Origin: Halorubrum sp. DM2
GTDB taxonomy: Archaea > Halobacteriota > Halobacteria > Halobacteriales > Haloferacaceae
DNA: 64,000 nucleotides
NCBI RefSeq assembly: GCF_901686465.1
Contig: NZ_LR594487.1
Coordinates: 592,894 to 656,893, forward strand
Reading direction: 5' to 3'
Shown: positions 1 through 64,000 of the stretch, piece by piece
Position numbering within the stretch: position 1 is the stretch's first letter
Layout of the letters: the number at the start of each line of letters is the position of its first letter
Translations under genes and position numbers: made by a program
The notes under the pieces: model-generated
What the model was told of the DNA's origin: nothing
What the model saw: only the letters and a program-made list of their open reading frames with translations
Databases searched by the model: none

Positions 1-80
1 CACTACCGGGCGACAATCTACTAGTAGGCTCAATGGAAGGGGAATCTGGTGGCTGCGGCTGTCTATTCGGTGAAGGACGA

Positions 81-569
81 CTACTCGACTTCGGAGAGAA
101 TCTGTTCGTAGAGGTTGTCGGAAATCCAGAATCCGGCTTCACGGAGCGCGTCGAGTTCGTGTTGTAGGTTCACCTCGCCCGTCTTCGCTCCGCGAAGCAG
201 GATGCCAATTACACCCGTGACATCCAGGTCGTGTCTGCGGGCCACGCGCCGGCCGTCCCGCTCGTCGAGCAAAACGAGGTCAGCGTTCTCCTCGACGGCA
301 TAGCAGACTGCCGCCGTCTCACCGAGGTCGAGCTCGTGGAAAAGTTCCACGAACAAGTCCGAGCGTTCCACCTCGACAAGATGTAGAAACCCGTCGTCGC
401 GCAACTCACGCAGTGCCTCCAGTCCATCCTGCCCGTCGGTCAATTCATCCCAGACCTGCCGTGGAACCGTGACGTCGGAGAACTGAGACTGGAGGAGATC
501 GAGCCGGTCGATAAGCGCGAGGTTCAGGAGCGGGGACGTATCCGAGACGACCAGCCCGCTATTCCGCAT
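81..569 (-). CDS. PIN-domain toxin, DUF3368/VapC-like
   Basis: Predicted 162-residue metal-dependent ribonuclease, toxin half of a toxin-antitoxin pair. The first acidic PIN residue lies in SDTSPL (Asp10), the second in LGETAAV (Glu84) and the third in LLDERDGR (Asp102), the order expected of PIN folds; the SDTSPL opening is typical of DUF3368 proteins. I chose the ATG at 569 because homology begins at once after it, and it overlaps the antitoxin 3' end by 11 bp, implying translational coupling. An upstream in-frame start would add 42 unlike residues that merely read through the antitoxin. RNA target and actual toxicity cannot be read from sequence. Confidence 0.88.
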   Translation of the reverse strand: MRNSGLVVSDTSPLLNLALIDRLDLLQSQFSDVTVPRQVWDELTDGQDGLEALRELRDDGFLHLVEVERSDLFVELFHELDLGETAAVCYAVEENADLVLLDERDGRRVARRHDLDVTGVIGILLRGAKTGEVNLQHELDALREAGFWISDNLYEQILSEVE

Positions 570-804
570 ATCCGAGGTCTTCTTCGAGTTCCCGTTCGCC
601 GTAATGTCGGGGAATCTCGCGCTCGCCCAGAAGGTCTTGGAACTCTCGCTTCGACAGGCCCGCCAGAGCTCGGGCCTTCCCGAACGAGAGCACATCCTGG
701 GCGTATAGTGAGACCGCCAACTCCCGCTTCAATGCGGGCGAACGCTCCCTTTCCGGAAGCTGTAACGCCTCGTAGACGTCATCGTCGATCTCGATCGTCG
801 CCAT
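559..804 (-). CDS. UPF0175-family antitoxin
   Basis: An 81-residue protein directly upstream of and overlapping the PIN gene. It starts MATIEIDDDVYEAL and contains a helix-turn-helix-like core (FGKARALAGLSKREFQDLLG, about residues 40-60) followed by a conserved IPRHYGERELEEDLGYAE-like tail. UPF0175 proteins are known partners of DUF3368 PIN toxins: they bind the toxin and usually repress the operon. The ATG at 804 was preferred over a longer frame with a non-homologous, serine- and threonine-rich extension. The 291 bp beyond it, to the end of the antiporter gene, hold nothing I recognise. Confidence 0.85.
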   Translation of the reverse strand: MATIEIDDDVYEALQLPERERSPALKRELAVSLYAQDVLSFGKARALAGLSKREFQDLLGEREIPRHYGERELEEDLGYAE

Positions 805-1095
805 AGCGAAACGTAAGCGCACGTGAGTCTTGAGTGTTTGGCCGGTCGAAGACGAACAGAGCGGTTGCTCAGTGGATTGAATGTACGCCCGCGACACTAA
901 CGACCGGTCTCATCTCCGGCGGCGTGCCGCGTCGACCGGGAAACCCTCGTGGCGGGCGGTCGCCTGCGCGGCGACGGGCGGGTCGCGTCAGCGACCGGTG
1001 TGACGCGCCTGGGTTCTCCGCGCTGTCATCGCTCCCATCGGGGAGTACTCGGGCGGGGACTGATGGCGCGCACCCGGACTTCGGCGTCGAGCGGC

Positions 1096-2781
1096 TTAAT
1101 CGTCCTGTTCGGTCCCCGCGACGACGACTCGCTCGCCGTCGTCGGTCTGCGCCTCGCGGACCGAGACGGGGTCGATCCCCCGGCGGCGGGCGTCGAACTC
1201 GGAGAGGAGGTAGACGAGCGCGACGAGCGTCAGGACGCCCACTGGAAGCAACACGAACGGTGTGACCCCGAAGAAGCCCCAGACGAGCAGCAGCGCCACC
1301 GAGACCAGCCCGACGGTGACCGCGTAGTAGATCTGGGTGCGGACGTGGTCGACGAGGTCCGCGCCGGTGAACGTCGCCGACAACACCGTCGTGTCGGAGA
1401 TCGGAGAGCTGTGGTCGCCGAAGATCGCCCCGGAGAAGATGACGCCGACCATGACCGCGACGAGGGTGTGGCCCGCCGCGCCGCCGCCGCTGATCTCCCA
1501 GGCGATGGGGACCGCGATGGGCGTCATGATCCCCATCGTCCCCCACGAGGTGCCCGTCGAGAAGGCGATGAACCCGGCGACGACCAGCACGAGCGCCGGG
1601 AGGACCGGCTCGGGGACCGTCCCGACGGTCGCCTCCGCGACGTACCGACCCGTCTCCAGCGCGGAGATGACCTCGCCGATCCCCCACGCGAGCACGAGGA
1701 TCGACACCGCGGTGAGCATGATGCCGAACCCGTCGACCGTGTACTCCGTCGCGTCGCCGACGCCGAAGATCCCGTAGATCTTCCCGAGCGCGAACCCGGA
1801 CAGCACCATACCGAACGCGCCGATCATCAGCGCGGTCGCGAAGTCGGCCCCGATGACGGCGTTCCACAGGCGGTCGCCCGCGCTCCCGAACTCGGCCGCG
1901 AGGAGGTCGGAGAGGAAGCCCGCCGGCGCGAAGCCGCCCGACCAGAACGCGGTCGCGACCGTGACGGCGATCAGGACGGCGACCGGCGCGAAGAAGTTGA
2001 TCAGCCGCGGCGTCGACGCCGGCGGCTCGCCCAGTTCGCCGGCGACGTCCTGCATCGGCTCCGCGCCCTCGCGGGTGACGTGACCGGTCGTCCACGAGCG
2101 GTGTTCGGCGGTCAGCATCTCCCCGTAGTCGCGGCCCCACAGCACCACGATGGCGACCATCGCGACCGCGAGGATCGCGTACATGTTGAACGGGATCGAC
2201 GCGAGGAACACCTCGAAGGTGCTGGGGCGGTTCACCTCGGCGACGCCCGCCTCCGCGTACCCGTCGTCGATAAGCGACAGCTGGAACGCGACCCACGAGG
2301 AGATGCCCAGCGTGGCGACGGGCGCGGCGGTCGAGTCGACGATGTACGAGAGCTTCTCGCGGGAGATCCGGAGCCGGTCGGAGACGTCTTTCATCGCCGA
2401 GCCGACGATGGCGGTGTTGGCGTAGTCGTCGAAAAAGAGGACGACCCCGAGCGCCCACGCGGCCAGCCCCGCCTTGCGCTGCGTGTCGAGCCGTTCGACC
2501 GCCCAGTCGCGGACGGCGTAGGTCCCGCCGAGGTTCCACACCATCGCGACGCCGGAGCCGAGCAGCAGCGTGAACACGAGGATCGTCGCCTGGAACCCGT
2601 CGTCGGCGATGATCGCCGCGACGATCCAGTCGAACGTTTGAACGATCCCGAGCCCGCCCGTGTAGATCACGGCCCCCGACCAGATCCCGAGAAACAGCGA
2701 GAGGATCGCCTTCCGGGTGGCTATCGCCAGCGCGATGGCGAGCAGCGGCGGGACGACCGACAGTGCTCCGAACTCAGACAT
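1096..2781 (-). CDS. Na+/H+ antiporter, NhaC family
   Basis: A 561-residue polytopic membrane protein of the NhaC superfamily, expected to exchange Na+ for H+ (some relatives exchange organic acids) across the cytoplasmic membrane. Visible are about 11-12 hydrophobic segments, the early stretch RKAILSLFLGIWSGA, the conserved FFDDYANTAIVG motif and a later GTSWGTMGIMTPIAVP segment, all characteristic of NhaC. An ATG at 2781 with a TATA-like box centred 28 nt upstream supports a leaderless transcript; a longer frame to 2865 would read through this promoter. The hydrophilic tail is acidic. Substrate among NhaC members is not settled by sequence. Confidence 0.9.
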   Translation of the reverse strand: MSEFGALSVVPPLLAIALAIATRKAILSLFLGIWSGAVIYTGGLGIVQTFDWIVAAIIADDGFQATILVFTLLLGSGVAMVWNLGGTYAVRDWAVERLDTQRKAGLAAWALGVVLFFDDYANTAIVGSAMKDVSDRLRISREKLSYIVDSTAAPVATLGISSWVAFQLSLIDDGYAEAGVAEVNRPSTFEVFLASIPFNMYAILAVAMVAIVVLWGRDYGEMLTAEHRSWTTGHVTREGAEPMQDVAGELGEPPASTPRLINFFAPVAVLIAVTVATAFWSGGFAPAGFLSDLLAAEFGSAGDRLWNAVIGADFATALMIGAFGMVLSGFALGKIYGIFGVGDATEYTVDGFGIMLTAVSILVLAWGIGEVISALETGRYVAEATVGTVPEPVLPALVLVVAGFIAFSTGTSWGTMGIMTPIAVPIAWEISGGGAAGHTLVAVMVGVIFSGAIFGDHSSPISDTTVLSATFTGADLVDHVRTQIYYAVTVGLVSVALLLVWGFFGVTPFVLLPVGVLTLVALVYLLSEFDARRRGIDPVSVREAQTDDGERVVVAGTEQDD

Positions 2782-2804
2782 ACCGTGGGAGTACCACGCA
2801 TAGG

Positions 2805-2814
2805 TATTTAATAT
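2805..2814 (-). promoter_or_regulatory. TATA box of NhaC gene
   Basis: On the minus strand this reads ATATTAAATA, centred about 28 nt before the ATG at 2781, the spacing of haloarchaeal leaderless promoters. Confidence 0.6.
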
Positions 2815-2937
2815 GGGCTGCCGACCGGAACGCCACGCCGCGCGATCGGACCGACGTTCCGGCACTGCGCCTGTCGCACCCGGCGGAATCGACGCGTATC
2901 CGAACGCACTTACGTCCCTGTCACGGACCCACGCGCA

Positions 2938-3984
2938 ATGTCAGTCCGAGTCGGTATCCTCGGCGCGACGGGCGCTGTGGGCCAGCGGTTCATCCAGTTG
3001 CTCGACGATCACCCCACCTTCGACCTCGCGGCGGTCACCGCGAGTTCGGAGAGCGCGGGCGAGACCTACCGCGAGGCGGCCAAGTGGCGCGTCGACACGC
3101 CCATCCCGGGCGACGTCGCCGAGATGGAGGTCGCCGAGACGACGCCTGAGGGGATCGCGGACGACGACGTGGATCTCCTCTTCTCGTCGCTGCCCTCGGG
3201 CGTCGCCGCCGAGGTCGAACCGGCGTTCCTCGAAGAAGGGTACGTCGTCTCCTCGAACTCCTCGAACGACCGCATGGCGGCGGACGTGCCGCTCACGATC
3301 CCGGAGATCAACCCCGACCACCTCGATCTCATCGAGGTCCAGCGCGACGAGCGGGGCTGGGACGGGGCCCTCGTGAAGAACCCGAACTGCTCGACGATCA
3401 CGATGGTGCCGACGCTCGCGGCGATCGACGAGTTCGGCTTGGAGAGCGTCCGCGTCTCGACGCTTCAGGCCGTCTCGGGGGCGGGCTACTCCGGCGTCAC
3501 CTCGATGGAGATCATCGACAACGCCATCCCGCACATCGGCGGCGAGGAGAACAAGATGGAGACGGAGTCGCGCAAGCTGCTCGGCGAGTTCGACGGTGCG
3601 GAAGTCAGCCTCCACGACGCCGACGTGGCCGCCTCCTGTAACCGGATCCCGACGCTCGACGGCCACCTAGAGAACGTCTTCGCCGAGTTCGCCGACGACC
3701 CCTCGCCCGCGGACCTCCGCGAGGCGATGCGCTCGTTCGAGGGCGCGGGCGACTTGCCCAGCTCCCCCGACCAGCTCATCAAGGTGTACGGCGACGACGA
3801 GCCGGACCGACCGCAGCCCCGCCTCGACCGCACGTACGCGGGCGGAATGGGCATCGTCGCCGGGGGCGTCCAGTCGACCGACGCCGGCGCGAAGTACAAC
3901 TGCCTCGCGCACAACACGATCCGCGGCGCGGCCGGCGCGTCCCTCCTCAACGGCGAACTGCTCGTCGAGGAAGGGTACGTCTAA
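2938..3984 (+). CDS. asd: Aspartate-semialdehyde dehydrogenase
   Basis: A 348-residue enzyme that reduces aspartyl phosphate to aspartate semialdehyde for lysine, threonine and methionine synthesis. The N-terminal NADP-binding motif GILGATGAVGQRF occupies residues 6-18; the catalytic cysteine is Cys151 in KNPNCSTIT, and the substrate loop and catalytic-histidine part follow (SCNRIPTLDGHLENV). Length and motif order match archaeal Asd. It diverges from the NhaC gene, with 156 bp between them. The gene stands alone; a T-run lies about 35 nt after the stop. Confidence 0.96.
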   Translation: MSVRVGILGATGAVGQRFIQLLDDHPTFDLAAVTASSESAGETYREAAKWRVDTPIPGDVAEMEVAETTPEGIADDDVDLLFSSLPSGVAAEVEPAFLEEGYVVSSNSSNDRMAADVPLTIPEINPDHLDLIEVQRDERGWDGALVKNPNCSTITMVPTLAAIDEFGLESVRVSTLQAVSGAGYSGVTSMEIIDNAIPHIGGEENKMETESRKLLGEFDGAEVSLHDADVAASCNRIPTLDGHLENVFAEFADDPSPADLREAMRSFEGAGDLPSSPDQLIKVYGDDEPDRPQPRLDRTYAGGMGIVAGGVQSTDAGAKYNCLAHNTIRGAAGASLLNGELLVEEGYV

Positions 3985-4017
3985 GCCGCGAATCCGACGC
4001 CGAAACTCTGACCGCAA

Positions 4018-4022
4018 TTTTT
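4018..4022 (+). terminator. Possible T-run terminator after asd
   Basis: Five T residues 34 nt after the asd stop, in an otherwise GC-rich stretch. Archaeal termination often needs only such a run; this one is short, so the call is weak. Confidence 0.3.
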
Positions 4023-4059
4023 CGACCGAGACAGGACCGCAAAGCGACAGCTCCGTCGT

Positions 4060-4315
4060 GCGGCGGCGCGCGCCTCCGAGCGCCCTTTTAAGGGCGCGAG
4101 GAGCGTCGCGCGAGGGAGTCGGCGGCGACCAACGGGAGCCGCCGACGAGGCTGGGGAGGCGTGAGGTGCTGGGCGGTGCGGGACGGGGCGGGACTCGAAG
4201 GGGCAGCCGCGAGGACGAAGACGCGCGACGCAAGGACCGCAAGGAGTGAGCGGAGCGAACGACTGAGGACCGCAGCGAGCGCATCGAGTCCTCGCGGCTG
4301 GGGCTTCGGCGGTCT
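4060..4315 (+). repeat. Structured dispersed repeat, copy 1
   Basis: About 255 bp filling most of the 476-bp gap between the convergent asd and fused beta-oxidation genes. Three stems can be folded. P1 has arms CTCCGAG (4074-4080) and CGAGGAG (4097-4103) around the perfect hairpin 4081-4096. P2 has arms GTCGGCGGC (4119-4127) and GCCGCCGAC (4138-4146). P3 pairs AGCCGCGAGGAC (about 4205-4216) with GTCCTCGCGGCT (about 4288-4299). Conserved linkers are GCGCGAGGGAGT before P2 and GAGGCTGGGGAGGCGTGAGG after it. Copies 2 and 3 share the layout with compensatory arm changes. No open frame in it looks coding. Structured RNA or non-autonomous mobile element; I do not recognise a named family. Confidence 0.75.
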
Positions 4316-4460
4316 CGGTCACGAAATCGACCCCGCCGAAAACAGTCACGTACAGCCGAGCGACCGAGACTTCGACGGTAGTCGCCCCCGACTCTGTCCC
4401 GATCGCGTCTCACCGGTCACCCGGTGAAACGGAGCCGTTCACATCAGATTCAGCCGCGTT

Positions 4461-6443
4461 CTACTTCCCTTCGAACTCCGGCTCGCCGTCACCCATGAAC
4501 GCCGTGACGCCCTCGATGAGGTCGTCGGTGTTCATCACGTGGCCGAAGCCCATCGCTTCGACCTCAAGTCCGGCCTCGTTGTCGGTCCGGCCGGCGTGGA
4601 TCGCGCGCTTCGTATACTTTTGTGCGATCGGCGGGCCGCCGGCGAGCTGTTCGGCCAGCTCCAGCGCCCGCTCGTTGAGCTCGTCGTCCGGGACGACCTC
4701 GTTGACGAAGTCGTACTCGGCCATCGTCTCGGCGTCGTAGCGGTCGGCGGTGAGGATTATCTCCTTCGCGCGCCCCTCGCCGACGATCCGGGCGAGCCGC
4801 TGCGTGCCGCCCCAGCCCGGGAGCAGACCGAGGTCGAGTTCGGGCTGGCCCAGCTCCGAGCGCTCGGAGGCGATCCGCATGTCCGCGGCGGTCGCGAGCT
4901 CCATCCCGCCGCCGAGACAGTAGCCGTCGATGGCGGCGACCACGGGCTTGTCCGATCCTTCGAGCTTCCCGAACGTCTGCTGGCCCTGTCGGGAGAGCTC
5001 GACGGCGTGGATCGGGTCCGCGCCGCCCGCGGCCATGCTCTGGACGTCCGCGCCCGCGGAGAAGGCACGGTCGCCCGCGCCGGAGAGCAAGATTGCGCGC
5101 ACCTCGTCGTCGCCGTCGAGCTGATCGATCGCGTCCGACAGCTCGTCGAGCACCTCGCCGCTGATCGTGTTCATCCGGTGCGGGCGGTCGATCTCGACGT
5201 GCCCGACCCGGTCGTCGACGCTCACGTTCAGCACCTCGTAGACGGGCCCCTCGCCGGCGTCGTCGCCGTCACCGCTCCCGCCGCGGAACCCGCCCGCCTC
5301 GGCGGCCTCGCGGAGGTAGTCGGTCGCCTCGTAGCGTTCCTCGCCGGTCTCCTCGGCGAGTTCGTCGAGTGTCTCGACGAGGGCGTCGAGCCCCTCGGCG
5401 TCGGCCAGCTTGGCCGGGCCGTCGGGGAAGCCCGCGCCGAGCTTGACGGCCTCGTCGATGTCGTCGGCGTCGGCCACGTCGTTGCCGATCAGGCCGGCCG
5501 TCTCGTTGGCCATCACCGCGAGCAGGCGGCGGCTGACGGCCTCATCGACCGCGTCGCTCGGGATCTGCGCGCCGTCGCCGTCCTCGTAGTCGTAGAAGCC
5601 CTTTCCGGTCTTTTTGCCGAGGGTCTCCGCCTCGACCTTCTCGGCGAGGAGCGGGCAGGGGCGGTAGGCGTCGCCGAGGACCTCGTACATGTACTCCAAC
5701 ACGTGGAACCCCACGTCGATGCCGACCTGGTCGGCGAGCTCGAACGACCCCATCGGCAGGCCCATCCCGAACTTGGTCGTCGAGTCGACCGTCTCGATCG
5801 TCGCGTCGCCGGACTCGACGACCCACGCCGCCTCGTTCATCAGCGGGACGAGGATGCGGTTGACGATGAAGCCGGGGCTGTCCTTGCGGACGCGGACGGG
5901 CGTCTTCCCCATCGACTCCGCGAGCCCCTCGATCAGCTCCAGCGTCTCCTCGCTCGTGTGCTTCCCGGAGATGACCTCGACGAGGTCCATCCGTACCGGC
6001 GGGTTGAAGAAGTGCATCCCGCAGAACCGCTCGGGACGGTCGGTGACCTCCGACAGTTCGGTGATAGAGAGGCTGGAGGTGTTGGTGACGAAGACCGCCT
6101 CGTCAGGCGCGTGTTCGACGACCTCGTCGTACACGTCCTTCTTGATTGACATCTTCTCGGGGACGACCTCGACGACGACGTCCGCGCCGTCGAGCGCGTC
6201 GCCGAGGTCGACGAACGCGTCGACGCGGTCGAGCGCGGCATCGGCCTCGTCGTCGCCGATCCGGTCCTTCTCGGCGAGCTTGCCGAGCGACCACTCGATC
6301 TGGTCGTACCCCTTCTGGACGAGTTCGTCGTTGATGTCGCGCAGCGACACGTCGTAGCCGGCGAGCGCGGCCACCTCCGCGATGCCGTGTCCCATGTTTC
6401 CGGCCCCGAGCACCGTCACGCGCTGGACGTCTTCGAGCTTCAT
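4461..6443 (-). CDS. Fused 3-hydroxyacyl-CoA dehydrogenase/enoyl-CoA hydratase
   Basis: A 660-residue bifunctional beta-oxidation enzyme with the dehydrogenase first and the hydratase last, the reverse of bacterial FadB/FadJ and usual in archaea. Residues about 1-290 form the NAD-binding dehydrogenase (VTVLGAGNMGHGIAEVAA near residue 9; HFFNPPVRMDLVE; NRILVPLMNEA). A second C-terminal dehydrogenase domain reaches about residue 385. After an acidic Gly/Asp linker the crotonase domain begins (VLNVSVDDRVGHVEI), with oxyanion-hole segments AGADVQSMA and GYCLGGGMELA and the catalytic region LGLLPGWGGTQRLAR. Substrate chain length cannot be inferred. The gene stands alone on this strand. Confidence 0.95.
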   Translation of the reverse strand: MKLEDVQRVTVLGAGNMGHGIAEVAALAGYDVSLRDINDELVQKGYDQIEWSLGKLAEKDRIGDDEADAALDRVDAFVDLGDALDGADVVVEVVPEKMSIKKDVYDEVVEHAPDEAVFVTNTSSLSITELSEVTDRPERFCGMHFFNPPVRMDLVEVISGKHTSEETLELIEGLAESMGKTPVRVRKDSPGFIVNRILVPLMNEAAWVVESGDATIETVDSTTKFGMGLPMGSFELADQVGIDVGFHVLEYMYEVLGDAYRPCPLLAEKVEAETLGKKTGKGFYDYEDGDGAQIPSDAVDEAVSRRLLAVMANETAGLIGNDVADADDIDEAVKLGAGFPDGPAKLADAEGLDALVETLDELAEETGEERYEATDYLREAAEAGGFRGGSGDGDDAGEGPVYEVLNVSVDDRVGHVEIDRPHRMNTISGEVLDELSDAIDQLDGDDEVRAILLSGAGDRAFSAGADVQSMAAGGADPIHAVELSRQGQQTFGKLEGSDKPVVAAIDGYCLGGGMELATAADMRIASERSELGQPELDLGLLPGWGGTQRLARIVGEGRAKEIILTADRYDAETMAEYDFVNEVVPDDELNERALELAEQLAGGPPIAQKYTKRAIHAGRTDNEAGLEVEAMGFGHVMNTDDLIEGVTAFMGDGEPEFEGK

Positions 6444-6617
6444 GGTTGAGGGTCGGAACCGTCATGGTTGAACGTTTCCATCTTCCAAACGCAAAACGCG
6501 CGGTGAGTTTATTTGACGGGCCCGCGGCTCCGGACCGAGCGGTATCGGAATCGAATCCGGAGGCTCCGAGCGGAGCGGAACCGAACGTACTCCCGCGTGC
6601 GTCTCCCTCGATTGAGC

Positions 6618-7262
6618 ATGGACGACGGAGCCGACGACGCTGACGGCACCGACGGCACCGACGATGCCGACGACCCGGTCACGGCCACCCTGCGCGAGGA
6701 CCCGACGATGGCGGCGCTGATCGACCGCCACGGGCCCCTCGACATCGCGCCCGCGGACGACGAGTTCGCCCGACTCTGTACCTCGATCGTGAACCAGCAG
6801 CTCTCCACCGCCTCCGCGGCGGCCATCCACGAGCGGTTCGTGGACGTCCTCGGCGGTGACCCGACGCCCGACCGCGTCCTCGCCGCCGACGAGGCGGCCC
6901 TGCGCGAGGCCGGACTCAGCGGCACGAAAGTCGAGTACCTGCGGAACGTCGCCGCCGCCTTCCGCGACGACGAGCGCGCGCTCACCCGGGAGAGGGTCGC
7001 GGGCGAAAGCGATGCGGCGGTCGTCGACCGACTCACGGAGATCCGCGGCGTCGGCGAGTGGACCGCGCGGATGTACCTCATCTTCGCGCTCGGCCGCGAG
7101 GACGTGCTCCCGCTCGGCGACCTCGCGGTGCGGACGGGGATCGAGCGGGTCTACAACGACGGCGAGGAACTGAGCCGGGCGGAGATGCGCGAGATCGCGG
7201 AGGCGTGGCGGCCCTACCGGAGCTACGGGACGCGGTACATCTGGGCCGAGTACGAGTCCTGA
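6618..7262 (+). CDS. DNA-3-methyladenine glycosylase, AlkA-like
   Basis: A 214-residue HhH-GPD DNA glycosylase expected to remove alkylated bases. The helix-hairpin-helix is IRGVGEWTARM (residues 142-152) and the catalytic aspartate is Asp168 in LPLGDLAVRTG, at the family spacing. The conserved IVNQQLSTASAAAIHERF helix near residue 58 is also AlkA-like, while the N-terminal AlkA subdomain is missing, as in short archaeal forms. The first 20 residues are a low-complexity Asp/Gly/Thr run. ATG at 6618 fits; a longer upstream frame adds an arginine-rich stretch unlike haloarchaeal coding sequence. Confidence 0.9.
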   Translation: MDDGADDADGTDGTDDADDPVTATLREDPTMAALIDRHGPLDIAPADDEFARLCTSIVNQQLSTASAAAIHERFVDVLGGDPTPDRVLAADEAALREAGLSGTKVEYLRNVAAAFRDDERALTRERVAGESDAAVVDRLTEIRGVGEWTARMYLIFALGREDVLPLGDLAVRTGIERVYNDGEELSRAEMREIAEAWRPYRSYGTRYIWAEYES

Positions 7263-7280
7263 CCGGCGGACCGCCCGCCG

Positions 7281-7544
7281 TCAGTCGAGGGCGACGTGGT
7301 CGGGATCATACGACCGACAGAGCCGCGAGATCCCGCCCGGCCGTTCGAGAAACGGCTCTTCACAGCGGATACACATCCGTTCCCGGTCGCGGCCCGCGAC
7401 GCTTCCGCCCGTCGCGTCGGGAGACGCCCCGAGCCCGCGCTCCGAACAGTCGTCACAGACGCGCGTGACGGTTCCGGCGAGCTCCGTGAATCGTTCGTGG
7501 CACCGGATACAGGTCCGGGTCCGTTTGCGGGTGACGGGGTTCAT
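7281..7544 (-). CDS. Small double zinc-ribbon protein
   Basis: An 87-residue hypothetical protein with two similar cysteine units: CIRCHERF followed by CDDC, then CIRCEEPF followed by a single Cys in RLCRS. The repeat suggests two treble-clef or zinc-ribbon knuckles; the second lacks its fourth Cys, so it may be degenerate or complete its site with another residue. Such small CxxC proteins are common in haloarchaea and rarely have assigned roles. It lies 24 bp downstream of the ribbon-helix-helix gene on the same strand, so the two may be cotranscribed. Confidence 0.75.
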   Translation of the reverse strand: MNPVTRKRTRTCIRCHERFTELAGTVTRVCDDCSERGLGASPDATGGSVAGRDRERMCIRCEEPFLERPGGISRLCRSYDPDHVALD

Positions 7545-7568
7545 GCGCGTTCGGCGACCTCGAACGCG

Positions 7569-8021
7569 TTATCGGCTTCGGGTTGTCGGCTCAGGATCGT
7601 GCTCCGGGGCCGGCGGCCGGTCCTCGGTCGCCGCGTCCTCGCGGTACAACTGGAGGATCTCTTCGAGAAGGACGGCGTGACGGTCGCCCGGGACGTACTG
7701 GTGGTCGATGAAGTCCTCGGCGTCGCTGAACTTCCCCCTGAGCGCGAGCTTCCGAACGAACGCGACGGAGTCGAAAAAGGGCGGGCCGTCGTCGTCGCCG
7801 TCGCCGTCGCCGCCCAGTTCCCGCTCCTCGGCCGGGATCACCTCGGCCTCGATGGCGTCGTAGTCGATCGTCTCCGGCTCGTACTCGTCGAGCGTTCGGG
7901 AGAGCACGTAGTCGGCCGAGAAGCGGTAGAACTCAGACTTGCTCTCGAACTGCCCCTCTTCGACGAGGGACTCGATCTCCTCGACCACCGGCTCGGGGAA
8001 CCGGACCGTGCTCTTCACCAT
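7569..8021 (-). CDS. Ribbon-helix-helix (CopG-like) regulator
   Basis: A 150-residue predicted DNA-binding protein. The N terminus VKSTVRFPEPVVEEIESLVE followed by FESKSEFYRFSADYVLSRT is a classic ribbon-helix-helix (beta strand, helix, SKSEF turn, helix). The middle is an acidic linker with a Gly/Asp run, and the C-terminal half (FVRKLALRGKFSDAEDFIDHQY) is a second helical domain, probably for oligomerisation. I chose the ATG at 8021 because a TATA-like CTATAAG is centred about 29 nt upstream; the ATG at 8033 is only about 17 nt from it and would precede the expected transcript start. Targets unknown. Confidence 0.8.
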   Translation of the reverse strand: MVKSTVRFPEPVVEEIESLVEEGQFESKSEFYRFSADYVLSRTLDEYEPETIDYDAIEAEVIPAEERELGGDGDGDDDGPPFFDSVAFVRKLALRGKFSDAEDFIDHQYVPGDRHAVLLEEILQLYREDAATEDRPPAPEHDPEPTTRSR

Positions 8022-8093
8022 GTGCCGTGTCATTGACACCCGCCGTCTTATAGGTTGGTCAGACGCTCGCGACCGCTCGATGGCGGCCGAGCG

Positions 8094-9449
8094 TCACTCC
8101 TCCTCTTCTAATATCTCGCCCGCCTCGCCGCGTTCCGCCTCGTCGGTGTCGGCGCGCCGCCGGACGTCGACCCGGTAGTCGGTGAGGATGTCGCGGCCTA
8201 AGAGGAGCGGGTACTCCATGTGGCCGCGGTCCTCGACGCTGGCGGTGACGGTGTGCTGGTTGCCGCCGACGCCGATGACCAGATCGACGACCGGGCGCGC
8301 CTTCCCGCCCTTCACGCTACCCGACTTGACGCGGGTCATGCTCTTGATCGGACCGGCACCGATCTCGGCGGCGAGCTGGGTGTCGATGCTGGTCCGGGTC
8401 GCGCCCGTGTCCGACTTCGCCATCGCCTGCGTGGAGCCGGAGGTGCCGGTGACGACGACCTCCTCGATGTAGCCGATGTCCGGCTGCTCGGAGGGCGACG
8501 CCTTCGGCTTCGGGGCACAGGAGGGCCGCGAGTCGTCGAGCGTCGCGGCGACGCGCTCGACCGCGTCGTCGTCCACCTCGCCGCCGACCGTCTCGATCGC
8601 GAGCTTCGCGATGTGCGGCGCGGGGCTGGTGCCGGTCGCCTCGAAGAGGCCCTTGAACCCGGCGGTGGGGTTCACTTCGAGGACGTACCAGCCGTCGTAC
8701 CCCTCGACGAGGTCGACGCCGGCGTAGTCGAGGTCCATCACCTCGGCGGCGTAGAGGGCGGTGTCGGCGGCCTCCTCGGGCATGTCGTCGGTGGCGTCCT
8801 CGACCGCGCCGCCGAGCGCGACGTTGGTCCGCCAGTCCCCCTCGGGCGCGTAGCGGTACATCGAGCCGACGATCTCGTCGCCGACGACGTACACCCGCAG
8901 GTCGCGGTGCTTCTCCGAGTCGCGCTCGATGAGCTTCTGGAGGAACGCCTGTCGGTTCCCGACCTTCGGGTTCACGCGCTCCGTGAGATCTACCTTCCAC
9001 GTCCCGCCACCGTGGGTCCCGATCGCGGTCTTGTACACGCCCACGTCGCCGAAGCGCTCCCGGCCCTCGTTGAGTCGGTCGTTCGACAGCGCGAGCAGCG
9101 CGTCGGGCACGCGGATGTTCCAGTCGGCGAGCGTCGCGGCGGTCGCGAACTTGTGGATCGACGCCAGCACCGCGTCCGGCTCGTTCAACATTGGCCGGAT
9201 GCGCTCGAAGGTCGTCGCGAGACCCAGCAGCTCCGCGGGCTGGTCGGTGTTCGACAGCAGCAGGCGGTTCGCGATCACGTCGACGTCGGGCTCGACCGAC
9301 ACGTCGCCGTCCTCGACGCTGATCGCCGCGTTCTCCTCGCGGAGCCACACCGGCTCGTGGCCGAGGTCCTCGACCGCGTTGCAGATCGCCTTCGTCTCCT
9401 TGCTGTTGTGTAACGACAGCACTCCCACTCGAACCGAGTCCGAACTCAT
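8094..9449 (-). CDS. RimK-type ATP-grasp ligase fused to retropepsin-like domain
   Basis: A 451-residue two-domain protein. Residues about 5-290 are an ATP-grasp amidoligase of the RimK group, with a pre-ATP-grasp part, the loop TAIGTHGGGTWKV (141-153) and the metal-binding LEVNPTAGF (257-265). After a Pro/Ser linker, residues about 328-430 resemble RimB-type ATP-dependent zinc protease/retropepsin proteins, with the aspartyl signature DTGA at 347-350 and a closing LLLGRDIL motif. In many bacteria these are separate adjacent genes. The gene diverges from an aspartoacylase-like gene, a known neighbour of RimK/RimB. The likely job is adding and trimming amino acids on a peptide or protein; the substrate is unknown. 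ATG at 9449 is followed at once by homology. Confidence 0.88.
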   Translation of the reverse strand: MSSDSVRVGVLSLHNSKETKAICNAVEDLGHEPVWLREENAAISVEDGDVSVEPDVDVIANRLLLSNTDQPAELLGLATTFERIRPMLNEPDAVLASIHKFATAATLADWNIRVPDALLALSNDRLNEGRERFGDVGVYKTAIGTHGGGTWKVDLTERVNPKVGNRQAFLQKLIERDSEKHRDLRVYVVGDEIVGSMYRYAPEGDWRTNVALGGAVEDATDDMPEEAADTALYAAEVMDLDYAGVDLVEGYDGWYVLEVNPTAGFKGLFEATGTSPAPHIAKLAIETVGGEVDDDAVERVAATLDDSRPSCAPKPKASPSEQPDIGYIEEVVVTGTSGSTQAMAKSDTGATRTSIDTQLAAEIGAGPIKSMTRVKSGSVKGGKARPVVDLVIGVGGNQHTVTASVEDRGHMEYPLLLGRDILTDYRVDVRRRADTDEAERGEAGEILEEEE

Positions 9450-9570
9450 ACGCGTCCCTGCGCGGGGAGTCCTCAAAGTTCGACCGATCGGTCCGTTCGA
9501 CGACCGGCGCGTTCGACGACCGGAACCGATCGGTTCCGGGCCCGAGAGGAGGCCCCGTCTCCGGGTCGCC

Positions 9571-9580
9571 ATATATATAC
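9571..9580 (+). promoter_or_regulatory. TATA box of aspartoacylase-like gene
   Basis: ATATATATAC centred about 29 nt before the ATG at 9604, in GC-rich surroundings; implies a leaderless or nearly leaderless transcript. Confidence 0.65.
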
Positions 9581-9603
9581 CCGCCGCCGTGTTCCGCTCC
9601 GGC

Positions 9604-10665
9604 ATGAGCGACGACCGGGCGTTCACGTACAACGGCGGGGCGGTGCCGCCCGGCGAGACCCAGAACATCCGCTACGGCATCAGCGAGACGTACCTCGGCG
9701 ACCCGGTGCGGATCCCGGTCACCATCGTCAACGGCGAGCGCGACGGCCCGACCGCGTTCCTCACCGCGGCCGCCCACGGCGACGAACTCAACGGAATCGA
9801 GGTCGTCCGCGAGGTCGCCCACGAGTGGGACCTCTCGAAGCTGGCCGGGACCCTGGTCTGTCTCCCTGTCCTCAACGTCCCCGGCTTCCTCGCGCAACAG
9901 CGCTATCTCCCCGTCTACGACCGCGACCTCAACCGGTCGTTCCCCGGGAAACCGGGATCGACGAGCTCGAAGCGCATGGCCCACCGGATCTACGAGAACT
10001 TCATCGCGCCGTGCGACTTCGGACTCGACTTCCACACCTCCACCCGCGGGCGGACGAACATGCTCCACGTCCGCGCGGACATGACCGACGAGGCGGTCCA
10101 CCGGCTCGCGCTGGCGTTCGGCTCGAAGGTGGTGATCGACAGCGACGGGCCGAGCGGCACCCTCCGCGGCGAGGCGACCGACGACGGGATCCCCACCATC
10201 ACGATCGAGATGGGCGAGGCCCACCGGTTCCAGCGCCCGCTGATCGACGACGCCCTCGCCGGCGTCCGCTCCGTCTTCGCGGAGTACGGCCTGCTTGAGA
10301 CGGACACCGTCCGGTGGCCCGGCTGGCGGACGATCGTCGCCGGCGCGGGCGAGAAGACGTGGCTGCGCGCCGACTCCGGCGGCATCGTCGACACCCACTT
10401 CGAGAGCGGCTCGCTCGTCCGCGAGGGCGACCGGATCGCGACGATCACTAACCCGTTCAAGGAGGACGCCGTCGCGGTCGAGGCCCCCTTCACCGGCCTC
10501 CTGATCGGCCTGCTGGAGAACCCGGTCGTCTACCCGGGCAACCCCCTGTGTCACCTCGTGGAAATCGGCGAGTCGACCCGCCGGGCGATCGAGGCCGGCG
10601 ACGCGCCGACACCCGTCGGTCAGCCGGAACCCGCCGGCCAGCCGGAGCCGACCGCCACCGAGTAG
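9604..10665 (+). CDS. Succinylglutamate desuccinylase/aspartoacylase-family protein
   Basis: A 353-residue zinc-dependent deacylase of the AstE/AspA superfamily. Zinc ligands are in AAAHGDELNG (His and Glu, about residues 59-62) and the His of LDFHTSTRGR (about residue 144); the catalytic Glu is probably in TITIEMGEAHRF. The C-terminal 90 residues (SGGIVDTHFESGSLVREGDRIA, AVEAPFTGLLIGLL) form the barrel-like lid common in this group. The last 25 residues are a Pro/Gln/Glu repeat (GQPEPAGQPEP). Divergent placement from the RimK-retropepsin fusion suggests a shared pathway in peptide modification or its reversal. True substrate unknown. Confidence 0.88.
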   Translation: MSDDRAFTYNGGAVPPGETQNIRYGISETYLGDPVRIPVTIVNGERDGPTAFLTAAAHGDELNGIEVVREVAHEWDLSKLAGTLVCLPVLNVPGFLAQQRYLPVYDRDLNRSFPGKPGSTSSKRMAHRIYENFIAPCDFGLDFHTSTRGRTNMLHVRADMTDEAVHRLALAFGSKVVIDSDGPSGTLRGEATDDGIPTITIEMGEAHRFQRPLIDDALAGVRSVFAEYGLLETDTVRWPGWRTIVAGAGEKTWLRADSGGIVDTHFESGSLVREGDRIATITNPFKEDAVAVEAPFTGLLIGLLENPVVYPGNPLCHLVEIGESTRRAIEAGDAPTPVGQPEPAGQPEPTATE

Positions 10666-10711
10666 GCGGCGCTGGCCTGGGCGGTCGCCGTCGCAGCGAT
10701 CTCCGATTCCG

Positions 10712-11230
10712 TCAGTCCTCGCCGAGTCGCCCTCGGAGTCCGAGTGCGACGCCGGCGAGGACAGCGAGGAAGCCGCCGAGGAACGCGACCGGCTGGAGCA
10801 GGGCCCGCTGGGCGACCACGCCCCCGGGTTCGCGCTCGACGGTCCGGGTCCAGAACTCGTACCGCTCGCCCTCGTGCTCGACGATCAACAGCCCGTCGCC
10901 GGGCGTCGGCTCGACCGGGTACGACAGCGAGTTGACGCGCTCGTCCGGGTCCTCGACGCCGAACCCGCCCTCGGGCGAGCCGCGGGCGCGGTCGAAGGCC
11001 GCCCGAGCGTCGGGCGAGAGGTCGGCATAGGCGACGACCGCGTCGGAGTCGTTGCCGGCGTCCGGATCGATCGGCGACTCGGGACCGACCGGAGAGCCCT
11101 CGCCCGCCGGCTGGACGGTGTGGGTGTACGCGGGGTCCGGCTCGCCGACCGCGACCGGGAGATACAGCGGGTTCGCCATCAGGCAGACGCCGAGCGCGAG
11201 GAGGCCGACGACGGCGAGCGGGGTGCGCAT
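10712..11230 (-). CDS. Haloarchaeal membrane-anchored hypothetical protein
   Basis: A 172-residue protein with an N-terminal signal-anchor (LAVVGLLALGVCLMANPLYL, about residues 5-24) and a C-terminal transmembrane helix (LLQPVAFLGGFLAVLAGVALGLRGR). Between them lies an acidic, probably extracytoplasmic domain with FDRARGSPEGGFGVEDPDE, YPVEPTPG and YEFWTRTVE segments. This two-anchor layout recurs in haloarchaeal proteins of unknown role. No catalytic motif was seen. It converges with the aspartoacylase-like gene, and its 5' side faces an AT-rich island. Confidence 0.75.
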   Translation of the reverse strand: MRTPLAVVGLLALGVCLMANPLYLPVAVGEPDPAYTHTVQPAGEGSPVGPESPIDPDAGNDSDAVVAYADLSPDARAAFDRARGSPEGGFGVEDPDERVNSLSYPVEPTPGDGLLIVEHEGERYEFWTRTVEREPGGVVAQRALLQPVAFLGGFLAVLAGVALGLRGRLGED

Positions 11231-11416
11231 GTCGCTTTCGGGTTCGACGGGCCGGGAGTTGAGCCTTTCCGACTCGGCGGGCCGGTCGAAGGCCGACCGG
11301 GCGGTGGCGAGATCATATCATCTTATAATATGGTGATATTTATTATACGGGGCGTGAAAATACAGTCCACAGAAGTTCTATCTCAGCATACCTCGACTAC
11401 TCATTGAAAAAGAAAT

Positions 11417-11593
11417 ATGAACAGCGTCTCATATGGTATACTTCGGTATGCCGCATTACTTGTAGCAATTTGGACTATCTTCTTCGTTGTTTTATATATG
11501 ACCGGCCGACGATCGCTGCTGTACGTGACAGTAAACGCAGTAATATCACACAATGCCTTGTACTACATCTATGATATTCGGAATCGGGAGTGA
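11417..11593 (+). CDS. Small low-GC two-helix membrane protein
   Basis: ATG at 11417 opens a 58-codon frame (MNSVSYGILRYAALLVAIW... ending YDIRNRE, stop at 11591). Two hydrophobic stretches, about residues 11-28 and 35-50, flank TGRRS. Codons are markedly AT-rich (TTA, GTA, ATA, TAT), unlike every neighbour, and the whole 11310-11700 stretch is AT-rich, suggesting foreign or mobile origin. Topology and sequence resemble the many tiny membrane ORFs in haloarchaeal AT-rich islands, but no family is recognised. The rest of the 11231-11832 gap has no convincing gene. Confidence 0.5.
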   Translation: MNSVSYGILRYAALLVAIWTIFFVVLYMTGRRSLLYVTVNAVISHNALYYIYDIRNRE

Positions 11594-11832
11594 AACTGAC
11601 AGCAAGTTACTATTTGGTCGCAGGGGGTTTTTATCCGGACTGTACGCTAAAAGCTGGTCGGTACTCAGAGCTGTTTGAACTCTTCTGAGTTACTCAGGCG
11701 ATACACCGGCGATATCGCCCACTTTAGATAGCGTGGTCGAACTGACGAGCCCGACTGACAAGCCCTGTCTAGAGTCAATTTGGCTCCAGTAGAATCGCCA
11801 GTCGCTGAGAGATTGTCGAAGTCGCGTTGTGC

Positions 11833-12006
11833 CTACAGCCCGTCGCTGTTGCCGACGAGTCCGCCGATAGTCGCCCCGAGGGCTCCGCCGACCGCCGCGC
11901 CGAACACACCGAAGAACAACCCTCCGACGAGCGAGGAGAACACCAGCGGAAAGAGGATGTCGACGGCGCTCGGTCTCGAACACCGTTCCGGCTCCGATTC
12001 GGTCAC
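11833..12006 (-). CDS. Small glycine-zipper membrane protein
   Basis: A GTG at 12006 opens 57 codons ending SDGL-stop at 11833. After a short acidic head (TESEPERCSRPSAVD) comes one long hydrophobic, glycine-rich stretch, LFPLVFSSLVGGLFFGVFG and then AAVGGALGATIGGLVG, with GxxxG spacing typical of glycine-zipper helices. Third-position GC is high in this frame, unlike the overlapping minus-strand frame of 153 codons, which I take as a shadow. The start codon is a guess. Role unknown; it lies between the AT-rich island and repeat copy 2. Confidence 0.5.
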   Translation of the reverse strand: MTESEPERCSRPSAVDILFPLVFSSLVGGLFFGVFGAAVGGALGATIGGLVGNSDGL

Positions 12007-12117
12007 GCGGATCCGTGCTGACGCCTCCGAGTAAGGTGTTTCGGCCGATCGAGATCGGACCCGTCGGGGAGCGCAAAGATACGATAGTGCTTCTGGTTAT
12101 TCCCGAGTGATCGACAC

Positions 12118-12366
12118 GACCACCGAAGCCCCAGCCGGGAGGATGGCGCACGCTCGCTGCGCTCCTCAGTCGCTCGTTTCACTCGCTCCTTGCGGTGCTT
12201 ACGTCGCCTGCGCCATCCTCCCGGCTGCCCCTTCGATTCCCACCCCGCACAGCACTTCACGCCTCCCCAGCCTCGTCGCCGGTCCTCCGCTTCGCTTCGG
12301 ACCGCCGACTCCCTCGCGCGTGCTGCTCGGCCGCGAGGCGGCCTCGCAGGCACGCGCCACCGCATC
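12118..12366 (-). repeat. Structured dispersed repeat, copy 2
   Basis: Reverse-oriented copy in the gap before the pirin gene. Read on the minus strand: P1 contains CGAG at 12343-12346, hairpin arms GCCGC/GCGGC (12338-12342 and 12330-12334) and CGAG at 12326-12329. P2 has arms GTCGGCGGTCC and GGACCGGCGAC (about 12310 down to 12276), with one mismatch. P3 pairs AGCCGGGAGGATGGCGCA with TGCGCCATCCTCCCGGCT (about 12227-12210 with 12150-12133). The P3 arms differ from copies 1 and 3 (AGCCGCGAGGAC) yet stay complementary, which is the best evidence that structure is conserved. The element ends at GGCTTCGGTGGT, as copy 3 does. Confidence 0.75.
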
Positions 12367-12387
12367 GCTTACCGACAGCCGACTCAA

Positions 12388-13188
12388 CTACCGCCCGATC
12401 GTGCCCTGCCGCGTCACGGGCGCGTCGGGGTCGATCAGGAACGCCACGACGGTCGCCCCCTCCTCGCCCGCGGTCACGGTCGGCGGGTCGCCGCCGCCGG
12501 TCCAGACGACGCTCTCCGTCTCGTCGAGCGTGACGCCGTCGGTCGGCTCGTCTCCCCCGGTTGCGGGGTCGCCGCCGACGCCGACTGACCCCTCGAAGAC
12601 GTACACGTAGGCGTCCCTCCCCTCGATCTCGGGCAGCGTCGCACCCGCGTCCGCGTCGAGGCGGACGTCGAAGCAGTCGACCGCGTTGCGCACGGTAAAC
12701 GGGTGGTCGGAGCCCGCGGGCGCGAACACCCGCCGCCACTCGTTCGGCTCGGGGTCGGGCAGCGGGCCGTGCTGGATGCCGGGCTCTAAGCCGAGCTCCT
12801 GCGGCCGGACGAATATCTGGAGCATGCGGAGCGGCGGGTCGTCGGCGAGCGTCTCCTCGGCGTGCCAGAAGCCGGAGCCGGCGTTCATCACGAGGAGGTG
12901 TTCCGAGTCGGTGACGAGTTCGTTCCCCTCGCGGTCGTCGTGGCGCATCACGCCCGCGGGCACCCACGAGACGATCTCCTCGTCGCGGTGCTGGTGCATC
13001 CGGATCAGCGTGCCCGGGTCCATGAACGACTCGACGACCGTCGAGAGCGGCCCGTAGCCGTGGTCGTCGTGGTCCGGGAGGTTCCGGCCGGGAAAGTTGA
13101 ATCGGGTGCGGAACTTCCCCTGATTCTGAAAGACTTCGGAGCGGGGGGCCGGAAAGAGGTCGCGGTCGGCGGCGGTAGTGGATTCCAT
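12388..13188 (-). CDS. Pirin-family cupin protein
   Basis: A 266-residue bicupin of the pirin family. The N-terminal cupin shows HDDHGYGPLSTVVESFMDPGTLIRMHQHRDEEIVSWV, which carries the iron-ligand cluster (HxH...E plus a later His), followed by LLVMNAGSGFWHAEE. The C-terminal cupin is degenerate (YVYVFEGSVGVGG). Some pirins are quercetin dioxygenases and others redox sensors; sequence does not decide. I chose the ATG at 13188; the frame extends two codons to a TTG. A TATA-like GATTTTACC lies about 28 nt upstream of the ATG. Confidence 0.9.
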   Translation of the reverse strand: MESTTAADRDLFPAPRSEVFQNQGKFRTRFNFPGRNLPDHDDHGYGPLSTVVESFMDPGTLIRMHQHRDEEIVSWVPAGVMRHDDREGNELVTDSEHLLVMNAGSGFWHAEETLADDPPLRMLQIFVRPQELGLEPGIQHGPLPDPEPNEWRRVFAPAGSDHPFTVRNAVDCFDVRLDADAGATLPEIEGRDAYVYVFEGSVGVGGDPATGGDEPTDGVTLDETESVVWTGGGDPPTVTAGEEGATVVAFLIDPDAPVTRQGTIGR

Positions 13189-13334
13189 TACCAACTGGTA
13201 AAATCCGACCGGGCAAAAGTCGTCCGGTGGCGCTGAGCGCCGGGGGCCGGCGGCGGGCCGCGTGTGCCGGCGAGCCGCGTTCGCGCCGCGAGCGGCGACG
13301 GCCTCTTTTCCCCGGAGCCCCGCGTTCCGGTACC

Positions 13335-13964
13335 GTGACGACCGTTCTCTCGGACCGCGACCGGCGGAAGCGCGACGACCGCCCGGACGGAACGTTCTAC
13401 GACGAGCCGCGGTTCGTCACCCACGCCGACGACGCCTTCTTAGAGCGGCTGACGGCGCTGTACGCCTCCGTGACCGACCCCGGCGACCGCGTCCTCGACG
13501 CGATGAGCAGTTGGGTCTCACACCTCCCGGCGGTCGAGTACGACCGGGTCGTCGGGCACGGCCTCAACGAGGCGGAGCTGGCGGCGAACGACCGGCTCGA
13601 CGAGTTCGTCGTCAGCGACCTCAACGCAGACCAGTCGCTCCCGTTCGCCGACGACGCCTTCGACGTCGTCTGCTGTGCGCTGTCGGTCCAGTATCTCCAA
13701 TATCCCGGGCCGACGTTCGCGGAGTTCGCCCGCGTCCTCGCGCCCGGCGGAACGGTCGTCGTGTCCTTCTCGAACCGGGTGTTCCCGACGAAGGCGGTCC
13801 GCGCGTGGCGGGCCGCGTCGATGCCCGAGCGGGCCGACCTCGTCGAGCGCTACCTCGACGCCGGCGGCTTCGCCGTCTCGGAACGGATCGCCGAGCGCCC
13901 GGGCGAGGACCCCTTCTACGCCGTGGTGGGGTCGCTCCCGCGACGCGCCGGAGCCGGCCCGTGA
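13335..13964 (+). CDS. SAM-dependent methyltransferase, class I
   Basis: A 209-residue predicted methyltransferase with a Methyltransf_11-like core. DRVLDAMSSWVSHLP is a modified motif I lacking the usual Gly-x-Gly, FADDAFDVVCCALSVQYL is motif IV and RVLAPGGTVVVSFSNR is motif VI. The atypical motif I resembles a haloarchaeal/plant subgroup of small uncharacterised methyltransferases. The GTG at 13335 is supported by a TATA-like CTCTTTTC about 28 nt upstream; earlier in-frame codons encode an arginine-rich stretch. Its stop overlaps the next gene (GTGA). Substrate unknown. Confidence 0.8.
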   Translation: MTTVLSDRDRRKRDDRPDGTFYDEPRFVTHADDAFLERLTALYASVTDPGDRVLDAMSSWVSHLPAVEYDRVVGHGLNEAELAANDRLDEFVVSDLNADQSLPFADDAFDVVCCALSVQYLQYPGPTFAEFARVLAPGGTVVVSFSNRVFPTKAVRAWRAASMPERADLVERYLDAGGFAVSERIAERPGEDPFYAVVGSLPRRAGAGP

Positions 13965-14374
13965 CGCCGCGCCGGGTCGCGGTCGCCCTCTTCGACCTCG
14001 CGCTCGTCGCGTTCCTCGGTGCGGCGGCGCGGCTCGCGCACGTCTTCTGGTACCGCACGTTCGAGTCGAGCGTCGCCGTCGACCTCGCCGGCTCGGTCGC
14101 CGTCGGAGTCGTGTTCGCGGCCGGACACCTCCTCGTCGCCTCCGGCGACCGCGTCGTCACTCCGGCGGGGCGAGACGCCGACACATTGGTCGTGCGCCCC
14201 CGATCGATCGCCGTCGCGGTCGCGGCCGGGTTCCTGCTCCACGCCTCGCAGGCACCCGCGTTTACACCGTTCGGACTCACTCCGACGGGGGTCAACCGCG
14301 TACTCGCAATCGGCGGCGTCGCGGTCGGCCTCTGGTCGCTCGCCGTCCGTCGCGCGACGCGCTCGGGGTCCTGA
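13961..14374 (+). CDS. Small integral membrane protein
   Basis: A 137-residue protein with four predicted transmembrane helices: VALFDLALVAFLGAAARLAHV, LAGSVAVGVVFAAGHLLVA, SIAVAVAAGFLLHASQ and NRVLAIGGVAVGLWSLAV. Its GTG start overlaps the methyltransferase stop by 4 bp, so the two are translationally coupled and may work together, for example in modifying a lipid or membrane molecule; that is inference only. No known domain is recognised. Confidence 0.7.
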   Translation: MTPRRVAVALFDLALVAFLGAAARLAHVFWYRTFESSVAVDLAGSVAVGVVFAAGHLLVASGDRVVTPAGRDADTLVVRPRSIAVAVAAGFLLHASQAPAFTPFGLTPTGVNRVLAIGGVAVGLWSLAVRRATRSGS

Positions 14375-14445
14375 CGGGGGGAAGGGAGGGAAGTGAAACG
14401 AAGGGGAGAAGAGAACGCGGGGGCGCGACCCGCAAGGCGTCCCGA

Positions 14446-15870
14446 TCAGTCCGCGGCCGCCGGCTCGGTCGATCGTAACCCGGACCCGCTCGGCGGGCGG
14501 AGGACGAACACCGCCAGCCCCGCGGCGACCGCGAGTCCGCCGCCGAGGACGAACGTGGGGGTCCACCCCAGCGTCGCGACGAGGTAGCCGGCGACGGCCC
14601 CGGAGAACACGCCGCCGCCGACCTTCGCGGTGTACAGCACGGCGTAGTTGCCGGAGGAGTTGGCCGCGCCGTAGTAGTCGGTGAGCAGCGACGGGAAGTA
14701 GACGAAAAGCGGCGACGAGAAGAACATCGCGCCGAGAACGAACGCGACGAAGACAAAGCCGTTGCCCGTCTGACCGGCCCCCACCAGCGCGACCCGGAAG
14801 AGCCCGGCGAGGATGAACGACCCGGCCATCACGCGTTTCCGGTCGAACCGGTCGATCGCCTCGCCGAGGATCAGCCGCGAGACCCCCGCAGCGACCGGCA
14901 GGAGCGTCGCGGAGAGCGTCGCGACGAGCGCCGCCAGCCCGAAGTTCTCCGCGAACCGGACCACGTTCGCGATGACGAGGAGGTCGGCGCTCGCCATCGC
15001 GATGAACATCGCGTACAGCAGCCAGAACTGCCACGTCGAGAGCATCTCGCGGGAGGTGTAGTTGCGGCCGCGGATCGAGGGAGCGAGACCGTCGCCCCCG
15101 TTTCTCCCGGCGTCCTTGCCGCCCTCGGCGTTCTCGCCCCCTTCGCCCTCTTCGCCGTCCCCGTGGCGGTCCAGCCAGTCCTTCGGCGGGTCCCGGAGGA
15201 GGAACGAGCCGACGAGGGTCACGACGAGGATTCCGATCCCGATGTTGCGGAGCACGTCGCTGTACGCCGCCACGGTCGCGTTCGCGCGGACGTACGGGAC
15301 GACGAGGGCGCTCCCGGCGGCGAACGCCATCGTCCCGACGCCGGTCGTCAGCCCCGTCCGGTCCGGGAACCACTTGACCGCCGTGTTGACCGCGACGGTG
15401 TAGACGATGCCGACGCCGATCGCGCCGAGCGAGTACAGCAGGTACAGCTGCCAGAGGCTCGTCGCGTACGCCAGCCCGACGTATCCGCCGCCGGCCAGGA
15501 GCGCGGCGAGGAACGTGATCGCGCCCGGGCCGCGGCTGTCGCGCCACTTGCCGGCGGGGAACTGCGAGAGCGACTGGAACACGACGTAGAAGGAGAACAC
15601 CGCGCCCAGCGCCGGCAGCGCGATGTCGAGGCTGTTCGAGAGCGGCTGTTCGATCGACGACCAGACGTACTGGTACGGGCTCACCGCGGCCATCATCCCG
15701 GCCGCGGCGGCGATCTGCCACCACCGCGAGAAGCCGAGGATGTCGGCGGCACGTCCCGCGTAGTCGACGCCGTCGCGCGACGCCGAGGCGTCGGGGTCGG
15801 ACTCCGGATCCGCGGCCGATCCGTCGGGTTCCGACTCCGGATCCCCGCTCGATTCCCCGGGTTCACTCAT
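14446..15870 (-). CDS. MFS transporter, OFA (oxalate/formate-like) family
   Basis: A 474-residue 12-helix major facilitator. The OFA signature region is visible in GIGVGIVYTVAVNTAVKWFPDRTGLTTGVGTMAFAAGSAL. The cytoplasmic loop between helices 6 and 7 is long and acidic with a Gly/Glu run. The first 35 residues are low-complexity (Ser/Asp/Glu/Pro) and cytoplasmic. OFA transporters carry small carboxylates such as oxalate, formate or lactate; the lactate-permease operon upstream on the same strand makes a monocarboxylate plausible. The ATG at 15870 overlaps a 17-codon upstream ORF (15863-15916). A TATA-like TTTTAATC is at about 15976-15983. Confidence 0.88.
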   Translation of the reverse strand: MSEPGESSGDPESEPDGSAADPESDPDASASRDGVDYAGRAADILGFSRWWQIAAAAGMMAAVSPYQYVWSSIEQPLSNSLDIALPALGAVFSFYVVFQSLSQFPAGKWRDSRGPGAITFLAALLAGGGYVGLAYATSLWQLYLLYSLGAIGVGIVYTVAVNTAVKWFPDRTGLTTGVGTMAFAAGSALVVPYVRANATVAAYSDVLRNIGIGILVVTLVGSFLLRDPPKDWLDRHGDGEEGEGGENAEGGKDAGRNGGDGLAPSIRGRNYTSREMLSTWQFWLLYAMFIAMASADLLVIANVVRFAENFGLAALVATLSATLLPVAAGVSRLILGEAIDRFDRKRVMAGSFILAGLFRVALVGAGQTGNGFVFVAFVLGAMFFSSPLFVYFPSLLTDYYGAANSSGNYAVLYTAKVGGGVFSGAVAGYLVATLGWTPTFVLGGGLAVAAGLAVFVLRPPSGSGLRSTEPAAAD

Positions 15871-15916
15871 CGTCGTCGGTCCCGTCTGTCGCGTCCGTGG
15901 TGTTGATCCGTGTCAT
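15863..15916 (-). CDS. Upstream 17-codon ORF overlapping OFA gene
   Basis: ATG at 15916 opens MTRINTTDATDGTDDDE and stops eight bases inside the OFA transporter gene, in a different frame. The peptide is acidic, as haloarchaeal proteins are, and lies about 40 nt after the expected transcript start. It could couple translation of the transporter or be a true microprotein. Evidence is only position and composition. Confidence 0.35.
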   Translation of the reverse strand: MTRINTTDATDGTDDDE

Positions 15917-16090
15917 GGCGTCTGGGTCCGTCGTCGGTCGTCGCAGCGGCTCGTCCGATACTCATCGCACTCACCGATTAAAACGCGTCGTTGCGGTCGT
16001 TCTTGCTCCCGGTCGTCGAAGGCTGCCGGAGCGGTCGTCGGAGGTCGTCGGAGTCTGCCCGAGCGGGTCCCGCGGAGGGACCGCCCCGAC

Positions 16091-16273
16091 TCAGATCGCG
16101 TCCGGATCCGCGGCCGCAAACCGCATCGCCGGCGGGACGAGACCGCCGACGAACAGCATCGCGAGACCGACGCCCCACGCGATCGCGATCCCCGCCGAGG
16201 CACCGTAGCTGATGGCCGGCAGCGACAGCGCCATGAGCACGAACGCGAGCGTGTACCGACTCAGAACGTCCAT
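16091..16273 (-). CDS. Two-helix membrane protein, partner of lactate permease
   Basis: A 60-residue protein with two transmembrane helices (RYTLAFVLMALSLPAISYGAS and GIAIAWGVGLAMLFVGGLVPP) and a short acidic tail. Its ATG lies one base past the stop of the lactate permease, so they form one operon and are probably made in step. Small two-helix subunits next to transporters often stabilise or regulate them; no direct family evidence exists here. Third-position GC and the haloarchaeal-type acidic end support a real gene. Confidence 0.65.
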   Translation of the reverse strand: MDVLSRYTLAFVLMALSLPAISYGASAGIAIAWGVGLAMLFVGGLVPPAMRFAAADPDAI

Positions 16274-16274
16274 C

Positions 16275-17990
16275 TCAGGCCACCCCCAGCAGTCCGGCGG
16301 CGTTCAGCGCGACGATGGCCACCCCGACGAGCGCCCCGACGAGCGCGACCCACGGGATGGTCACCCGGAGCACGTCCCCCTCGCGGCCGACGATACCGGC
16401 CGCCGTCGTCCCGAGGATGACGTTCCCGGGCGAGATCGCGTTACCGATCGCCCCGCCCGCGCTCTGCCCCGCGAGGATCAGCGGCTCGGAGAGCCCGCCC
16501 AACTGCGCGGCGGTCTGCTGTTGGAGCCCGCCGAACAGGATGTTCGACGCCGTGTTGCTCGACGTCATGAACGCGCCGAGCGATCCGATGAGCGGCGAGA
16601 AGAAGCCGTACGTCGTCGGCGTCGCGACGTTCGCGGCGCTCTCCGCGAGCACGAGCACCTGCCCGCTGTGGTCCATCACCTTCGCCATGACGAGGAAGGA
16701 GACGACCGCGATCGACGCCGGGATCGCGGTCGCGAGGACGGTGCGCGAGAACGCCCCGCGCGGCTCGTCGGCGCGGGCGGTGGCCGCCTCGTAGTGCCCC
16801 TTCCGGCGGTAGGCGACGAAGGCGACGACCGCGCTGAGGAGCAGGAACGTTCCCGGGTGCGTCAGCGGCGAGAACGGGGAGTACGGGGCGGTCGCCTCGG
16901 TGACGACGCCGAACGACGTCGCGATCTCGGGGAACGAGAGGCCGACCTGTAGCGCCCCGAGCGCATCACCGAGCGGCGTCACGACCGCGGTGACGAACGC
17001 CGCGGCCGCGAGCGCGACGAACGGCAGCGCCGCCATCGGGAGGCTCATCAGCCCGTCGTCGACGGGGTCCGCCGCGTCGGCGGCCGTCGCCGTCCCGCCG
17101 TCGGCGACGGCGGCGGGACCGGTTCCCTCCGACTCCGTCTCGGCGACCGACTCCGTCATCACCGGCCGGCGCTCGATGGCGTCGGTCGGGGTCGCGTAGC
17201 GGCTCCACGCCGCGAGCGGCGCGAGCGCGAGCAGGCCCACCGACGCCGCGAAGAAGTTGGCGAACTCCGGCGGGATGACCGTCACCGCGGCCAGCTGGCC
17301 GCCGCCGTGGATCAGCGAGACGACGACGACCATCGGGAACGCGTAGCGGACGGCCTCCCAGCGGCCGTAGAGCCACGCGATCGAGAGCCCGCCGACGAGG
17401 TTCGGGATCCACAGCAGGACGCCGAGCGCCAGCGCGGTCGCGGCGACGCTTTGCATCTCCACCACCTGTACCAGCGCGAGCCACGCGACGCCGAGCGTGC
17501 CGAACGTGTTGGCCCACGCGTGTCCGACGAGCGGGATCGCGACCGAGTACACCGGCTTCACGCCGAGCGCGAGCAGCAGCGGCGCGACCACGACGATGGG
17601 CGTTCCGAACCCGGAGATCGACTGCATGAACGAGACGAATACCCAGCCGAACGCCAACACGAGGAACAGCTCGTTCTCGGTGAACGCCGTGATCCGCGTC
17701 CGCAGCGCCTCGAATCCGTCGGCCCGCTCGATCACGTGGTAGAAGACGAGCGCAGGGACGATGACGTACAGCACGAACACCGCGTCCCAGACCCCCTTCC
17801 CGCTCGCGACCGACAGCGCCTCCGGCGACAGCCCGTACGCGGCCAGCGCGACGGCGGCCGCGGCGAACATCCCCACTGACGCCGCCTCGTGGGCGCGCCA
17901 CCGCAACACCACGAGCGTGAACAGAAGCAGCGCGAGCGGCACCAGCGCGAGGCCCGCGTACAGCGGACTAACTGGCAGCAACGCGTACAC
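16275..17990 (-). CDS. L-lactate permease family transporter
   Basis: A 571-residue LctP/GlcA-family permease (proton-coupled uptake of lactate or glycolate). Family hallmarks are FMQSISGFGTPIVVVAPLLLALG and VGHAWANTFGTLGVAW near residues 130-175, and SSNTASNILFGGLQQQTA with ISPGNVILGTTAAGIVGREG near the C terminus. The central hydrophilic loop is acidic and alanine-rich. Two starts are possible: GTG at 17990 (used) and GTG at 18074. The longer form would add a very basic head (RRPRRPERG) unusual for haloarchaea and would start within about 12 nt of a TATA-like TCGATAAC. Operon with the 60-residue protein just downstream. Confidence 0.88.
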   Translation of the reverse strand: MYALLPVSPLYAGLALVPLALLLFTLVVLRWRAHEAASVGMFAAAAVALAAYGLSPEALSVASGKGVWDAVFVLYVIVPALVFYHVIERADGFEALRTRITAFTENELFLVLAFGWVFVSFMQSISGFGTPIVVVAPLLLALGVKPVYSVAIPLVGHAWANTFGTLGVAWLALVQVVEMQSVAATALALGVLLWIPNLVGGLSIAWLYGRWEAVRYAFPMVVVVSLIHGGGQLAAVTVIPPEFANFFAASVGLLALAPLAAWSRYATPTDAIERRPVMTESVAETESEGTGPAAVADGGTATAADAADPVDDGLMSLPMAALPFVALAAAAFVTAVVTPLGDALGALQVGLSFPEIATSFGVVTEATAPYSPFSPLTHPGTFLLLSAVVAFVAYRRKGHYEAATARADEPRGAFSRTVLATAIPASIAVVSFLVMAKVMDHSGQVLVLAESAANVATPTTYGFFSPLIGSLGAFMTSSNTASNILFGGLQQQTAAQLGGLSEPLILAGQSAGGAIGNAISPGNVILGTTAAGIVGREGDVLRVTIPWVALVGALVGVAIVALNAAGLLGVA

Positions 17991-18466
17991 CCCCCGTTCC
18001 GGTCGGCGCGGTCTCCGGAGACTGCGCTTCCATTCAGTCTGTGCGCGTATTCGAGCCTGTTCGATCAGCCTCACGCCCGTCCGTTATCGATTCCAACATC
18101 TACGACGAACGAGTTCGGGACAAGTAGGAAAAAGACACCCATAATACACCATGGTCGTGTGATGATGTGGTATTCTTCTGGAAGGACGTATTAGGAAATC
18201 GAGCGCGGAGATCGATTCCGGATATCTCCGCGGTTCCGATCCCCCGCCCCGCTCGCCTCGTCGGTCTCGTCCGGTTCGTCCGTCACGTTTGTCGGGTGTT
18301 CACACATATGATCGTACGCCTTTTGTCCTGAGAAAGCACCGTATGTAGAACAGAGGGGCAGTAAATAATGATAATCGTCTATCCTGTCGAAAATCGTTAA
18401 ATGGACGCCGACCGTACTTTGAGCTGAACGAGGCGCGCTCGATCCGCCGAGCCGCACCACCACACT
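17991..18466. other. Intergenic region between lactate permease and stress protein
   Basis: Divergent intergenic stretch of 476 bp. It holds the probable promoter of the permease operon (TATA-like at about 18083-18090 read on the minus strand) and an AT-rich stretch at 18300-18410 with TAAATAATGATAATCG and GTTAAATGG that probably serves the plus-strand gene. A 38-codon acidic frame on the minus strand (18191-18307) is too weak to call. No RNA gene was seen. Confidence 0.5.
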
Positions 18467-19015
18467 ATGTCCGCCGACGTTGACCCGACCGACCCGACGA
18501 ACGAAACCCCAAACGCGTCCAGTACCGTCGCCCCGGGCGGGGCCGACGCCCGGAGCCGGACAGAGGCCGGCTCGCACCCGGCGGGCGTCGGCCAGTCCGT
18601 CTTCGAGCGCGTGCTGGTCGTCACCGACGACGGTCCCGCGGGCCGCGCCGCCGCGGCGACCGGCGTCGAGCTCGCAGCGGCCCACGGCGCGGCGGTCGAC
18701 GCGCTGTACGTCGTCGACACGGCGACCGACTGGGACATGGTCGTCGAGCGGCGCGAGCGGACCGGCGAAGACCTCGTCGAGTCCGTCGAGGCCCGGGGCG
18801 CGGCCGCGGGCGTCGACGTGGCGAAGTGGTTCCGCTACGGTGCCACCCACGAGGAGGTGATCGACTTCGCGGCGGCGCACGACGCCGACCTGATCGTGGT
18901 CGGTTCGGCCCGTCGCACGGGTCTCGACCGCCTGATACACCCGAACCCGCTCCCAGGTCGGCTCCAGCGCGGTGCCGACGCACCGGTGCTCGTCGTCGGT
19001 CCCGACGACCACTGA
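18467..19015 (+). CDS. Universal stress protein (UspA fold)
   Basis: A 182-residue single UspA domain preceded by about 45 disordered acidic residues. Motifs are RVLVVTDDGPAGRAAAATGVELAA at the start of the fold, VDALYVVDTATDWDM after strand 2, ADLIVVGSARRTGLDRL, and the closing APVLVVGPDD. The ATP-binding G-2x-G-9x-G(S/T) pattern is incomplete (GSARRTG then LPGRLQRGADAPV), so nucleotide binding is uncertain. Role in stress is by family only. An AT-rich promoter region precedes it. Confidence 0.85.
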   Translation: MSADVDPTDPTNETPNASSTVAPGGADARSRTEAGSHPAGVGQSVFERVLVVTDDGPAGRAAAATGVELAAAHGAAVDALYVVDTATDWDMVVERRERTGEDLVESVEARGAAAGVDVAKWFRYGATHEEVIDFAAAHDADLIVVGSARRTGLDRLIHPNPLPGRLQRGADAPVLVVGPDDH

Positions 19016-19042
19016 CCGGGGCAGTTTCTCTCGGCGCGTTTC

Positions 19043-19107
19043 TTCACTCGGTGCGTTCCTTCACTCGGTGCGTTCCTTCACTCGGTGCGTTCCTTCACTC
19101 GGTGCGC
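19043..19107. repeat. 17-bp tandem repeat, about 3.8 copies
   Basis: The unit TTCACTCGGTGCGTTCC begins at 19043, 19060 and 19077 without change, then a partial fourth copy at 19094 diverges after TTCACTCGGTGCG. It lies between the stress-protein stop and the FAD-protein promoter. A 17-bp period does not keep reading frame, so it is not a peptide repeat. Probably replication slippage; a regulatory role is possible. Confidence 0.85.
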
Positions 19108-19185
19108 CTCCTCCTTTCGATCCGTCCTGGGCGGGCGTCCCCGCCGCACGCGACCGGTTAAGTGGTCACGGTCCCAACGGTCGGT

Positions 19186-20244
19186 GTGACTGACGTAGGC
19201 ATCGTCGGCGCGGGTGCCGGGGCGGCCGCGGCGGCGTTCGTCATCGATCGGACCGTGCCCGACGCGGACGTGACCGTCGTCGAGAAGTCCGGGGGGCTGT
19301 GCGGGCGCGCGGCGACCCGCCGCCACGACGACCTCACGTACGACTACGGGGCGAACTACCTGAAGAGCGACGACGACCGCGTCGTCGAACTGATCACGGA
19401 GACGCTCGACGACGAGGGGCTCGTCGACGCGACCGAGCCGGTGTACACCTTCGACGTCGACGGGACGGTGTCGCCCGGCCGCGACGCCGACGAGCACAAG
19501 TGGAGCTACCGGCGGGGGCTCACGCAGATCGCCAAGCGGCTGTTCGGCCGCACCGACGCGACGGTCCACCGACGGACCCGCGTCGAGACGGTCCGCCGAG
19601 TCGACGGCGCGAACCCGACCGACGACGGACGCTGGGAACTCGACGACGCCGACGGGGAGACGCACGGGCCGTTCGACGTCCTCCTCATGAATCCGCCGGC
19701 CCCGCAGACCGCCGAGCTGCTCCGGACGGCCGAGTGGGACGACCCGCTCCGAGAGACGCTCGTCGAGGCGGTCGGCGCGGTCGAGTACGGCAGCGTCTGG
19801 ACCGCGGTGTTACACTACCCGTTCGCGCTCGATGTCCCCTACTACGCGCTCGTCAACACCGACAAGGAACACGCGGTCGGGTGGGTCTCCCGCGAGGAAT
19901 GTAAGGCCGGTCACGTCCCCGACGGGGAGACGCTGCTCGTCGTCCAGGCCGGCGGCGCGTGGTCGGCGACGCACTACGACGACGACCCGGCCGAGAACGT
20001 CGCCGCGCTGGCGGCGCACACCGCCGACATCCTCGGCGATGAGCGACTCGCCGACCCCGCGTGGACCGATCATCAGGGGTGGCGCTACGCGCTCCCCGAG
20101 GACGGCGTCGACCGCGGTCCGGTCGACTCGGCGCGGGACGCGGGGCTGTACCTCCTCGGCGACTGGGTCGCGGGCGAGGGCCGCCTCCACGCCGCACTCG
20201 CGAACGGACTCGACGTCGGCGAACGCGTCGCGTACGGGATCTGA
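19186..20244 (+). CDS. FAD-dependent amine-oxidase/renalase-like oxidoreductase
   Basis: A 352-residue flavoprotein. The dinucleotide motif is VGIVGAGAGAAAAAFVI at the N terminus, followed by VVEKSGGLCGRAATRR (the G-G-x-x-x-x-R-x-x-T-like flavin motif of amine oxidases) and DYGANYLKS. The C-terminal flavin segment is GLYLLGDWVAGEGRLHAALANGLDVGERV. Closest in style to renalase-like or NAD(P)/FAD-dependent oxidoreductases; substrate unknown. The GTG at 19186 fits a TATA-like GGTTAAG about 27 nt upstream; the earlier GTG at 19162 would lie almost on that box. Confidence 0.85.
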   Translation: MTDVGIVGAGAGAAAAAFVIDRTVPDADVTVVEKSGGLCGRAATRRHDDLTYDYGANYLKSDDDRVVELITETLDDEGLVDATEPVYTFDVDGTVSPGRDADEHKWSYRRGLTQIAKRLFGRTDATVHRRTRVETVRRVDGANPTDDGRWELDDADGETHGPFDVLLMNPPAPQTAELLRTAEWDDPLRETLVEAVGAVEYGSVWTAVLHYPFALDVPYYALVNTDKEHAVGWVSREECKAGHVPDGETLLVVQAGGAWSATHYDDDPAENVAALAAHTADILGDERLADPAWTDHQGWRYALPEDGVDRGPVDSARDAGLYLLGDWVAGEGRLHAALANGLDVGERVAYGI

Positions 20245-20345
20245 AAACGACCGACTGCGACGCGGGCGACCGCGTCGCGGTCGGAAAAGGGATCTTCTCG
20301 AAATCGGTTCGACGACGGCCCGACGGGAGCCGGACGGTCGCGCGG

Positions 20346-20633
20346 TCAGTTCGTCGTAATGCGGTACTCGACGGTGCCCAGTCCGGGGAGCGTGAGCGTC
20401 TGGACGCGGCCGCTGCGCCGTCGCAGGGTCCGCAGGACGGACCGCGAGAGGACGGCGAGCGCGACGGTGCCGGTCAGCAGCGCGACGGTGGCGACCGGGT
20501 ACGCGAGCGCGACGAACGGGACGATGACGAGCGCTAAGTACACGAGCGTCCCCAGCGGGGAGCGTCCGGCGGGCGGCGATTCGGATCCGGCGGGTCGGTG
20601 CTGCTCCGCCGAGGTGATAGAGCCTTGGTACAT
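20346..20633 (-). CDS. Small haloarchaeal membrane protein
   Basis: A 95-residue hypothetical protein with two closely spaced transmembrane helices (PLGTLVYLALVIVPFVALAYPV and VALLTGTVALAVLSRSVL), a basic cytoplasmic turn and a short C-terminal strand-rich tail (QTLTLPGLGTVEYRIT). The N-terminal 25 residues are polar and Pro/Ser-rich. No function recognised. An inverted repeat (20672-20692) lies in its promoter region, 39 nt upstream of the ATG, which suggests regulation. Confidence 0.65.
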   Translation of the reverse strand: MYQGSITSAEQHRPAGSESPPAGRSPLGTLVYLALVIVPFVALAYPVATVALLTGTVALAVLSRSVLRTLRRRSGRVQTLTLPGLGTVEYRITTN

Positions 20634-20970
20634 ATCTCACCGTACACGCTCCGACGACTAAAACCTTTCACTTCTCAAATAGGTTTTGAGAAATGCTACC
20701 ACACCTCTCCCAATTAGAGGTTCTAAAACGGTTGTTAATGGGGTGTAAGACGTACCATGGTAGACGTTATTATACTTCTCATAATTTTGTGACTTCCGTC
20801 GAACCGCGGTCGCGATCGGCTCCGATGCCGGGAGTTTTTGACGGACGAATGCGGCGTTCGCGGTCCGCGCCGTCGGCTCCGTCCGCTCGTCGGCGACCGT
20901 GGACCCGTCCCGGGTTCGGCGGTGCTTTTATTTCGGTCCGATACCACGCGCAGATACGGATAGCCACACG
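20634..20970. other. AT-rich divergent intergenic region
   Basis: A 337-bp gap between the small membrane protein and the HTH protein. It carries the inverted repeat at 20672-20692, an AT-rich block at 20765-20800 (TTATTATACTTCTCATAATTTTG) and a TATA-like CTTTTATTT at 20925-20933 that fits the plus-strand gene at 20971. No coding potential was seen. Confidence 0.5.
20672..20692. promoter_or_regulatory. Inverted repeat, probable operator
   Basis: TTCTCAAA and TTTGAGAA, perfect 8-bp arms with a 5-bp spacer, 39 nt upstream of the ATG at 20633. Position over the promoter suggests a transcription-factor site rather than a terminator. Confidence 0.5.
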
Positions 20971-21264
20971 ATGACACTCGATACTCCCACTACCGATCCA
21001 GCGGTCGTCGTCGCGGCGTCGGAGCGCAAGCGCGTGGTCGCCGGTCTCGCGGACGGCACCGTCGAGACGGTCGCGGATCTGCGCGTTCGCGGGCGGGCCG
21101 ACGAGATCGCGGCCGAACTCCGCGAGACCCACCTCCCGGCCTTAGAGGAGGCGGGCTACATCGAGTGGGACCGCGAGGCGGGGACCATCAAACCCGGGCC
21201 GAACTTCGAGGAGGCCGCCGAGCACGTCGACGACCTCCCGATGCCGGAGCCTTCCGACGACTGA
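20971..21264 (+). CDS. Small winged-helix protein, DUF7344-like
   Basis: A 97-residue predicted DNA-binding protein. After SERKRVVAGLADGTVETVADLRV the segment ETHLPALEEAGYIEWDREAGTIKPGPNFEE matches the recognition helix plus wing seen in haloarchaeal DUF7344-type winged-helix domains (compare the C-terminal domain of the gene at 24922-25950, with HLPMLQDAGIIQYD). It probably acts as a transcription factor; targets unknown. ATG at 20971 follows a TATA-like box by about 42 nt. Stands alone, 94 bp before the methylase. Confidence 0.75.
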   Translation: MTLDTPTTDPAVVVAASERKRVVAGLADGTVETVADLRVRGRADEIAAELRETHLPALEEAGYIEWDREAGTIKPGPNFEEAAEHVDDLPMPEPSDD

Positions 21265-21358
21265 CCGCGGTCGCCGACATCTCCGCTTCGATCGGGAGTC
21301 GCCGTCGCGGACGCGGCCCGAGACGTTTATCCCCGGCCGCGGGCGACACTCGACAGCG

Positions 21359-22279
21359 ATGGCCGAGCCGATCCTGAAGTGGGCCGGCGGGAAGCGACAG
21401 CTGCTCGACGAGCTGTATGCCCGGTTCCCGGCCTCGTTCGGCCGGTACCACGAGCCGTTCGTCGGCGGCGGGGCCGTCTTCTTCGATCTGGAACCCGCCC
21501 GCGCGACGGTCAACGACGCGAACCCGCGGCTCGTGAACTTCTACGAGCAGGTCCGGGACCGCCCCGAGGAGCTGATCGCCCGGCTCGCGGCGTTCGACGA
21601 CCCCGAGAGCGACTCGGACCCCGACCTGCCGTACGCCGACGAGACCGCGCGCGGCCGGGACGTGGACGCCTACTACTACCAGCAGCGCGCGCGGTTCAAC
21701 CGCCGCCCGTACGAGGGGGAGTTCGACCCGCTGGAGGAGGCCGCCCTGCTTTTATACCTCAACCGCACCTGCTACAACGGGCTGTACCGCGAGAACGCCG
21801 ACGGCGGATTCAACGTCCCGATCGGCCGGTACGCCGACCCGGACTGGGTCCAGCGCGACCGGATCCGATGCGCGAGCGACCTGCTCGCCGACGCCGAGAT
21901 CCGCAACGACGACTTCGCGTACGTCCTTGACGCCGCCGATCCGGGCGATCTGGTCTACTTCGATCCCCCCTACGAGCCGATGAGCGCGACCGCGAACTTC
22001 AACGAGTACAGCGCGTCGGGGTTCGACCGCGAGGACCAGCGCCGCCTGCTGGAGGTCGCCGGCGACCTCGACGACGCCGGCGTCTGGGTCGTGCTCTCGA
22101 ACAGCGGCGTGATGTACGACGCGTACGCCGACGCGGGCTTCCGCGTCGACCGCGAGGACGCGACCCGTTCGATCAACAGCGACGCCGACAACCGCGACGC
22201 GGTCGACGAGATCGTCGCCACCAACGTCCCGCCCGCGGAGCGGCGTGAGCGCGGGCAGCGCGAACTGCCCGACTTCTGA
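21359..22279 (+). CDS. Dam-type DNA adenine N6-methyltransferase
   Basis: A 306-residue class D12 (Dam/DpnM) adenine methylase. SAM-binding motif I is YHEPFVGGGAVFF (residues 30-42) after the typical N-terminal PILKWAGGKRQLL, and the catalytic motif is DPPY at 202-205, preceded by GDLVYF. The middle (YYYQQRARFNRR, YLNRTCYNGLYREN) is the family's target-recognition part. No restriction enzyme is next to it, so it is probably an orphan or viral-type methylase; Dam-like specificity for GATC is possible but not proven. A TATA-like CGTTTAT lies about 31 nt upstream. Confidence 0.93.
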   Translation: MAEPILKWAGGKRQLLDELYARFPASFGRYHEPFVGGGAVFFDLEPARATVNDANPRLVNFYEQVRDRPEELIARLAAFDDPESDSDPDLPYADETARGRDVDAYYYQQRARFNRRPYEGEFDPLEEAALLLYLNRTCYNGLYRENADGGFNVPIGRYADPDWVQRDRIRCASDLLADAEIRNDDFAYVLDAADPGDLVYFDPPYEPMSATANFNEYSASGFDREDQRRLLEVAGDLDDAGVWVVLSNSGVMYDAYADAGFRVDREDATRSINSDADNRDAVDEIVATNVPPAERRERGQRELPDF

Positions 22280-22359
22280 GCCAACGGCCCCGTTGACATA
22301 CTCGTATTTTGCTATTTTGTCCTCTCGATAGCTCAGTACGGTCCGACAGCGGTACAGTC

Positions 22360-22400
22360 GGATTCCCCCAGCGGCTGAAGCCGCGGGCTTTCCTTGTTCC
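22360..22400 (+). mobile_element. Possible IS200/IS605 (TnpB-type) right-end remnant
   Basis: The hairpin CAGCGGCTGAAGCCGCGGGC followed by TTTCC resembles the subterminal hairpin and tail found after tnpB in haloarchaeal IS605/IS1341-type elements. No transposase or TnpB frame survives nearby, so this would be a solo end or excision scar. The preceding 22300-22350 is AT-rich, unlike its flanks. Confidence 0.45.
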
Positions 22401-22467
22401 TCTGTGAATCAACGAACTCCGCCGATATTGAGGAGAAGACATTTCAGGAACGGTTTGGTCGTCGGGT

Positions 22468-22890
22468 ATGCGGCGGAGACAATGCCTACGCGCGGCTGGA
22501 GCCTGTTCCGGTATACTGGCGCTCGCGGGATGCGTCGAGACGCTTCCCGGTGGGAACGCGCCCCCCGACTACCCGGGTGGAACGCTGGTCGTCGAGAATG
22601 CCGGTGACAGTCCCGTGAGAGTCTCAGTAGACACGAAATTGGAACGGTTCGATGCCCAGCTGGACGTCGAAGTCGCCGGCGGTGAAACGGTCGTTCGCCG
22701 GGAATTCGTCACCGCCGAAACGGGTGACATCGTGACTCTCGAAGCGCTGCTCGGAGAGACCGGTGAGCGAATCAGATTCCAGTTCCTCCCCGCAGGTGGT
22801 GGTGAGGACACGCCGCCGGAAGTGGCTCGTCTCACCTTCGAGTCTGGCGTCGAAGCGAGCGCGAGCTGGACCGCGACGGCCGGAACGTGA
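22468..22890 (+). CDS. Small haloarchaeal lipoprotein
   Basis: A 140-residue secreted protein. The N terminus MRRRQCLRAAGACSGILALAGC has two or three arginines, a hydrophobic core and a lipobox (ALAGC), so Cys22 is the probable lipid-attachment site; whether export is Tat or Sec is unclear. The rest looks like one beta-sandwich domain (TLVVENAGDSPVRVSV, FDAQLDVEVAGGETVVRREF, IRFQFLPAGGG). Proteins of this plan are common in haloarchaea and unassigned. A strong inverted repeat 33 bp after the stop may end its transcript. Confidence 0.7.
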   Translation: MRRRQCLRAAGACSGILALAGCVETLPGGNAPPDYPGGTLVVENAGDSPVRVSVDTKLERFDAQLDVEVAGGETVVRREFVTAETGDIVTLEALLGETGERIRFQFLPAGGGEDTPPEVARLTFESGVEASASWTATAGT

Positions 22891-22922
22891 ACCCGTTCAA
22901 CACGCACTGTTCAGCGACCAGT

Positions 22923-22950
22923 CGCTTCAGGCGCGAATCCGCCTGAAGCG
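22923..22950. terminator. Perfect 11-bp inverted repeat
   Basis: CGCTTCAGGCG and CGCCTGAAGCG with a 6-bp loop, 33 bp after the lipoprotein stop. No T-run follows, so it may be an RNA-processing hairpin or a protein site rather than a classic terminator. Confidence 0.45.
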
Positions 22951-23078
22951 GCGGATCCGACGGGACCGACTCGCCGGAATCGAACGGACCCGGGTACCCC
23001 ATCGACCGCGGAACCGCGCGGTCACCCGACCGCGGCGTTGGGGCGGGCTTTTTGCCCTCCCCCGCCGACGGGTCGGGT

Positions 23079-23528
23079 ATGACCGATCTCGATATCGACC
23101 TCGTCCTCGTGCCCGTCGACGGCAGCGAGGAGTCACACGAGGCGGTCGATTACGCCATCGCGGTCGCGGCCGAGTACGACGCGAGCGTCCACGCGCTGTA
23201 CGTGCTCGACGAGGACGTCGTCCGCGCAATCGACCACGGCGTGGTCGACGAGAGCGAGGTGGCCGACGACTCAGAGGCGTTCACCGACTCGGTCGCCCGC
23301 CGCGCGGACGCGGCCGGCGTCCCCCACAGCAACTCCATCGCGAACGGGTTCTCCACCTCGGTGAAGACGGTCCACCCCGGCAGCGTCGTCCTCGACACGG
23401 CCGAGGAACTGGACTCGGACTTCATCGTCGTCCCGCGCGAGCCGGTCTCCGGCGACCCCGGCGAGGTGCTGGGGAAGGCCGCGGAGTACGTCCTGCTGTA
23501 CGCGAGCCAGCCCGTGTTGTCCGTCTGA
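23079..23528 (+). CDS. Universal stress protein (UspA fold)
   Basis: A 149-residue UspA-domain protein: DLVLVPVDGSEESHEAVDYAIAVA opens the fold, SVHALYVLDEDVV follows, and DFIVVPREPVSGDPGEVLGKAAEYVLLYASQPVLSV ends it. The usual GxxGxxxxxxxxGS ATP loop is replaced, so this member probably does not bind ATP. ATG at 23079 has CTTTTTG about 28 nt upstream; the TTG at 23052 lies in that box. The stop overlaps the next start (TGATG), so it is cotranslated with the DUF63 membrane protein. Confidence 0.85.
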   Translation: MTDLDIDLVLVPVDGSEESHEAVDYAIAVAAEYDASVHALYVLDEDVVRAIDHGVVDESEVADDSEAFTDSVARRADAAGVPHSNSIANGFSTSVKTVHPGSVVLDTAEELDSDFIVVPREPVSGDPGEVLGKAAEYVLLYASQPVLSV

Positions 23529-24337
23529 TGGTCGGCGGTCTCCTCCCCGCGGGCACGACGCTCCCGCCCCTGCCGCACCTCCTCGTCGTCCTGCTCGCGG
23601 CCGGCGGGGTCGCCGCCGCGCTCCGCCGCCGTCGCCCGCGGGTCACCGGCCGCCGCGTCCTCGCGCTCGCCCCGTGGATGGCGCTCGGCTCCGCCGCGCA
23701 CGTCCTCTACGTCGTCGACGCGCTCCCGCCCGTCCTCGCCCCCTTCGCCGGCTCGCCGACGGTCTACCTCACGGTGGGTGCGGTCGCTGGCGCGGCGTGG
23801 ATCGCGGCCGACGCGACCCGCCCGAACCGCGTCGCGGCGACCCTCGCGGCCGCCGGCGCGCTCCTCGTCGTCCCCGTCGTCGCGGTCGCGGCCGGGACCG
23901 GCCTCTCCCCCGAGGGGGCGCGCTGGTCGGCGGTCGCGCTCGCGCTCACCGTCCCGGTCGCCGGCGGGGCGTGGGTCGGTCTGACGCGGCTCCGGCCCGA
24001 GGCCGCGGTCACCGGCGGCGTCGGCGCGCTCGCGGTGTTCGGCCACGCGCTCGACGGCGTCTCGACGGCGGTCGGAACCACGCAGCTCGGCTTCGGCGAG
24101 CGCACGCCGCTCTCGCGGTTCCTCTTGGAACTCGGCGGGGTCCCGCCGGTGCCGGTGCTCGGCGAGGGGTGGCTGTTCCTCCTCGTGAAGCTCGCGGTCG
24201 CGACCGCCGTCGTCTGGCTGTTCGCCGCGTACGTGCGCGAGACGCCGGCAGAGGGGTATCTCCTCTTGGGCTTCGTCGGAGCGATGGGGCTCGGCCCGGC
24301 GGTCCACAACCTCGTCCTCTTCTCCGTGGCGGCGTGA
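23528..24337 (+). CDS. DUF63 family integral membrane protein
   Basis: A 269-residue polytopic protein with about eight hydrophobic segments. Features of the archaeal DUF63 family are GHALDGVSTAVGTTQLGFGERTPLS in the middle (His-x-x-Asp in a helix) and the final FVGAMGLGPAVHNLVLF. Function is unknown; conserved polar residues inside helices suggest an enzyme or transporter. Starts inside the stop of the stress-protein gene, an unusual pairing. Converges with the DUF456 gene. Confidence 0.85.
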   Translation: MVGGLLPAGTTLPPLPHLLVVLLAAGGVAAALRRRRPRVTGRRVLALAPWMALGSAAHVLYVVDALPPVLAPFAGSPTVYLTVGAVAGAAWIAADATRPNRVAATLAAAGALLVVPVVAVAAGTGLSPEGARWSAVALALTVPVAGGAWVGLTRLRPEAAVTGGVGALAVFGHALDGVSTAVGTTQLGFGERTPLSRFLLELGGVPPVPVLGEGWLFLLVKLAVATAVVWLFAAYVRETPAEGYLLLGFVGAMGLGPAVHNLVLFSVAA

Positions 24338-24365
24338 GGTTCGAGCCTTCGGGTCCGGCCTTCGG

Positions 24366-24848
24366 TCACAGTACCGAGAGCGCGAACGCGACCGCGACGC
24401 CGCCCAGCAGGACCGCTTGGACGAACGCGCTCGCGAGGACGCCGACGGCCGCGTACGCCGCCTGCCGGGCGGCGACGCGCGGTTCGGCGTCATCCTCGTA
24501 CAGGGCGACGAGGAAGACGGTGCCGCACAGCCCGACGACGAGACCGATCGGCCCGAGCGGGAGCAGCAGCGCGACGCCGACCAGCGTGCCGACGACGACG
24601 GTCCGGGTCGACGCGCCACCGAGCCGCCCGGAGACCATCCCCGAAAACAGGTCCACGGCCGAGGCCAGCAGTGAGACGAGGACGAGCGCGAGCAACACGG
24701 CAAGACTCGGCTCGGTGAAGGCGGTGGTGTACGCGTAGCCGACGACGGTCAGCGCCGCGAGGACGCCGCTCGGCACGAACGGGACGAACGCGCTGGCCGT
24801 CCAGACGACGAGCAGCGCGGTCGCCAGTTCGGCCGCGGGGAGTGCCAT
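24366..24848 (-). CDS. DUF456 family membrane protein
   Basis: A 160-residue protein with four or five helices: FVPFVPSGVLAALTVVGYAY, then LALVLVSLLASAVDLFSGMVSGRLGGAS, VVVGTLVGVALLLPLGPIGLVVG and a closing alanine-rich helix. The two glycine-rich hairpins resemble DUF456, a family of unknown role in bacteria and archaea. An ATG at 24848 with TTTTGAA about 27 nt upstream suggests its own leaderless promoter. Confidence 0.75.
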   Translation of the reverse strand: MALPAAELATALLVVWTASAFVPFVPSGVLAALTVVGYAYTTAFTEPSLAVLLALVLVSLLASAVDLFSGMVSGRLGGASTRTVVVGTLVGVALLLPLGPIGLVVGLCGTVFLVALYEDDAEPRVAARQAAYAAVGVLASAFVQAVLLGGVAVAFALSVL

Positions 24849-24921
24849 ACGCGACTAACGACGCGCGAGTTCAAAACGCTTCGTCGAGATACCGCCTCGT
24901 CGGCCGCGTTGCGACCTACTG

Positions 24922-25950
24922 TTACCCGAGTTCGATCGTCTCGATGTATCGGAGAAACGCCTCTAACCCCTGATTCCCCGTGTACTGGATCATCTCGGTG
25001 TCGGTGTCGTACTGGATAATTCCGGCGTCTTGGAGCATCGGGAGGTGAACGTGGACGATTTCGATCCGAACCTTCTCGCGTGACGGCGCGTCGCGGATCG
25101 GCAGCGACCGATCGATGTTGTGGACTTCCTCGACCAGTCGATCGAGCGAGACATCCTCGGTCGGCTGGCTCTTCAGGTTGTACAGGAGGGTGCGTCGGCG
25201 CGGGGACGACACCAGATCCAGTACCGTTTCGAAGGAGTGTCGCATCGGTACTGTCTCGGACCGGTCCGGATCGGCCGTCCCCGTTCCGCCCGGCGGTGAC
25301 GTCGTCGAACGGAACGTCGGTGCCGTCGTCGATCTCTCGCGCTCCGTCGGGATCCAGCCGTCGTCCGGGGTGTGTTCGATCACCGCGTCGTACAGCGGCC
25401 GAAGCGTTGCTGTCGTTTCCTCGTCGTGTTCCTCCGAGTCGACGTGGTGGTGAGCGACGACGCCGATATCCTCGCAGAGATCGTTGAGAGCGGTGATCAG
25501 ACCGACTACCTGTTCGATGTCGAAGGAGGCGAGCAGCGTCGTCACGGAGTGGAGGCACATAACGCTCCGCTCGTCGGTGTCTTTCCACGCACCCAGCTGA
25601 CTGGCGATCGTGAGACCGATGTCGTAGAGGTCTCCGTCTTCGGGAACACCACGCACGGAGACCGTTCCCCAGTCGGTTGTTTCGGGCTGTGACGTCGTCT
25701 TGTCCCGTCTCCCGTCCACAACCGTCGCCCGCGCGGGGAGTTCGGTGCCGGATTCGCGTTGCCAGATCGACAGCCGCTCCGTCGGAGACGACGAGAGGGT
25801 CACGGCCAAGACGTTCGTCTCACTGGGCAAATATCGGGTTAGGAGGTCGACACAGGCGCTGTCATCGGCAGATCCGAGTAATGGAGCGAGGAGAAGGATA
25901 GATGACGCCCCGCTGAAATAGCTGTTGAGCGCCTGTGACGAATCTGTCAC
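24922..25950 (-). CDS. DUF7504 domain fused to DUF7344-type winged helix
   Basis: A 342-residue haloarchaeal regulator-like protein. Residues about 10-200 have a RecA/KaiC-like alpha-beta layout (SSILLLAPLLGS, TNVLAVTLSSSP, SVMCLHSVTTLLASFDIEQVVGLITAL) but no Walker A lysine, as expected of DUF7504. A polar linker follows. The C-terminal 95 residues (VLDLVSSPRRRTLLYNLKSQ to HLPMLQDAGIIQYD) form a winged helix of the DUF7344 kind. Role inferred: a sensor or signalling protein controlling transcription. No partner gene adjacent. Confidence 0.8.
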   Translation of the reverse strand: MTDSSQALNSYFSGASSILLLAPLLGSADDSACVDLLTRYLPSETNVLAVTLSSSPTERLSIWQRESGTELPARATVVDGRRDKTTSQPETTDWGTVSVRGVPEDGDLYDIGLTIASQLGAWKDTDERSVMCLHSVTTLLASFDIEQVVGLITALNDLCEDIGVVAHHHVDSEEHDEETTATLRPLYDAVIEHTPDDGWIPTERERSTTAPTFRSTTSPPGGTGTADPDRSETVPMRHSFETVLDLVSSPRRRTLLYNLKSQPTEDVSLDRLVEEVHNIDRSLPIRDAPSREKVRIEIVHVHLPMLQDAGIIQYDTDTEMIQYTGNQGLEAFLRYIETIELG

Positions 25951-26084
25951 TACTGGCCTCTCGATAGGCCACTCGGAAAACTTCGTCGTTCATTCTACAT
26001 TTTGATAGAGGCGGCGAGCGCCTTCGAAAACGTCGACGGTCGCCGCGGAGGCCACGGGGACGCGTGTCGAATGGTCCGGCGCGC

Positions 26085-26666
26085 TCAGTCTTCTTCCTCG
26101 ACGACTTCCGGATCCTCGATGGCCGACTGGAGCGAGTCGAGTCCGTTGACCCACTCGGAGACCAGCCCGTATTCGAGGTCCTCGACGAGTTCGATGTCGA
26201 GCGCCTCGCCGTCGATGACGCGCGTGCCGGCCTGAACGACGTAGCCGAGCGCGGCGTCGAGGTCGTCGCCCTCCTCGGCCTCGGCGGCCGCGCGCACGAA
26301 CTCGCTCACGTCGCCCTCGACGACGCCGCCGACGACGTACTCCTCGGCCGCGTAGAAGACGGGGACGAGCGAGGTCTGGACGCCGTCGATCAGCATCACC
26401 TTGTCCTCGTCGTCGAACTCGACGTCGGCGAGGACGATGTCGCGGATGTCGCGGACCTCCTCGACCGCGCGCTCCTCGTCGATGCGGTCGTCGTCGAAGG
26501 CGGCGAGCACCTTCACCACCGCGATCGCCGCGTCGTCTTGGAGGTTCAACAGGAGCCGCGCGGAGTCCTCGTTTTCGGGGTCGAGTTCCTCCTCGGCCAG
26601 CCTGTCGAGCCAGTTCTGCCAGCGTTCGTCGGTATAGAACGTTTCAACGGCGTCGTCGTCGGTCAT
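26085..26666 (-). CDS. DUF2150 family protein
   Basis: A 193-residue, all-helical, very acidic cytoplasmic protein of a family limited mainly to haloarchaea and relatives. Recognisable are ETFYTDERWQNWLDRL at the start, LLNLQDDAAIAVVKVLAAF, and the late VQTSLVPVFYAAEEYVVGG. No catalytic residues can be named. ATG at 26666 chosen; upstream codons to 26693 include a plausible TATA-like ATTTGAG. Function unknown. Confidence 0.85.
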   Translation of the reverse strand: MTDDDAVETFYTDERWQNWLDRLAEEELDPENEDSARLLLNLQDDAAIAVVKVLAAFDDDRIDEERAVEEVRDIRDIVLADVEFDDEDKVMLIDGVQTSLVPVFYAAEEYVVGGVVEGDVSEFVRAAAEAEEGDDLDAALGYVVQAGTRVIDGEALDIELVEDLEYGLVSEWVNGLDSLQSAIEDPEVVEEED

Positions 26667-26752
26667 GTCCCGTACGTCGCCCGGCCAACTCAAATGCCTT
26701 TCCTATCGATCGCCGCCCGAGACCGCGTCTCACCCGGCTCGACGCCGGAAAA

Positions 26753-27610
26753 TCACGGCGCTCGGTCGAGCGTTGACTCGGTGTCGATCCCGTACACCGC
26801 GGCGGGCGTCTCGACGTGCGCGCGCCGGACCGCCTCGTCGTACCCCTGTTCGAGTAGCCACCGCACCCGTCGCGGGACGGTCTTCGGTCCCAGCACCATC
26901 CCCGGCCGGTCGGGGTCGTCGACGTAGTCCGTCTCCATCAGGAACGGCTCGCCCGCCTCGGTGGCGCGCTCCAGCCGGTCCTTGTCGCTCATCACGCTCG
27001 GCGTGACGCCGGCCAGCTCGCCCGCGGCGTAGTGTTTGACGACGCGCGAGGGGTCGAGTCCGACCGCCTCCGCGACCGCGGCGAGGTCGGTCAGGTCCTC
27101 GGTGGCCTCGGTGTGGAGCTGGACCGCGCAGTCGACGTCGGCACCGAGTTCGAACGCGCGCCGAGTCACCGCGTTCGACGCCTCCCAGACCGCGTCGCTC
27201 ACGTCGTAGTGGGGGCGGCCGGACTTCAGCGCGAGCGCGTCGCCGTCGGCGACGTACTCGCTCGCGACCGCCAGCCCGCCGCGCATGAGGTCGCGGGCCG
27301 CCTCCGGCGAGAAGCCCCGCTCGTCGACGAGCCGGCTGACGAGCCCGGGGTGGACGCCGAGGACGGGCCACGCGCGCCCCGGAATGACCTCCGTCGCGGC
27401 CGCGACCGTCTCCAGCGTCTCCTCGAAGACGGCCCGGAAGTCTTCCGGTTCGTCTGGTTCGACGTCGAGCAGCCACGAGGGCTTGTTCACCACGAGCAGG
27501 TGGGTGCCGCCGAGCCGGACGAAGTCTTCGACGGCCTCGACCCCGCGACCGTGACGGGGGTCGAGGTGGAGGTGGTTATCGAGTACGGGCGTGCCGAGGT
27601 CCTCTGTCAT
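26753..27610 (-). CDS. TatD-family metal-dependent hydrolase
   Basis: A 285-residue amidohydrolase-fold protein. Metal ligands are in LDNHLHLDP (residues 10-17), VQLHTEATED in the middle and the late LMETDYVDDP; GVHPGLVSRL also matches the family. It belongs to the archaeal TatD-like subgroup, in which nuclease activity has rarely been tested. The end of the chain (WLLEQGYDEAVRRAHVETPAAVYGI) is the usual closing helix. Monocistronic, likely leaderless. Confidence 0.88.
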   Translation of the reverse strand: MTEDLGTPVLDNHLHLDPRHGRGVEAVEDFVRLGGTHLLVVNKPSWLLDVEPDEPEDFRAVFEETLETVAAATEVIPGRAWPVLGVHPGLVSRLVDERGFSPEAARDLMRGGLAVASEYVADGDALALKSGRPHYDVSDAVWEASNAVTRRAFELGADVDCAVQLHTEATEDLTDLAAVAEAVGLDPSRVVKHYAAGELAGVTPSVMSDKDRLERATEAGEPFLMETDYVDDPDRPGMVLGPKTVPRRVRWLLEQGYDEAVRRAHVETPAAVYGIDTESTLDRAP

Positions 27611-27650
27611 GGACGGGCGTTCGGTCGCGCCCGATTAGAAGGATCGGTCC

Positions 27651-28706
27651 TCAGTCGTCGTCGCCTTCGGCGGTCTCGACGGCGTCGGGGTCGACTCTGT
27701 TATCCTCCTCCGGCCGCGGGACCATCACGTCGGCGAGACCGGACTCGATCTCGTCGCGCCGGTCCTCGAACTGACCGGGCAACACCAGTCGCTCGCCGAG
27801 TTCGTCGAGCGGCTCGTCGCTCGCGTACCCGGGGTCGCTCGTGGCGAGTTCGAAGAGGACGCCCGCGAACTCCCGGAAGTACACCGACCGGAACCAGTGG
27901 CGGTCGATCTGCTGGGTCGGGCATAACCCCATCGACGCCACCGCGTCGCGCATCGCGGACTGGTCGGCGTCCGTCGGCGTCTGGAACGCGACGTGGTGGA
28001 CTGTGCCGCGGCCCGACCGCCCCTGTCGGTCCGTCTCGACGACGTCGACGTACTTGCCCACGGGACCGCTCGCGGCGAAGCGCGTTCGATCGCTTCCGGT
28101 CGCGGCGTCCGCCGCGGATTCGCTCTCGGTCAGCCCCATCGTCCGCAGGAGGCGCTCGGTGCGCTCGGCGTCGTCGAGCCACAGCGTCACCGAGTGGAAC
28201 CCGCGGATCGCCGCCGACTCGGGGACGAACGCGGTCCACGCGGTCGTCGGGTCGTCGTCCGGGACCTCGACGGCGACCAGCTCGACGGGGAGTCCGTCGG
28301 GGTCGCGGAAGGGGAGGACCGTCTCCCCGAAGCGCTCCTCGCGGGCGTCGTAGTCGACGCCGCGCTCGTCGAACCGCTCCTCCCAGTAGTCGAGGCTCCC
28401 GGCCGGAACCCGGAACGCGGTCCGGGAGACCTGTCCCGCTCCGACCTCGCCGTCCGGCAGGTTCGTCCACGGGAAAAAGGTCATGCTGGTGCCGGGCGTC
28501 CCGTCAGCGTCGCCGTAGAAGAAGTGGTACGTCCCGGGGTCGTCCTGGTTGATCGACCGCTTCACCAGTCGGAGCCCGAGCGTCTCGACCCAGAAGTCGA
28601 GGTTCCGCTGCGGGTCGCCGGCCACGCAGGTCACGTGGTGGATTCCGGGGGTGGGCGTCGGTCCGTCTCCCGACTCGACTTCGGCGGTATCGGATGCGTC
28701 TGTCAT
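27651..28706 (-). CDS. Ring-cleaving dioxygenase, VOC superfamily (MhqO/PcpA-like)
   Basis: A 351-residue protein with four beta-alpha-beta-beta-beta modules forming two VOC halves. The first half has GIHHVTCVAGDPQRNLDFWVETLGLRLVK and YHFFYGDADGTPGTSMTFFPW, with a His as first metal ligand; the second has FHSVTLWLDDAERTERLL, VHHVAFQTP (His) and FELATSDPG (Glu). This resembles MhqO/MhqA and PcpA hydroquinone dioxygenases, which need Fe(II). In vivo substrate unknown; relatives often answer to quinone stress. First 18 residues are disordered and acidic. Confidence 0.85.
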   Translation of the reverse strand: MTDASDTAEVESGDGPTPTPGIHHVTCVAGDPQRNLDFWVETLGLRLVKRSINQDDPGTYHFFYGDADGTPGTSMTFFPWTNLPDGEVGAGQVSRTAFRVPAGSLDYWEERFDERGVDYDAREERFGETVLPFRDPDGLPVELVAVEVPDDDPTTAWTAFVPESAAIRGFHSVTLWLDDAERTERLLRTMGLTESESAADAATGSDRTRFAASGPVGKYVDVVETDRQGRSGRGTVHHVAFQTPTDADQSAMRDAVASMGLCPTQQIDRHWFRSVYFREFAGVLFELATSDPGYASDEPLDELGERLVLPGQFEDRRDEIESGLADVMVPRPEEDNRVDPDAVETAEGDDD

Positions 28707-28835
28707 GCTTTCGTCTACGCCCCGGAGGAACTTGAATCGGCGCGGACACGGGTGTTACCGGGAACGAAGACGGACCGTATCGCGTCGTTCCGTCCGACCG
28801 GCTATGATCGAAACCGATGATACTCATAAAACAGG

Positions 28836-29091
28836 CGGTGGCGCGTGCCTGCGAGCGGTCGCCGGTGGCGACCGCGAGGCAGCACCGCGCGAGGGAGTCA
28901 GTCGCCGGAGCGAAGCGACGGCGACTGACGAGGCTGGGGAGGCGTGAGGTGCGGTTGCGGGGCGGGAATCGAAGGGGCAGCCGCGAGGACGACGCACGAC
29001 GACGCAAGCACCGCAACGAGGGAGCGATAGCGACCGAGTGAGGAGCGCAGCGAGTCGCGCGAGTCCTCGCGGCTGGGGCTTCGGTGGTGTT
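28836..29091 (+). repeat. Structured dispersed repeat, copy 3
   Basis: Fills most of the 466-bp gap after the dioxygenase promoter. P1: CGAG (28852-28855), perfect hairpin CGGTCGCC/GGCGACCG (28856-28874) and CGAG (28875-28878), closed by GTGC/GCAC. P2: GTCAGTCGCCG and CGGCGACTGAC (about 28898-28928), different from copies 1 and 2 but fully paired. P3: AGCCGCGAGGAC with GTCCTCGCGGCT (about 28979-28990 and 29063-29074), enclosed by CGAAG/CTTCG. Linkers GCGCGAGGGAGTC and GAGGCTGGGGAGGCGTGAGG are identical or nearly so to the other copies. A frame of 74 codons runs through it but its product is arginine-rich and unlike haloarchaeal proteins. Confidence 0.75.
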
Positions 29092-29172
29092 CGTGTTGAT
29101 CGGTGAGTCATAAACGACCGCATCCGCGTACAGTTGGGCGGTGTTCGTGTCGACTCGGTCTGAACGGACGAA

Positions 29173-30048
29173 TCAGCGCGATCGACCCATCTCGCTCTCG
29201 ATCCGGCGGCGGAGCGCGTCTAGGCGGTCGCCGACCGCGGCGACGGCCGCGAGGACTGGATACGTCACGTCGAGGTCCTGATAGCAGTACGCCGGCAGAT
29301 TGAGGTCATCGCTCAACGCGAGCCGGCGCTCGTGGTCCGCGAGCACGCGCTGACGGCGGGCCGCGATCCGGTCGCAATCTTCGCGGAGCGCGTCGGTCCG
29401 GGTCCGACAGGCGTCGAGCGCGCCGAAGTCCGCGGTCCCCTTCTTCCCCTCGCCGTCACAGCCGAGTTCCACCTCGATCGCCTCGATCTCCGTCCGGATC
29501 GGATCGAGTCTGGACCGCGCGCGCTCGACCGACTCGATCTCCGACTCCAGCGCGTCGAGGAACGCCTCGCGCTCTTGGACCGCGGTCTCGGCCGCGCTCA
29601 GCAGCGAGCGCTTGTACTCCTCGTGAAAGCAGTTCGTGCGGGTGAGCGCGTACGCGAGTTCGGGACCGAACTCTTCGGCCACGCTCCGCTCGTAGGTGTC
29701 GTCGTACTCCGCCTCGTAGTGCGGGACCGACATCACTGTCGACCGGTACGCGTCCCGCACCGCCACGAGCCGGGAGCCGGCGGGCGTCGCCGCGCCGCCG
29801 ACGCCGACCCCGCCGTCCGCCGCGCCGCTGAACCCACCGCCTGTACCGCCGAGCGCGCCGCGCGTGCCGCCGGTCCCCGCGCCGTTCGGCGGATCAGTGC
29901 GCCCGCTCTCGTCCGGGATCGACGACACGCGGCCGCGGAACGCCCGGAACGCCTCCCGCTCGTCGACGACCCGCCGCCGCTCGACCCGGAGCGCAGACCG
30001 CGCCGCCCGGGTCGGGTCGCTCCCCTCGTCCGCGTGAGTCGCTGCCAT
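29173..30048 (-). CDS. Haloarchaeal coiled-coil protein, DUF7260-like
   Basis: A 291-residue soluble protein. Two mostly helical parts, residues 15-45 and 90-290, are separated by a Gly/Ala/Pro-rich linker. The second part (VRDAYRSTVMSVPHYEAEYDDTYERSVAEEFGPELAYAL, then EREAFLDALESEIESVERAR) forms long amphipathic helices, with a conserved cysteine pair in the middle (ELGCDG, DACRTRTD) and YCYQDLDVTYPVLAAV near the end. This resembles the DUF7260 family of haloarchaea; function unknown. A TATA-like CTTATAATAG sits about 37 nt upstream. Confidence 0.72.
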   Translation of the reverse strand: MAATHADEGSDPTRAARSALRVERRRVVDEREAFRAFRGRVSSIPDESGRTDPPNGAGTGGTRGALGGTGGGFSGAADGGVGVGGAATPAGSRLVAVRDAYRSTVMSVPHYEAEYDDTYERSVAEEFGPELAYALTRTNCFHEEYKRSLLSAAETAVQEREAFLDALESEIESVERARSRLDPIRTEIEAIEVELGCDGEGKKGTADFGALDACRTRTDALREDCDRIAARRQRVLADHERRLALSDDLNLPAYCYQDLDVTYPVLAAVAAVGDRLDALRRRIESEMGRSR

Positions 30049-30202
30049 ACGCCGCCGCTCGCGGCGACCCCTCGTAAGCGCTTATAATAGGGGTACCGTC
30101 GCCGCGTGAGCGCTCCGGAGCGGTATATATCGATCTCACGTCTCGGGACCGTTCGCGGAGCGGGTGGACAGCGACTTTACCCCTGCGACGTGGACCGGCG
30201 GT

Positions 30203-30568
30203 ATGGAGAAGGTGGCGCTCGGCGAGGCGTTCGACTCGTTCGACGAGACGTGGTCCCCGCGGCTCGCGGGCGAACTCAACGGGCAGGCGGTCAAGCTGGC
30301 GAAGGGGGACGGGGAGTTCGTCTGGCACAGCCACGCGGAGGCCGACGAGCTGTTCTTCGTCCATTCCGGGCGACTCCGGATCGAGTTCCGCGAGGCGTCC
30401 GACACCGTGTTGGAGCCGGGCGAGTTCGCGGTCGTCCCGCGCGGGACCGAACACCGCCCGGTCGCGGAGCCGGAGGCGGAGATCCTGCTGTTCGAACCGA
30501 GCGAGACGCGCAACACGGGTGACGTCGAGACCGACGAGACCGTGACCGACATAGAGCCGTTGGACTGA
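30203..30568 (+). CDS. Small single-domain cupin
   Basis: A 121-residue cupin. The first motif GEFVWHSHAEADELFFVHSGRLRI supplies His42, His44 and a Glu; the second, LEPGEFAVVPRGTEHRP, supplies the last His, so a metal site looks intact. Typical of small mannose-6-phosphate-isomerase-like cupins whose substrates cannot be predicted. Two starts are possible: GTG at 30164 and ATG at 30203. I used the ATG, since homology starts there and it lies about 50 nt after the expected transcript start from the TATATAT at 30124. Confidence 0.82.
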   Translation: MEKVALGEAFDSFDETWSPRLAGELNGQAVKLAKGDGEFVWHSHAEADELFFVHSGRLRIEFREASDTVLEPGEFAVVPRGTEHRPVAEPEAEILLFEPSETRNTGDVETDETVTDIEPLD

Positions 30569-30636
30569 GTCGGCCCGGCCGGACCGATCCCGCTCCCGAA
30601 CCGACCCCAGCCCCCGAACCGGCCACGCCCGGCCCG

Positions 30637-30975
30637 TCACGTGACGACGGATCGGGCGAGCGACCCGAGAAGCGGCAGCCCGAGCCCGGCACCGACGGTG
30701 ACGTAGACGATCGGCCGCATCCCGGGCACGGCGGCGGCCGCGGGACCGAGCGACGCCGCGAACGCGACGAGCGCGCCTATCCCCGCGGCGAGCGCGTAGA
30801 CGACGCCCCGGCGAACCGTCGGCGCGACGAGCGACGCGAGCGCGCCCGCCGCGATCAGTCCGATCCAGTGAATTGTCGCGAGCGCGACGCCGACGGCGAG
30901 GGCGACGAGCAGCGCGACGCCGTGCGGGCGCGGTTCGGTCCTGACGCGGTCGAGCAGGGAGACCGAGCCGCTCAT
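30637..30975 (-). CDS. Small four-helix membrane protein
   Basis: A 112-residue protein with four predicted helices (GVALLVALAVGVALATIHWIG, LIAAGALASLVAPTVRRG, VYALAAGIGALVAFAASLGP, VYVTVGAGLGLPLLGSLAR). Its ATG overlaps the stop of the penicillin-acylase homologue by 4 bp, so they are cotranslated. No family recognised; it may anchor or accompany the exported enzyme, which is inference from position only. Confidence 0.7.
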   Translation of the reverse strand: MSGSVSLLDRVRTEPRPHGVALLVALAVGVALATIHWIGLIAAGALASLVAPTVRRGVVYALAAGIGALVAFAASLGPAAAAVPGMRPIVYVTVGAGLGLPLLGSLARSVVT

Positions 30976-33428
30976 CGCGACTCCCCCGTCGACTCGAACC
31001 GGACGGCGGGGTCGTCGCCGCCGCCGAGCGACATCGGTCGCTGGTCGTTGTCGAGCCACCGCCGGAGCTGGTCGTCGTAGTGGTCGGAGAAGTAGTCGCC
31101 GGAGTTCCCGCCCGGCAGGACCGCGGTGGCGTCGGTCCCCGGCCGCACCACCATCCGCCAGCTCGACCCGACCGCGGACTCGACGCGGTAGTTCTTCACG
31201 GTCCCGGGCGAGCCGTCGGCGGACAGGTCGCCGTAGTTCAGGAACGGGGCCTCGCCGCCGAGCGGGTGGTCCATCGCTCGGGTGGTGTTGTAGTCGCCGT
31301 ACGTCTCCCAGCCCTCCTCGTCGATCTCGGCGAGCGCGGCCCGGAGGGCGTCGACCGCGCGGGCGGCCCGAGGGAGTGCGTCGAACAGCGGGTCGTCGTC
31401 CGGGAGCCGCGCGAGCGTCCAGTCGCTCGGGTAGTACGACTCGCCGAGGTCGGCCTCGGTGAAGGCGGGCCCGAAGACGCGCTCGCGGAACGCCGGCAGG
31501 TAGCGGGCGAACAGCAGCGCGGCGCGGGAGCCGCGGGCCATCCGGTAGTCCCACGCATCGAGCGCGTCGGCGGCGTCGACGAGCGATTGGCTGAGGTCCG
31601 GCGCGTCGGAAGCTTCGGCGTCGCGAACCGCCTCCACTACCTCCGGGACGAGTTCGGGCGCGCGGCCGTCGCGCACGTCGCTCTGGAGGCCCCGGTGGAA
31701 GTCGGGGTCCGTGACGCCCTCCCCGTCGACCGCGGCGTCCAGCCGGTCGGCGATCCGCGACCCGCGGTACGGGGTCGCGTAGGCGGTCCCGACGTAGTGA
31801 GTCGGGTCGTCGATCGGGCGCTGGTTGGCCGTCGAGAGGGCGTCCGGGTCGATCGCGTGCGGCTTCTCCGCGAAGGGGACGAACCCGTCCCACGAGGACT
31901 CGCCGAACGGCTCGAACCCCGCCCACTCGCCCTCGCCGGCGGAGCCGTCGAAGACCCGGTCGCCGTCCACGACCTCGCCGTCGATCCGGCAGACCGGCAG
32001 CCGCCCGGTCGCGAAGTAGAGCGTCCGGCCGTCCGCGTCGGCGTACACGAGGTTCTGCGTGGGCAGGTCGAAGTCGCGCGTCGCGTCGAGCAGGTCGTCG
32101 ACCCCCTCGCTGCGCCCGTACGCCTCGATGGCGACCGTGGTCCGCGTCGCGGTGTGGCCCGTCCACGCCACGCCGACCGTCCGCCCCTCGCGCTCGATGA
32201 GGGGGCCGTGGACGGTGCGGCGCACCCGGAGGTCGCGGTCCTCGCCGCCGGCGACCGGGATCGTCCGCGTCTCGTCGACCTCGAAGGAGCGCCACTCGCC
32301 GTCGTACCGATAGCGGTCGCCCGCGTCGTCGATCTCGTAGCGGTAGCAGTCGAGGACGTCCGCGCCGAGGTTGGTGAACGACCACGCGCCGCGGTCGTTC
32401 GCGCCCGCGATGACGAACGGGACGCCCGAGAACGTCGCGCCCCGGACCGACCGCTCGGGGGTCTCGACCGACTGCTCGTACCACAGCGGCGGCGCTTGTA
32501 AGGAGAGGTGGGGGTCGTACGCGACGATCGGCGTCCCGCTCGCGGTGTGGTCGCCCGAGACGACCCAGCTGTTCGAGCCGACGCCGGTCGGCGACTCGAA
32601 GCCGGAGAGCCAGTCGGTCAACGCGGGGTCGACGGGGTCGACCGAGCCGCCCGTCGACCGATCGTCGCCGCCCGCCTCGAAATCGAAGCGCCCCGCGGTC
32701 GACGCCGCCCGCGACTCGTCCAACCGGGTCTCCGTCCCGTCGAGGATCGTGTCGTCGTGGTCGTACCGCGTCGGGAACAGCGTCTCGGCGCGCTCCTCGC
32801 CGAGCCGGTCGGCGACGAGCGCGCGCCGCAGTTCGCCGAAGTCGCCGGTGAGCGTCCACGAGATCTGTTTCTCCATCAGCATCGAGTCGACCGGGGTCCA
32901 CGGCTCCGGCTCGTAGCCGATCAGCTCGAACTCCAGCGGGAGCGGCAGGTCATCTCTCGCTGCGTTGACGCCGTCGGCGAACGCCTCGACGAGGGGCCCG
33001 GCGCGGCTCTCGGCGACGACCTCCCACGTGGCCTCCGCGGCCTCGGCGAACCCCATCGCGACGTTGAACTCGTCGCCGTCGAGCGTCGCCTCGCCGATCA
33101 CCTCCGAGAGCCGGCCGCGCATCACCCGGCGCTGGAGGTCCATGGCGAACAGCCGGTCGAACGCCTGACAGTAGCCCACCGCGAAGTACGCGGCGGACTC
33201 GTCGTCGGCCTCGACCTGCGGGACGCCGAACTCGTCGCGGGCGACCTCCGCCGGGCCGTGCGGGCTCTCGACGGTCTCCGGGAGCGACCGGTCGGCGGCG
33301 TCCCACGCCTCGCCCGACAGCGGCGCGAACGAGTCGAGGAGATCGGCCGCGTCGCTGGCCGCCAGCCCGGCGGTGCCGGCCGCGAGGACGCTCGCGAGGA
33401 CCGCGCGCCGCGTGGTGTCGCGTGTCAC
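30972..33428 (-). CDS. Penicillin acylase-family Ntn hydrolase, Tat-exported
   Basis: An 818-residue precursor. The start TRDTTRRAVLASVLAAGTAG is a twin-arginine signal. After an alpha-chain region (DEFGVPQVEADDESAAYFAVGYCQAFDRLFAMDLQRR) the autocatalytic Ser is Ser285 in GVGSNSWVVSG, followed by the beta chain with AYDPHLSLQAPPLWYE and a late Asn in VLPGGNSGDY. Family members hydrolyse amides such as penicillins or acyl-homoserine lactones; here the substrate is open. GTG at 33428 lies about 31 nt from TATA-like AAATAATAAT; the ATG at 33455 sits on that box and is less likely. Confidence 0.88.
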   Translation of the reverse strand: MTRDTTRRAVLASVLAAGTAGLAASDAADLLDSFAPLSGEAWDAADRSLPETVESPHGPAEVARDEFGVPQVEADDESAAYFAVGYCQAFDRLFAMDLQRRVMRGRLSEVIGEATLDGDEFNVAMGFAEAAEATWEVVAESRAGPLVEAFADGVNAARDDLPLPLEFELIGYEPEPWTPVDSMLMEKQISWTLTGDFGELRRALVADRLGEERAETLFPTRYDHDDTILDGTETRLDESRAASTAGRFDFEAGGDDRSTGGSVDPVDPALTDWLSGFESPTGVGSNSWVVSGDHTASGTPIVAYDPHLSLQAPPLWYEQSVETPERSVRGATFSGVPFVIAGANDRGAWSFTNLGADVLDCYRYEIDDAGDRYRYDGEWRSFEVDETRTIPVAGGEDRDLRVRRTVHGPLIEREGRTVGVAWTGHTATRTTVAIEAYGRSEGVDDLLDATRDFDLPTQNLVYADADGRTLYFATGRLPVCRIDGEVVDGDRVFDGSAGEGEWAGFEPFGESSWDGFVPFAEKPHAIDPDALSTANQRPIDDPTHYVGTAYATPYRGSRIADRLDAAVDGEGVTDPDFHRGLQSDVRDGRAPELVPEVVEAVRDAEASDAPDLSQSLVDAADALDAWDYRMARGSRAALLFARYLPAFRERVFGPAFTEADLGESYYPSDWTLARLPDDDPLFDALPRAARAVDALRAALAEIDEEGWETYGDYNTTRAMDHPLGGEAPFLNYGDLSADGSPGTVKNYRVESAVGSSWRMVVRPGTDATAVLPGGNSGDYFSDHYDDQLRRWLDNDQRPMSLGGGDDPAVRFESTGESR

Positions 33429-33515
33429 CTCGTGACGGAGACCGCCGTCCCTCATTATTATTTGGGTCAGGGCGGCGGGAAACGTACATCCCTCGGCCGG
33501 TCGAACGTTCGCTCG

Positions 33516-34256
33516 ATGGAGGTCGCGCTGATCACGGTCGGGGACGAACTGCTCTCGGGGGACACGGTGAACACGAACGCGAACTGGCTCGCCGGCGAGC
33601 TGAGCGAGCGCGGCGTCGCGGTCGAGCGGATCCTGTCGATCCCGGACGACAGGGCCGAGATCGCGGCGCGGGTACGGGAGTACGCCGCCGCGTTCGACGC
33701 CGTGATCGTCACCGGCGGGATCGGCAGCACGCCGGACGACGTGACGATGGAGGCGGTCGCGGACGCGTTCGACCGCGAGATGGTCGTCACCGACCTCACG
33801 CGCGAGTCGGTCGAACGCCGGCTCGCCGCGATCCGCGAGCGGGTCCCCGACCGCGAGTTCGACGTCGACGTGGCGGCCGAGGCGGCGGTCCCCGAGGGGA
33901 GTCGGCCGCTCGTGACCGAGGCGGGGCTCGCGCCGGGCTGCGTGATCGAGGGCGTGTACGTCATGCCCGGGATTCCGGACGAGCTGAAGGCGACGTTCGA
34001 GACGGTTGCCGACGAGTTCGCGGGCGACCGCCGCTCCCGGTTCCTCTACACCGTTGAGCCGGAGTCGAACATCATCGCCGCCTTGGAGGAGGCGATGGAC
34101 CGATTCGACGTCGCCGTCGGCTGTTATCCTGATCGCGAGGCCGACCACAACCGGCTGAAGGTGACCGCCACCGACGACGACGCGCTCGGCGACGCCGCGG
34201 CGTGGCTGCTGGCGAACGTCGACGCCAGCGAGACGCCGGTCTCGCGGGACTGGTGA
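33516..34256 (+). CDS. CinA-like molybdopterin-binding (MoCF) domain protein
   Basis: A 246-residue protein of the CinA N-terminal (MoCF_BD) type. VALITVGDELLSGDTVNTNANWLAGELSERG opens the domain; VTGGIGSTPDDVTMEAVADAF is the signature loop and GVYVMPGIPDELK the later conserved segment. The C-terminal NMN deamidase domain of full CinA is absent. Archaeal single-domain members have been linked to nucleotide or NAD repair, but activity is unproven. It diverges from the penicillin-acylase gene. Start ATG at 33516, since upstream frames run through the other strand's gene. Confidence 0.88.
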   Translation: MEVALITVGDELLSGDTVNTNANWLAGELSERGVAVERILSIPDDRAEIAARVREYAAAFDAVIVTGGIGSTPDDVTMEAVADAFDREMVVTDLTRESVERRLAAIRERVPDREFDVDVAAEAAVPEGSRPLVTEAGLAPGCVIEGVYVMPGIPDELKATFETVADEFAGDRRSRFLYTVEPESNIIAALEEAMDRFDVAVGCYPDREADHNRLKVTATDDDALGDAAAWLLANVDASETPVSRDW

Positions 34257-34305
34257 CCGCGGCCGGATTGGAGTCGTCCTCGGCTGCCCCGCTCGCCGAC
34301 CGCGG

Positions 34306-34869
34306 TCAGTACCGCGAGAAATTCTCGTCCGGGTAGACGTACCCGTCGTCGAGGTCGACGACCTCCAGCGTCGCCAGCCGGTCCAGCCGCGCGGCGGCGT
34401 CGTCCTCGTCGAGTCCCAACTCGACCGCCCGCGCGAGCACCCGGTCGCGCGTCGGCACCGACTCGACCAGTCCGTCGTCGTCTACGACCATCTCCTCGGC
34501 GATGACGGCTTTCAAGACTGCGCCGTGTTGGCGCTTCGATGGGGTCCGCTCGTCGCCGGTCCACTCCACGGAGAGCGTCCCGTCGTCGTTGACGTGCGAG
34601 ACGACGAACCCGTCGGGGAGCGTCTCCGTCAGCGCGGCGACGAGCGCCGCCCGGTCGAGTCGCGCCGCGAACCGATACCGATCCCCGTCCGCGGACTGAC
34701 CCAGCACCTCGACGTTCGCCCCCTCTCGCTCGACGGCGTCGGTCACCGACGTCGCCAGTCGCCGTCCGATCGCCTTGCCCATCTTGTCGCGCTTTTTCGT
34801 TGCCTTACGTGCCTCGCTCGCCAACGTCTCGTACCGTCGCATCCGCTCGTACAGCGGCGTGTCGTCCAT
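34306..34869 (-). CDS. Conserved haloarchaeal protein, unknown
   Basis: A 187-residue acidic, soluble protein. The N-terminal 50 residues are helical and charged (YERMRRYETLASEARKATKKRDKMGKAIGRRL). The middle looks like a beta-rich domain (YRFAARLDRAALVAALTETLPDGFVVSHVNDDGTLSVEW). The C-terminal 80 residues (HGAVLKAVIAEEMVVDDDGLVESVPTRDRVLARAVELGL) resemble a winged helix, ending YVYPDENF. I do not recognise the family. Its ATG has an AATTACC box about 26 nt upstream. Convergent with the CinA-like gene. Confidence 0.72.
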   Translation of the reverse strand: MDDTPLYERMRRYETLASEARKATKKRDKMGKAIGRRLATSVTDAVEREGANVEVLGQSADGDRYRFAARLDRAALVAALTETLPDGFVVSHVNDDGTLSVEWTGDERTPSKRQHGAVLKAVIAEEMVVDDDGLVESVPTRDRVLARAVELGLDEDDAAARLDRLATLEVVDLDDGYVYPDENFSRY

Positions 34870-34958
34870 GCGTCCTCACTCGGTGCCAGCGAATTACCTC
34901 TTGTGCCCGCGCGCCGCCCGCCGGATTGGCTCTGCCGACCGGGCGGTGTCCGCGGAGA

Positions 34959-35336
34959 TTAGCCGTGGAACCGGTACAGCGACGTGACGTACGGCAGCCG
35001 GTTGAGCATCCAGACCGCGACCGGGAGCCCCACGACCGTGATCGCGAGCAAGGACGCGACGTTCGCCCACAGCAGGCTCAGCCACCAGCCGACGAGGAGG
35101 AAGTAGATTCCCCGGACGGCGAGCGAGCGCTGCCCGCGCGCCGACTCCGGCTCCGAGAGCGACCGCGGCTCCGCGAGCGTGAGCACCGTCGGCACGAGGT
35201 TGATCAGTTTGATGCCGACCGGCAGCAGGAGAACCGTGACGTTGAGCGCCCACGCGACGTTGACGACGATCGGCGTCGCCCACCAGCCGACGAACACGAA
35301 CCACAGCGCGCGAACCGGAAGCGATCGTTGTGCCAT
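34959..35336 (-). CDS. YccF-family membrane protein
   Basis: A 125-residue protein with two copies of the YccF (DUF307) unit: LPVRALWFVFVGWWATPIVVNVAWALNVTVLLLPVGIKLIN and LAVRGIYFLLVGWWLSLLWANVASLLAITVVGLPVAVWMLN. Each has a tandem-Trp helix (VGWW) and a second helix ending in P-V/I. A Ser/Glu/Pro loop joins them. The family is found across bacteria and archaea and has no firm function. Same strand as rdfA but 200 bp away. Confidence 0.88.
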   Translation of the reverse strand: MAQRSLPVRALWFVFVGWWATPIVVNVAWALNVTVLLLPVGIKLINLVPTVLTLAEPRSLSEPESARGQRSLAVRGIYFLLVGWWLSLLWANVASLLAITVVGLPVAVWMLNRLPYVTSLYRFHG

Positions 35337-35535
35337 TGGCTAGGGTTGCCCCCCTGACGGTAAACCGGTGTCGTCGCCCTCGACTGCCCCGACTGGACGA
35401 CATATATCAGATTTAGATAATACCTTGGAAAATTACTATTTGGGTCACAGAGGGGAATCGGTTCTGCCGCCCTGTCGCCGGATACGCTCCGCCTGAGAGA
35501 CGGACTTCACTCCACGGTACCGTCCGCGACCCGAC

Positions 35536-36159
35536 TTACTCCTCGGCGGCTTCGGATTTTGCCGTACAGCCGCAGCCACCTCGGCGAATGAGTTCTCCAA
35601 TCGGCACGTCCGCGCCGCAGTGCGGGCAGACGGCGCGCACGTCGACGAGTACGTCGTACCCGTCGGTGTCCAGTTCGTCCGCGCTCGCGAGCGAAGAGAT
35701 AGCGGACTCAGCGACCGCTGACAGGCGACCCACCAGTTTCTCGATGGTCTCGACCTTCCGCTCCACCATGCCGTCGCCCGCCGCGGGGAGGCTCGCCTCC
35801 CGCTCCTTGGTGAGGTACGTGTGGATCGCCTGGTGGGTAACGAAATCCCCGGTCAGCTCGTCGACATCAATCCCTTCACGTTCGAGGTGACGGCGGGTCC
35901 GGGTCTTCGACGATCCGGATTCTCCTCGGAGAGCGTCGTACGCGCTCGAAACGTTCACGCTAACCGATGAGACGTTCGCCTCGCGAAGAGCCGCCTCCAG
36001 CACCGCTTCATTGAACTCGTCGGCGAGATCCCGCAGGCTCGTTCGCTCGCCCGACTCACCCGTCCACGCCGTCTCCAAGTTCGCGCCCATCCCGTCGAGG
36101 TCGTATTTCCGGATCACTCGGGCGACCTTCGTGTTCGTATCGCTTGCTTCAGCGGTCAT
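35536..36159 (-). CDS. rdfA: Rod-determining factor RdfA-like protein
   Basis: A 207-residue cytoplasmic protein like the haloarchaeal rod-determining factor, which in Haloferax favours rod over plate cell shape. Matching segments are TKVARVIRKYDLDGMG near the start, WTGESGERTSLRDLADEFNEAVLEAAL, the region before TRTRRHLEREGIDVDELTGDFVTHQAIHTYLTK, and a C-terminal zinc-ribbon-like tail with CPHCG and CGC. ATG at 36159 was chosen; 68 further in-frame codons upstream look non-coding and lie in the AT-rich promoter zone. No disk-determining partner is in the window. The symbol rests on similarity I recall, not a search. Confidence 0.78.
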   Translation of the reverse strand: MTAEASDTNTKVARVIRKYDLDGMGANLETAWTGESGERTSLRDLADEFNEAVLEAALREANVSSVSVNVSSAYDALRGESGSSKTRTRRHLEREGIDVDELTGDFVTHQAIHTYLTKEREASLPAAGDGMVERKVETIEKLVGRLSAVAESAISSLASADELDTDGYDVLVDVRAVCPHCGADVPIGELIRRGGCGCTAKSEAAEE

Positions 36160-36398
36160 ACCGACAGTTCGACCGCAGTGGTGACAAAAACACCGGTGTG
36201 CCAGCCCGTCGTCGTCCGGAGTACGCCGGCACCGAAACTCCGGAGAATAACTCGTCGACTCCGTCCACAGTTCTAATCGAGGACACTCCAAGATCCACCC
36301 GAAATATATTTCAAACTTCTTTGACTTTAGTAGAATAATATGATATCTTATGTTTGTAGCCACAGAGTCTCGTTGACAGCAAAAATACGAGAAATACT

Positions 36399-37970
36399 CT
36401 ACGCGCCAACACCGTCTTCCGGGGCCGTGAAGTTCAAGATCCCCGTGTAGAACTCCTCGACCGTCAGATGGTCGTTCTCGACTTGCCGTTCGACGTTCCG
36501 GTAGAACCCGTCTCGCTCGTTGGCGACCTCGTCGCTCACGTTGAACTCGTTCTCATCGTAAAAATCCGACGTAGCGCCCATGCTCCGCATGACCGTGTAG
36601 AAATCCGGCAGCAGGAAGATATCGAGTTCAGAGAGGTCGCCGCCGTCTTCGTGATCGACGGTCCAGTCGTACCCGTATCGGTCGAACTCGTCGGTGATCC
36701 TGTCTGTGCGAGAGTTGACGCCCGTCGACCGTACTTCCCGCCAGAACGGCGTCTCGCCTGACGCGTATCTATAGTGGACACCGACGAAGTCGTGGATGGA
36801 CTCCCAAGCGCGGCGGACCGACTCGTTGAACGCCGTTCGGATCGCGTCGTCGACGACTCGGCCGTGCGAGGACAGCAGGTTCGCGAACCGCACCGCGAGC
36901 GAGGCGTTGGCGGTGAGCGCGGTCGACTGTAACGGTTCGACGAACCCCTGGGCGTTCCCGATGGCCAGACAGTTCCGGACCCACGCCCGGTCGTGGTAGC
37001 CGGACTCGAAGTCGTATCGATCGACCTCCGTCTCGGCGTCGGTGAGGGCGTCTCCGGCATCGCCCGGGGCGACCTCCGCGACGAACTCGCGGAACTCCGT
37101 CATCGCCGTCTCCTCGTCGGTGTACTCGGTGCTGAACACGTACCCCAGATCGCGGTTGTCGTACGTGTCGATCTGCCAGAACCACCCGTGATCGCCCGTC
37201 TCGACGACGGTTGCCGGGATGACATCGGACAGCGACCGGTCAATCCGGACGTTAAGCGCCGCGTCCAACGGGAAATCGAAATCACGGAATTCGACATCCT
37301 GCTCGCTCCGGAGGATTCGGTTGAATCCGGTCGCATCCACGTAGAGGTCCGCCTCGTAGCGCCGCTGACTGCCCTGTATTGCGTTGATTCGCGAACCGTC
37401 CGTCTCGACGGCGGTGATTTCGTCGTCGACGAGTGAGACGCCACGCTCCCGGCAGTGCTTCCGCAAGAATCCGTTGAACCGCTTGGTGTTGAGGTGATAG
37501 GCGACATCGTCGTACTTGTCGAGGTCACCGTCCGACCCGTAGTACCACGGCGACTTGCCCTGCGCGAGAATCTGTTCGCCTCGCGTGCGGTGGTCGGGGC
37601 TGTCGCAGAGTTCGTCGTAGTGGTGATAGAAGTGCTCGACGGCGTTCGGCGTGTTCGCGTCCGGGTATTTGGTCGGCGCGTCGAACGGGAACTGGAATGA
37701 CGGGCGGTCACACCAGTCCCGGAAGTACACCGATGCTTTCCATATCGGCTTCACCTCCGCGATGAACTCGTGTTCGTCGAGCTGGAGCGCGCCGTGGAGG
37801 ATGCCCTGGATTTCGCGGTACGTGCTCTTCCCCACCTGCGGAACCGCCTGTTGGAAGTCGTCGACGACGGAGACGTCCACATCCGGGTTCATCTGCCGGA
37901 CGCTCAGTGCCGTCAGCAACCCGACGTCGCCGCCCCCCACGATAGTCACTTCGTCTACCGTCTTGTTCAT
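36399..37970 (-). CDS. Flavin-dependent halogenase family protein
   Basis: A 523-residue protein of the tryptophan-halogenase group, which uses FADH2, O2 and halide to halogenate aromatic substrates. The FAD motif GGGDVG is at residues 12-17, with VGKSTYREIQGILH following; Lys78 in IWKAS aligns with the catalytic Lys79 of PrnA, and GWFWQID (262-268) is the signature WxWxI. The substrate-side motif reads VEPLQSTAL where tryptophan halogenases have EPLEST, so the equivalent of Glu346 is Gln348. No flavin reductase is nearby. It diverges from pckA across 220 bp that include a 20-bp tandem repeat. ATG at 37970; product unknown. Confidence 0.85.
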   Translation of the reverse strand: MNKTVDEVTIVGGGDVGLLTALSVRQMNPDVDVSVVDDFQQAVPQVGKSTYREIQGILHGALQLDEHEFIAEVKPIWKASVYFRDWCDRPSFQFPFDAPTKYPDANTPNAVEHFYHHYDELCDSPDHRTRGEQILAQGKSPWYYGSDGDLDKYDDVAYHLNTKRFNGFLRKHCRERGVSLVDDEITAVETDGSRINAIQGSQRRYEADLYVDATGFNRILRSEQDVEFRDFDFPLDAALNVRIDRSLSDVIPATVVETGDHGWFWQIDTYDNRDLGYVFSTEYTDEETAMTEFREFVAEVAPGDAGDALTDAETEVDRYDFESGYHDRAWVRNCLAIGNAQGFVEPLQSTALTANASLAVRFANLLSSHGRVVDDAIRTAFNESVRRAWESIHDFVGVHYRYASGETPFWREVRSTGVNSRTDRITDEFDRYGYDWTVDHEDGGDLSELDIFLLPDFYTVMRSMGATSDFYDENEFNVSDEVANERDGFYRNVERQVENDHLTVEEFYTGILNFTAPEDGVGA

Positions 37971-38065
37971 CGGTACCACACAACTCGTACTTGCTGATAA
38001 TAGGTTCAACGGTTCTGTGTGGATCAATCCTGTAGGAAATAACTGATGCCGTCCGGTTGCCGGAC

Positions 38066-38125
38066 AGCTGAACACGGAGTCGGAGAGCTGAACACGGAGT
38101 CGGAGAGATGAACACGGACTCGGAG
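38066..38125. repeat. Three tandem 20-bp repeats between halogenase and pckA
   Basis: Units AGCTGAACACGGAGTCGGAG at 38066 and 38086 are identical; the third at 38106 has two changes (AGATG..., ...GGACT...). Directly before them is GTCCGG-ttg-CCGGAC (38051-38065), a perfect 6-bp inverted repeat. Spacing near two helical turns and the position between two divergent promoters suit a cooperative regulator site. Confidence 0.8.
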
Positions 38126-38190
38126 TACTATTTTGGAGCAAATATGCTTGGATACCAACCTTATTACCCTCGCTCTGACAGCCCTGTACC

Positions 38191-39705
38191 ATGGCAGACG
38201 TTCGTGACAGCCCGACAGTCACTGACTATCCCGACCCGGAGACGGCCGACCACATCACGTACAACCCGTCGCTGGCGACGCTGCGAGGCTACTCCTCGCA
38301 TCTTGAGACGACGACGGACTACGGCGCGCCCGCGTACGTCAGCGAGTACCGCTCTCGGAGCGCGGAGCGGACGAAGAACGCCGTCGACGACGGCTTCGAC
38401 GCCGACGACTTCCGCGTCTTCGAGCAGGCTCTCGACTGGGTTCGAGACCCCCACAACGACGTCGTCTGTGTCGACCGCGTGGTCGGTCGTCACGGGGACG
38501 CCGCTCACGTCTGCCGGCTGTTCGTTCCCGAGGAGTACGGCCGCATCGCGCTCGCGTGGGCGAAGCTCCTCGAACCGGCCGAGGAAGCCGACCCCGACTT
38601 CGTCACCGTACAGCTACCGGACGCGACGCCGGAACCGACGATCCGTATTCTCCCGGAAGCCGGCGTCACGACGGTCCTCGGGAGCGACTACACCGGCGAG
38701 GCGAAGAAGTCGTTCCTGCGGTTGTTCATGCTGCGCGCGAAACAGCGTGGCGGGCTCGGACTCCACGCCGGCAGCAAGCGCGTCACCCTCGACGACGCGG
38801 ACGGCCGCCGCGAGGTCGGCCAGCTGTTCCTCGGACTCTCCGGGACGGGGAAGTCGACGCTCACGAGCCACGGCCTCTGGCTCGACGATCCGGAGGGCGT
38901 CGAGATGATCCAAGACGACGTCTGCGCGCTCCTCCCGTCGGGGACGGTCGCGGGCAGCGAGGGCGGCGGCCTCTACATCAAGACGCTCGGCTTAGCGGCC
39001 GACGAGCAGCCCGAACTCCACGACGCGGCCACCGACGAGAGCGCGGCCCTCGAAAACGTCGCCGTCGACGATGACGGGAGCGTCCACTTCGACGAACCCC
39101 GACACGGCCGAAATGCGCGCGCCGTAATTCGCCGCGACCGGCTCGCGAGCGCCTCCGAGGACGTCGACCTCCCCACCGTCGATCAGGTGTTTTTCATCAC
39201 GCGTAACCCCCTGATGCCGCCGGTCGCGAAGCTCACCGACGCGCAGGCGGCGGTCGCGTTCATGCTCGGGGAGTCGGTCGAGACGAGCGCGGGCGACCCC
39301 TCGCGGGTCGGCGAGTCGATCCGCGTGGTCGGCACGAACCCCTTCATCGTCGGGCCGGAAGGCGAGGAGGGCAATCGATTCCGCGATCTCATCGCGACCC
39401 TCGATGTCCAGTGTTACGTCATCAACACGGGCGTGGTCGGAACCGACGACCCGGTCGATGTCGGCGTCGAGGAGACGGTCGCGATTCTGGAAGGGATCGC
39501 ACGCGGGACCGTCAAGTGGACCCGTGACGACGACCTCGACCTCACGGTCCCGGCGTCGGTTCCCGGCGTCGACGTCGACCGGTTCGCGGTCGCGGACCGC
39601 GTCGACGGGTTCGCGGACGCACAGGCGGCGCTGCGCGCCGATCGCCGCGAGTACCTCGCGCGGTTCGGGACGCTCGACGAGGAGATCGTGGACGCGACGT
39701 ACTGA
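38191..39705 (+). CDS. pckA: Phosphoenolpyruvate carboxykinase (ATP)-type
   Basis: A 504-residue ATP-type PEP carboxykinase, converting oxaloacetate plus ATP to PEP in gluconeogenesis. Conserved parts are YTGEAKKSF (residues 167-175, family form Y-x-G-E-x-K-K), the kinase-1 loop GLSGTGKST (215-223), kinase-2 QDDVCAL (241-247), and FITRNPLMPPVAKLT. It is shorter than bacterial PckA and diverged, but all nucleotide and metal residues I can name are present. ATG at 38191 has CTTATTACC about 28 nt upstream. Fits growth on organic acids or C5 sugars feeding the TCA cycle. Confidence 0.88.
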   Translation: MADVRDSPTVTDYPDPETADHITYNPSLATLRGYSSHLETTTDYGAPAYVSEYRSRSAERTKNAVDDGFDADDFRVFEQALDWVRDPHNDVVCVDRVVGRHGDAAHVCRLFVPEEYGRIALAWAKLLEPAEEADPDFVTVQLPDATPEPTIRILPEAGVTTVLGSDYTGEAKKSFLRLFMLRAKQRGGLGLHAGSKRVTLDDADGRREVGQLFLGLSGTGKSTLTSHGLWLDDPEGVEMIQDDVCALLPSGTVAGSEGGGLYIKTLGLAADEQPELHDAATDESAALENVAVDDDGSVHFDEPRHGRNARAVIRRDRLASASEDVDLPTVDQVFFITRNPLMPPVAKLTDAQAAVAFMLGESVETSAGDPSRVGESIRVVGTNPFIVGPEGEEGNRFRDLIATLDVQCYVINTGVVGTDDPVDVGVEETVAILEGIARGTVKWTRDDDLDLTVPASVPGVDVDRFAVADRVDGFADAQAALRADRREYLARFGTLDEEIVDATY

Positions 39706-39744
39706 GCGTCAGACGACGGCTTCTCGGAGGTATTGACCGTCGGA

Positions 39745-39846
39745 TCAGTCAGCGCCGTGGTTCGGCGTGTATCCACACGCCTGACAGACCAGCGAGCCGT
39801 GTTCTCGGGTCACGCTACCGCCACACTGTGGACACGTCGACCGCAT
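39745..39846 (-). CDS. Zinc-ribbon microprotein, 33 residues
   Basis: ATG at 39846 opens MRSTCPQCGGSVTREHGSLV then CQACGYTPNHGAD and stops at 39745. The paired CPxCG and CxxCGY knuckles with a 12-residue spacing form a complete rubredoxin-like zinc ribbon, the plan of the many small zinc-finger proteins of haloarchaea. A TATA-like GATAAAGAG lies about 40 nt upstream. Role unknown; relatives affect stress and biofilm phenotypes in Haloferax. Confidence 0.75.
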   Translation of the reverse strand: MRSTCPQCGGSVTREHGSLVCQACGYTPNHGAD

Positions 39847-39921
39847 ACACTCCCCTGTGTTCGACGGACACATAACTCTTTATCGCTGATCGTCGACACG
39901 AGTCCACTCCGGACAGAGCAG

Positions 39922-41364
39922 TCAGTCGTCGACCGCGGCGTCCGGTCGATACCCGCGACTGATCGCCTTCCACGCCCCGGAGCGGAACCGGTAGTAGTTG
40001 ATGACCGCGCCCGGGACGCTCTCCGCGAGGAAGGAGAGATACACTCCCAACAGTCCCAGCGTCGTCGTCGCGCCGAGGTAGACGAGCGGGATGGCGAACC
40101 CGAACATGCCGACGGCGCGAGCGTAGAACGGCCAGTTGGTGTCGCCGGTCGCGTCGAGCGCGCCCGCGACTGCGTTCGTGACTCCCTGCGGAACGATGGC
40201 GACGCAGGCGGTGTACACGAGCGGAACGGCGACGGGCACGGCGGACGACGCCGGGTCGTCGACGAACACGAGGACGATGGGTCGCGCGAACACCGCGACC
40301 GTGGCCGCCGCGACGAGGTACGTGGCGACGGTGAAGGCGGTGATCTCGCGGCCGTACCGCTCGGCGGCCTCCTCGTCGCCCGTCCCCAAGGCCTGCCCGA
40401 CGAGGCTGGACGCCGCGAGTCCGAACCCCCAGCCGGGCGCGTTCATCAGCCCCCAGACCCGGCGGCTGATGACGTACGCGGCGACGACGTGCGAGCCGAA
40501 CGCGGCCAACAGCGCGAGAAGGGGAAACCGCGCGACCGTCCACACGGAGCTCCGGCCAACCACGGGGATACCGATGGAGAGCAGATCTCGAAGCATCTCC
40601 CGTCGGAGGTAGCCCCCGAACCAGTCGACGCGGACGGGGAACGCGCCGACCAGCGGGAGCCGACCGGCGGCGAAGCCGACCGCGAACGCGACCGTGACGA
40701 GGACGCCCGCGACGACCGTTCCCAGCGCCGCGCCGACGACGCCCATGTCGAGCGCGAAGATGAAGACCGCGTTGAGGGCGACGTTGACGGCCGCGCCGCC
40801 GGAGCGGACGACCATGGGCGTCCACGCGTCGTCGGCACCGACGAGCGCGCGAGACCCGATCTGGTTGAGGACGGCGAACGGCACGCCGACCGCGAGTACG
40901 CGGAGGTAGTCGGCCCCGTACGCGACCGCCGCCGGGTCGTCCGACAGCACCCCGACGAGCGACCGGGGGGTCAGCCAGAACAGCGCCGCGACCGGGAGCG
41001 CGATCGCCGTCGCGAGGACGACGCTCGACCGGACGACCTGACCGAGCTCGTCGCGGTCGTCGGCACCGAAGTGCTGGGAGACCAAGGCGATGGTGCCCGC
41101 CGCCATCCCGCCGCCGACGGCGAACGACACCCCCCAGAACGGGCCGGCGAACCCCATCCCGGCGATGGCCGTCTGCCCGAGCGCGACGCCGACCATCGCG
41201 GTGTCCGCGACGCTTTTGGACATCCGCGCGAGGCCGGTGACGATGCGCGGCAACGCGAGGTCCGTCGTCTCCTCTGCTCGCTCGCGGCCGACGAGTCCGA
41301 GCCGGGCGAGCAGCGCGCCGATGCCCAGCAGAAGCAGTCGGAGCGGGTTCGGAAGCCGGACCAC
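39922..41364 (-). CDS. MATE-family multidrug/efflux transporter
   Basis: A 480-residue protein with 12 hydrophobic segments in two similar halves: VADTAMVGVALGQTAIAGMGFAGPFWGVSFAVGGGMAAGTIALVSQHFGA in the first and SLVGQALGTGDEEAAERYGR in the second, the usual MATE signatures. MATE pumps expel cationic or aromatic compounds with Na+ or H+. I used GTG at 41364 because a TATA-like TTATTTAAC is centred about 29 nt before it; GTG at 41379 lies only about 14 nt from the box. Shares a 93-bp divergent region with the GH10 gene. Confidence 0.88.
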   Translation of the reverse strand: MVRLPNPLRLLLLGIGALLARLGLVGRERAEETTDLALPRIVTGLARMSKSVADTAMVGVALGQTAIAGMGFAGPFWGVSFAVGGGMAAGTIALVSQHFGADDRDELGQVVRSSVVLATAIALPVAALFWLTPRSLVGVLSDDPAAVAYGADYLRVLAVGVPFAVLNQIGSRALVGADDAWTPMVVRSGGAAVNVALNAVFIFALDMGVVGAALGTVVAGVLVTVAFAVGFAAGRLPLVGAFPVRVDWFGGYLRREMLRDLLSIGIPVVGRSSVWTVARFPLLALLAAFGSHVVAAYVISRRVWGLMNAPGWGFGLAASSLVGQALGTGDEEAAERYGREITAFTVATYLVAAATVAVFARPIVLVFVDDPASSAVPVAVPLVYTACVAIVPQGVTNAVAGALDATGDTNWPFYARAVGMFGFAIPLVYLGATTTLGLLGVYLSFLAESVPGAVINYYRFRSGAWKAISRGYRPDAAVDD

Positions 41365-41457
41365 CGTACGCGACGCCACTCACAGCCGTTAAATAAGTGT
41401 TGTCGACGCAGCTCCGGAGTCCCCCGGTTTCAAGACGAATCCCCGCAAAGACCAGCT

Positions 41458-42396
41458 ATGCGAACGCTTCGCGACGCCGCAGCGGACGCGGACGTCCACA
41501 TCGGTGCCGCCGTCGACGTCGAATCGCTCCGGACGAACACCGACTACCGGGAGACCGTCGCCCGCGAGTTCGACGCGGTCACCGCGGAGAACGCGATGAA
41601 GTGGGGGCCGCTGGCGGACGGCGAGTCCGGCTACGACTTCGCGGCCGCCGACGACATCGTCGACTTCGCGGCCCGCCACGACATGTACGTCCGCGGCCAC
41701 ACGCTGGTCTGGCACCGAATGTACCCCGAGTGGGTCCGGCCGTGGGCGCGCTCGGACACGGAGATGCGACGGCTGCTCAGCGACCACATCCACACGGTTG
41801 CCGGCCGGTACCGGGGTCGGGTGGACGCGTGGGACGTGGTCAACGAGGCGGTCGACGACGACGGCGGGCTCCGGGAGAACGCGTGGCTGAACGCGCTCGG
41901 ACCGGAGTACATCGACCGCGCGTTCGAACACGCGGCCGCGGTCTCGGACGCCGACCTCTTCTACAACGACTACGGAGCCGACGGGCTGTCCGCGAAGGCC
42001 GACGAGGTGTACGACCTCGTGTCAGACCTCGTCGCCCGCGAGGTCCCCGTCGACGGCGTCGGCCTCCAGTTACACGTCTTCGACGACGTGGTGCCGCCCG
42101 CGGACGTGGCCGCGAACGTCGAGCGTCTCACCGACCTCGGGCTGGACGTCCACATCACCGAACTCGACGTCGGCATCGGGGAGGCGGTCGCGGACCGCGA
42201 CGAGCAGGCCGAGTACTACTACGACGTCGTCTCGGCCGCCGTCGACGCCGGCGTCGACACGGTCGTCACGTGGGGCGTCGACGACGGGCAGTCGTGGCTC
42301 CCGGCTCGGGGATTCGGTGACGCGCCGCTCCTGTTCGACGAGGAGTTCCGGCGCAAGCCCGCGCACGGGGCCGTCCTCGACGCGCTCGGGGAATAG
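41458..42396 (+). CDS. GH10 endo-1,4-beta-xylanase, cytoplasmic
   Basis: A 312-residue glycoside hydrolase family 10 enzyme with no signal peptide, so it should act on imported xylo-oligosaccharides. The barrel landmarks are all present: VTAENAMKWGPL, VRGHTLVWH, the acid/base Glu130 in WDVVNEA, VGLQLHV, and the nucleophile Glu235 in HITELDV, plus TWGVDDGQSWLP near the end. The enzyme is short and consists of the catalytic domain only. First gene of the xylan island; TATA-like GTTAAATAAG is about 65 nt upstream. Compare the exported GH10-like protein at 50081, which lacks the acid/base. Confidence 0.93.
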   Translation: MRTLRDAAADADVHIGAAVDVESLRTNTDYRETVAREFDAVTAENAMKWGPLADGESGYDFAAADDIVDFAARHDMYVRGHTLVWHRMYPEWVRPWARSDTEMRRLLSDHIHTVAGRYRGRVDAWDVVNEAVDDDGGLRENAWLNALGPEYIDRAFEHAAAVSDADLFYNDYGADGLSAKADEVYDLVSDLVAREVPVDGVGLQLHVFDDVVPPADVAANVERLTDLGLDVHITELDVGIGEAVADRDEQAEYYYDVVSAAVDAGVDTVVTWGVDDGQSWLPARGFGDAPLLFDEEFRRKPAHGAVLDALGE

Positions 42397-42452
42397 CGAG
42401 GCGCTCGACGAACAGCGAGGCACTCGACGAACAGCGACGCCGGCCGCCGACG

Positions 42453-43394
42453 CTACGCGAACTCTGGGCCGTCGACGTCCTCGTCGGCCGCCTCCCGCCA
42501 GGTGTGTTCGGGCGTCCACCCGAGGTCGCGTTCGGCCTTCGCGGTGGTGAACGCCGACTCGTCGCCGTCGGTGTCGCACGGCGGAGCCTCGTCGAACAGC
42601 GCGTCGAAGAGGGCGGCGGTGTCGACGCCGAGGTAGTTCTCCGCCGCGTGACAGAGGTACGCCTCGTGGCCGTCGACTTCCGCGTCCACCGCCGCCGTGA
42701 CCATCGACGTGAGATCGCGGACGTCGACGTACGACCAGAAGTTCCCGATACCGCCGTCCGGCGGGTCGTCCGTCGAGCGAGCGGCCAGCGCGTCGACGTC
42801 GAAGGCCTCACGGTTCTGTTCGGTCAGGTACTCGCCGGGGTACTGTACCCACGACGGCCGGATCGAGGCGATCGAGACGTCGTGTTTCCGCGCCATCGAT
42901 CGGGCGACTGCTTCGCCGGCCTCCTTCGAGACGCCGTAGGCGTCTTCCGGCCGGAGCGGGTGCGCCTCGTCGACGGGGACGTACTCGGGTTTCAGCACCT
43001 CGTCGGCGAACGGGAACCCGTAGGCGGACTCGGAGCTCGCCCACACGACGTCCGCACCGGCGTGACCGGCGGCGTCGAGGACGTTGTACGCGCTCTCCGT
43101 GTTGTTCGTGAACACGCGTGACTCGGCGTGACCGGTCGGGTCCGGAATCGCCGCGAGGTGGACGACGGCGTCGGGGTCGGCGCTCGCGACGAGCTCCAGC
43201 GTCTCGCCCTGATCGGTCAGGTCGACCTCGAAGAACGACGCACCCTCGGGACCGCCTTCGGCGGGGAGTCGCCGGTCGAGGCCGACGACATCGCGGCCGT
43301 CCGCGACGAGTCTGTCGACCGTCCACTGTCCGACCCCACCGAGCGCGCCCGTGACGACGACATCGGCTGATGCTGAACTCACGCTCGGAGTCAC
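42453..43394 (-). CDS. NAD-dependent epimerase/dehydratase-type sugar dehydrogenase
   Basis: A 313-residue extended-SDR protein. The nucleotide motif is VVVTGALGGVGQWTVDRL near residue 12, followed by VDLTD and VVHLAAIPDP, and the catalytic YGVSK (Tyr-x-x-x-Lys) with an upstream WASSESAYG. Sequence style is close to uronate or sugar dehydrogenases of the epimerase family, so within this island it may oxidise glucuronate or xylose rather than epimerise a nucleotide sugar; this is inference. The GTG at 43394 was chosen over a 19-codon Arg/Thr-rich extension. It shares a divergent operator region with the IclR gene. Confidence 0.8.
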   Translation of the reverse strand: MTPSVSSASADVVVTGALGGVGQWTVDRLVADGRDVVGLDRRLPAEGGPEGASFFEVDLTDQGETLELVASADPDAVVHLAAIPDPTGHAESRVFTNNTESAYNVLDAAGHAGADVVWASSESAYGFPFADEVLKPEYVPVDEAHPLRPEDAYGVSKEAGEAVARSMARKHDVSIASIRPSWVQYPGEYLTEQNREAFDVDALAARSTDDPPDGGIGNFWSYVDVRDLTSMVTAAVDAEVDGHEAYLCHAAENYLGVDTAALFDALFDEAPPCDTDGDESAFTTAKAERDLGWTPEHTWREAADEDVDGPEFA

Positions 43395-43476
43395 GACGGG
43401 GAATCTAATGAAACACGGGGTCCGGGTGCGATCCGTGCGTTCAGCACGCATCGACCGCCGCGAGTGATCTCATTTT

Positions 43477-43495
43477 TGTTCTGTTATCCAGAACA
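43477..43495. promoter_or_regulatory. IclR operator 1, at iclR promoter
   Basis: TGTTCTGTTATCCAGAACA, 6-bp perfect arms around a 7-bp centre, 32 bp before the IclR start codon. Its right edge runs straight into the TATA-like CATTTATC (43494-43501), so a bound repressor would block TBP/TFB. Autoregulation, and control of the divergent dehydrogenase, is likely. Confidence 0.7.
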
Positions 43496-43527
43496 TTTAT
43501 CACTGCTATATGTCGTAATTGATCGGT

Positions 43528-44283
43528 ATGGACGCAAAACATCCGGTTCGAACCACCGAAAAGACCCTCGCGCTGGTCGAGGAGCTGATGGACCGCGAGC
43601 CGTGCGGAGTGACGGAGCTGGCGGACGGGCTGGAGATGGGGAAAAGCGCCGTTCACAACCACCTCACGACGCTACGAAAGCACGGATACGTGCTGAAATC
43701 CGGCGACGAGTACCAGCTCGGGCTGAAGTTCCTCGAAGTCGGGGGGTCTACCCGGAAGTCGATGGAGTTCTATCAGGTGGCCGAGCCGGAGGTGAAGTCG
43801 CTCGCGGACGAGACCGGCGAGCTCGCGAACCTCCTCGTCGAGGAACAGGGGATGGGCGTCTATCTGATGCGATCGAAGGGGGAGGACGCCGTCGACCTCG
43901 ACACATACGCCGGGCTTCGGACCCATCTCCACACCACCGCACTCGGGAAGGCGATCCTCGCGTACCTGCCCGAGTCTCGCGTCGAGGAGATCATCGAGCA
44001 GCACGGAATTGAACAGAAGACCTCCCGGAGCGTCGGCTCCCGCGAGGAGCTGTTCGACGCGCTGGAGGGCGTCCGCGACCGCGGATACGCCATCGACGAC
44101 GGGGAGCGGCTCGAAGGGCTGCGCTGTATCGCGGCCCCGGTCAAGGACTCCTCGGACGAGGTCCTCGGCGCGATCAGCGTGTCCGCGCCCGCCAGCCGCG
44201 TCAGCGACGACGACCTCCACGGCCGGCTCCCCGAACGCGTGCTCAGCGCGGCCAACGTCGTCGAACTGAACATCAACTACTGA
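43528..44283 (+). CDS. IclR-family transcriptional regulator
   Basis: A 251-residue regulator. Residues about 5-65 are the winged HTH ([48 protein letters not shown]) and residues about 80-251 the IclR effector domain, with [16 protein letters not shown] and [27 protein letters not shown] as landmarks. It lies in the middle of the glucuronoxylan genes and probably senses a breakdown product such as KDG, glucuronate or a xylose derivative. Three copies of one palindrome flank it. ATG at 43528, about 30 nt from the TATA-like box. Confidence 0.9.
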
Positions 44284-44288
44284 TACCC

Positions 44289-44305
44289 GTTCTATTATAC
44301 AGAAC
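44289..44305. promoter_or_regulatory. IclR operator 2, just after iclR
   Basis: GTTCTATTATACAGAAC, same arms as operator 1, five bases after the IclR stop codon. No gene starts beside it; it may act with operator 3 in looping, or be a relic. Confidence 0.55.
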
Positions 44306-44357
44306 AGTTGTTCGACGCGTTTCGATTCCGGTTGGTGGGGGAGCTGTCCGCGATAAT

Positions 44358-44372
44358 CGCCGAAATTCGGCG
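44358..44372. terminator. Hairpin after iclR
   Basis: CGCCGAA-a-TTCGGCG, perfect 7-bp arms, about 75 bp after the IclR stop and followed by an AT-rich stretch. Probable transcription end or RNA-stabilising hairpin; evidence is structure and position only. Confidence 0.35.
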
Positions 44373-44448
44373 GGGTATCTCGTTCATTTCTGGCTTACTA
44401 TTACTATTGTACGACTGTAATGGTTACCGGCGAGACATCCAGATAAAT

Positions 44449-44465
44449 GTTCTGTATATCAGAAT
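44449..44465. promoter_or_regulatory. IclR operator 3 with orphan promoter
   Basis: GTTCTGTATATCAGAAT. Read on the minus strand, operator plus flank (TTCTG-ATATA-CAGAACATTTATC) matches the operator 1 plus TATA module at 21 of 23 positions. It would fire leftward from about 44420 into the IclR 3' region, where only a 30-codon frame (ATG at 44387) follows. The surrounding 322-bp gap 44284-44605 has no convincing gene. Confidence 0.55.
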
Positions 44466-44605
44466 ATATCAGATAACTCGACGAACGAGGCCACTCCCTC
44501 GCCCGCGCTCCAACCGAGCGCCTGCCCGGCGTCGTCCGCGTCTCGATCCACCGCGAAAGCCGCGGTACATCGCCCTGTGTCTACGGGATCCTCGCCGGTG
44601 CCGCC

Positions 44606-45973
44606 TCAGAGCCCGTACAGCTCTTTCGGGCGATCGTAGGCGACGTGCTCGACGAGACGCTCGGCGTTGTCGTAGGGGAGCCGGCCGCGGTCGACCATCC
44701 TGCCGACGGCGTTCGCGAGCGACCGGCGGAACATCTCGAAGCGGGAGCCGTAGGAGACGAGCTTCCGGGAGTCGCTGACCATGCCGGCGTGGTTCGCGAG
44801 GAGGTCGACGGACGCCACCCGTTCCAGCTGGGTTTCGATCCCCATCGGGCTGTCGTTGAACCACCACGCCGGCCCGACGCTCACGTTCGGGTACGCGCGG
44901 GAGACGACCGCGAGGCTCGGGTAGTGCGTCGGGTCGAGCGTGTAGACGACGATCTCCATCTCGCCGTCGAAGCGGTCGAGGAAGTAGTCCAGCCCGTCCA
45001 CGAGGTCGACGTCTTGCGTCGACACGTCCCCGCCCGCGTTCTTCCCGAGGTCGTCGTAGAGCGACTCCCGGTAATCGCGGACCGCGCCGACGTGAAGCTG
45101 GGTCGTCCAGCCCGCCTCGCTGTTCAGTTCGCCGACGAACTCCAGCAGGAACGCCTTGTAGTCGCGGACCTCCGCCTCCGAGAGGCTCGCACCGCGGCGC
45201 GCCTTCGCGTACACGTCGCCGGCGCGCTCGACGCTGACGGGCCGCGAGACCGGCGTCGTCCCGGTCCCGATGTCGCAGGCCACACAGCCGTGATCGACGA
45301 AGTAGTCGTGGGTCTCCGCGAGCGCGTCCAGAAAGCCCTCGAAGTCGTCCACGGCCGGCTCCGTGACTGCGTCGAGTTCGTCGACGAACGACTCCCACGC
45401 CGGAGTCTCGACTTTCAGCGCGCGGTCCGGCCGCCACGTCGGCCGGACCTCGACGCCCCGAACCTCGGTCTCGGCGCGTTCGTGGTACTCCAGCCGCGAG
45501 GTCGGGTCGTCGCTGCTACACAGCACCTCGACGTTCATCTCACGGAGGACCGATTGGGGCCGCATGGCGTCGGTCGCGAGCTGGCGTTTCGTCTCCGTCC
45601 AGATCTCGTCGGCGGTGTCGGCGTTCAACGGTTGCTCGATACCGAACCGGCGCTTTAAGTCGAGCTGGACCCAGTCGTACGTCGGGTTCCCCGCGAAGTC
45701 AGGAAACACCTCGGCCAGCGCGTCCCACTTCTCCCGGTTGCCGGCGGCTCCCGTAATCTTCTCCTCGGGAACGCCCCGCTTGCGCATCAGCTGCCAGACG
45801 TAGTGATCCGTTGCGCCCTCGACCTCCCAGATGTCGTTCCACGGCTCGTCGTCGACGACCTCCCGGAGGTCGATGTGGTTGTGCGGGTCGACGACGGGCA
45901 GGTCCGCGATAGCGTCGTAGAGGTCGACGGCGGTCTCGGAGTCGAGCAGGTACTCCTCGTCGATGAATCCCAT
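44606..45973 (-). CDS. uxaC: Glucuronate isomerase
   Basis: A 455-residue enzyme converting D-glucuronate to D-fructuronate (and galacturonate to tagaturonate), first step after GH67 releases glucuronic or methylglucuronic acid. Family marks are VVDPHNHIDLREV near residue 28 (metal-binding His pair), the late WFNDSPMGIETQLERVASVDLLANHAGMVSDSRKLVSYGSRFEMFRR and the closing AYDRPKELYGL. Length is close to bacterial UxaC. ATG at 45973 with CAATAAAAC centred 28 nt upstream indicates a leaderless promoter. Same strand as the deacetylase-uxuA-SDR operon behind it. Confidence 0.94.
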   Translation of the reverse strand: MGFIDEEYLLDSETAVDLYDAIADLPVVDPHNHIDLREVVDDEPWNDIWEVEGATDHYVWQLMRKRGVPEEKITGAAGNREKWDALAEVFPDFAGNPTYDWVQLDLKRRFGIEQPLNADTADEIWTETKRQLATDAMRPQSVLREMNVEVLCSSDDPTSRLEYHERAETEVRGVEVRPTWRPDRALKVETPAWESFVDELDAVTEPAVDDFEGFLDALAETHDYFVDHGCVACDIGTGTTPVSRPVSVERAGDVYAKARRGASLSEAEVRDYKAFLLEFVGELNSEAGWTTQLHVGAVRDYRESLYDDLGKNAGGDVSTQDVDLVDGLDYFLDRFDGEMEIVVYTLDPTHYPSLAVVSRAYPNVSVGPAWWFNDSPMGIETQLERVASVDLLANHAGMVSDSRKLVSYGSRFEMFRRSLANAVGRMVDRGRLPYDNAERLVEHVAYDRPKELYGL

Positions 45974-45996
45974 ACCGGCCGTTCCAGCGAGACCAA

Positions 45997-46005
45997 CAAT
46001 AAAAC
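45997..46005 (-). promoter_or_regulatory. TATA box of uxaC
   Basis: Minus strand GTTTTATTG, centred about 28 nt before the uxaC ATG; shows uxaC can be transcribed separately from the upstream operon although only 60 bp separate them. Confidence 0.55.
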
Positions 46006-46033
46006 TCCCGACACTGGCGGTCGGCGCGTCCGA

Positions 46034-47008
46034 TCAGGGCGTCAACGTCAGCGACTCCGCGTCCAGTGAAACCTCGTAGTAGCCCCGTCCGTTCCACGGT
46101 AGGGGGCGTCCGTTCTGTTCGAGCGTGCCGCCGTCGACGGTGACCCGGAGACGGTGGCCGTCCGGGAACGCGTCGGGACACTCCCACTCCCAGACGGTCT
46201 CGTCTCCGACTTCGGTCGGAGTCACTCCCTCGAAGAATCGCTGTGCCCGCCAGTACGACCCGATGCGAGCGACCGTGTCGACCCAGACATCGCCGGCGGT
46301 CGCCGCGTGCTCGATGCTCGCCGCGAGTTCGTCGACCGCGACCGGCGCGTACCCCTCCTCGTCGGTCGGCGCGATACTGTGGAACGTGAACAGGAGCCAC
46401 TCGCCCGCGTCGCGCGCGTCGTCGACCAGCCGGTCGAACGTCTCCGCGGTGTCTCCCGCCTGAGCGACGTAACTGGGCAGCTCGTAGGGGTCCGTCTCGC
46501 CGTCGGGTGCGACGGTCCCGCCGCCGACGCCGCGGTTCAGCAACAGCCCCGTCTCTCGGGCGGCGTCACGCCAGCCGCGGTCGCCGAACGGCGACGCCAT
46601 CGTCGACACGCCGGGCTGGTCGAGGTCCTCCGTGAGGTACGACGCACACGCATCCAGCTCCGCCCGCCGGCTCTCCCGCGGCGTCCCGAAGCTACCGCCC
46701 GTGAGGTCGCCGTGCGGGTGGCTCGCGGTGTGGTTGCCGAGTTCGTTGCCGTCGGCGGCGATCGCCCGCCAGGCGTCGGCCGAGGCGTCGCGGTCGCTGG
46801 GGACGTAGAAGGTGACGTCGGCACCGGCAGCCCGAAGCGCCCCGTAGTGCTCGACGTGCGACGGGAGCGCGTCGTCGAAGGTGTACGAGACCGCGCTCCG
46901 GAAGCCCGCCCAGTCGAGGACGCGTAGATTCCCCGGTTCGCCCGACGGGCGAGACACGTCGTCGCGTGGCGGCGCTGGAGGCGGGGACGGGTCGTTCACG
47001 GCGCTCAC
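46034..47008 (-). CDS. Polysaccharide deacetylase (CE4/NodB-like)
   Basis: A 324-residue protein. The NodB domain is visible as AVSYTFDDALPSHVEHYGAL (Asp pair, metal and base), GNELGNHTASHPHGDL (His-x-x-x-His metal ligands) and TMASPFGDRGW. The C-terminal 75 residues (WECPDAFPDGHRLRVTVDGGTLEQNGRPL) form a beta-rich add-on. No clear signal peptide, so it probably works in the cytoplasm. The GTG at 47008 overlaps the uxuA stop by 4 bp. In this island the likely task is removing acetyl groups from imported xylo-oligosaccharides; specificity is not shown by sequence. Confidence 0.85.
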   Translation of the reverse strand: MSAVNDPSPPPAPPRDDVSRPSGEPGNLRVLDWAGFRSAVSYTFDDALPSHVEHYGALRAAGADVTFYVPSDRDASADAWRAIAADGNELGNHTASHPHGDLTGGSFGTPRESRRAELDACASYLTEDLDQPGVSTMASPFGDRGWRDAARETGLLLNRGVGGGTVAPDGETDPYELPSYVAQAGDTAETFDRLVDDARDAGEWLLFTFHSIAPTDEEGYAPVAVDELAASIEHAATAGDVWVDTVARIGSYWRAQRFFEGVTPTEVGDETVWEWECPDAFPDGHRLRVTVDGGTLEQNGRPLPWNGRGYYEVSLDAESLTLTP

Positions 47009-47979
47009 TCCGCCCGCCCGTCGCCGGCCGGTCGGGTCTGCTCTAAGAGGCCGGTCATGTAGCCGACGGCGAACAGCCGCCCCATGTCGGTGTAGCCGGC
47101 CTGCGCGTCGTCGCGGTGGTCCTCGCCGAGCATCCGCGGGACGTGGTCCGGGCGAATCGGGCCGTCGAACCCGACCTCGCGGTACGCCTCCATCGCGGCG
47201 AGCATGTCCGTCGGGCCGTCGTCCTGCCACGTCTCGACGAACTCCTCGGGCGTCCCGTCGACGTCCCGGAAGTGGACGAAGTGGATGCGGTCGCCGAACC
47301 GTCGAATCGTCTCCGGCACGTCGGCGTCCATCGCGGCGTAGTTGCCCTGACAGAACGTCAGCCCGTGGTTCGGGCTGTCGTGGAGATCTAAGATACGCTG
47401 AACGTTCTCCACGGAGCTGACGAGCCGGGGGACGCCGCGGACGGAGTCGACAGGGGGGTCGTCGGGGTGGAGCGCGAGCTTCACGCCCGCCTCCTCGGCG
47501 ACCGGGACGACCTCGTCGAGGAAGTACTCCAAGTTCTCCCAGAGCTCCGCCTCGGTGATGTCCACGGGATAGTCGGGCGCGCGCTCGGACTGCTCGTGGT
47601 CGTAGGCGGTCGTCCGAGAGTCTCCCCGTAGTGGCACCTCGTCTGTGGTGCGGAGGACGCCGACCGGGTTCTCGGTCCACACCCAGCAGTAGACGTCGAC
47701 GCCGACCCGCCCCATGTTGCGGATGAGCCGCTTGACCGTCTCGATCTCCTCGTCGCGACCGTCTCGACCGAGTACCGTCTTCGTCATCGGCGGGCGGTCC
47801 TCGACGACGTCCAAGGAGAGCCCGTGGTCGGCGAACCGGTTCTTCGTCGCGAGCAGCGAGTCGTACGTCCACCACTCCTCTTCGCCCCAGAACCGGACGA
47901 CCGCGGCCTTGACGCCGAGCTGGCGGGCGAGCGTCCATCGCCGGTCCGGTCGCGGCGGCAACATCAGTGACGTGTCCAT
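47005..47979 (-). CDS. uxuA: Mannonate dehydratase
   Basis: A 324-residue UxuA-family TIM-barrel enzyme, dehydrating D-mannonate to 2-keto-3-deoxygluconate. Signature segments are KAAVVRFWGEEEWW near residue 25, VKLALHPDDPPVDSVRG with metal-binding His, LTFCQGNYAAM, IHFVHFRDVDG and GPIRPDHVPRMLGED at the C terminus. Length agrees with short archaeal and Gram-positive forms. It sits between the SDR and the deacetylase in one operon (57-bp gap before, 4-bp overlap after). Confidence 0.94.
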   Translation of the reverse strand: MDTSLMLPPRPDRRWTLARQLGVKAAVVRFWGEEEWWTYDSLLATKNRFADHGLSLDVVEDRPPMTKTVLGRDGRDEEIETVKRLIRNMGRVGVDVYCWVWTENPVGVLRTTDEVPLRGDSRTTAYDHEQSERAPDYPVDITEAELWENLEYFLDEVVPVAEEAGVKLALHPDDPPVDSVRGVPRLVSSVENVQRILDLHDSPNHGLTFCQGNYAAMDADVPETIRRFGDRIHFVHFRDVDGTPEEFVETWQDDGPTDMLAAMEAYREVGFDGPIRPDHVPRMLGEDHRDDAQAGYTDMGRLFAVGYMTGLLEQTRPAGDGRAE

Positions 47980-48036
47980 GCGTCGGCTTCGTGGACGCTC
48001 CCAATAGTAGTTCCGTGTGCGGGGTTCGGCCCCGAG

Positions 48037-48807
48037 TTACTGTGCGCTGTCGTCGTACCCGCCGTCGACGGTGATCACTTCGCCGGTCGTGAAGGAGGCG
48101 GCGTCGCTCGCGAGGTAGAGCGCGGTCCCGACCATCTCGTCGGGCGTGGCGACTCGACCCATCGGGGTGCGCTCGTCGACGGTCTCGCGGAACTCGGAGC
48201 CGTCGTCGAGCTTCGGGCCGGCCATCTCGGTCTTGACGAAGCCGGGCGCGATGGCGTTCACGCGGATGTCGGGCGCGAGGTCGGCCGCGGCGGCGCGCGT
48301 CAGCCCGTTCACGCCGCTCTTCGCCGCGCAGTAGGCCGCCCGGGCTTCCCGGGCCTGGTCGGCGGACATCGAGGAGATGTTGATGATGCTCCCGGCGTCC
48401 ATCTCCCGGGCGAACACCCGGCAGGCCGTGAAGACGCCGGTGAGATCGACCTCGATGTCCTGTTGCCACTCCTCGTCGGTCATCTCGGTGATCGGCGACT
48501 GAGCGACCGTCCCCGCCGAGTTGACGAGGATGTCGACGTCGCCGACCTCTTCGATGGTCGTGTCACGGAGGGTTTCGAGGGAGTCGGCGTCGGTCACGTC
48601 ACACGTCACCTCGGCGGTGGCCGCGCCGCGCTCGCGAAGTTCCTCGGCGACGCGCTCGACGGCGTCCGCGGAGCGGCTGGTCGCGACGACGTCGGCACCG
48701 TCCTCGGCGAACCCGAGCGCGATGGCGCGGCCGATTCCCCTCGTGCCGCCGATGACGACGGCGGTCTTTCCCTCGACACTCACGGACGGCATGCTATCTG
48801 TAGACAT
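48037..48807 (-). CDS. SDR oxidoreductase, probable fructuronate reductase
   Basis: A 256-residue classical short-chain dehydrogenase. The cofactor motif is GGTRGIGRAIALGFAEDGADVV with an Arg (TSRS) that suggests NADP; catalytic residues are Ser in INISSMSA and Tyr/Lys in AAYCAAKSG; the end is VITVDGGYDD. It is first in the operon with uxuA and beside uxaC, exactly where fructuronate reductase must act, and no UxuB of the long-chain family is in the window. B. subtilis also uses an SDR for this step, so the assignment is strong inference. A TATA-like box lies 27 nt upstream. Confidence 0.85.
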   Translation of the reverse strand: MSTDSMPSVSVEGKTAVVIGGTRGIGRAIALGFAEDGADVVATSRSADAVERVAEELRERGAATAEVTCDVTDADSLETLRDTTIEEVGDVDILVNSAGTVAQSPITEMTDEEWQQDIEVDLTGVFTACRVFAREMDAGSIINISSMSADQAREARAAYCAAKSGVNGLTRAAAADLAPDIRVNAIAPGFVKTEMAGPKLDDGSEFRETVDERTPMGRVATPDEMVGTALYLASDAASFTTGEVITVDGGYDDSAQ

Positions 48808-48830
48808 ACGCGACCGTTCCGTCGCCGGTG

Positions 48831-48838
48831 ATTTATAC
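48831..48838 (-). promoter_or_regulatory. TATA box of SDR-uxuA-deacetylase operon
   Basis: Minus strand GTATAAAT, centred about 27 nt before the ATG at 48807, the spacing of a leaderless promoter. Confidence 0.6.
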
Positions 48839-48882
48839 GTGGTGGAACGCCGCGTTCGGTGGCCCAACGTCCGAGACGTGTC

Positions 48883-49902
48883 TCACTCGACGACCGCGTC
48901 GAGGCGTTCCGCCAGTCGGTCTCCGATGGTGGCCATCCCGGCGTCACCCGGATGGAGGAGGTCAGCGGTCAACCCGGTGGGATCGAGGAGGTCCGGGCCG
49001 TCGACGACGGACAGGTTCTCGTGCGGAGACGCGGCGGCGACCTCGCGGAGCGCCGTCCGGTACGCCGCGGCGTGTTCGGCGTCGCCGGCGGCCGTGAGGT
49101 CGTCGTGATACGGGAACAGCGTGACACAGACGACGGGCGTATCCGGGTGTGCGCCGGCGACGGTGTCGACGAAGGTCTCGGCGCGCTCGCGAAACGTCTC
49201 CGGGGCGAACCCGCCGGTGTTGGCCATGTTGACCGAGAGCCCGAGCGTCGCGACGTCCCAGTCGTCGCGGCCGGCGACGTGTTCGGCCATCGCTTCCTCG
49301 CAGTACGCGGAGCCCGAACACCCGAGGTTCAGCGCGTCGTAGCCCAGTCGGCGGGCGACGTGAGTGACGTAGTCGGTGTGGAGCGCCGACGCCGCCGCAC
49401 CTTCCGTGATGGAGGTTCCGTACGCGAGATAGCGCGTGTCGGGCAGTTCGCTCTCGCGCGGTGGTCGGCAGGCCCCGGAGACGTCGTGAAGTGCGACCCC
49501 CGTTCGGCGTTCGAAGCGGATTCGACAGACGCGCCGATCGAAGCGACCGGCCCGCGTCCCCGGCGAAAGGTCCGCGAGGCGGTCCGGAACGCCGAGCGTC
49601 AGCGTTTCGGGCTCCGGCCCGATCTCGGTCGGTTCCCACGGCTGGAAGACACCCCAGAAGACCCGCACGTGCGTCTCCTCGGCGGCCGAGACGGTCACCT
49701 CGACGTCGGTGTCGTCACTCCCCGGAACGAAGCGGATCTCGCTCCCCGTCGGGCACCGGACGCGCTCGCGGGCCGTTTCGTTTAGCTCCGCGCCGACCGC
49801 CGCGGGGACCCGACAGAGGCGTTCCCCCTCCTCGGTCCACTCCGCTGGAACGGTCTCCGTAACGTTGTGTAACGAGACGGACGAATACGCCGGCGATTTC
49901 AT
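48883..49902 (-). CDS. SGNH/GDSL-family carbohydrate esterase candidate
   Basis: A 339-residue protein. The N-terminal 160 residues are a beta-rich domain; the C-terminal part is an SGNH hydrolase with block I YGTSITEGAA (catalytic Ser), block II LNLGCSGSAY (Gly), block III GLSVNMANTGG (Asn) and block V LLHPGDAG (His, with the Asp just before in LTADLLHP). Two-domain SGNH enzymes with this plan include acetyl-xylan esterases. No signal peptide is evident, so it may act on imported acetylated oligomers alongside the CE4 protein. ATG at 49902 was preferred to a GTG-initiated extension to 49956. Confidence 0.82.
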   Translation of the reverse strand: MKSPAYSSVSLHNVTETVPAEWTEEGERLCRVPAAVGAELNETARERVRCPTGSEIRFVPGSDDTDVEVTVSAAEETHVRVFWGVFQPWEPTEIGPEPETLTLGVPDRLADLSPGTRAGRFDRRVCRIRFERRTGVALHDVSGACRPPRESELPDTRYLAYGTSITEGAAASALHTDYVTHVARRLGYDALNLGCSGSAYCEEAMAEHVAGRDDWDVATLGLSVNMANTGGFAPETFRERAETFVDTVAGAHPDTPVVCVTLFPYHDDLTAAGDAEHAAAYRTALREVAAASPHENLSVVDGPDLLDPTGLTADLLHPGDAGMATIGDRLAERLDAVVE

Positions 49903-50055
49903 ATACACGCCATCAGCGGTCAACGGTATGAGACTGTCGGAGCGCGGTCGCTTCACGCCGGTCGTGACCGTTGTATCTGCTCCGATACCGAGTGAGAATT
50001 ACGCGGGCAACGGCATAGAATAATAGCATTAATAATTAAATAATAGTACTCCGTT

Positions 50056-50081
50056 AGTGTGAATGGAGTGATCACACTCCA
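50056..50081 (+). promoter_or_regulatory. Two mutually exclusive hairpins over the GH10 start codon
   Basis: Hairpin A pairs AGTGTGA (50056-50062) with TCACACT (50072-50078). Hairpin B pairs TGGAGTG (50064-50070) with CACTCCA (50075-50081), which includes the A of the start codon. They share bases so only one can form. TATA-like AATTAAATAATAG lies at about 50033-50045. Could be translation control or overlapping operator palindromes. Confidence 0.5.
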
Positions 50082-52087
50082 TGAGAGAACCTAGCACTAG
50101 CCGCAAGAGTAGTCGACGAACCGTTCTGAAAGCGCTCGGCGCGTTCGGTGTCGCGGCGGCCGCGAGACCCACCGCGGCCCAAGCCGCCGACGCGGACGCG
50201 AGCTACCGCGAGGCGCTACAGGCGGAACTCACGGCATCGAGCAGACAGCAAAAACAACTCCCCGAGGGGTCGTACGTCTACGGCTCCACCGAAGCGGAAG
50301 CAACCGACGCCTTCTCGCTGGTCGGCGGCGGTTCGGCGACAGCCTTCGACGTGGACAGCGACAGCGTCCCACACACGCGAGCAGAACGCCTCGACGTCCC
50401 CGAGACGGACGACTCGACGGCGGTCGCGTACCGCGGACCGGTGACCGAACACAGCATCGAACCCGGCGACCGGCTTCTCGGTGTCGCGTGGATCCGTAGC
50501 GACGACGGTGCCGAAGCGAGCGCGCGGTTCGGATACGTTGATGCCGACGGGCAGCCGGTCGGCGAGAACTTCGTCCAGCGGGGCGACAACGTCGACGCCT
50601 CCGAGGAGTGGCTGCGGTACTTCTTCCCCGTCGAGGTCGGTGACGCGCCCGCCGCCGGCGACACCCTCGCGCTGGAACTGCAGGTCGGCTCCGCGGAGCA
50701 GACCATCGAGGTCGGCGGCGTCGCACTCCTTGACTACGCCGACACCGGTGTCGGACTCGACACGCTCCCGCCGTACCACTACGACGGCCGGAGTCCGGAC
50801 GCCGACTGGCGCGAGGATGCCCAAGCACGCATTGAGGAGCACCGGACGACGGACATCGAGGTCGAGGTACGGAACCCCGGCGGCCAGCCCATGAACGGTG
50901 CGTCCGTCAATGTCGAGATGGTCGAACACCAGTTCGACTTCGGGAGCGCCGTCTCGGTCGAACACGTCACCGGCGACAGCGAAGACGACCGGATCTATCG
51001 GGAGACGTTCAGCGAGAACTTCAACAAGGCCGTCGTCGAGAACGGCCTCAAGTTCCCCGCGTGGGAGGGCGAATGGGACATGGATAGGGAAGACATTCGG
51101 GCGACCCTCGACTGGCTGAACGAGCGTGACGTTCCGACTCGCGGCCACTACCTCCTCTGGGAGGAGTACCAGACTGACGGCGGCGGCGGGATGAACATCC
51201 AAGACGCAGAGGAGAAGTCCGCCGAGGAGATTCAGGCGGAGATCACCGAGAAGATCGCCGAACACGCCGCCGAGTTCGAGGGCGAGGTCACGGAGTGGGA
51301 CGTACACAACCACCCCGTCTGGCAGTCCAACTTCCGGGACGACCCCGACCTCGGCTGGGAGGCCGTCGACGAGTGGTGGCAGGCGGCCGACGACGTCACG
51401 GACACCGAGCTGTACACCAACGAGATGGGGGCTATCGGTGGCCAGTGGCAGCGCGATCAGTATCTCGACTACATCGAACACCTCGTCGAGAACGACTACC
51501 CGATCGACGGCATCGGGTTCATGGGCCACCACCAGCAGCAGTACAATCAGATACTCGATATCGCGGACATGGAAGCCGGCTTCGACCAGTTCGCGGAGTT
51601 CGGACTCCCGTTGCTGGTTACGGAGTTCGACATCGAGATCTTCGACCGCCGGAACGCTCAGGACGTCGCGGTACAGACGGACTACACGCGGGATTTCCTG
51701 ACGATGGCGTTCAGCAAGGAGGCGGTCGAGGGCGTCCTCTCGTGGGGGTTCTGGGAAGACGACCACTGGCGGCCGACCGGCGCGTACTTCGATTCCGACT
51801 GGACGCTCCGAGAGAACGGCGAGCAGTACTTCGACCTCGTCTTCGGAGAGTGGTGGACCGAGGAGTCCGGCGAGACCGACGGCGATGGGACGTACGCCAC
51901 GGGAGGATTCAAAGGCGAGTACCGGATCACGGCCGAGAAGGGCGCGCTCTCGGAGACGGTCGAGGCGACCGTCGACGACGAGACCGAGACCGTCACCGTC
52001 GAACTGTCCCCGCCCGGAAACGGCGGGGGCAAGGGGCGCGGAAACGGGAACCGCAGAGGCGGTTCCCCGCAAGGTAATGTGAGGTAA
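50081..52087 (+). CDS. Tat-exported GH10-like xylanase with missing acid/base Glu
   Basis: A 668-residue exported protein. The twin-arginine signal is SSRRTVLKALGAFGVAAAA (residues 10-28). Residues about 60-220 look like a carbohydrate-binding jelly roll, about 250-285 a short linking beta unit, and about 285-600 a GH10 barrel (VENGLKFPAWEG, TRGHYLLWEEY, GFMGHHQQQ, WGFWEDDHWRP). The nucleophile is present (Glu515 in VTEFDIEI), but the acid/base position in EWDVHNHPVW carries His411 instead of the Glu of WDVVNE. The tail is an Ig-like strand set and a Gly/Arg/Asn-rich end. It may have altered chemistry, or bind xylan only. Confidence 0.88.
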   Translation: MREPSTSRKSSRRTVLKALGAFGVAAAARPTAAQAADADASYREALQAELTASSRQQKQLPEGSYVYGSTEAEATDAFSLVGGGSATAFDVDSDSVPHTRAERLDVPETDDSTAVAYRGPVTEHSIEPGDRLLGVAWIRSDDGAEASARFGYVDADGQPVGENFVQRGDNVDASEEWLRYFFPVEVGDAPAAGDTLALELQVGSAEQTIEVGGVALLDYADTGVGLDTLPPYHYDGRSPDADWREDAQARIEEHRTTDIEVEVRNPGGQPMNGASVNVEMVEHQFDFGSAVSVEHVTGDSEDDRIYRETFSENFNKAVVENGLKFPAWEGEWDMDREDIRATLDWLNERDVPTRGHYLLWEEYQTDGGGGMNIQDAEEKSAEEIQAEITEKIAEHAAEFEGEVTEWDVHNHPVWQSNFRDDPDLGWEAVDEWWQAADDVTDTELYTNEMGAIGGQWQRDQYLDYIEHLVENDYPIDGIGFMGHHQQQYNQILDIADMEAGFDQFAEFGLPLLVTEFDIEIFDRRNAQDVAVQTDYTRDFLTMAFSKEAVEGVLSWGFWEDDHWRPTGAYFDSDWTLRENGEQYFDLVFGEWWTEESGETDGDGTYATGGFKGEYRITAEKGALSETVEATVDDETETVTVELSPPGNGGGKGRGNGNRRGGSPQGNVR

Positions 52088-52173
52088 TCGGGAATCGGAA
52101 CACAGACGAGAGTGGGAGCGATATCGCCGGACGAACCCTCCCGACGGCCGCCCTCGACACCGTGCGTCTCCGG

Positions 52174-52629
52174 TCAGTTCGTGCGGACGGTGACGAATCC
52201 GGAGAAGTTGAGGATGAGCTGTTGGGTGGTGTCGCCGAACATCGCTTTTCCGGTCGGAGACCGTCTTCGTCCCGTCGTGTACACGTGGTCACAGCCGCGC
52301 TCCTCCGCGAGCTCGATGATGCGACCCGCGTCTATCTCCTCGGTCACGTCCGTGACGACGCTGTACTCGACGTCGAAGTCGGCGAGCGGCTCGCGCGCGA
52401 TGTCGTCGACGAACTGCTTTGCGACGGTCTGTGCGTCCTCGTCGGCGTAGTCTTTGTGTTCCACACGTCCGATCTTGTCGAGCGACTCCTGTGACTCCTC
52501 GAACTCCTCCGGCGTCAGCGGGAAGTACAACACCAGTTCGGCGTCCGCCCCGACGGCGTACGCGGCGGCTTCTCGGAGTAAGTCGCTGCTGTGGTCCGGG
52601 TCGTCGATGGCTACGAATGCGTCCTCCAT
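52174..52629 (-). CDS. Universal stress protein (UspA fold)
   Basis: A 151-residue UspA protein: MEDAFVAIDDPDHSSDLLREAAAYAVGADAELVLYFPL opens it and CDHVYTTGRRRSPTGKAMFGDTTQQLILNFSGFVTV closes it. The GRRRSPTGKAMFGDTTQ segment fits the ATP-binding G-2x-G-9x-G(S/T) loop only in part. Located between the exported GH10 and the aldehyde dehydrogenase, possibly an incidental passenger of the island. Start ATG at 52629. Confidence 0.82.
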   Translation of the reverse strand: MEDAFVAIDDPDHSSDLLREAAAYAVGADAELVLYFPLTPEEFEESQESLDKIGRVEHKDYADEDAQTVAKQFVDDIAREPLADFDVEYSVVTDVTEEIDAGRIIELAEERGCDHVYTTGRRRSPTGKAMFGDTTQQLILNFSGFVTVRTN

Positions 52630-52748
52630 GGCTGTCTTCACGAACCCGTCCCGTATAAAACTCGTCTCTCGAAAGGGAACCGGCCGGAAATGGGACAAAC
52701 GAGGCCGGTTATCTATCGGACGGTGCCTGCGAGACGGACACGATCGGT

Positions 52749-54197
52749 TCAGTAGTTGTCGTAGACGGTCTTCTCGATCGTGTAGAACTCTAACCCCTCG
52801 TCGCCCTGTTCGCGCCAGGTCTCCGACGAGGAGCGCTTGAACCCGCCGAAGGGAACGTGGAGTTCGAGCCCCGTGGTCTTCTCGTTGACCTTCACGACGC
52901 CCGCCTCCGCGTCGTCGATGAACCGCTTGGCTTCGGTGTGGTCGTCGGTGACCACGCTGGCCGAGAGCCCGTACTCCACGTCGTTGGCGACGTGAAGCCC
53001 CTCGTCGAAGTCGCTGACCTCGATGACGGCGATCACCGGGCCGAACACCTCTTCGCAGGCGATCGTGTCGTCGTTGTCGACGTCGGTCAGGACGGTCGGC
53101 TCGACGAAGTGGCCGGTCTCGACCGCGTCGCCGGTCGGCTGCCCGCCCCCCGCCGCGACCGTCGCGCCCTCGTCGCGGGCGATGTCGACGTACTCCAGCG
53201 TCGACTCCAGCTCGTCGGCGCTGACCTGCGGGCCCATCTCGTGGTCCAGCCCCGGGCCGATGTCGATGGCCTCGGCGGCGGCGACGAGCTCGTCGACGAA
53301 CTCGTCGTACACGTCCTCGTGGACGATAGCGCGGGAACACGCCGTACACGACTGACCGGTCGTGCCGAAGCCGCCGGTCGCGACGATCTCGGCCGCCTCC
53401 GCGGGATCGGCCGAGTCGGCGACAAGCGTCGGGTTCTTCCCGCCCATCTCCGTCTGGACCCGTTTCCCGGCGTCCGTGGCCTGATCGTAGACCATCTCGC
53501 CGACCTGCCCGCTGCCGGTGAAAGAGACCACGTCGGTCCCCTCGCTCGTGATGAACTCGCTACCAACCGAGCTGCCCGGCCCGGTGACGACGTTGAGCAC
53601 GCCGTCGGGGAGCCCGGCCTCGTCTAAGGCCTCCGTGACCGCGAGGACGACGCCCGGAGCGGCGCTCGCCGGTTTGATGACCACCGAGTTGCCCGCCGCG
53701 AGGGCGGGAGCGAGCTTCCACACGGGGATGGCGATGGGGTAGTTCCACGGCGTGATCAGCGCCGCGACGCCGACCGGCTCCTTGCGCGTGTACAGCGTCG
53801 TGTCACGGCTGCTCGACCCCTTCACCGTCCCGCCGAGGTCCGAGGCCTTCCCCGCGAAGTAGTGGAAGATGTCTATCGCGCGCTGTACCTCGCCGGCCGC
53901 CTCGGGACGGGCCTTCCCCTCCTCCTCGACGAGCAGTTCGGTGATCTCGTCTTTCCGATCGGCGAGGCTCGTCCCCGCCCGCCGGAGAATCCGTCCGCGC
54001 TCCGGACCGGGCGTGTCCCCCCACTCGTCCTGTGCGGCGGCCGCCGCCTCGACCGCTTCGGCGGCGTCCGCCGCGCTGGACTGCTGGTAGCTCGCTACCG
54101 TCTCGTCGGGGGCTGCGGGATTGTGAACGTCGAACGTCTCTCCCGTCTCCGAGGAGGTCCACTCTCCGCCGACGTAGTTATGATTAAGCTCTGGCAC
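52749..54197 (-). CDS. xacF: Alpha-ketoglutarate semialdehyde dehydrogenase, XacF-like
   Basis: A 482-residue NAD(P)-dependent aldehyde dehydrogenase. ITPWNYPIAIPVWKLAPALAAGNSVVIKPAS, FTGSGQVGEMVYDQA, the general base Glu in VQTEMGGKNP and catalytic Cys in GQSCTACSR are all in place. In Haloferax the last step of oxidative xylose breakdown is such an enzyme of nearly this length (XacF); placement back to back with xacA makes that role likely here. GTG at 54197 has a TATA-like TAAGAATAGT about 30 nt upstream; a longer frame adds 36 unlike residues. Other sugar or amino acid aldehydes remain possible. Confidence 0.85.
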   Translation of the reverse strand: MPELNHNYVGGEWTSSETGETFDVHNPAAPDETVASYQQSSAADAAEAVEAAAAAQDEWGDTPGPERGRILRRAGTSLADRKDEITELLVEEEGKARPEAAGEVQRAIDIFHYFAGKASDLGGTVKGSSSRDTTLYTRKEPVGVAALITPWNYPIAIPVWKLAPALAAGNSVVIKPASAAPGVVLAVTEALDEAGLPDGVLNVVTGPGSSVGSEFITSEGTDVVSFTGSGQVGEMVYDQATDAGKRVQTEMGGKNPTLVADSADPAEAAEIVATGGFGTTGQSCTACSRAIVHEDVYDEFVDELVAAAEAIDIGPGLDHEMGPQVSADELESTLEYVDIARDEGATVAAGGGQPTGDAVETGHFVEPTVLTDVDNDDTIACEEVFGPVIAVIEVSDFDEGLHVANDVEYGLSASVVTDDHTEAKRFIDDAEAGVVKVNEKTTGLELHVPFGGFKRSSSETWREQGDEGLEFYTIEKTVYDNY

Positions 54198-54338
54198 GTT
54201 TCCATGTGCGTGGTTGACCCATACTATTCTTACGGTTCTAACGGGTCGGCGGGTGTCAGCTGAACGGAGGAATTCCGTTCTCGCGCAGCGGCGTGCGTCG
54301 TCCAATACACTTTTCTCAATCGCCGTGAACGTGCTGCC

Positions 54339-55424
54339 ATGTCCGCTTCCGACTACCTTGCGAGCGTGAGGGATCGAGACTGGCAGCAGTTGGAGTCCGG
54401 GACGCTCCGCGTCGCGATGATCAGTCTCGGGTGGTGGACCCGCGAGCAGGCGATTCCCGCGGTCGAGGAGACGGAGTTCTGTGAGACGACCGTCCTCGTC
54501 AGCAGTAGCCGCGAGAAGGCGACCGCGGCCGCCGAGGGGATTCCGTCAGTCGAGACCGCACTCACCTACGAGGAGTTCACGGACGGGGAAGCGACCGACG
54601 AGTACGACGCGGTGTACGTCTGTACGCCGAACGCGCTACACCTCCCGTACGCCGAAGCCGCGGCGGAACACGGGAAGGCGGTCCTCTGTGAAAAGCCCGT
54701 AGAGGCGACCCGCGAACGCGCCGAACGGCTCGTCGAGGCCACCGAAGACGTCCCGCTGATGGTCGCCTATCGGATGCAGACCGACCCGCAGGTCCGGCGG
54801 ATGCGCGAACTGATCGCGGAGGGGGCCATCGGCGACCCCGTGGGAGTTCACGGGAGCATGAGCCAGCAGATGCTCGAAACGGTCTCCGGCGACGCCGAGC
54901 AGTGGCGTCTCGACCCGGACCTCGTCGGATACGGAGCGAGCGTGATGGATCTCGGGATTTATCCGCTCAACACCGCGCGCTTCGTCCTCGACGCCGACCC
55001 CGTCAGCGTGACCGCCCAGATGCGGTCCGTCGACGAGGCGTTCCGCGACGTGCCCGACCAACACGCCGCGTTCACCGTTCGGTTCGACGACGGGACCCAG
55101 GCGGCCTGTACCGCCGGCCAACACGCCGCGTACACGGGTCACCTCCGCGTCGTCGGCACTGACGGCGAACTGATTCTCGAACCGGCTTTCCTCGGACAGC
55201 CCGAACAGACGCTCCGACTCCACAGGGACGGGCGACGCTTGGAGGTCGCCGACGGCCGGCAGGACGTGATGCGAGACGAGATGACCGAGGAGTTCGACTA
55301 CTTCGCCGACCGCGTGCTTCGCGAGGCCCCCATCGGCCCCGACGGCGACCACGCGCTCGTCGATATGCGAACCCTCGAAGCGATCTACGACGCCGCGGAG
55401 ACCGGGGACACCGTTCGGGTGTGA
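54339..55424 (+). CDS. xacA: D-xylose 1-dehydrogenase (NADP+), Gfo/Idh/MocA family
   Basis: A 361-residue oxidoreductase oxidising xylose to xylonolactone, first step of the haloarchaeal oxidative pathway to 2-oxoglutarate. It resembles Haloferax XacA (Gfo6): [46 protein letters not shown] at the N terminus, [35 protein letters not shown] with the family EKP motif, and the His/Asp-bearing [17 protein letters not shown]. The segment MISLGWWT is the modified dinucleotide motif of this subgroup. TATA-like AATACACTTTT about 30 nt upstream of the ATG; divergent from xacF. Confidence 0.9.
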
Positions 55425-55425
55425 G

Positions 55426-55785
55426 CTACGCGGGATCCGCCGTTCCTTGCGCGTCCAGAATATCCAACAGTTCGTTTGCGAACTTGACGGTCCGGAGCGG
55501 GAGTCCGTAGCGCTCCGTGCTCATGTCGTACTCGCGGAGCTCGTCGACGGTCTCGTCGGTGTGAGGCAGCGTCGTCACCGCCTCGCGGACGTCGATCGCT
55601 AGCGTTCCGTCGTCCGTGTCGAGCCACGGCTGGGTCCGCTGTTTCTGGTCGTACTCGATCGAGTGCGTCGAGTCGCCGATCGCCGTAATCACGTCGTCGA
55701 TCGTGCCGATATCGACGCGATCGTCGCCCGCCTCCGAGACGAGGGTCAGCCGCCCGTCGTCGCAGTCTGGGACGTACCGTGTCAT
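55426..55785 (-). CDS. Conserved haloarchaeal protein, unknown
   Basis: A 119-residue acidic soluble protein that ends one base after the xacA stop on the opposite strand. The first half looks like beta strands (RYVPDCDDGRLTLVSEAGDD, HSIEYDQKQRTQPWLDTDDGTLAIDV), the second helical (ETVDELREYDMSTERYGLPLRTVKFANELLDIL). No domain recognised and no cysteine or metal cluster. Codon use is normal for the region. It separates xacA from the transporter operon and may be unrelated to sugar use. Confidence 0.65.
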   Translation of the reverse strand: MTRYVPDCDDGRLTLVSEAGDDRVDIGTIDDVITAIGDSTHSIEYDQKQRTQPWLDTDDGTLAIDVREAVTTLPHTDETVDELREYDMSTERYGLPLRTVKFANELLDILDAQGTADPA

Positions 55786-55886
55786 GGATTGCCGTTACGG
55801 CGTGCGGGTAATAATCCTGTTGTCGCCCGGAGTCGAGAACGGCGGGAGGCTCTCGGGCGAAGCGAGCGCGTCGCGTTCCGGACGCG

Positions 55887-58088
55887 CTACTTCATCACGC
55901 TCGGATCCTCCTCAGCGCCGTCGAGGGGCTCGCTGTTCCAGTAGCGGTGGTTCGGGTCCTCGCGGAAGCACGCCGCCTTGCCGTCGGCGTCGTCGACGCC
56001 CCGGAGGCTCGGCTTCTCCTCGCGGCACGCCTCGCGAGCGACCGGACACCGCGTGTGGAACCGACAGCCCGACGGCGGGTCGACGGGATCGGGCACGTCG
56101 ACCTCGCGGAGCGGCGGCCCGGAGTCGTCCATCTCGTCGAGGTCGAGGTTCGGCGTCGCCCACCGAAGCACCTCGGTGTAGGGATGGCGCGGATCGTGGA
56201 TGAGTCGCTCCGCGGACGCGATCTCGACGATCTCCCCGAGGTACATCACGGCGATGCGGCCGTCCCCGTGTTCGGCGAAATACCGCGCGTTCGAGAGGTC
56301 GTGGGAGATGAACAGGAACGACGTCTCGAACTCGGTCTGGAGTTCCAGCATGAGGTCCATGATCTCGATGCGCAGCGAGACGTCGACCGCGCTGATGGCC
56401 TCGTCGGCGAGGATCGCCTCCGGGTTCATCAGCAGCGCGCGCGCCAGCGCGACGCGCTGCTTCTCGCCGCCAGAGAGCTGATGGGGGTACCGGTCGAGGA
56501 AGTCGTCCGCCGGCGTCATCCCCACGCGTTCGAGCAGCGAGACCATCCGGGCGCGCCGCTCCCCGCGGTCGCTGTCGGGATGGGTGTGCCGGAGCGCCTC
56601 CGCGAGGATATCGACGATTCGGCGGTTGGGGTTGAGCGCGCTCCCCGGGTCCTGATGGATGATCTGGAGCGACGACCGGATGTCGTCGTACGGGATCTCC
56701 CCGCCGCCGGATTTCGCCTCCCAGACGTCTTGCCCGCGGAACTTCACGGAGCCGCCGGTCGGCTCTTGGAGGCCGATCATCGTCTTCCCGAGCGTCGTCT
56801 TCCCGCAGCCGCTCTCGCCGAGCAGGCAGACGAGGTCCTGTTCCTCGATGTCGAGGTCGACGCCGTCGACCGCGCGCACGACCCGAGAGTCGTTGAACAG
56901 CCCCTCGACGAACCCCTGTTCCTCCTCGAAGTGGACCTCGACGTCGTCCAGCGACAGCAGCGGCGGTTCGTCGCTGACTCTCCTCCGAGCGCCGGACTCG
57001 CTGTCGCCGGGGGACTCGACGGCTTCGACGTCGAGGCTGTCCTCCCCGAAGTTGAGGGGGATCTCCTCGCGGGCCTCGTCCCAGTGGTGGCAGGCCGACC
57101 GGTGGTCGGTCCCCTCGTGGGAGACCAGCGGCGGATCGTCAGTCCGACACTCCTCGGTCGCCAGCGGACACCGGGGATGGAACCGACACCCCGACGGGAC
57201 GTTGATCGGCGCTGGCCCCTCTCCCTCGATGGGCTTCATCTCCGAGAGCGGCGCGTCGAGGTTCGGCGTCGCGTTCAACAGCGCTCTCGTGTACGGGTGT
57301 GCGGACCGCTGGATGATGTCGTTTCGCGGGCCGATCTCCGCGAACTGGAACGCGTAGATGATCGCCATCCGATCGGCGAGCGACGCGATCAGCGGGAGAT
57401 CGTGTGTGATGAAGGCGATCGTCAGATCGTACTCGTCTTGGAGCTCTTCGAGTAGCGTGAGGATGGACCGCTGCATCAGCAGGTCGAGCGCAGCGGTCGG
57501 CTCGTCCATCACCAGCACCTCCGGGTCGAGCACCATGCTCAACGCGATCAGCGCGCGCTGTTGCATCCCGCCCGAGAGCTCGTGCGGGTACGACCCGAGC
57601 ACGCGGTCGGGTTCAAGGTAGAGATTTTCGAGGAGTTCGGCCGCGAACTCCATGCCCTCCGAGACGTTCTTGTCATGGGCCTTCAGCGTCTCCTCGAAGT
57701 GCGCACCGACCTTCATCGTCGGGTTGAACGAGCTCATCGCACCCTGGAAGACCATCGAGACCGTCTCCCAGCGGAACTGGCGGAGCTCCTCGTCGCTCAG
57801 TTCGAGGACGTCGACCGTCTCGCCGTCCTCGGGGTGGTAGTGGATCTTCCCGCTGAGAACGCCCGGATCTGGGATGGAGTCCATGAGCGCGGAGGCGAAC
57901 ATCGACTTCCCGCTGCCGCTCTCCCCCACGATGCCGAGTACCTCGTGGCGCTCGATGCTGACGTTCGCGTCGTCGAGGACGTACGTGCGCCCGTCGTTGA
58001 ACGTGACGTTCGTGTCCTGTACTTCGATGATCGGATCCTCGACGGCGTCGTCGGTCGACGGCGTCGAAAGTGCGTTTTCAGTAGCCAT
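55887..58088 (-). CDS. Opp/Dpp-type ABC transporter, fused double ATPase
   Basis: A 733-residue protein equal to DppD and DppF in one chain. First nucleotide-binding domain: Walker A GESGSGKS near residue 56, signature LSGGMQQRA, Walker B VLVMDEPTAALD, then the oligopeptide-type tail with CRFHPRCPLATEEC. Second: GESGCGKTTLGK near residue 440, LSGGEKQRVALARALL, AILADEAISAVD, then CRFHTRCPVAREAC. Both tails have the Cys-rich motif of Opp/Dpp ATPases. It powers import through the two permeases upstream (gap 0 bp). Context points to xylo- or aldouronic oligosaccharides as cargo. Confidence 0.92.
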   Translation of the reverse strand: MATENALSTPSTDDAVEDPIIEVQDTNVTFNDGRTYVLDDANVSIERHEVLGIVGESGSGKSMFASALMDSIPDPGVLSGKIHYHPEDGETVDVLELSDEELRQFRWETVSMVFQGAMSSFNPTMKVGAHFEETLKAHDKNVSEGMEFAAELLENLYLEPDRVLGSYPHELSGGMQQRALIALSMVLDPEVLVMDEPTAALDLLMQRSILTLLEELQDEYDLTIAFITHDLPLIASLADRMAIIYAFQFAEIGPRNDIIQRSAHPYTRALLNATPNLDAPLSEMKPIEGEGPAPINVPSGCRFHPRCPLATEECRTDDPPLVSHEGTDHRSACHHWDEAREEIPLNFGEDSLDVEAVESPGDSESGARRRVSDEPPLLSLDDVEVHFEEEQGFVEGLFNDSRVVRAVDGVDLDIEEQDLVCLLGESGCGKTTLGKTMIGLQEPTGGSVKFRGQDVWEAKSGGGEIPYDDIRSSLQIIHQDPGSALNPNRRIVDILAEALRHTHPDSDRGERRARMVSLLERVGMTPADDFLDRYPHQLSGGEKQRVALARALLMNPEAILADEAISAVDVSLRIEIMDLMLELQTEFETSFLFISHDLSNARYFAEHGDGRIAVMYLGEIVEIASAERLIHDPRHPYTEVLRWATPNLDLDEMDDSGPPLREVDVPDPVDPPSGCRFHTRCPVAREACREEKPSLRGVDDADGKAACFREDPNHRYWNSEPLDGAEEDPSVMK

Positions 58089-59114
58089 TTAGATCGGCCC
58101 CGTGGTCGTCTCCTCGTCCGGTTCCTCGATCGATTCGGACTCCCCGGAGAGGCGCGTCCGCACCCGGGGGTTGAAGATGCGGTCCATCCCCTGACTCAGG
58201 AGGATGAGTCCGAACGACAGGCCAACGATGGCGACCATCGGCACCATGAGCCAGTGGACCGCGTCCAGCGTGAACAGTCCGCCTTGGCTGTACGCGTTGT
58301 TCAGCGTGACGCCCCAGTTCTGCCCGCTGTACGGCAACACGCCGATGAAGTACAGGCCGACGGACGCGAAGATCGTGTACCGGGCCGCGAGCACGAAGTT
58401 CACCATCACGTACGGCATGATGTTCGGGAGGACGTCCTTCCGGATGATACGGAAGGTACCCGTCCCCATCGTGCGGGAGGCCTCGACGTAGCTCTCCTCG
58501 CGGATCGAGAGGACCTGCGAGCGTATCGAGCGACCGAGCCCCGCCCAGTAGTTGATCGTGAGGATGACGCCGAGCAGCAAGGGGTTCTGCGGGTTGATTG
58601 CGATCGCGAGCACGATGACCAACGGTAGCCCCGGAATCGCCATGAAGAAGTCGGATATCGACGTGATGACGGTGTCGACGCGGCCGCCCTTGTACCCCGA
58701 GACGGTGCCGACGAACAGCGCGAGGCCGGTCGCCCAGACCCCTCCTGCCAGTACCATCAGCAGGATGAACGGCGTCGAGTCGATGATGAGCGCCAGCAGG
58801 TCGGTCCCGGACTGGGTCGTCCCGAGCGGGTACTGGAGCGACTGGAACGGCAACAGGAGCCGCTCGGAGGACTGGTTCGGACTGGCGTCCCGCCAGAGAC
58901 CGAACACGTCTACGAGCGCCATCAGCAGGTAGCCGCTCAGGATGACGATGCCCGCGCGAGTTCGACCGTCCGACCACGCGACGACCGCGGGCTCGCGGAT
59001 CGATCGCCGATAAAACTCCGCGAACCGGTCGCGACGGCTGATCTCCTCGGTGGAGGCCTCCGCGCGCCAGCCGAGCTCGGCGGACGTCGCGTCGTCGTTC
59101 GCGTCAGTAGGCAT
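58089..59114 (-). CDS. Opp/Dpp-type ABC permease, DppC-like
   Basis: A 341-residue permease with an N-terminal cytoplasmic segment, one early helix (RAGIVILSGYLLMALVDVF) and the BPD_transp_1 domain with about five more. The ATPase-coupling loop is VEASRTMGTGTFRIIRKDVLPNIMP (EAA motif, E-A-x-x-x-G near its start). An LGTTQSGTDLLALIIDSTP stretch precedes the domain as in DppC. Starts 11 bp inside the end of the DppB-like gene and stops against the ATPase start, so all three are cotranslated. Confidence 0.9.
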   Translation of the reverse strand: MPTDANDDATSAELGWRAEASTEEISRRDRFAEFYRRSIREPAVVAWSDGRTRAGIVILSGYLLMALVDVFGLWRDASPNQSSERLLLPFQSLQYPLGTTQSGTDLLALIIDSTPFILLMVLAGGVWATGLALFVGTVSGYKGGRVDTVITSISDFFMAIPGLPLVIVLAIAINPQNPLLLGVILTINYWAGLGRSIRSQVLSIREESYVEASRTMGTGTFRIIRKDVLPNIMPYVMVNFVLAARYTIFASVGLYFIGVLPYSGQNWGVTLNNAYSQGGLFTLDAVHWLMVPMVAIVGLSFGLILLSQGMDRIFNPRVRTRLSGESESIEEPDEETTTGPI

Positions 59115-60102
59115 TCGAATCACCTGCGCTGATGCGCGGGTCGATGAGGCCGTACGTCAGGTCGGCGATGTAGACGGCGACGACGAGCGTCACCGTGATC
59201 ACGAGGAAACAGCCCATCATGAGGGGGTAATCGTTCGCGTTGAGGGAGTCGATGAGGTAGTAGCCGAGTCCCGGGTACGCGAAGATGTCTTCGAGGACGA
59301 CGGTCCCGCCGAGCCGGAACCCGAACTGGAGAAGCAGGCCCGTGTACATCGGGAGGATGGCGTTCTTCGCGACGTAGCTGGTCGCGATGCGGCTGTCCGA
59401 GAGGCCGCGCAATCTGGCGACCTCGACGAACTCCTCGCCGAGCACTTGAATGCTGTTACCGCGCATGTTGAGCGCTCTCGATCCGATTCCTCCGATCGTG
59501 AACGATGCGATCGGTAACGCCGCGTGGTAGAGGACGCTTCGGATGTAGGGGACCGAGAAGCCCGCCTCAACGCTGCGCGCTGACGCGCTCCCCGTCGGGA
59601 ACCAGCCGAGCTGGTACGCGAGGATGAACACGCCGAGTACGGCGAAGATGTAGTACGGGATCGACATCAGGAAGATGGACACGCCGGTGGTGCCCTTGTC
59701 GAACGGCGACCCCTCCCAGTACGCCTGAAGGGCCCCGATACTGACGCCGATGGCGAACATGAGGATGGTCGATGTCACGACGAGGAAGACCGTCCACGGA
59801 AGCGCGCGAGCCACTACCGCCGCGACGGGCTCGTTCAACGAGATGGACTGCCCGAAATCCAGCTGCAAAATGCCGACGATGTAGTCGATGTACTGCTGCC
59901 AGAGCGGCGCGTCCGGGCGGATGTTCTGTAACGCCTCGATGCGTGCGTTGACCTGTTCGGCCGGAACCCCCCGCTGGAGTAGCGAGATCCGCAACTGGGT
60001 GAACGGCCCGCCGGGGAGCAGTCGGATCAGCCCGAACGTGAGCGTTGCGACCGCGAGAATGGTCGCGGGGATGCGGAGCGTCCGTTTGAGGTAGTAGTTC
60101 AT
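59104..60102 (-). CDS. Opp/Dpp-type ABC permease, DppB-like
   Basis: A 332-residue six-helix permease. The start MNYYLKRTLRIPATILAVATLTFGLIRLLPGGPF is the characteristic DppB opening; a large extracytoplasmic loop follows (residues about 35-100), with LDFGQSISLNEPVAAVV. The coupling loop is FVEVARLRGLSDSRIATSYVAKNAILP. Homologues pair with DppC as a heterodimer. Gap to the binding-protein gene is 34 bp, same operon. Confidence 0.92.
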   Translation of the reverse strand: MNYYLKRTLRIPATILAVATLTFGLIRLLPGGPFTQLRISLLQRGVPAEQVNARIEALQNIRPDAPLWQQYIDYIVGILQLDFGQSISLNEPVAAVVARALPWTVFLVVTSTILMFAIGVSIGALQAYWEGSPFDKGTTGVSIFLMSIPYYIFAVLGVFILAYQLGWFPTGSASARSVEAGFSVPYIRSVLYHAALPIASFTIGGIGSRALNMRGNSIQVLGEEFVEVARLRGLSDSRIATSYVAKNAILPMYTGLLLQFGFRLGGTVVLEDIFAYPGLGYYLIDSLNANDYPLMMGCFLVITVTLVVAVYIADLTYGLIDPRISAGDSNAY

Positions 60103-60136
60103 GTTGGCAAATGTTAGCAGAGACTATCGGCTTGGC

Positions 60137-61915
60137 TCAGCCCCGATACTGGAGTTCGCCTTCGTGCGGCCACCAGAACTGCGGCCATTTGACCTGGCGG
60201 TTGACGCTGTCCTCGCTCGCGACGGTCCACTCGTCGTCGGTCGTCCACGACTGCTCGTACTTGGACACCAGTCCGAGGAACGGCAGCTCGATGTGGTTGT
60301 GCCAAGCGGCGCGCTGGACGTACTCGCGGGACGACTCGTCGTCGGGCTGCTGGGCGATCTGGTCGACCTCGTCGAGCGGCGTGAGAGTCATTTCGCCGCC
60401 GTCCGGACCGGGGATCGTCTGCTCGGACTGAGCGGGCCCACGATAGTTGTGACCGCCGCCGATTTCCGGCTCCCAGAGCTGGTACCGCAGCGGGAAGTAC
60501 GGGAACGCCGAGCGCGACCCTCCGGGCAGCCAGTAGAGGCTGCTCATGGCGAAGTCGCTGTCGGAGTACTGCGTGAACCAGTCGTTGGTCGGCAGGGTAC
60601 TGATTGAGAAGTCGAACCCGAAGTCGTTGAGCTGACTGACGACCGTCTGCGTCATGGTCGTCCAGTCGTTCCAGCCCGCCGGCGAGTAGTAGTCCCCGCT
60701 GATGGTATTCCCGTTCTCGTCCTGCCAAGTCCCGTCCGACTTACTGTAGCCGGCGTCTTCGAGCAGCTGCGTTGCTTCCTCGGTCTGGCTCGCGTCGGCC
60801 CCGTACGTCTCGAAGTCCTCCTGCCAGTCGTCGAGCCAGTACTCCTGATCCTCCGGCGCGATACCGCACGGGACCGGTGCCACGAACTTCGACCGCGGAC
60901 CCGCGTTCTCGACGAGCGACTGGCGGTTGATGACGTGAGCAGTCGCCTGTCGCACTTCTCGCTTTCCGAAGTGCTGGTCGTCGTGGTTGAACACGATGCC
61001 GTATCCCCACTTCGCGGGGATGTTGACCTCGACGACGTTGTCGGCGAACTGCTCGACGATCTCCGGCGGCGCGAACGCGCTCATCGCGCCGTCGATGTGG
61101 TCGCCGGCGATAAGCGCCTGATACTGCGCGTCGGCCCCGCCGGTGTTCTCGATGAGATGCCGCCGGAAATTGATGTTGTCGGCGTTGTAGAACTCGGGGT
61201 TGCGCTCGAACTCGAACGCCTGCTGGTCCTTGCTGACGAACGACCACATGCCGCTCGCGACCGGGTCCTCCCACGCCCACCGGAGGAACTCCTGAGCGTC
61301 TTGGTCGAGGAACTGCTCGTGGGTTTCGGCCTTCACGTCCACGAGGAAGTTCGTGAGTTCGAACTGGATGATACGCGGGTTCGTCTCGCCGGACAGGAGA
61401 AGGCGTGCCGTATTGTCGTCGACGATCTCGTAGTCGTCGAGGTACCCCCAGATCGAGCTCCCGGTCTTCTCCGCGAGCTGGAGCTGGACGTCGAGGTCTT
61501 CGGTCGTCCAGTCGTCACCGTTGTCCCACGAGAGATCCTCGCGAAAGGTGAGCGTGACTTCCTCGCTCTCGATTTCGAGGTTTTCGAGGGCACCGAGCAG
61601 GAACTCGTCCTCGTTGAACGAGTACTTCAGGAACGGCGCGAACACCGCTCTTCCGGCCGGCCACCGATAGTTCTGGACCGCCGAGGTGTTGAAGTGGAGG
61701 TCGGCCGGGTTGCCGTTGTACGCGTCGTTGTACGTGGCGTCATAGATCGAGTCGCCGCTGTCCGTGTTGCCCGATGTCTCTCCGGTATCTCCGCCGTCAC
61801 CGCCGCCGCCGCTACAGCCGGCGAGCGCGGCGAGGCCGGACGCCCCGGCGACAGAGACTATCTTTCGTCGACTCACCGCTTGGTCGTAGGGGTCCCCCTC
61901 GTGATTAGCTGCCAT
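60137..61915 (-). CDS. ABC substrate-binding lipoprotein, family 5 (SBP_bac_5)
   Basis: A 592-residue exported binding protein. The N terminus SRRKIVSVAGASGLAALAGCSGG combines twin arginines with a lipobox (LAGC), then a Gly/Ser/Thr/Asp-rich linker tethers the domain. Family-5 marks include LTFREDLSWDNGDDWTTEDLDVQLQL, FVSKDQQAFEFERNPEFYNAD and VNIPAKWGYGIVFNHDDQHFGKREVRQATAHVINRQ. Family 5 proteins bind peptides or oligosaccharides; many Trp/Tyr residues suit sugars. First gene of the transporter operon. ATG at 61915, with TATA-like TGTTTATGC about 31 nt upstream. Confidence 0.92.
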   Translation of the reverse strand: MAANHEGDPYDQAVSRRKIVSVAGASGLAALAGCSGGGGDGGDTGETSGNTDSGDSIYDATYNDAYNGNPADLHFNTSAVQNYRWPAGRAVFAPFLKYSFNEDEFLLGALENLEIESEEVTLTFREDLSWDNGDDWTTEDLDVQLQLAEKTGSSIWGYLDDYEIVDDNTARLLLSGETNPRIIQFELTNFLVDVKAETHEQFLDQDAQEFLRWAWEDPVASGMWSFVSKDQQAFEFERNPEFYNADNINFRRHLIENTGGADAQYQALIAGDHIDGAMSAFAPPEIVEQFADNVVEVNIPAKWGYGIVFNHDDQHFGKREVRQATAHVINRQSLVENAGPRSKFVAPVPCGIAPEDQEYWLDDWQEDFETYGADASQTEEATQLLEDAGYSKSDGTWQDENGNTISGDYYSPAGWNDWTTMTQTVVSQLNDFGFDFSISTLPTNDWFTQYSDSDFAMSSLYWLPGGSRSAFPYFPLRYQLWEPEIGGGHNYRGPAQSEQTIPGPDGGEMTLTPLDEVDQIAQQPDDESSREYVQRAAWHNHIELPFLGLVSKYEQSWTTDDEWTVASEDSVNRQVKWPQFWWPHEGELQYRG

Positions 61916-62121
61916 AGCGTAGCTACTGTTAACGTAATAGGGCATAAACATTGGGGAAGAATATTATACACATTGAGACCCGTTTGAGACGTTCTATCTC
62001 CAAAATAGACCCCCGGACTCCACGTCGTCGAGGAGCAATAGCGCCACAGATCCGAGTGTACCCTGCCTGAGAACGTGCCCGACCACTACCATTATGTCCG
62101 CCGAATGTTCAGCTTACGATA

Positions 62122-64000
62122 ATGGATCACTACGACGACTGCTGGCTCAGGTACGATGATATTGAGGTCGGCGGGCGTCGAGAGGCGTATCGTGCCCGAG
62201 TGAGTCACGTATACGTCTCAGAGAAGTCGCCGGAGTGTAGCGCCGTCCGTGACGAACTCCGTCGGGCGATCCCGTCGCTTCTCGATCGGGAGCCGCACCT
62301 CTGGCAACACCCGCCGACGACGGTCGACGGGTTCCTCGCCGTCGGCACGCCGGACGACATGGCGATGATCGCCGACTCGGTTCCCCCCGAGGACGTCAAC
62401 AGCCTCGATGACGGCGGATACCTCGTGCGCTCGGTGACGTGGAACGGCGCTGACTGTATCGTCGTCACCGCGCCGACCGACCGGGGGCTCGTCTACGGGA
62501 CCTTCCACCTCCTCCGCCTGCTGCGTACCCGGGAACCGATCGACGACCTCGACGTCCGCGAGGAGCCGGCGTCCGCACACCGCGTGATCGACCAGTGGGA
62601 CACGCCGTTCCACCGGTCGGTCGAGCGCGGGTACGGCGGCGAGTCGGTCTTCGACTGGGAGCGGCTGCCCGACCTCCGAGACCGCTACGAGGACTACGCC
62701 CGCCTGCTCGCGTCGGTGGGGGTCAACGGCATCGTGCTCAACAACGTCAACACGATCAAGCCCGACCGCGGGAGCGCCAACGCCGCCTTCGACGCGTTCG
62801 AGGGGTGGCAGCTCCTCGAATCCAAACGCCTCGAAGACCTCACCGGGCTGGCGTCGGTGTTCCGGCGGTACGGAATTCGGACGTACCTCTCGGTGAACTT
62901 CGCGGCACCGATGCTGGTCGGCGACCTCGACACCGCCGATCCGCTCGACGACGGTGTCCGCGAGTGGTGGCGGCGAAAGGCCGACGAGATATACGACCTG
63001 ATCCCGGACTTCGGCGGGTTCCTCGTGAAGGCCGACTCGGAGGGCCAGCCCGGTCCCCACGACTACGGCCGCGACCACGTCGACGGTGCGAACGCCATCG
63101 CGCAAGCGCTGGCCCCGCACGACGGTCGCGTCTGGTGGCGGGCGTTCGTCTACGGCTCCCACGAGGACCGCGCGGTTCAGGCCTACAAGACGTTCGAACC
63201 ACTGGACGGCGAGTTCGCGGACAACGTCACCGTTCAGGTGAAGAACGGCCCGATCGACTTTCAGCCCCGCGAGCCGGCGTCGACGCTGTTCGGCGCGATG
63301 TCCGAGACGGATCTCGGGCTCGAACTCCAAGTCACTCAGGAGTACACCGGTCAGGGGGTCCACGTGACCTACCACCTACCGATGTGGAAGGAAATCTTGG
63401 AGTTCGACACGTACGCCGACGGCGAGGGGTCGCCCGTGGGCGCGCAGTTCCGCGGCGACGGCGAGGGGATCGTCGGCGTCGGAAACGTCGGCGAGGACCA
63501 CAGCTGGACCGGGCACTACCTCGCGCAGGCGAACCTCTACGCGTTCGGGCGTATCGCTTGGAACCCCGATGCGGACGCGAGCGCAGTGACCGAGGAGTGG
63601 GTCGAGCAGACGTTCGGCACCGACGAGGCGGTGGTCGACACGGTCACCGAGATTCTGCTGTCGTCGTGGGAGGCCTCCGTCGACTACGAGACGGGCGGGC
63701 TCGGCCTGCTACACATGATGCACAACGGCGAGGAGTACTTAGAGAACCACTACTACCCGTCTCCGGGGGAGTGGCCCGGCTACCACGGGGTAAGCGAGGA
63801 CGGCGTCGGCGTCGACCGCACCGACACCGGCAGCGGCTACGCCGAGCAGTACACCGACCCGGTGGCCGAGCGGTTCGCTGACGTCGAGACGTGCCCGGAA
63901 GAGTTCCTCCTGTTCTTCCACCACGTCCCGTGGGAGCACGAACTCGCGGACGGCACGACGGTCGTCCAGCGGCTCTACGACAACTGCTTCGCGGGCGTCG
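62122..64000 (+). CDS. GH67 alpha-glucuronidase, 3' end outside window
   Basis: 626 codons are visible and the frame is still open at 64000, so perhaps 50-80 residues are missing. GH67 enzymes cleave the (4-O-methyl)glucuronic acid side group from the end of aldouronic acids. The acid is Glu307 in KADSEGQPGP; the water-activating pair is Asp379 in KNGPIDFQPREP and Glu407 in VTQEYTGQG, a 28-residue spacing equal to that of the Geobacillus enzyme (Asp364/Glu392). No signal peptide: cytoplasmic, acting on imported oligomers. ATG at 62122 has ACCATTATG about 30 nt upstream. Confidence 0.94.
   Translation, partial: MDHYDDCWLRYDDIEVGGRREAYRARVSHVYVSEKSPECSAVRDELRRAIPSLLDREPHLWQHPPTTVDGFLAVGTPDDMAMIADSVPPEDVNSLDDGGYLVRSVTWNGADCIVVTAPTDRGLVYGTFHLLRLLRTREPIDDLDVREEPASAHRVIDQWDTPFHRSVERGYGGESVFDWERLPDLRDRYEDYARLLASVGVNGIVLNNVNTIKPDRGSANAAFDAFEGWQLLESKRLEDLTGLASVFRRYGIRTYLSVNFAAPMLVGDLDTADPLDDGVREWWRRKADEIYDLIPDFGGFLVKADSEGQPGPHDYGRDHVDGANAIAQALAPHDGRVWWRAFVYGSHEDRAVQAYKTFEPLDGEFADNVTVQVKNGPIDFQPREPASTLFGAMSETDLGLELQVTQEYTGQGVHVTYHLPMWKEILEFDTYADGEGSPVGAQFRGDGEGIVGVGNVGEDHSWTGHYLAQANLYAFGRIAWNPDADASAVTEEWVEQTFGTDEAVVDTVTEILLSSWEASVDYETGGLGLLHMMHNGEEYLENHYYPSPGEWPGYHGVSEDGVGVDRTDTGSGYAEQYTDPVAERFADVETCPEEFLLFFHHVPWEHELADGTTVVQRLYDNCFAGV

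Follow-up and report, generated by a model that had tools for sequence, protein, structure and literature searches.

Structured RNAs tied to dispersed, multi-copy elements are known from the guide RNAs associated with HEARO/IscB and with TnpB. Among short interspersed repeats, the closest described systems are, on the one hand, bcr1 and its BCR relatives in the Bacillus cereus group and, on the other hand, the Haloquadratum walsbyi repeats called PATEs and SMRs (PMC3119063). Repeats of the bcr1 type are short, non-coding and mainly chromosomal, reach up to 130 copies per genome without having a transposase of their own, and display mobile features linked to repetitions of a TTTAT motif (PMC6542083). 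The element studied here, of which the window (i.e., the whole stretch of 64,000 nucleotides of a Halorubrum chromosome under analysis) contains three copies, resembles bcr1 in its copy number, size, chromosomal location, non-coding nature, absence of an own transposase and, possibly, the TTTAT motifs present in part of the copies, but differs from it by its haloarchaeal host, its three-helix body, its tandem tail units and its sites shared between species. Because the two lineages are far apart, we do not file it as a member of bcr1, to which it is likened by description and not by sequence. With PATEs and SMRs, it has in common a haloarchaeal host, non-coding palindromes, the lack of a transposase gene and perhaps that of a target duplication, none being visible at the sites read, whereas PATEs are distinguished by near-terminal IS605-type palindromes and by some homogeneous, recent groups (PMC3119063), and the element by having neither a link to TnpA nor recent copies. 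Finally, unlike the HEARO, IscB and TnpB guide RNAs, its body carries no internal ORF, has no coding capacity and finds no match in Rfam, while its tail is semi-conserved instead of being a copy-specific guide.

The element is composed of a body of ~250 nt and a short tail. From 5′ to 3′, it consists of GCGGTGGCGCG, P1, GCGCGAGGGA, P2, GAGGCTGGGGAGGCGTGAGG, a linker of GCNGT-like steps, GGGACTCRAAGGGGC, P3, GGGGCTTYGG and the tail, with AAGCACCGCA and GAGGAGCGCAG retained in the distal part of P3. In copy 1 (+ strand), the body (P1, P2, core, P3 and GGGGCTTCGG) spans positions 4060..4309 of the window, with the P1 hairpin region, based on the fold and the chimera test, at 4065..4111, the P2 hairpin at 4118..4146, the conserved core GAGGCTGGGGAGGCGTGAGG at 4147..4166 and the long P3 hairpin at 4205..4299, the latter being flanked by the two strands of its closing helix, CGAAG (5′) and CTTCG (3′). 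A tail unit of 66 nt (GCGGCTGGGGCTTCGG...TACAGCCGA) lies at 4294..4359 (+) and precedes a degenerate second unit. The body of copy 2 (− strand) occupies 12123..12363, its P1 region 12316..12358, its P2 hairpin, with one mismatch, 12275..12309, its core 12255..12274 and its P3 hairpin 12133..12226. In copy 3 (+ strand), the same parts are found at 28835..29084 (body), 28840..28890 (P1), 28897..28929 (P2), 28930..28949 (core) and 28979..29074 (P3), directly downstream of a degenerate TATA-like motif, CTCATAAAACAG, at 28823..28834 (+). The placement of the copies in the original prediction is thereby borne out (4060-4315 on the + strand, ~12118-12363 on the − strand and 28835-29091 on the + strand), and its wording for the P2 arms, the P3 arms and the linkers matches all three of them. 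The anatomy nonetheless reaches past its coordinates, through the CGAAG/CTTCG helix closing P3, the 3′ tail and TTTATAA-like motifs upstream.

The 3′ tail comprises 1–5 imperfect tandem units, whose spacing of 48–72 nt is divisible by 3 in 150 of 157 cases; TTATAA is present in 63 of the 157 units. The possibility that the tail is a coding array was considered and rejected, as adjacent units vary equally across codon phases (34/37/33) and stops occur often. Ahead of the body's GGCGCG, TTTATAA-like motifs are located at ~20 and ~50 nt, in some copies only: an upstream TATA-like motif was detected in 79 of 195 copies (~40%) vs. none of 195 in a control window. With the usual archaeal spacing, the motif nearest the body would put a start inside P1, a point that weighs against the RNA explanation. 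The hairpin loops are often GNA or GNNA with C–G closure, a form that is stable in DNA. In some copies, an extra domain of ~70–170 nt is inserted in the linker or in P3. An optional domain of the form GGTCCCGC..GCGGGAGCACGGAAGTCGCAGCC..GCAGGAACGTCTTCC, with its own CGGAAG/CTTCCG pairing, was observed in the linker of L070, L100, L157, L256, L295, L308 and L324, and in P3 of L045 and L301. Split copies were also inspected for an autonomous version bearing an ORF between the two halves, but none was seen, the inserts being 26–166 nt long.

The original prediction counted three copies, which proved wrong at the genome scale: our covariance model recovers 137 places (E ≤ 1e-5) in the Halorubrum chromosome to which the window belongs (3.45 Mb). 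This model (R2) replaced an earlier one (R1), which relied on an RNAalifold fold devoid of P2. When the 20-base core was searched with up to 3 mismatches, 138 matches were obtained in the same genome, against 2 for a reversed control pattern. A regional strand bias of the copies was dropped as a candidate feature, the full set of 137 positions being distributed 70/67 between strands. Rfam 15 yielded neither a family match at the gathering threshold nor a credible weak match over the element, which agrees with the initial statement that no named family was known for it, and its description was not found in the open-access literature, whether by words or by sequence. The element is probably a real, folded and so far unnamed RNA family, in which the sequence drifts while the shape is kept in nearly every copy.

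The haloarchaeal search suggested at the outset revealed a widespread family. All 34 other genomes of the same genus in our first draw contain the element, as does each genome of that genus that the wider model searches listed; named matches include many Halorubrum species and Halobellus. Diverged forms exist in many other genera and are patchily distributed over other families of the order, to which all 30 genomes with a match in a phylum-wide draw of 393 belong. In distant genera, the stem sequences are unrelated and the unpaired motifs are conserved. Some relatives in genus g17 (family f17) and genus g40 (L173, L174, L175, L185, L187 and L195) possess the first half only (P1, P2 and core), without P3, and in g40 this half is followed by many GCGGTGCTGTC-like steps. 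Phage records gave no match to the element and viral contigs no match to one exact core pattern, while plasmids, with few matches, are nearly devoid of it.

The three stems P1, P2 and P3 are real. For each of the three window copies, none of 200 dinucleotide shuffles folds as well as the copy itself (z = −4.7, −5.8 and −6.0). When the pairing was examined across 197 distinct copies by building two-copy chimeras, the own halves paired better than the chimeric ones in 183 of 187 copies for P1, 145 of 150 for P2 and 190 of 197 for P3 (p ≤ 5e-26), and three control stretches (linker and flank) showed no effect. Likewise, arm shuffling over 105 copies indicated pairing within copies and not across shuffled ones (z of 15.6 to 18.4). 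Counting pairs in P2 over 59 aligned copies, both-sided changes affect 9 of the 12 pairs, a count reached by 0 of 500 shuffles and by no slid register, and simple one-pair compensations are found in the stems. The statistical covariation anticipated from three copies is therefore strong by three separate approaches (chimera test, arm shuffling and pair counting), and the conservation of pairing persists as more copies are examined. Moreover, the element strand shows more G–U than A–C mismatches (70 vs. 18, mostly in P3, with related copies counted as independent), which argues for RNA of that strand rather than DNA, even if the argument is weak for P1 and P2 alone, where the excess is small (17 vs. 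8). At one P3 pair, the G–U type is seen 24 times and the A–C type never. For one wobble site in P3, the constraint on one side may stem from the GGCTGGGG motif and not from the pairing.

One pair in the helix closing P3 distinguishes the Halorubrum lineage under study from its relatives. It is G–C in 52 of 52 own copies vs. A–U in ~70% of 145 copies from other genomes, and its two partners are the most differentiated columns between these two sets. The difference holds at shared sites too, and other columns differ less, so that the switch is more than what a mere homogenisation of entire copies would produce. From these alignments, we favour the view that the change points to a trans-acting partner, although biased gene conversion could also have produced a coordinated switch of this kind.

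Among the 52 own-genome copies compared, the best identity is 89.6%, without any pair above 90%. Five sites are occupied in the same orientation across species (up to 11 species with the shared region) and empty in others, and two or three changes per site are needed on the gene tree, which implies gain or loss over species time. Orthologous copies are as identical to each other as paralogs (74.4% in both cases), while the gene ends flanking the former are mostly 86–96% identical; either the copies have drifted to the limit of their constraints or exchange has erased their site history. Between our genome and G016, synteny is broken beyond ~60 kb. Occupied and empty orthologous sites differ by ~440–700 nt, and the comparison of sites C and E, at which the species are diverged and the ends not sharp, disclosed no TIR or target duplication. 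As for candidate enzymes, PF01797 (Y1 transposase TnpA) has no match in the carriers G016, G028, G019, G149 and G158, and has one in 15 of 19 non-carriers. Hence, TnpA does not track the element in present-day genomes, and a dependence on Y1 transposases is not what we observe, though one may have existed in the past. In our own genome, an intact-looking Y1 transposase match lies ~1.2 kb ahead of the window start (G000:C1:591399-591743, − strand). The chromosome is free of copies from 1.02 to 1.37 Mb, a gap of 356 kb in which most of the sampled DNA has a GC content of 51–61%. Within it, the region at ~1.05–1.33 Mb (L371-L377) is low in GC (0.51–0.61 vs. 0.68 in the window) and is probably an acquired island or an integrated plasmid. 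Given the shared sites, the lack of near-identical copies, the absence from this gap and from phages and the rarity in plasmids, these facts describe an old resident and not an active transposon. Where the original prediction had hesitated between a structured RNA and a mobile element whose fold matters, the RNA is favoured by the G–U excess, and current mobility is not supported.

According to the explanation that we prefer, and to which we assign about an even chance from sequence comparison, the element would be an old, chromosomal and haloarchaea-specific family of interspersed structured-RNA repeats bound by one shared trans-acting factor. Three helices of free sequence (P1, P2 and P3) would hold fixed single-stranded motifs (GCGCGAGGGA; GAGGCTGGGGAGGCGTGAGG; GGGACTCRAAGGGGC; AAGCACCGCA/GAGGAGCGCAG; GGGGCTTYGG), the selected form being the folded RNA presumably transcribed from the element strand and recognised by this putative factor. 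A change in the preference of the factor in our lineage would have carried one P3 base pair along in all copies. The copies would have spread long ago, like bcr1-like repeats in Bacillus, and would now be mainly inherited vertically, with occasional gains or losses, sitting for the most part close to the 3′ ends of genes and seldom in divergent gaps. The RNA would most likely serve a shared protein as a scaffold. More tentatively, and with clear doubts on our part, haloarchaea might possess a new class of RNA, with more than a hundred gene copies per chromosome that are each maintained individually and co-evolve with a single dedicated RNA-binding partner, such that a lineage can switch one base pair everywhere at once.

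Some features would suit a non-autonomous mobile element of MITE or PATE type, carried in the form of folded single-stranded DNA by a transposase acting in trans, with stems that matter as DNA: the copies are dispersed, orthologous sites with and without the element differ in length, TTTATAA motifs hold fixed positions and C–G-closed GNA/GNNA loops are frequent. Such an origin is nevertheless unlikely, considering the lack of near-identical copies, the sites and orientations common to several species, the absence of TnpA from several carriers and its presence in most of the tested non-carriers, the fact that no target duplication is visible at the sites read and the strand specificity of the G–U excess. 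Copying by a reverse transcriptase, as in a SINE-like retroelement, would agree with an RNA-like fold ending in tandem 3′ tail units, but RVT_1 was found in no carrier (0 of 16) and in one of 19 other genomes, which largely refutes a current activity and makes this route extremely improbable. In the absence of selection for the fold, palindromes could be kept perfect by template switching during replication, and entire stems do differ between same-site copies with their pairing intact; we deem this very improbable in view of the unpaired motifs fixed across genera, the strand-specific wobble excess and the simple one-pair compensations.

The genomic setting bears on a further alternative, i.e., a DNA or RNA element that acts in cis at the 3′ ends of genes, as a terminator, a 3′ UTR stabiliser or an insulator, and is under local selection at each site. 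Among 48 own-genome loci, 42 do not overlap any predicted gene, 20 lie between convergent genes and only 4 between divergent ones, and a gene converges on the 3′ side of the element in 35; together with a fold kept in nearly all copies tested, this would fit a cis-acting element. Yet, the upstream gene is on the strand of the element in just 29 of the 48 loci, tandem gaps hold 9 sense vs. 15 antisense placements, some species have lost sites and the share expected in random intergenic DNA is similar to the observed gene-end placement, all of which renders local cis action quite unlikely. Returning to a trans-acting partner, the lineage-wide base-pair switch would offer a direct handle for finding candidate proteins, in a host group for which genetic tools exist. 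The element represents a sizeable unannotated share of haloarchaeal intergenic DNA with a strongly supported selected fold and, if transcribed, would in our judgement rank as a structured RNA family with a copy number that is unusually high for archaea.

The genes next to the three copies of the window, which are ordinary metabolic ones or unknown (semialdehyde dehydrogenase, 3-hydroxyacyl-CoA dehydrogenase/enoyl-CoA hydratase, pirin, glyoxalase and DUF7260), share no theme. After asd, as read by eye, a small ORF replaces the element in L094 (G017), L095 (G065) and L102 (G023), and in L095 tandem CTGCTCGTCGAGGAGGGGTACGTCTAA copies directly follow asd, corresponding to a duplicated gene 3′ end.

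Follow-up and report, generated by a model that had tools for sequence, protein, structure and literature searches.

Can a flavin-dependent halogenase do without the glutamates that are important in its tested relatives? This question is raised by a gene of Halorubrum sp. DM2 located in a stretch of 64,000 bp (contig NZ_LR594487.1 of assembly GCF_901686465.1, positions 592,894 to 656,893), hereafter called the window. The original prediction had proposed a lone flavin-dependent halogenase with a Glu-to-Gln replacement at a key site, which may halogenate a different substrate or be a non-halogenating monooxygenase. Both readings are still candidates after the present analysis; what had been missed is the occurrence of Gln throughout a haloarchaeal clade, the additional loss of Glu49 (PrnA numbering), and the probable acquisition of the gene.

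Coding sequence and active-site motifs

The span 36399-37970 harbors exactly one CDS, which lies on the minus strand (the strand had been left unstated) and encodes the protein P0001; frame 1 of the plus strand is interrupted by stop codons. The start codon was placed 11 codons ahead of the GGGD motif, and the nearest ATG is found likewise in most orthologues. P0001 matched the Pfam family Trp_halogenase (PF04820) with an E-value of 9.4e-71 over residues 8-469. The score of 239.4 bits as compared to a gathering cut-off of 21 and the coverage of profile positions 2-447 of 458 represent a full-length match and confirm the assignment as a homologue of flavin-dependent halogenases.

A PrnA-type halogenase from Azotobacter salinestris (L085), whose gene adjoins one of prnB type, served as ruler for PrnA numbering. 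Upon alignment, Lys78 of P0001 corresponded to Lys79, Trp263 and Trp265 to Trp272 and Trp274, Gln348 to Glu346, and Thr350 to Thr348. The FAD motif, GWFWQI (residues 262-267), and Lys78 are located as originally described, as is EPLQST with Gln348; since Gln348 aligns with Glu346, a location away from this position can be dismissed. The features are summarized in Table 1.

Table 1. Features of the halogenase-like gene and its adjacent genes (window coordinates).
Feature	Position	Strand	Remarks
RdfA-family gene (neighbor)	35536..36363	-	Pfam RdfA 7.9e-67; domain from aa 78, true start probably internal
Halogenase-like flavoenzyme CDS, 523 aa (P0001)	36399..37970	-	ATG at 37970, TAG ends at 36399
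FVEPLQSTAL, residues 343-352	36915..36944	-	Gln348 (PrnA Glu346), Thr350/Ala351 (PrnA Thr348/Gly349)
GWFWQID, residues 262-268	37167..37187	-	WxWxI retained; Asp268 instead of Pro of WxWxIP
Catalytic Lys78 (PrnA Lys79)	37737..37739	-	assigned by alignment
Flavin-loop end QVGKST, residues 45-50	37821..37838	-	Lys48 in place of FAD-sensor Glu49 of PrnA/Thal
FAD dinucleotide motif GGGDVG, residues 12-17	37920..37937	-	fits GxGxxG
PEP carboxykinase (PEPCK) gene (neighbor)	38191..39705	+	divergent, 220 bp off

Asp15 of the FAD motif occupies a place at which the ten bacterial and phage comparators have Thr or Ser. The family motif FX[DE]PX[EFL] was matched by the PrnA-type control and not by P0001. 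The pattern Fx.Px.Sx.G reads FVEPLQSTA, with Ala for Gly; at this place, Gly, Ala, and Ser occur in 8, 21, and 3 of 32 haloarchaeal rows, respectively, and Gly in just six of the ten comparators.

Motifs for tryptophan binding were taken from PMC8269204, according to which ATIP or ATFS after the flavin loop (Trp1) is part of the tryptophan gate. P0001 reads STYR at this place and did not match Trp1, relaxed forms included; neither of the Trp4 motifs of that paper was found in P0001, even when relaxed. The PrnA-type control matched Trp1 and the relaxed Trp4. Because of STYR, the missing Trp4, and the positive control, the database name of the relatives, "tryptophan 7-halogenase", is unsupported, and P0001 is probably not an enzyme acting on free tryptophan.

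The GC content of the gene is 62.2% as compared to 67.8% for the window. This composition proves nothing on the origin of the gene because the neighboring RdfA-family gene has an even lower GC content of 60.3%.

Role of the replaced and retained residues in tested relatives

In PrnA, exchange of Glu346 by Gln lowered the activity by about two orders of magnitude (~100-fold), as the original prediction had correctly stated, and a QM/MM model has the indole NH held by Glu346 (PMC5727139). A MalA variant with Gln at the corresponding position was inactive; the family motif admits Phe and Leu at this place (PMC8407142). In AbeH, BorH, Thal, and Xcc4156, the glutamate at the place of Glu49 is located at the end of the flavin loop or next to it and flips upon FAD binding; it was described as an FAD sensor and as a switch closing the substrate gate (PMC11840605, PMC7336383). 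In QhpG, Glu42 is located over the isoalloxazine, and replacing it led to a loss of activity and/or of affinity for the substrate (PMC7876137); by our own reading, Glu42 corresponds to PrnA Glu49.

When Lys79 is exchanged, Thal remains able to form the C4a-hydroperoxyflavin and does not halogenate; furthermore, hypohalous acid (HOX) leaks from Thal and is released similarly by Lys79 variants (PMC7948982). The WxWxIP motif was proposed to prevent hydroxylation: hydroxylases bind their substrate near the flavin, which WxWxIP would block (PMC10696468).

Both glutamates are lost in a haloarchaeal clade

We searched 392 genomes of the order of the window (Halobacteriales, judged from named relatives). 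Clade members were found at 29 places at E < 1e-90; a larger tally of 38 also counts short and weak matches. The 25 genomes concerned, one of them that of the window, belong to 8 families and 16 genera. Apart from the latter genome, only 24 of 391 members of the order carry the gene, a patchy distribution. Orthologues with Gln, which the original prediction had suggested looking for, were obtained throughout: Gln occupies the position of PrnA Glu346 in 36 of 36 halogenase ORFs from the fetched haloarchaeal loci (33 distinct ones after dropping three duplicate records). Gln348 is therefore not a sequencing slip. Even the copy of Halomontanus rarus, with an identity of 36.6%, carries Gln. Across the sequences compared, Gln348 is a trait of the clade; all ten comparators carry Glu.

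The second replacement concerns Glu49. At this place, 28 of 32 haloarchaeal rows have Lys and three have Gln, and the one row with Ala is a 5'-truncated copy cut by IS66; Glu is present in ten of ten comparators. The flavin loop thus reads GKST or GQGT instead of GEAT or GEST. Three copies outside the 32-row count carry Lys (the second copy of locus L055 and that of L056) or Gln (L057). By the thresholds set in this analysis, near-fixed differences between the 32 haloarchaeal rows (two near copies and one truncated fragment among them) and the ten comparators are confined to six columns in the whole protein, namely D37, D38, K48, Q348, G405, and Y508; two of these are the two conserved active-site glutamates.

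Other residues are retained. Lys78 is present in all haloarchaeal rows (32/32) and all comparators (10/10), and Trp263, Trp265, and Thr350 each in 32/32 haloarchaeal rows. The proline of WxWxIP is replaced by Asp in 32/32 rows; the comparators have Pro (seven) or Gly (three). GWFWxxD occurs in 35 of 36 ORFs, the exception being GWCWTID in the second L055 copy. Altogether, 67 residues are invariant across 32 sequences, including Lys78 and both WxW tryptophans. For six orthologue pairs, dN amounted to 0.12-0.28 and dS to 0.45-0.79, with dN well below dS in each pair, which shows that purifying selection acts on the gene.

A phylogeny of 41 proteins set the 31 haloarchaeal rows apart from the 10 rows of bacteria and phages (support 100/100), and the separating branch measures 2.45 changes per column. 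According to a program warning, several of the branches leading to bacterial and phage sequences are long. No classical Glu-type halogenase was found in haloarchaea by a PF04820 search (E 1e-30) of 392 genomes of the phylum, which yielded four proteins, all of this clade.

On a plasmid of Natribaculum luteum (L075:4223-7377), a clade member is annotated as two halogenase pieces, which are separated by an IS66 transposase gene. Of the three divergent copies in genome G013 (L055, L056), two are located within about 8 kb of each other; the surroundings of L055, a contig with two copies, contain sugar and peptide transport genes and glycosidases, and no biosynthetic gene was seen among 10 ORFs of L055 and L056 picked by size. 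The plasmid-borne copy of Halomontanus rarus (L073) is surrounded by sulfatase and GH97 genes, as in a polysaccharide-utilization locus.

Viral halogenases

A viral origin of the gene was rejected: a search of viral contigs for related loci gave no relative, and phage matches showed at most 28.9% identity among the best 10 of 60. An EPLQST-type pattern was matched by four viral stretches, and two of these belong to halogenases as judged by HMM, which keep Glu49: IMG/VR contigs L099 (3382-3407) and L100 (5422-5447) encode a natural EPLQST together with the usual GEST. The idea that Gln is strictly confined to haloarchaea was therefore rejected. A third viral ORF (L177), the alignment of which is doubtful, reads EPSQ at the place of Glu346. 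The Glu49 place is occupied by a residue in 99 of 111 matched viral ORFs, in all 99 by Glu, and shows a gap in the other 12; the viral set comprised 84 loci, 80 of them from at least 80 pattern matches, in which Glu346 is fixed by construction of the pattern. Because the two viral Gln346 halogenases keep Glu49, it is the paired loss of Glu49 and Glu346 that is peculiar to the haloarchaeal clade, as far as the sequences compared here are concerned (ten from bacteria and phages, those in five PDB alignments, and the viral loci).

Predicted structure

The solved relatives best matching in sequence were MibH (5uao, E 6.1e-46), Tar14, VirX1, a Shewanella halogenase, and AbeH, all five with Glu at both places. 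Eight haloarchaeal sequences were used for a structure model (mean pLDDT 71, pTM 0.77), which is of low confidence in two segments of the active-site region (residues 209-231 and 322-346). MibH (5uao) again ranked first in Foldseek (E 5.9e-27). In VIA-align, the first 48 entries were halogenases of this type with Z 25.9-30.8 (several entries per enzyme), led by 2wes, the PyrH variant E46Q (Z 30.8, 465 residues, rmsd 3.3); CndH and Bmp2 followed at Z about 20. The predicted fold of P0001 thus matches those of solved tryptophan halogenases over almost the whole length.

Genomic context, electron supply and probable acquisition of the gene

Nine neighboring proteins were scanned: RdfA-family, YccF-type, CinA-type, PEPCK, MATE transporter, SDR, IclR regulator, glucuronate isomerase, and one unmatched. 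The claim that no reductase, carrier protein, or biosynthetic cluster lies alongside holds for these nine, and Trp-derived natural-product genes were likewise absent from them. HpaC-type flavin reductases (PF01613) gave no match in the genome (13 of 14 control genomes were positive), and one protein matched PF03358 (FMN_red). A dedicated reductase partner is not evident.

An all-against-all comparison of ORFs of at least 50 residues within about 9 kb revealed no recurring neighbor gene across 32 distinct loci, and a conserved operon or cluster was rejected. The commonest neighbor family, apart from the gene itself and shadow frames, was of PAS/histidine-kinase type (9 of 32 loci). Families named from 10 representatives chosen by hand further included DUF7260, parts of oligopeptide ABC transporters, GFO/IDH, GH3, NUDIX, glycosyltransferase, nitrite/sulfite reductase, and chaperonin, all at scattered positions. 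RdfA was not found in the families recurring at three or more halogenase loci, among the 60 largest groups listed; it was rejected as a functional partner because RdfA and PEPCK are adjacent in five congeners, with no halogenase gene in between. A further RdfA-family match in the Halorubrum sp. DM2 genome (G000:C1:1125625-1126192) consists of two pieces with internal stops and appears broken.

The gene was absent from 169 of 169 other genomes of the family at E 1e-50. PEPCK was found (E 1e-100) in 6 of 29 congeneric genomes, including the window's own; in the five others (L088-L092) the matches for RdfA and PEPCK are neighbors at a distance of 0.1-0.4 kb, which leaves no room for the gene and thus represents an apparent empty site relative to window 35536-39705. 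The nearest relative in the tree comes from genome G080 of another family (f12). Its locus has PEPCK (1.1 kb off), MATE, SDR, IclR, and UxaC genes on the same side with 79-92% protein identity. PEPCK is also divergent on that side at three f12 loci, at a distance of 1.1 kb (two loci) or 3.6 kb (one locus), and among 11 halogenase loci compared, the PEPCK-side block is common to these three and the window only. The window region 38191-45973, apparently a sugar-acid locus, shares its block of PEPCK, MATE, SDR, IclR, and glucuronate isomerase genes with an f12 genome (L042, 79-92%).

In view of its absence from the 169 other family genomes and of the apparent empty site in five congeners, the gene was probably acquired horizontally in the Halorubrum sp. 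DM2 genome. Transfer between families at the common locus is the simplest account; ancestral presence followed by many losses is a possible alternative.

Proposed function

P0001 either halogenates in a different way or has been converted from a halogenase to an enzyme of other chemistry. Our preferred reading, with a probability of roughly one half, is a two-component flavin-dependent halogenase of a variant specific to haloarchaea. It would still make HOX and use Lys78, and its substrate would be an activated compound different from free tryptophan. The salt-in cytoplasm is rich in halide. FADH2 from a general cellular reductase would react with O2 to give C4a-hydroperoxyflavin, and chloride or bromide would be oxidized to HOX. 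Through a tunnel shielded by WxW, HOX would travel to Lys78, which would hand it to an electron-rich substrate. Such a substrate, which may resemble a phenol, pyrrole, or enol or be displayed on a larger molecule, may be activated enough to need no carboxylate for stabilizing and deprotonating the intermediate. Neutral Gln348 may serve as a hydrogen-bonding partner, and Lys48 may alter the sensing of flavin binding and its coupling to the substrate gate.

The retained Lys78 and WxW tryptophans favor a halogenase with another substrate over a plain monooxygenase, without settling the matter, because the Lys79 variant of Thal fails to halogenate and WxWxIP was proposed to act against hydroxylation. 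The family motif furthermore allows halogenases without Glu (PMC8407142), Gln itself lying outside of it. Against this reading count the cost of Gln in PrnA and MalA, the missing FAD-sensor glutamate, Asp for Pro in WxWxIP, the lack of a PF01613 reductase in the genome, and the lack of a biosynthetic partner among the neighbors scanned. Somewhat more tentatively, P0001 may represent a distinct haloarchaeal enzyme class on the halogenase fold, in which the double replacement would break the coupling between flavin chemistry and substrate gate and abolish classical Glu-assisted halogenation; what is left would be either halogenation by Lys alone at molar halide or hydroxylation of a haloarchaeal molecule.

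The loss of two glutamates with an important role in tested relatives is real evidence against ordinary halogenation and for a monooxygenase. Such an enzyme would be non-halogenating and QhpG-like, with HOX chemistry replaced by direct hydroxylation, possibly of tryptophan or another residue in a protein or peptide. We consider this rather unlikely. In its favor, the two glutamates present in 10/10 comparators are lost together, and Gln at the second of them costs most or all of the activity in tested enzymes (PMC5727139, PMC8407142); it also agrees with the invariant Asp in WxWxIP, the weak QhpG match (55.1 bits) indicating kinship to a peptidyl-Trp hydroxylase, and MibH, a lanthipeptide Trp halogenase, as the closest solved sequence. 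However, the QhpG score falls far short of its cut-off, neither the WxW shield nor the lysine handling HOX varies within the clade, no target gene (of at least 50 residues) recurs alongside, and the proximity of substrate and flavin needed by hydroxylases would be blocked by WxWxIP as proposed (PMC10696468).

That P0001 is an ordinary tryptophan halogenase tolerating Gln348 and Lys48, as its PF04820 match and the annotation of its relatives imply, is improbable given its STYR and missing Trp4 (motifs of PMC8269204), the role of Glu346 in holding the indole NH in the PrnA model (PMC5727139), and the lack of Trp-derived natural-product genes among the neighbors scanned. Equally improbable is a halide oxidizer releasing free HOX for defense or antagonism, which would need no bound organic substrate and hence no base. 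HOX leakage from Thal, the missing recurring partner gene, and the generally known chloride richness of the cell agree with it; yet Lys79 variants of Thal release HOX similarly (PMC7948982), so that Lys78 would be dispensable, although it is invariant, and a cytoplasmic HOX source would be expected to harm its producer. A decayed or non-catalytic relict, suggested by the loss of both glutamates and the split copy of Natribaculum luteum, is very improbable in view of the low dN and the invariant residues including Lys78 and both WxW tryptophans.

The family as such is already known, its members being automatically annotated as halogenases. In the open-licence literature, we found no description of the double replacement or of the clade, and no paper on a flavin-dependent halogenase in haloarchaea. 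A natural and fixed replacement of Glu by Gln and Glu by Lys in high-chloride cells provides a natural experiment on the role of the conserved glutamates and on what separates a halogenase from a hydroxylase. Such enzymes are also a possible source of salt-tolerant biocatalysts, and mining by FX[DE]PX[EFL] would miss them.

Comparison with known enzymes

Among cyanophage halogenases, the S-B64 protein is 28.3% identical to P0001. For the cyanophage halogenases and VirX1, a native substrate is not known. VirX1 and two aligned phage enzymes keep both glutamates, unlike P0001. QhpG, the Trp dihydroxylase of CTQ maturation, shows family kinship with P0001 and carries Glu42 in the flavin loop (PMC7876137); the match to its equivalog (NCBIfam NF049967) is weak and remains below the curated cut-off of 240 bits. 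The lanthipeptide Trp-5-halogenase MibH, which is nearest by sequence and ranks first in Foldseek, has Glu at both places, whereas P0001 has neither and lacks a lanthipeptide-type gene among the neighbors scanned. From the two-component enzymes of PrnA/RebH/PyrH type (variant A, PF04820), P0001 differs by Lys for Glu49, Gln for Glu346, Asp for Pro in WxWxIP, the absence of the Trp1 and Trp4 substrate motifs, and the absence of a recurring neighbor; common to both are the full-length fold, the FAD motif, WxWxI, the catalytic lysine, and the threonine of the halide site.
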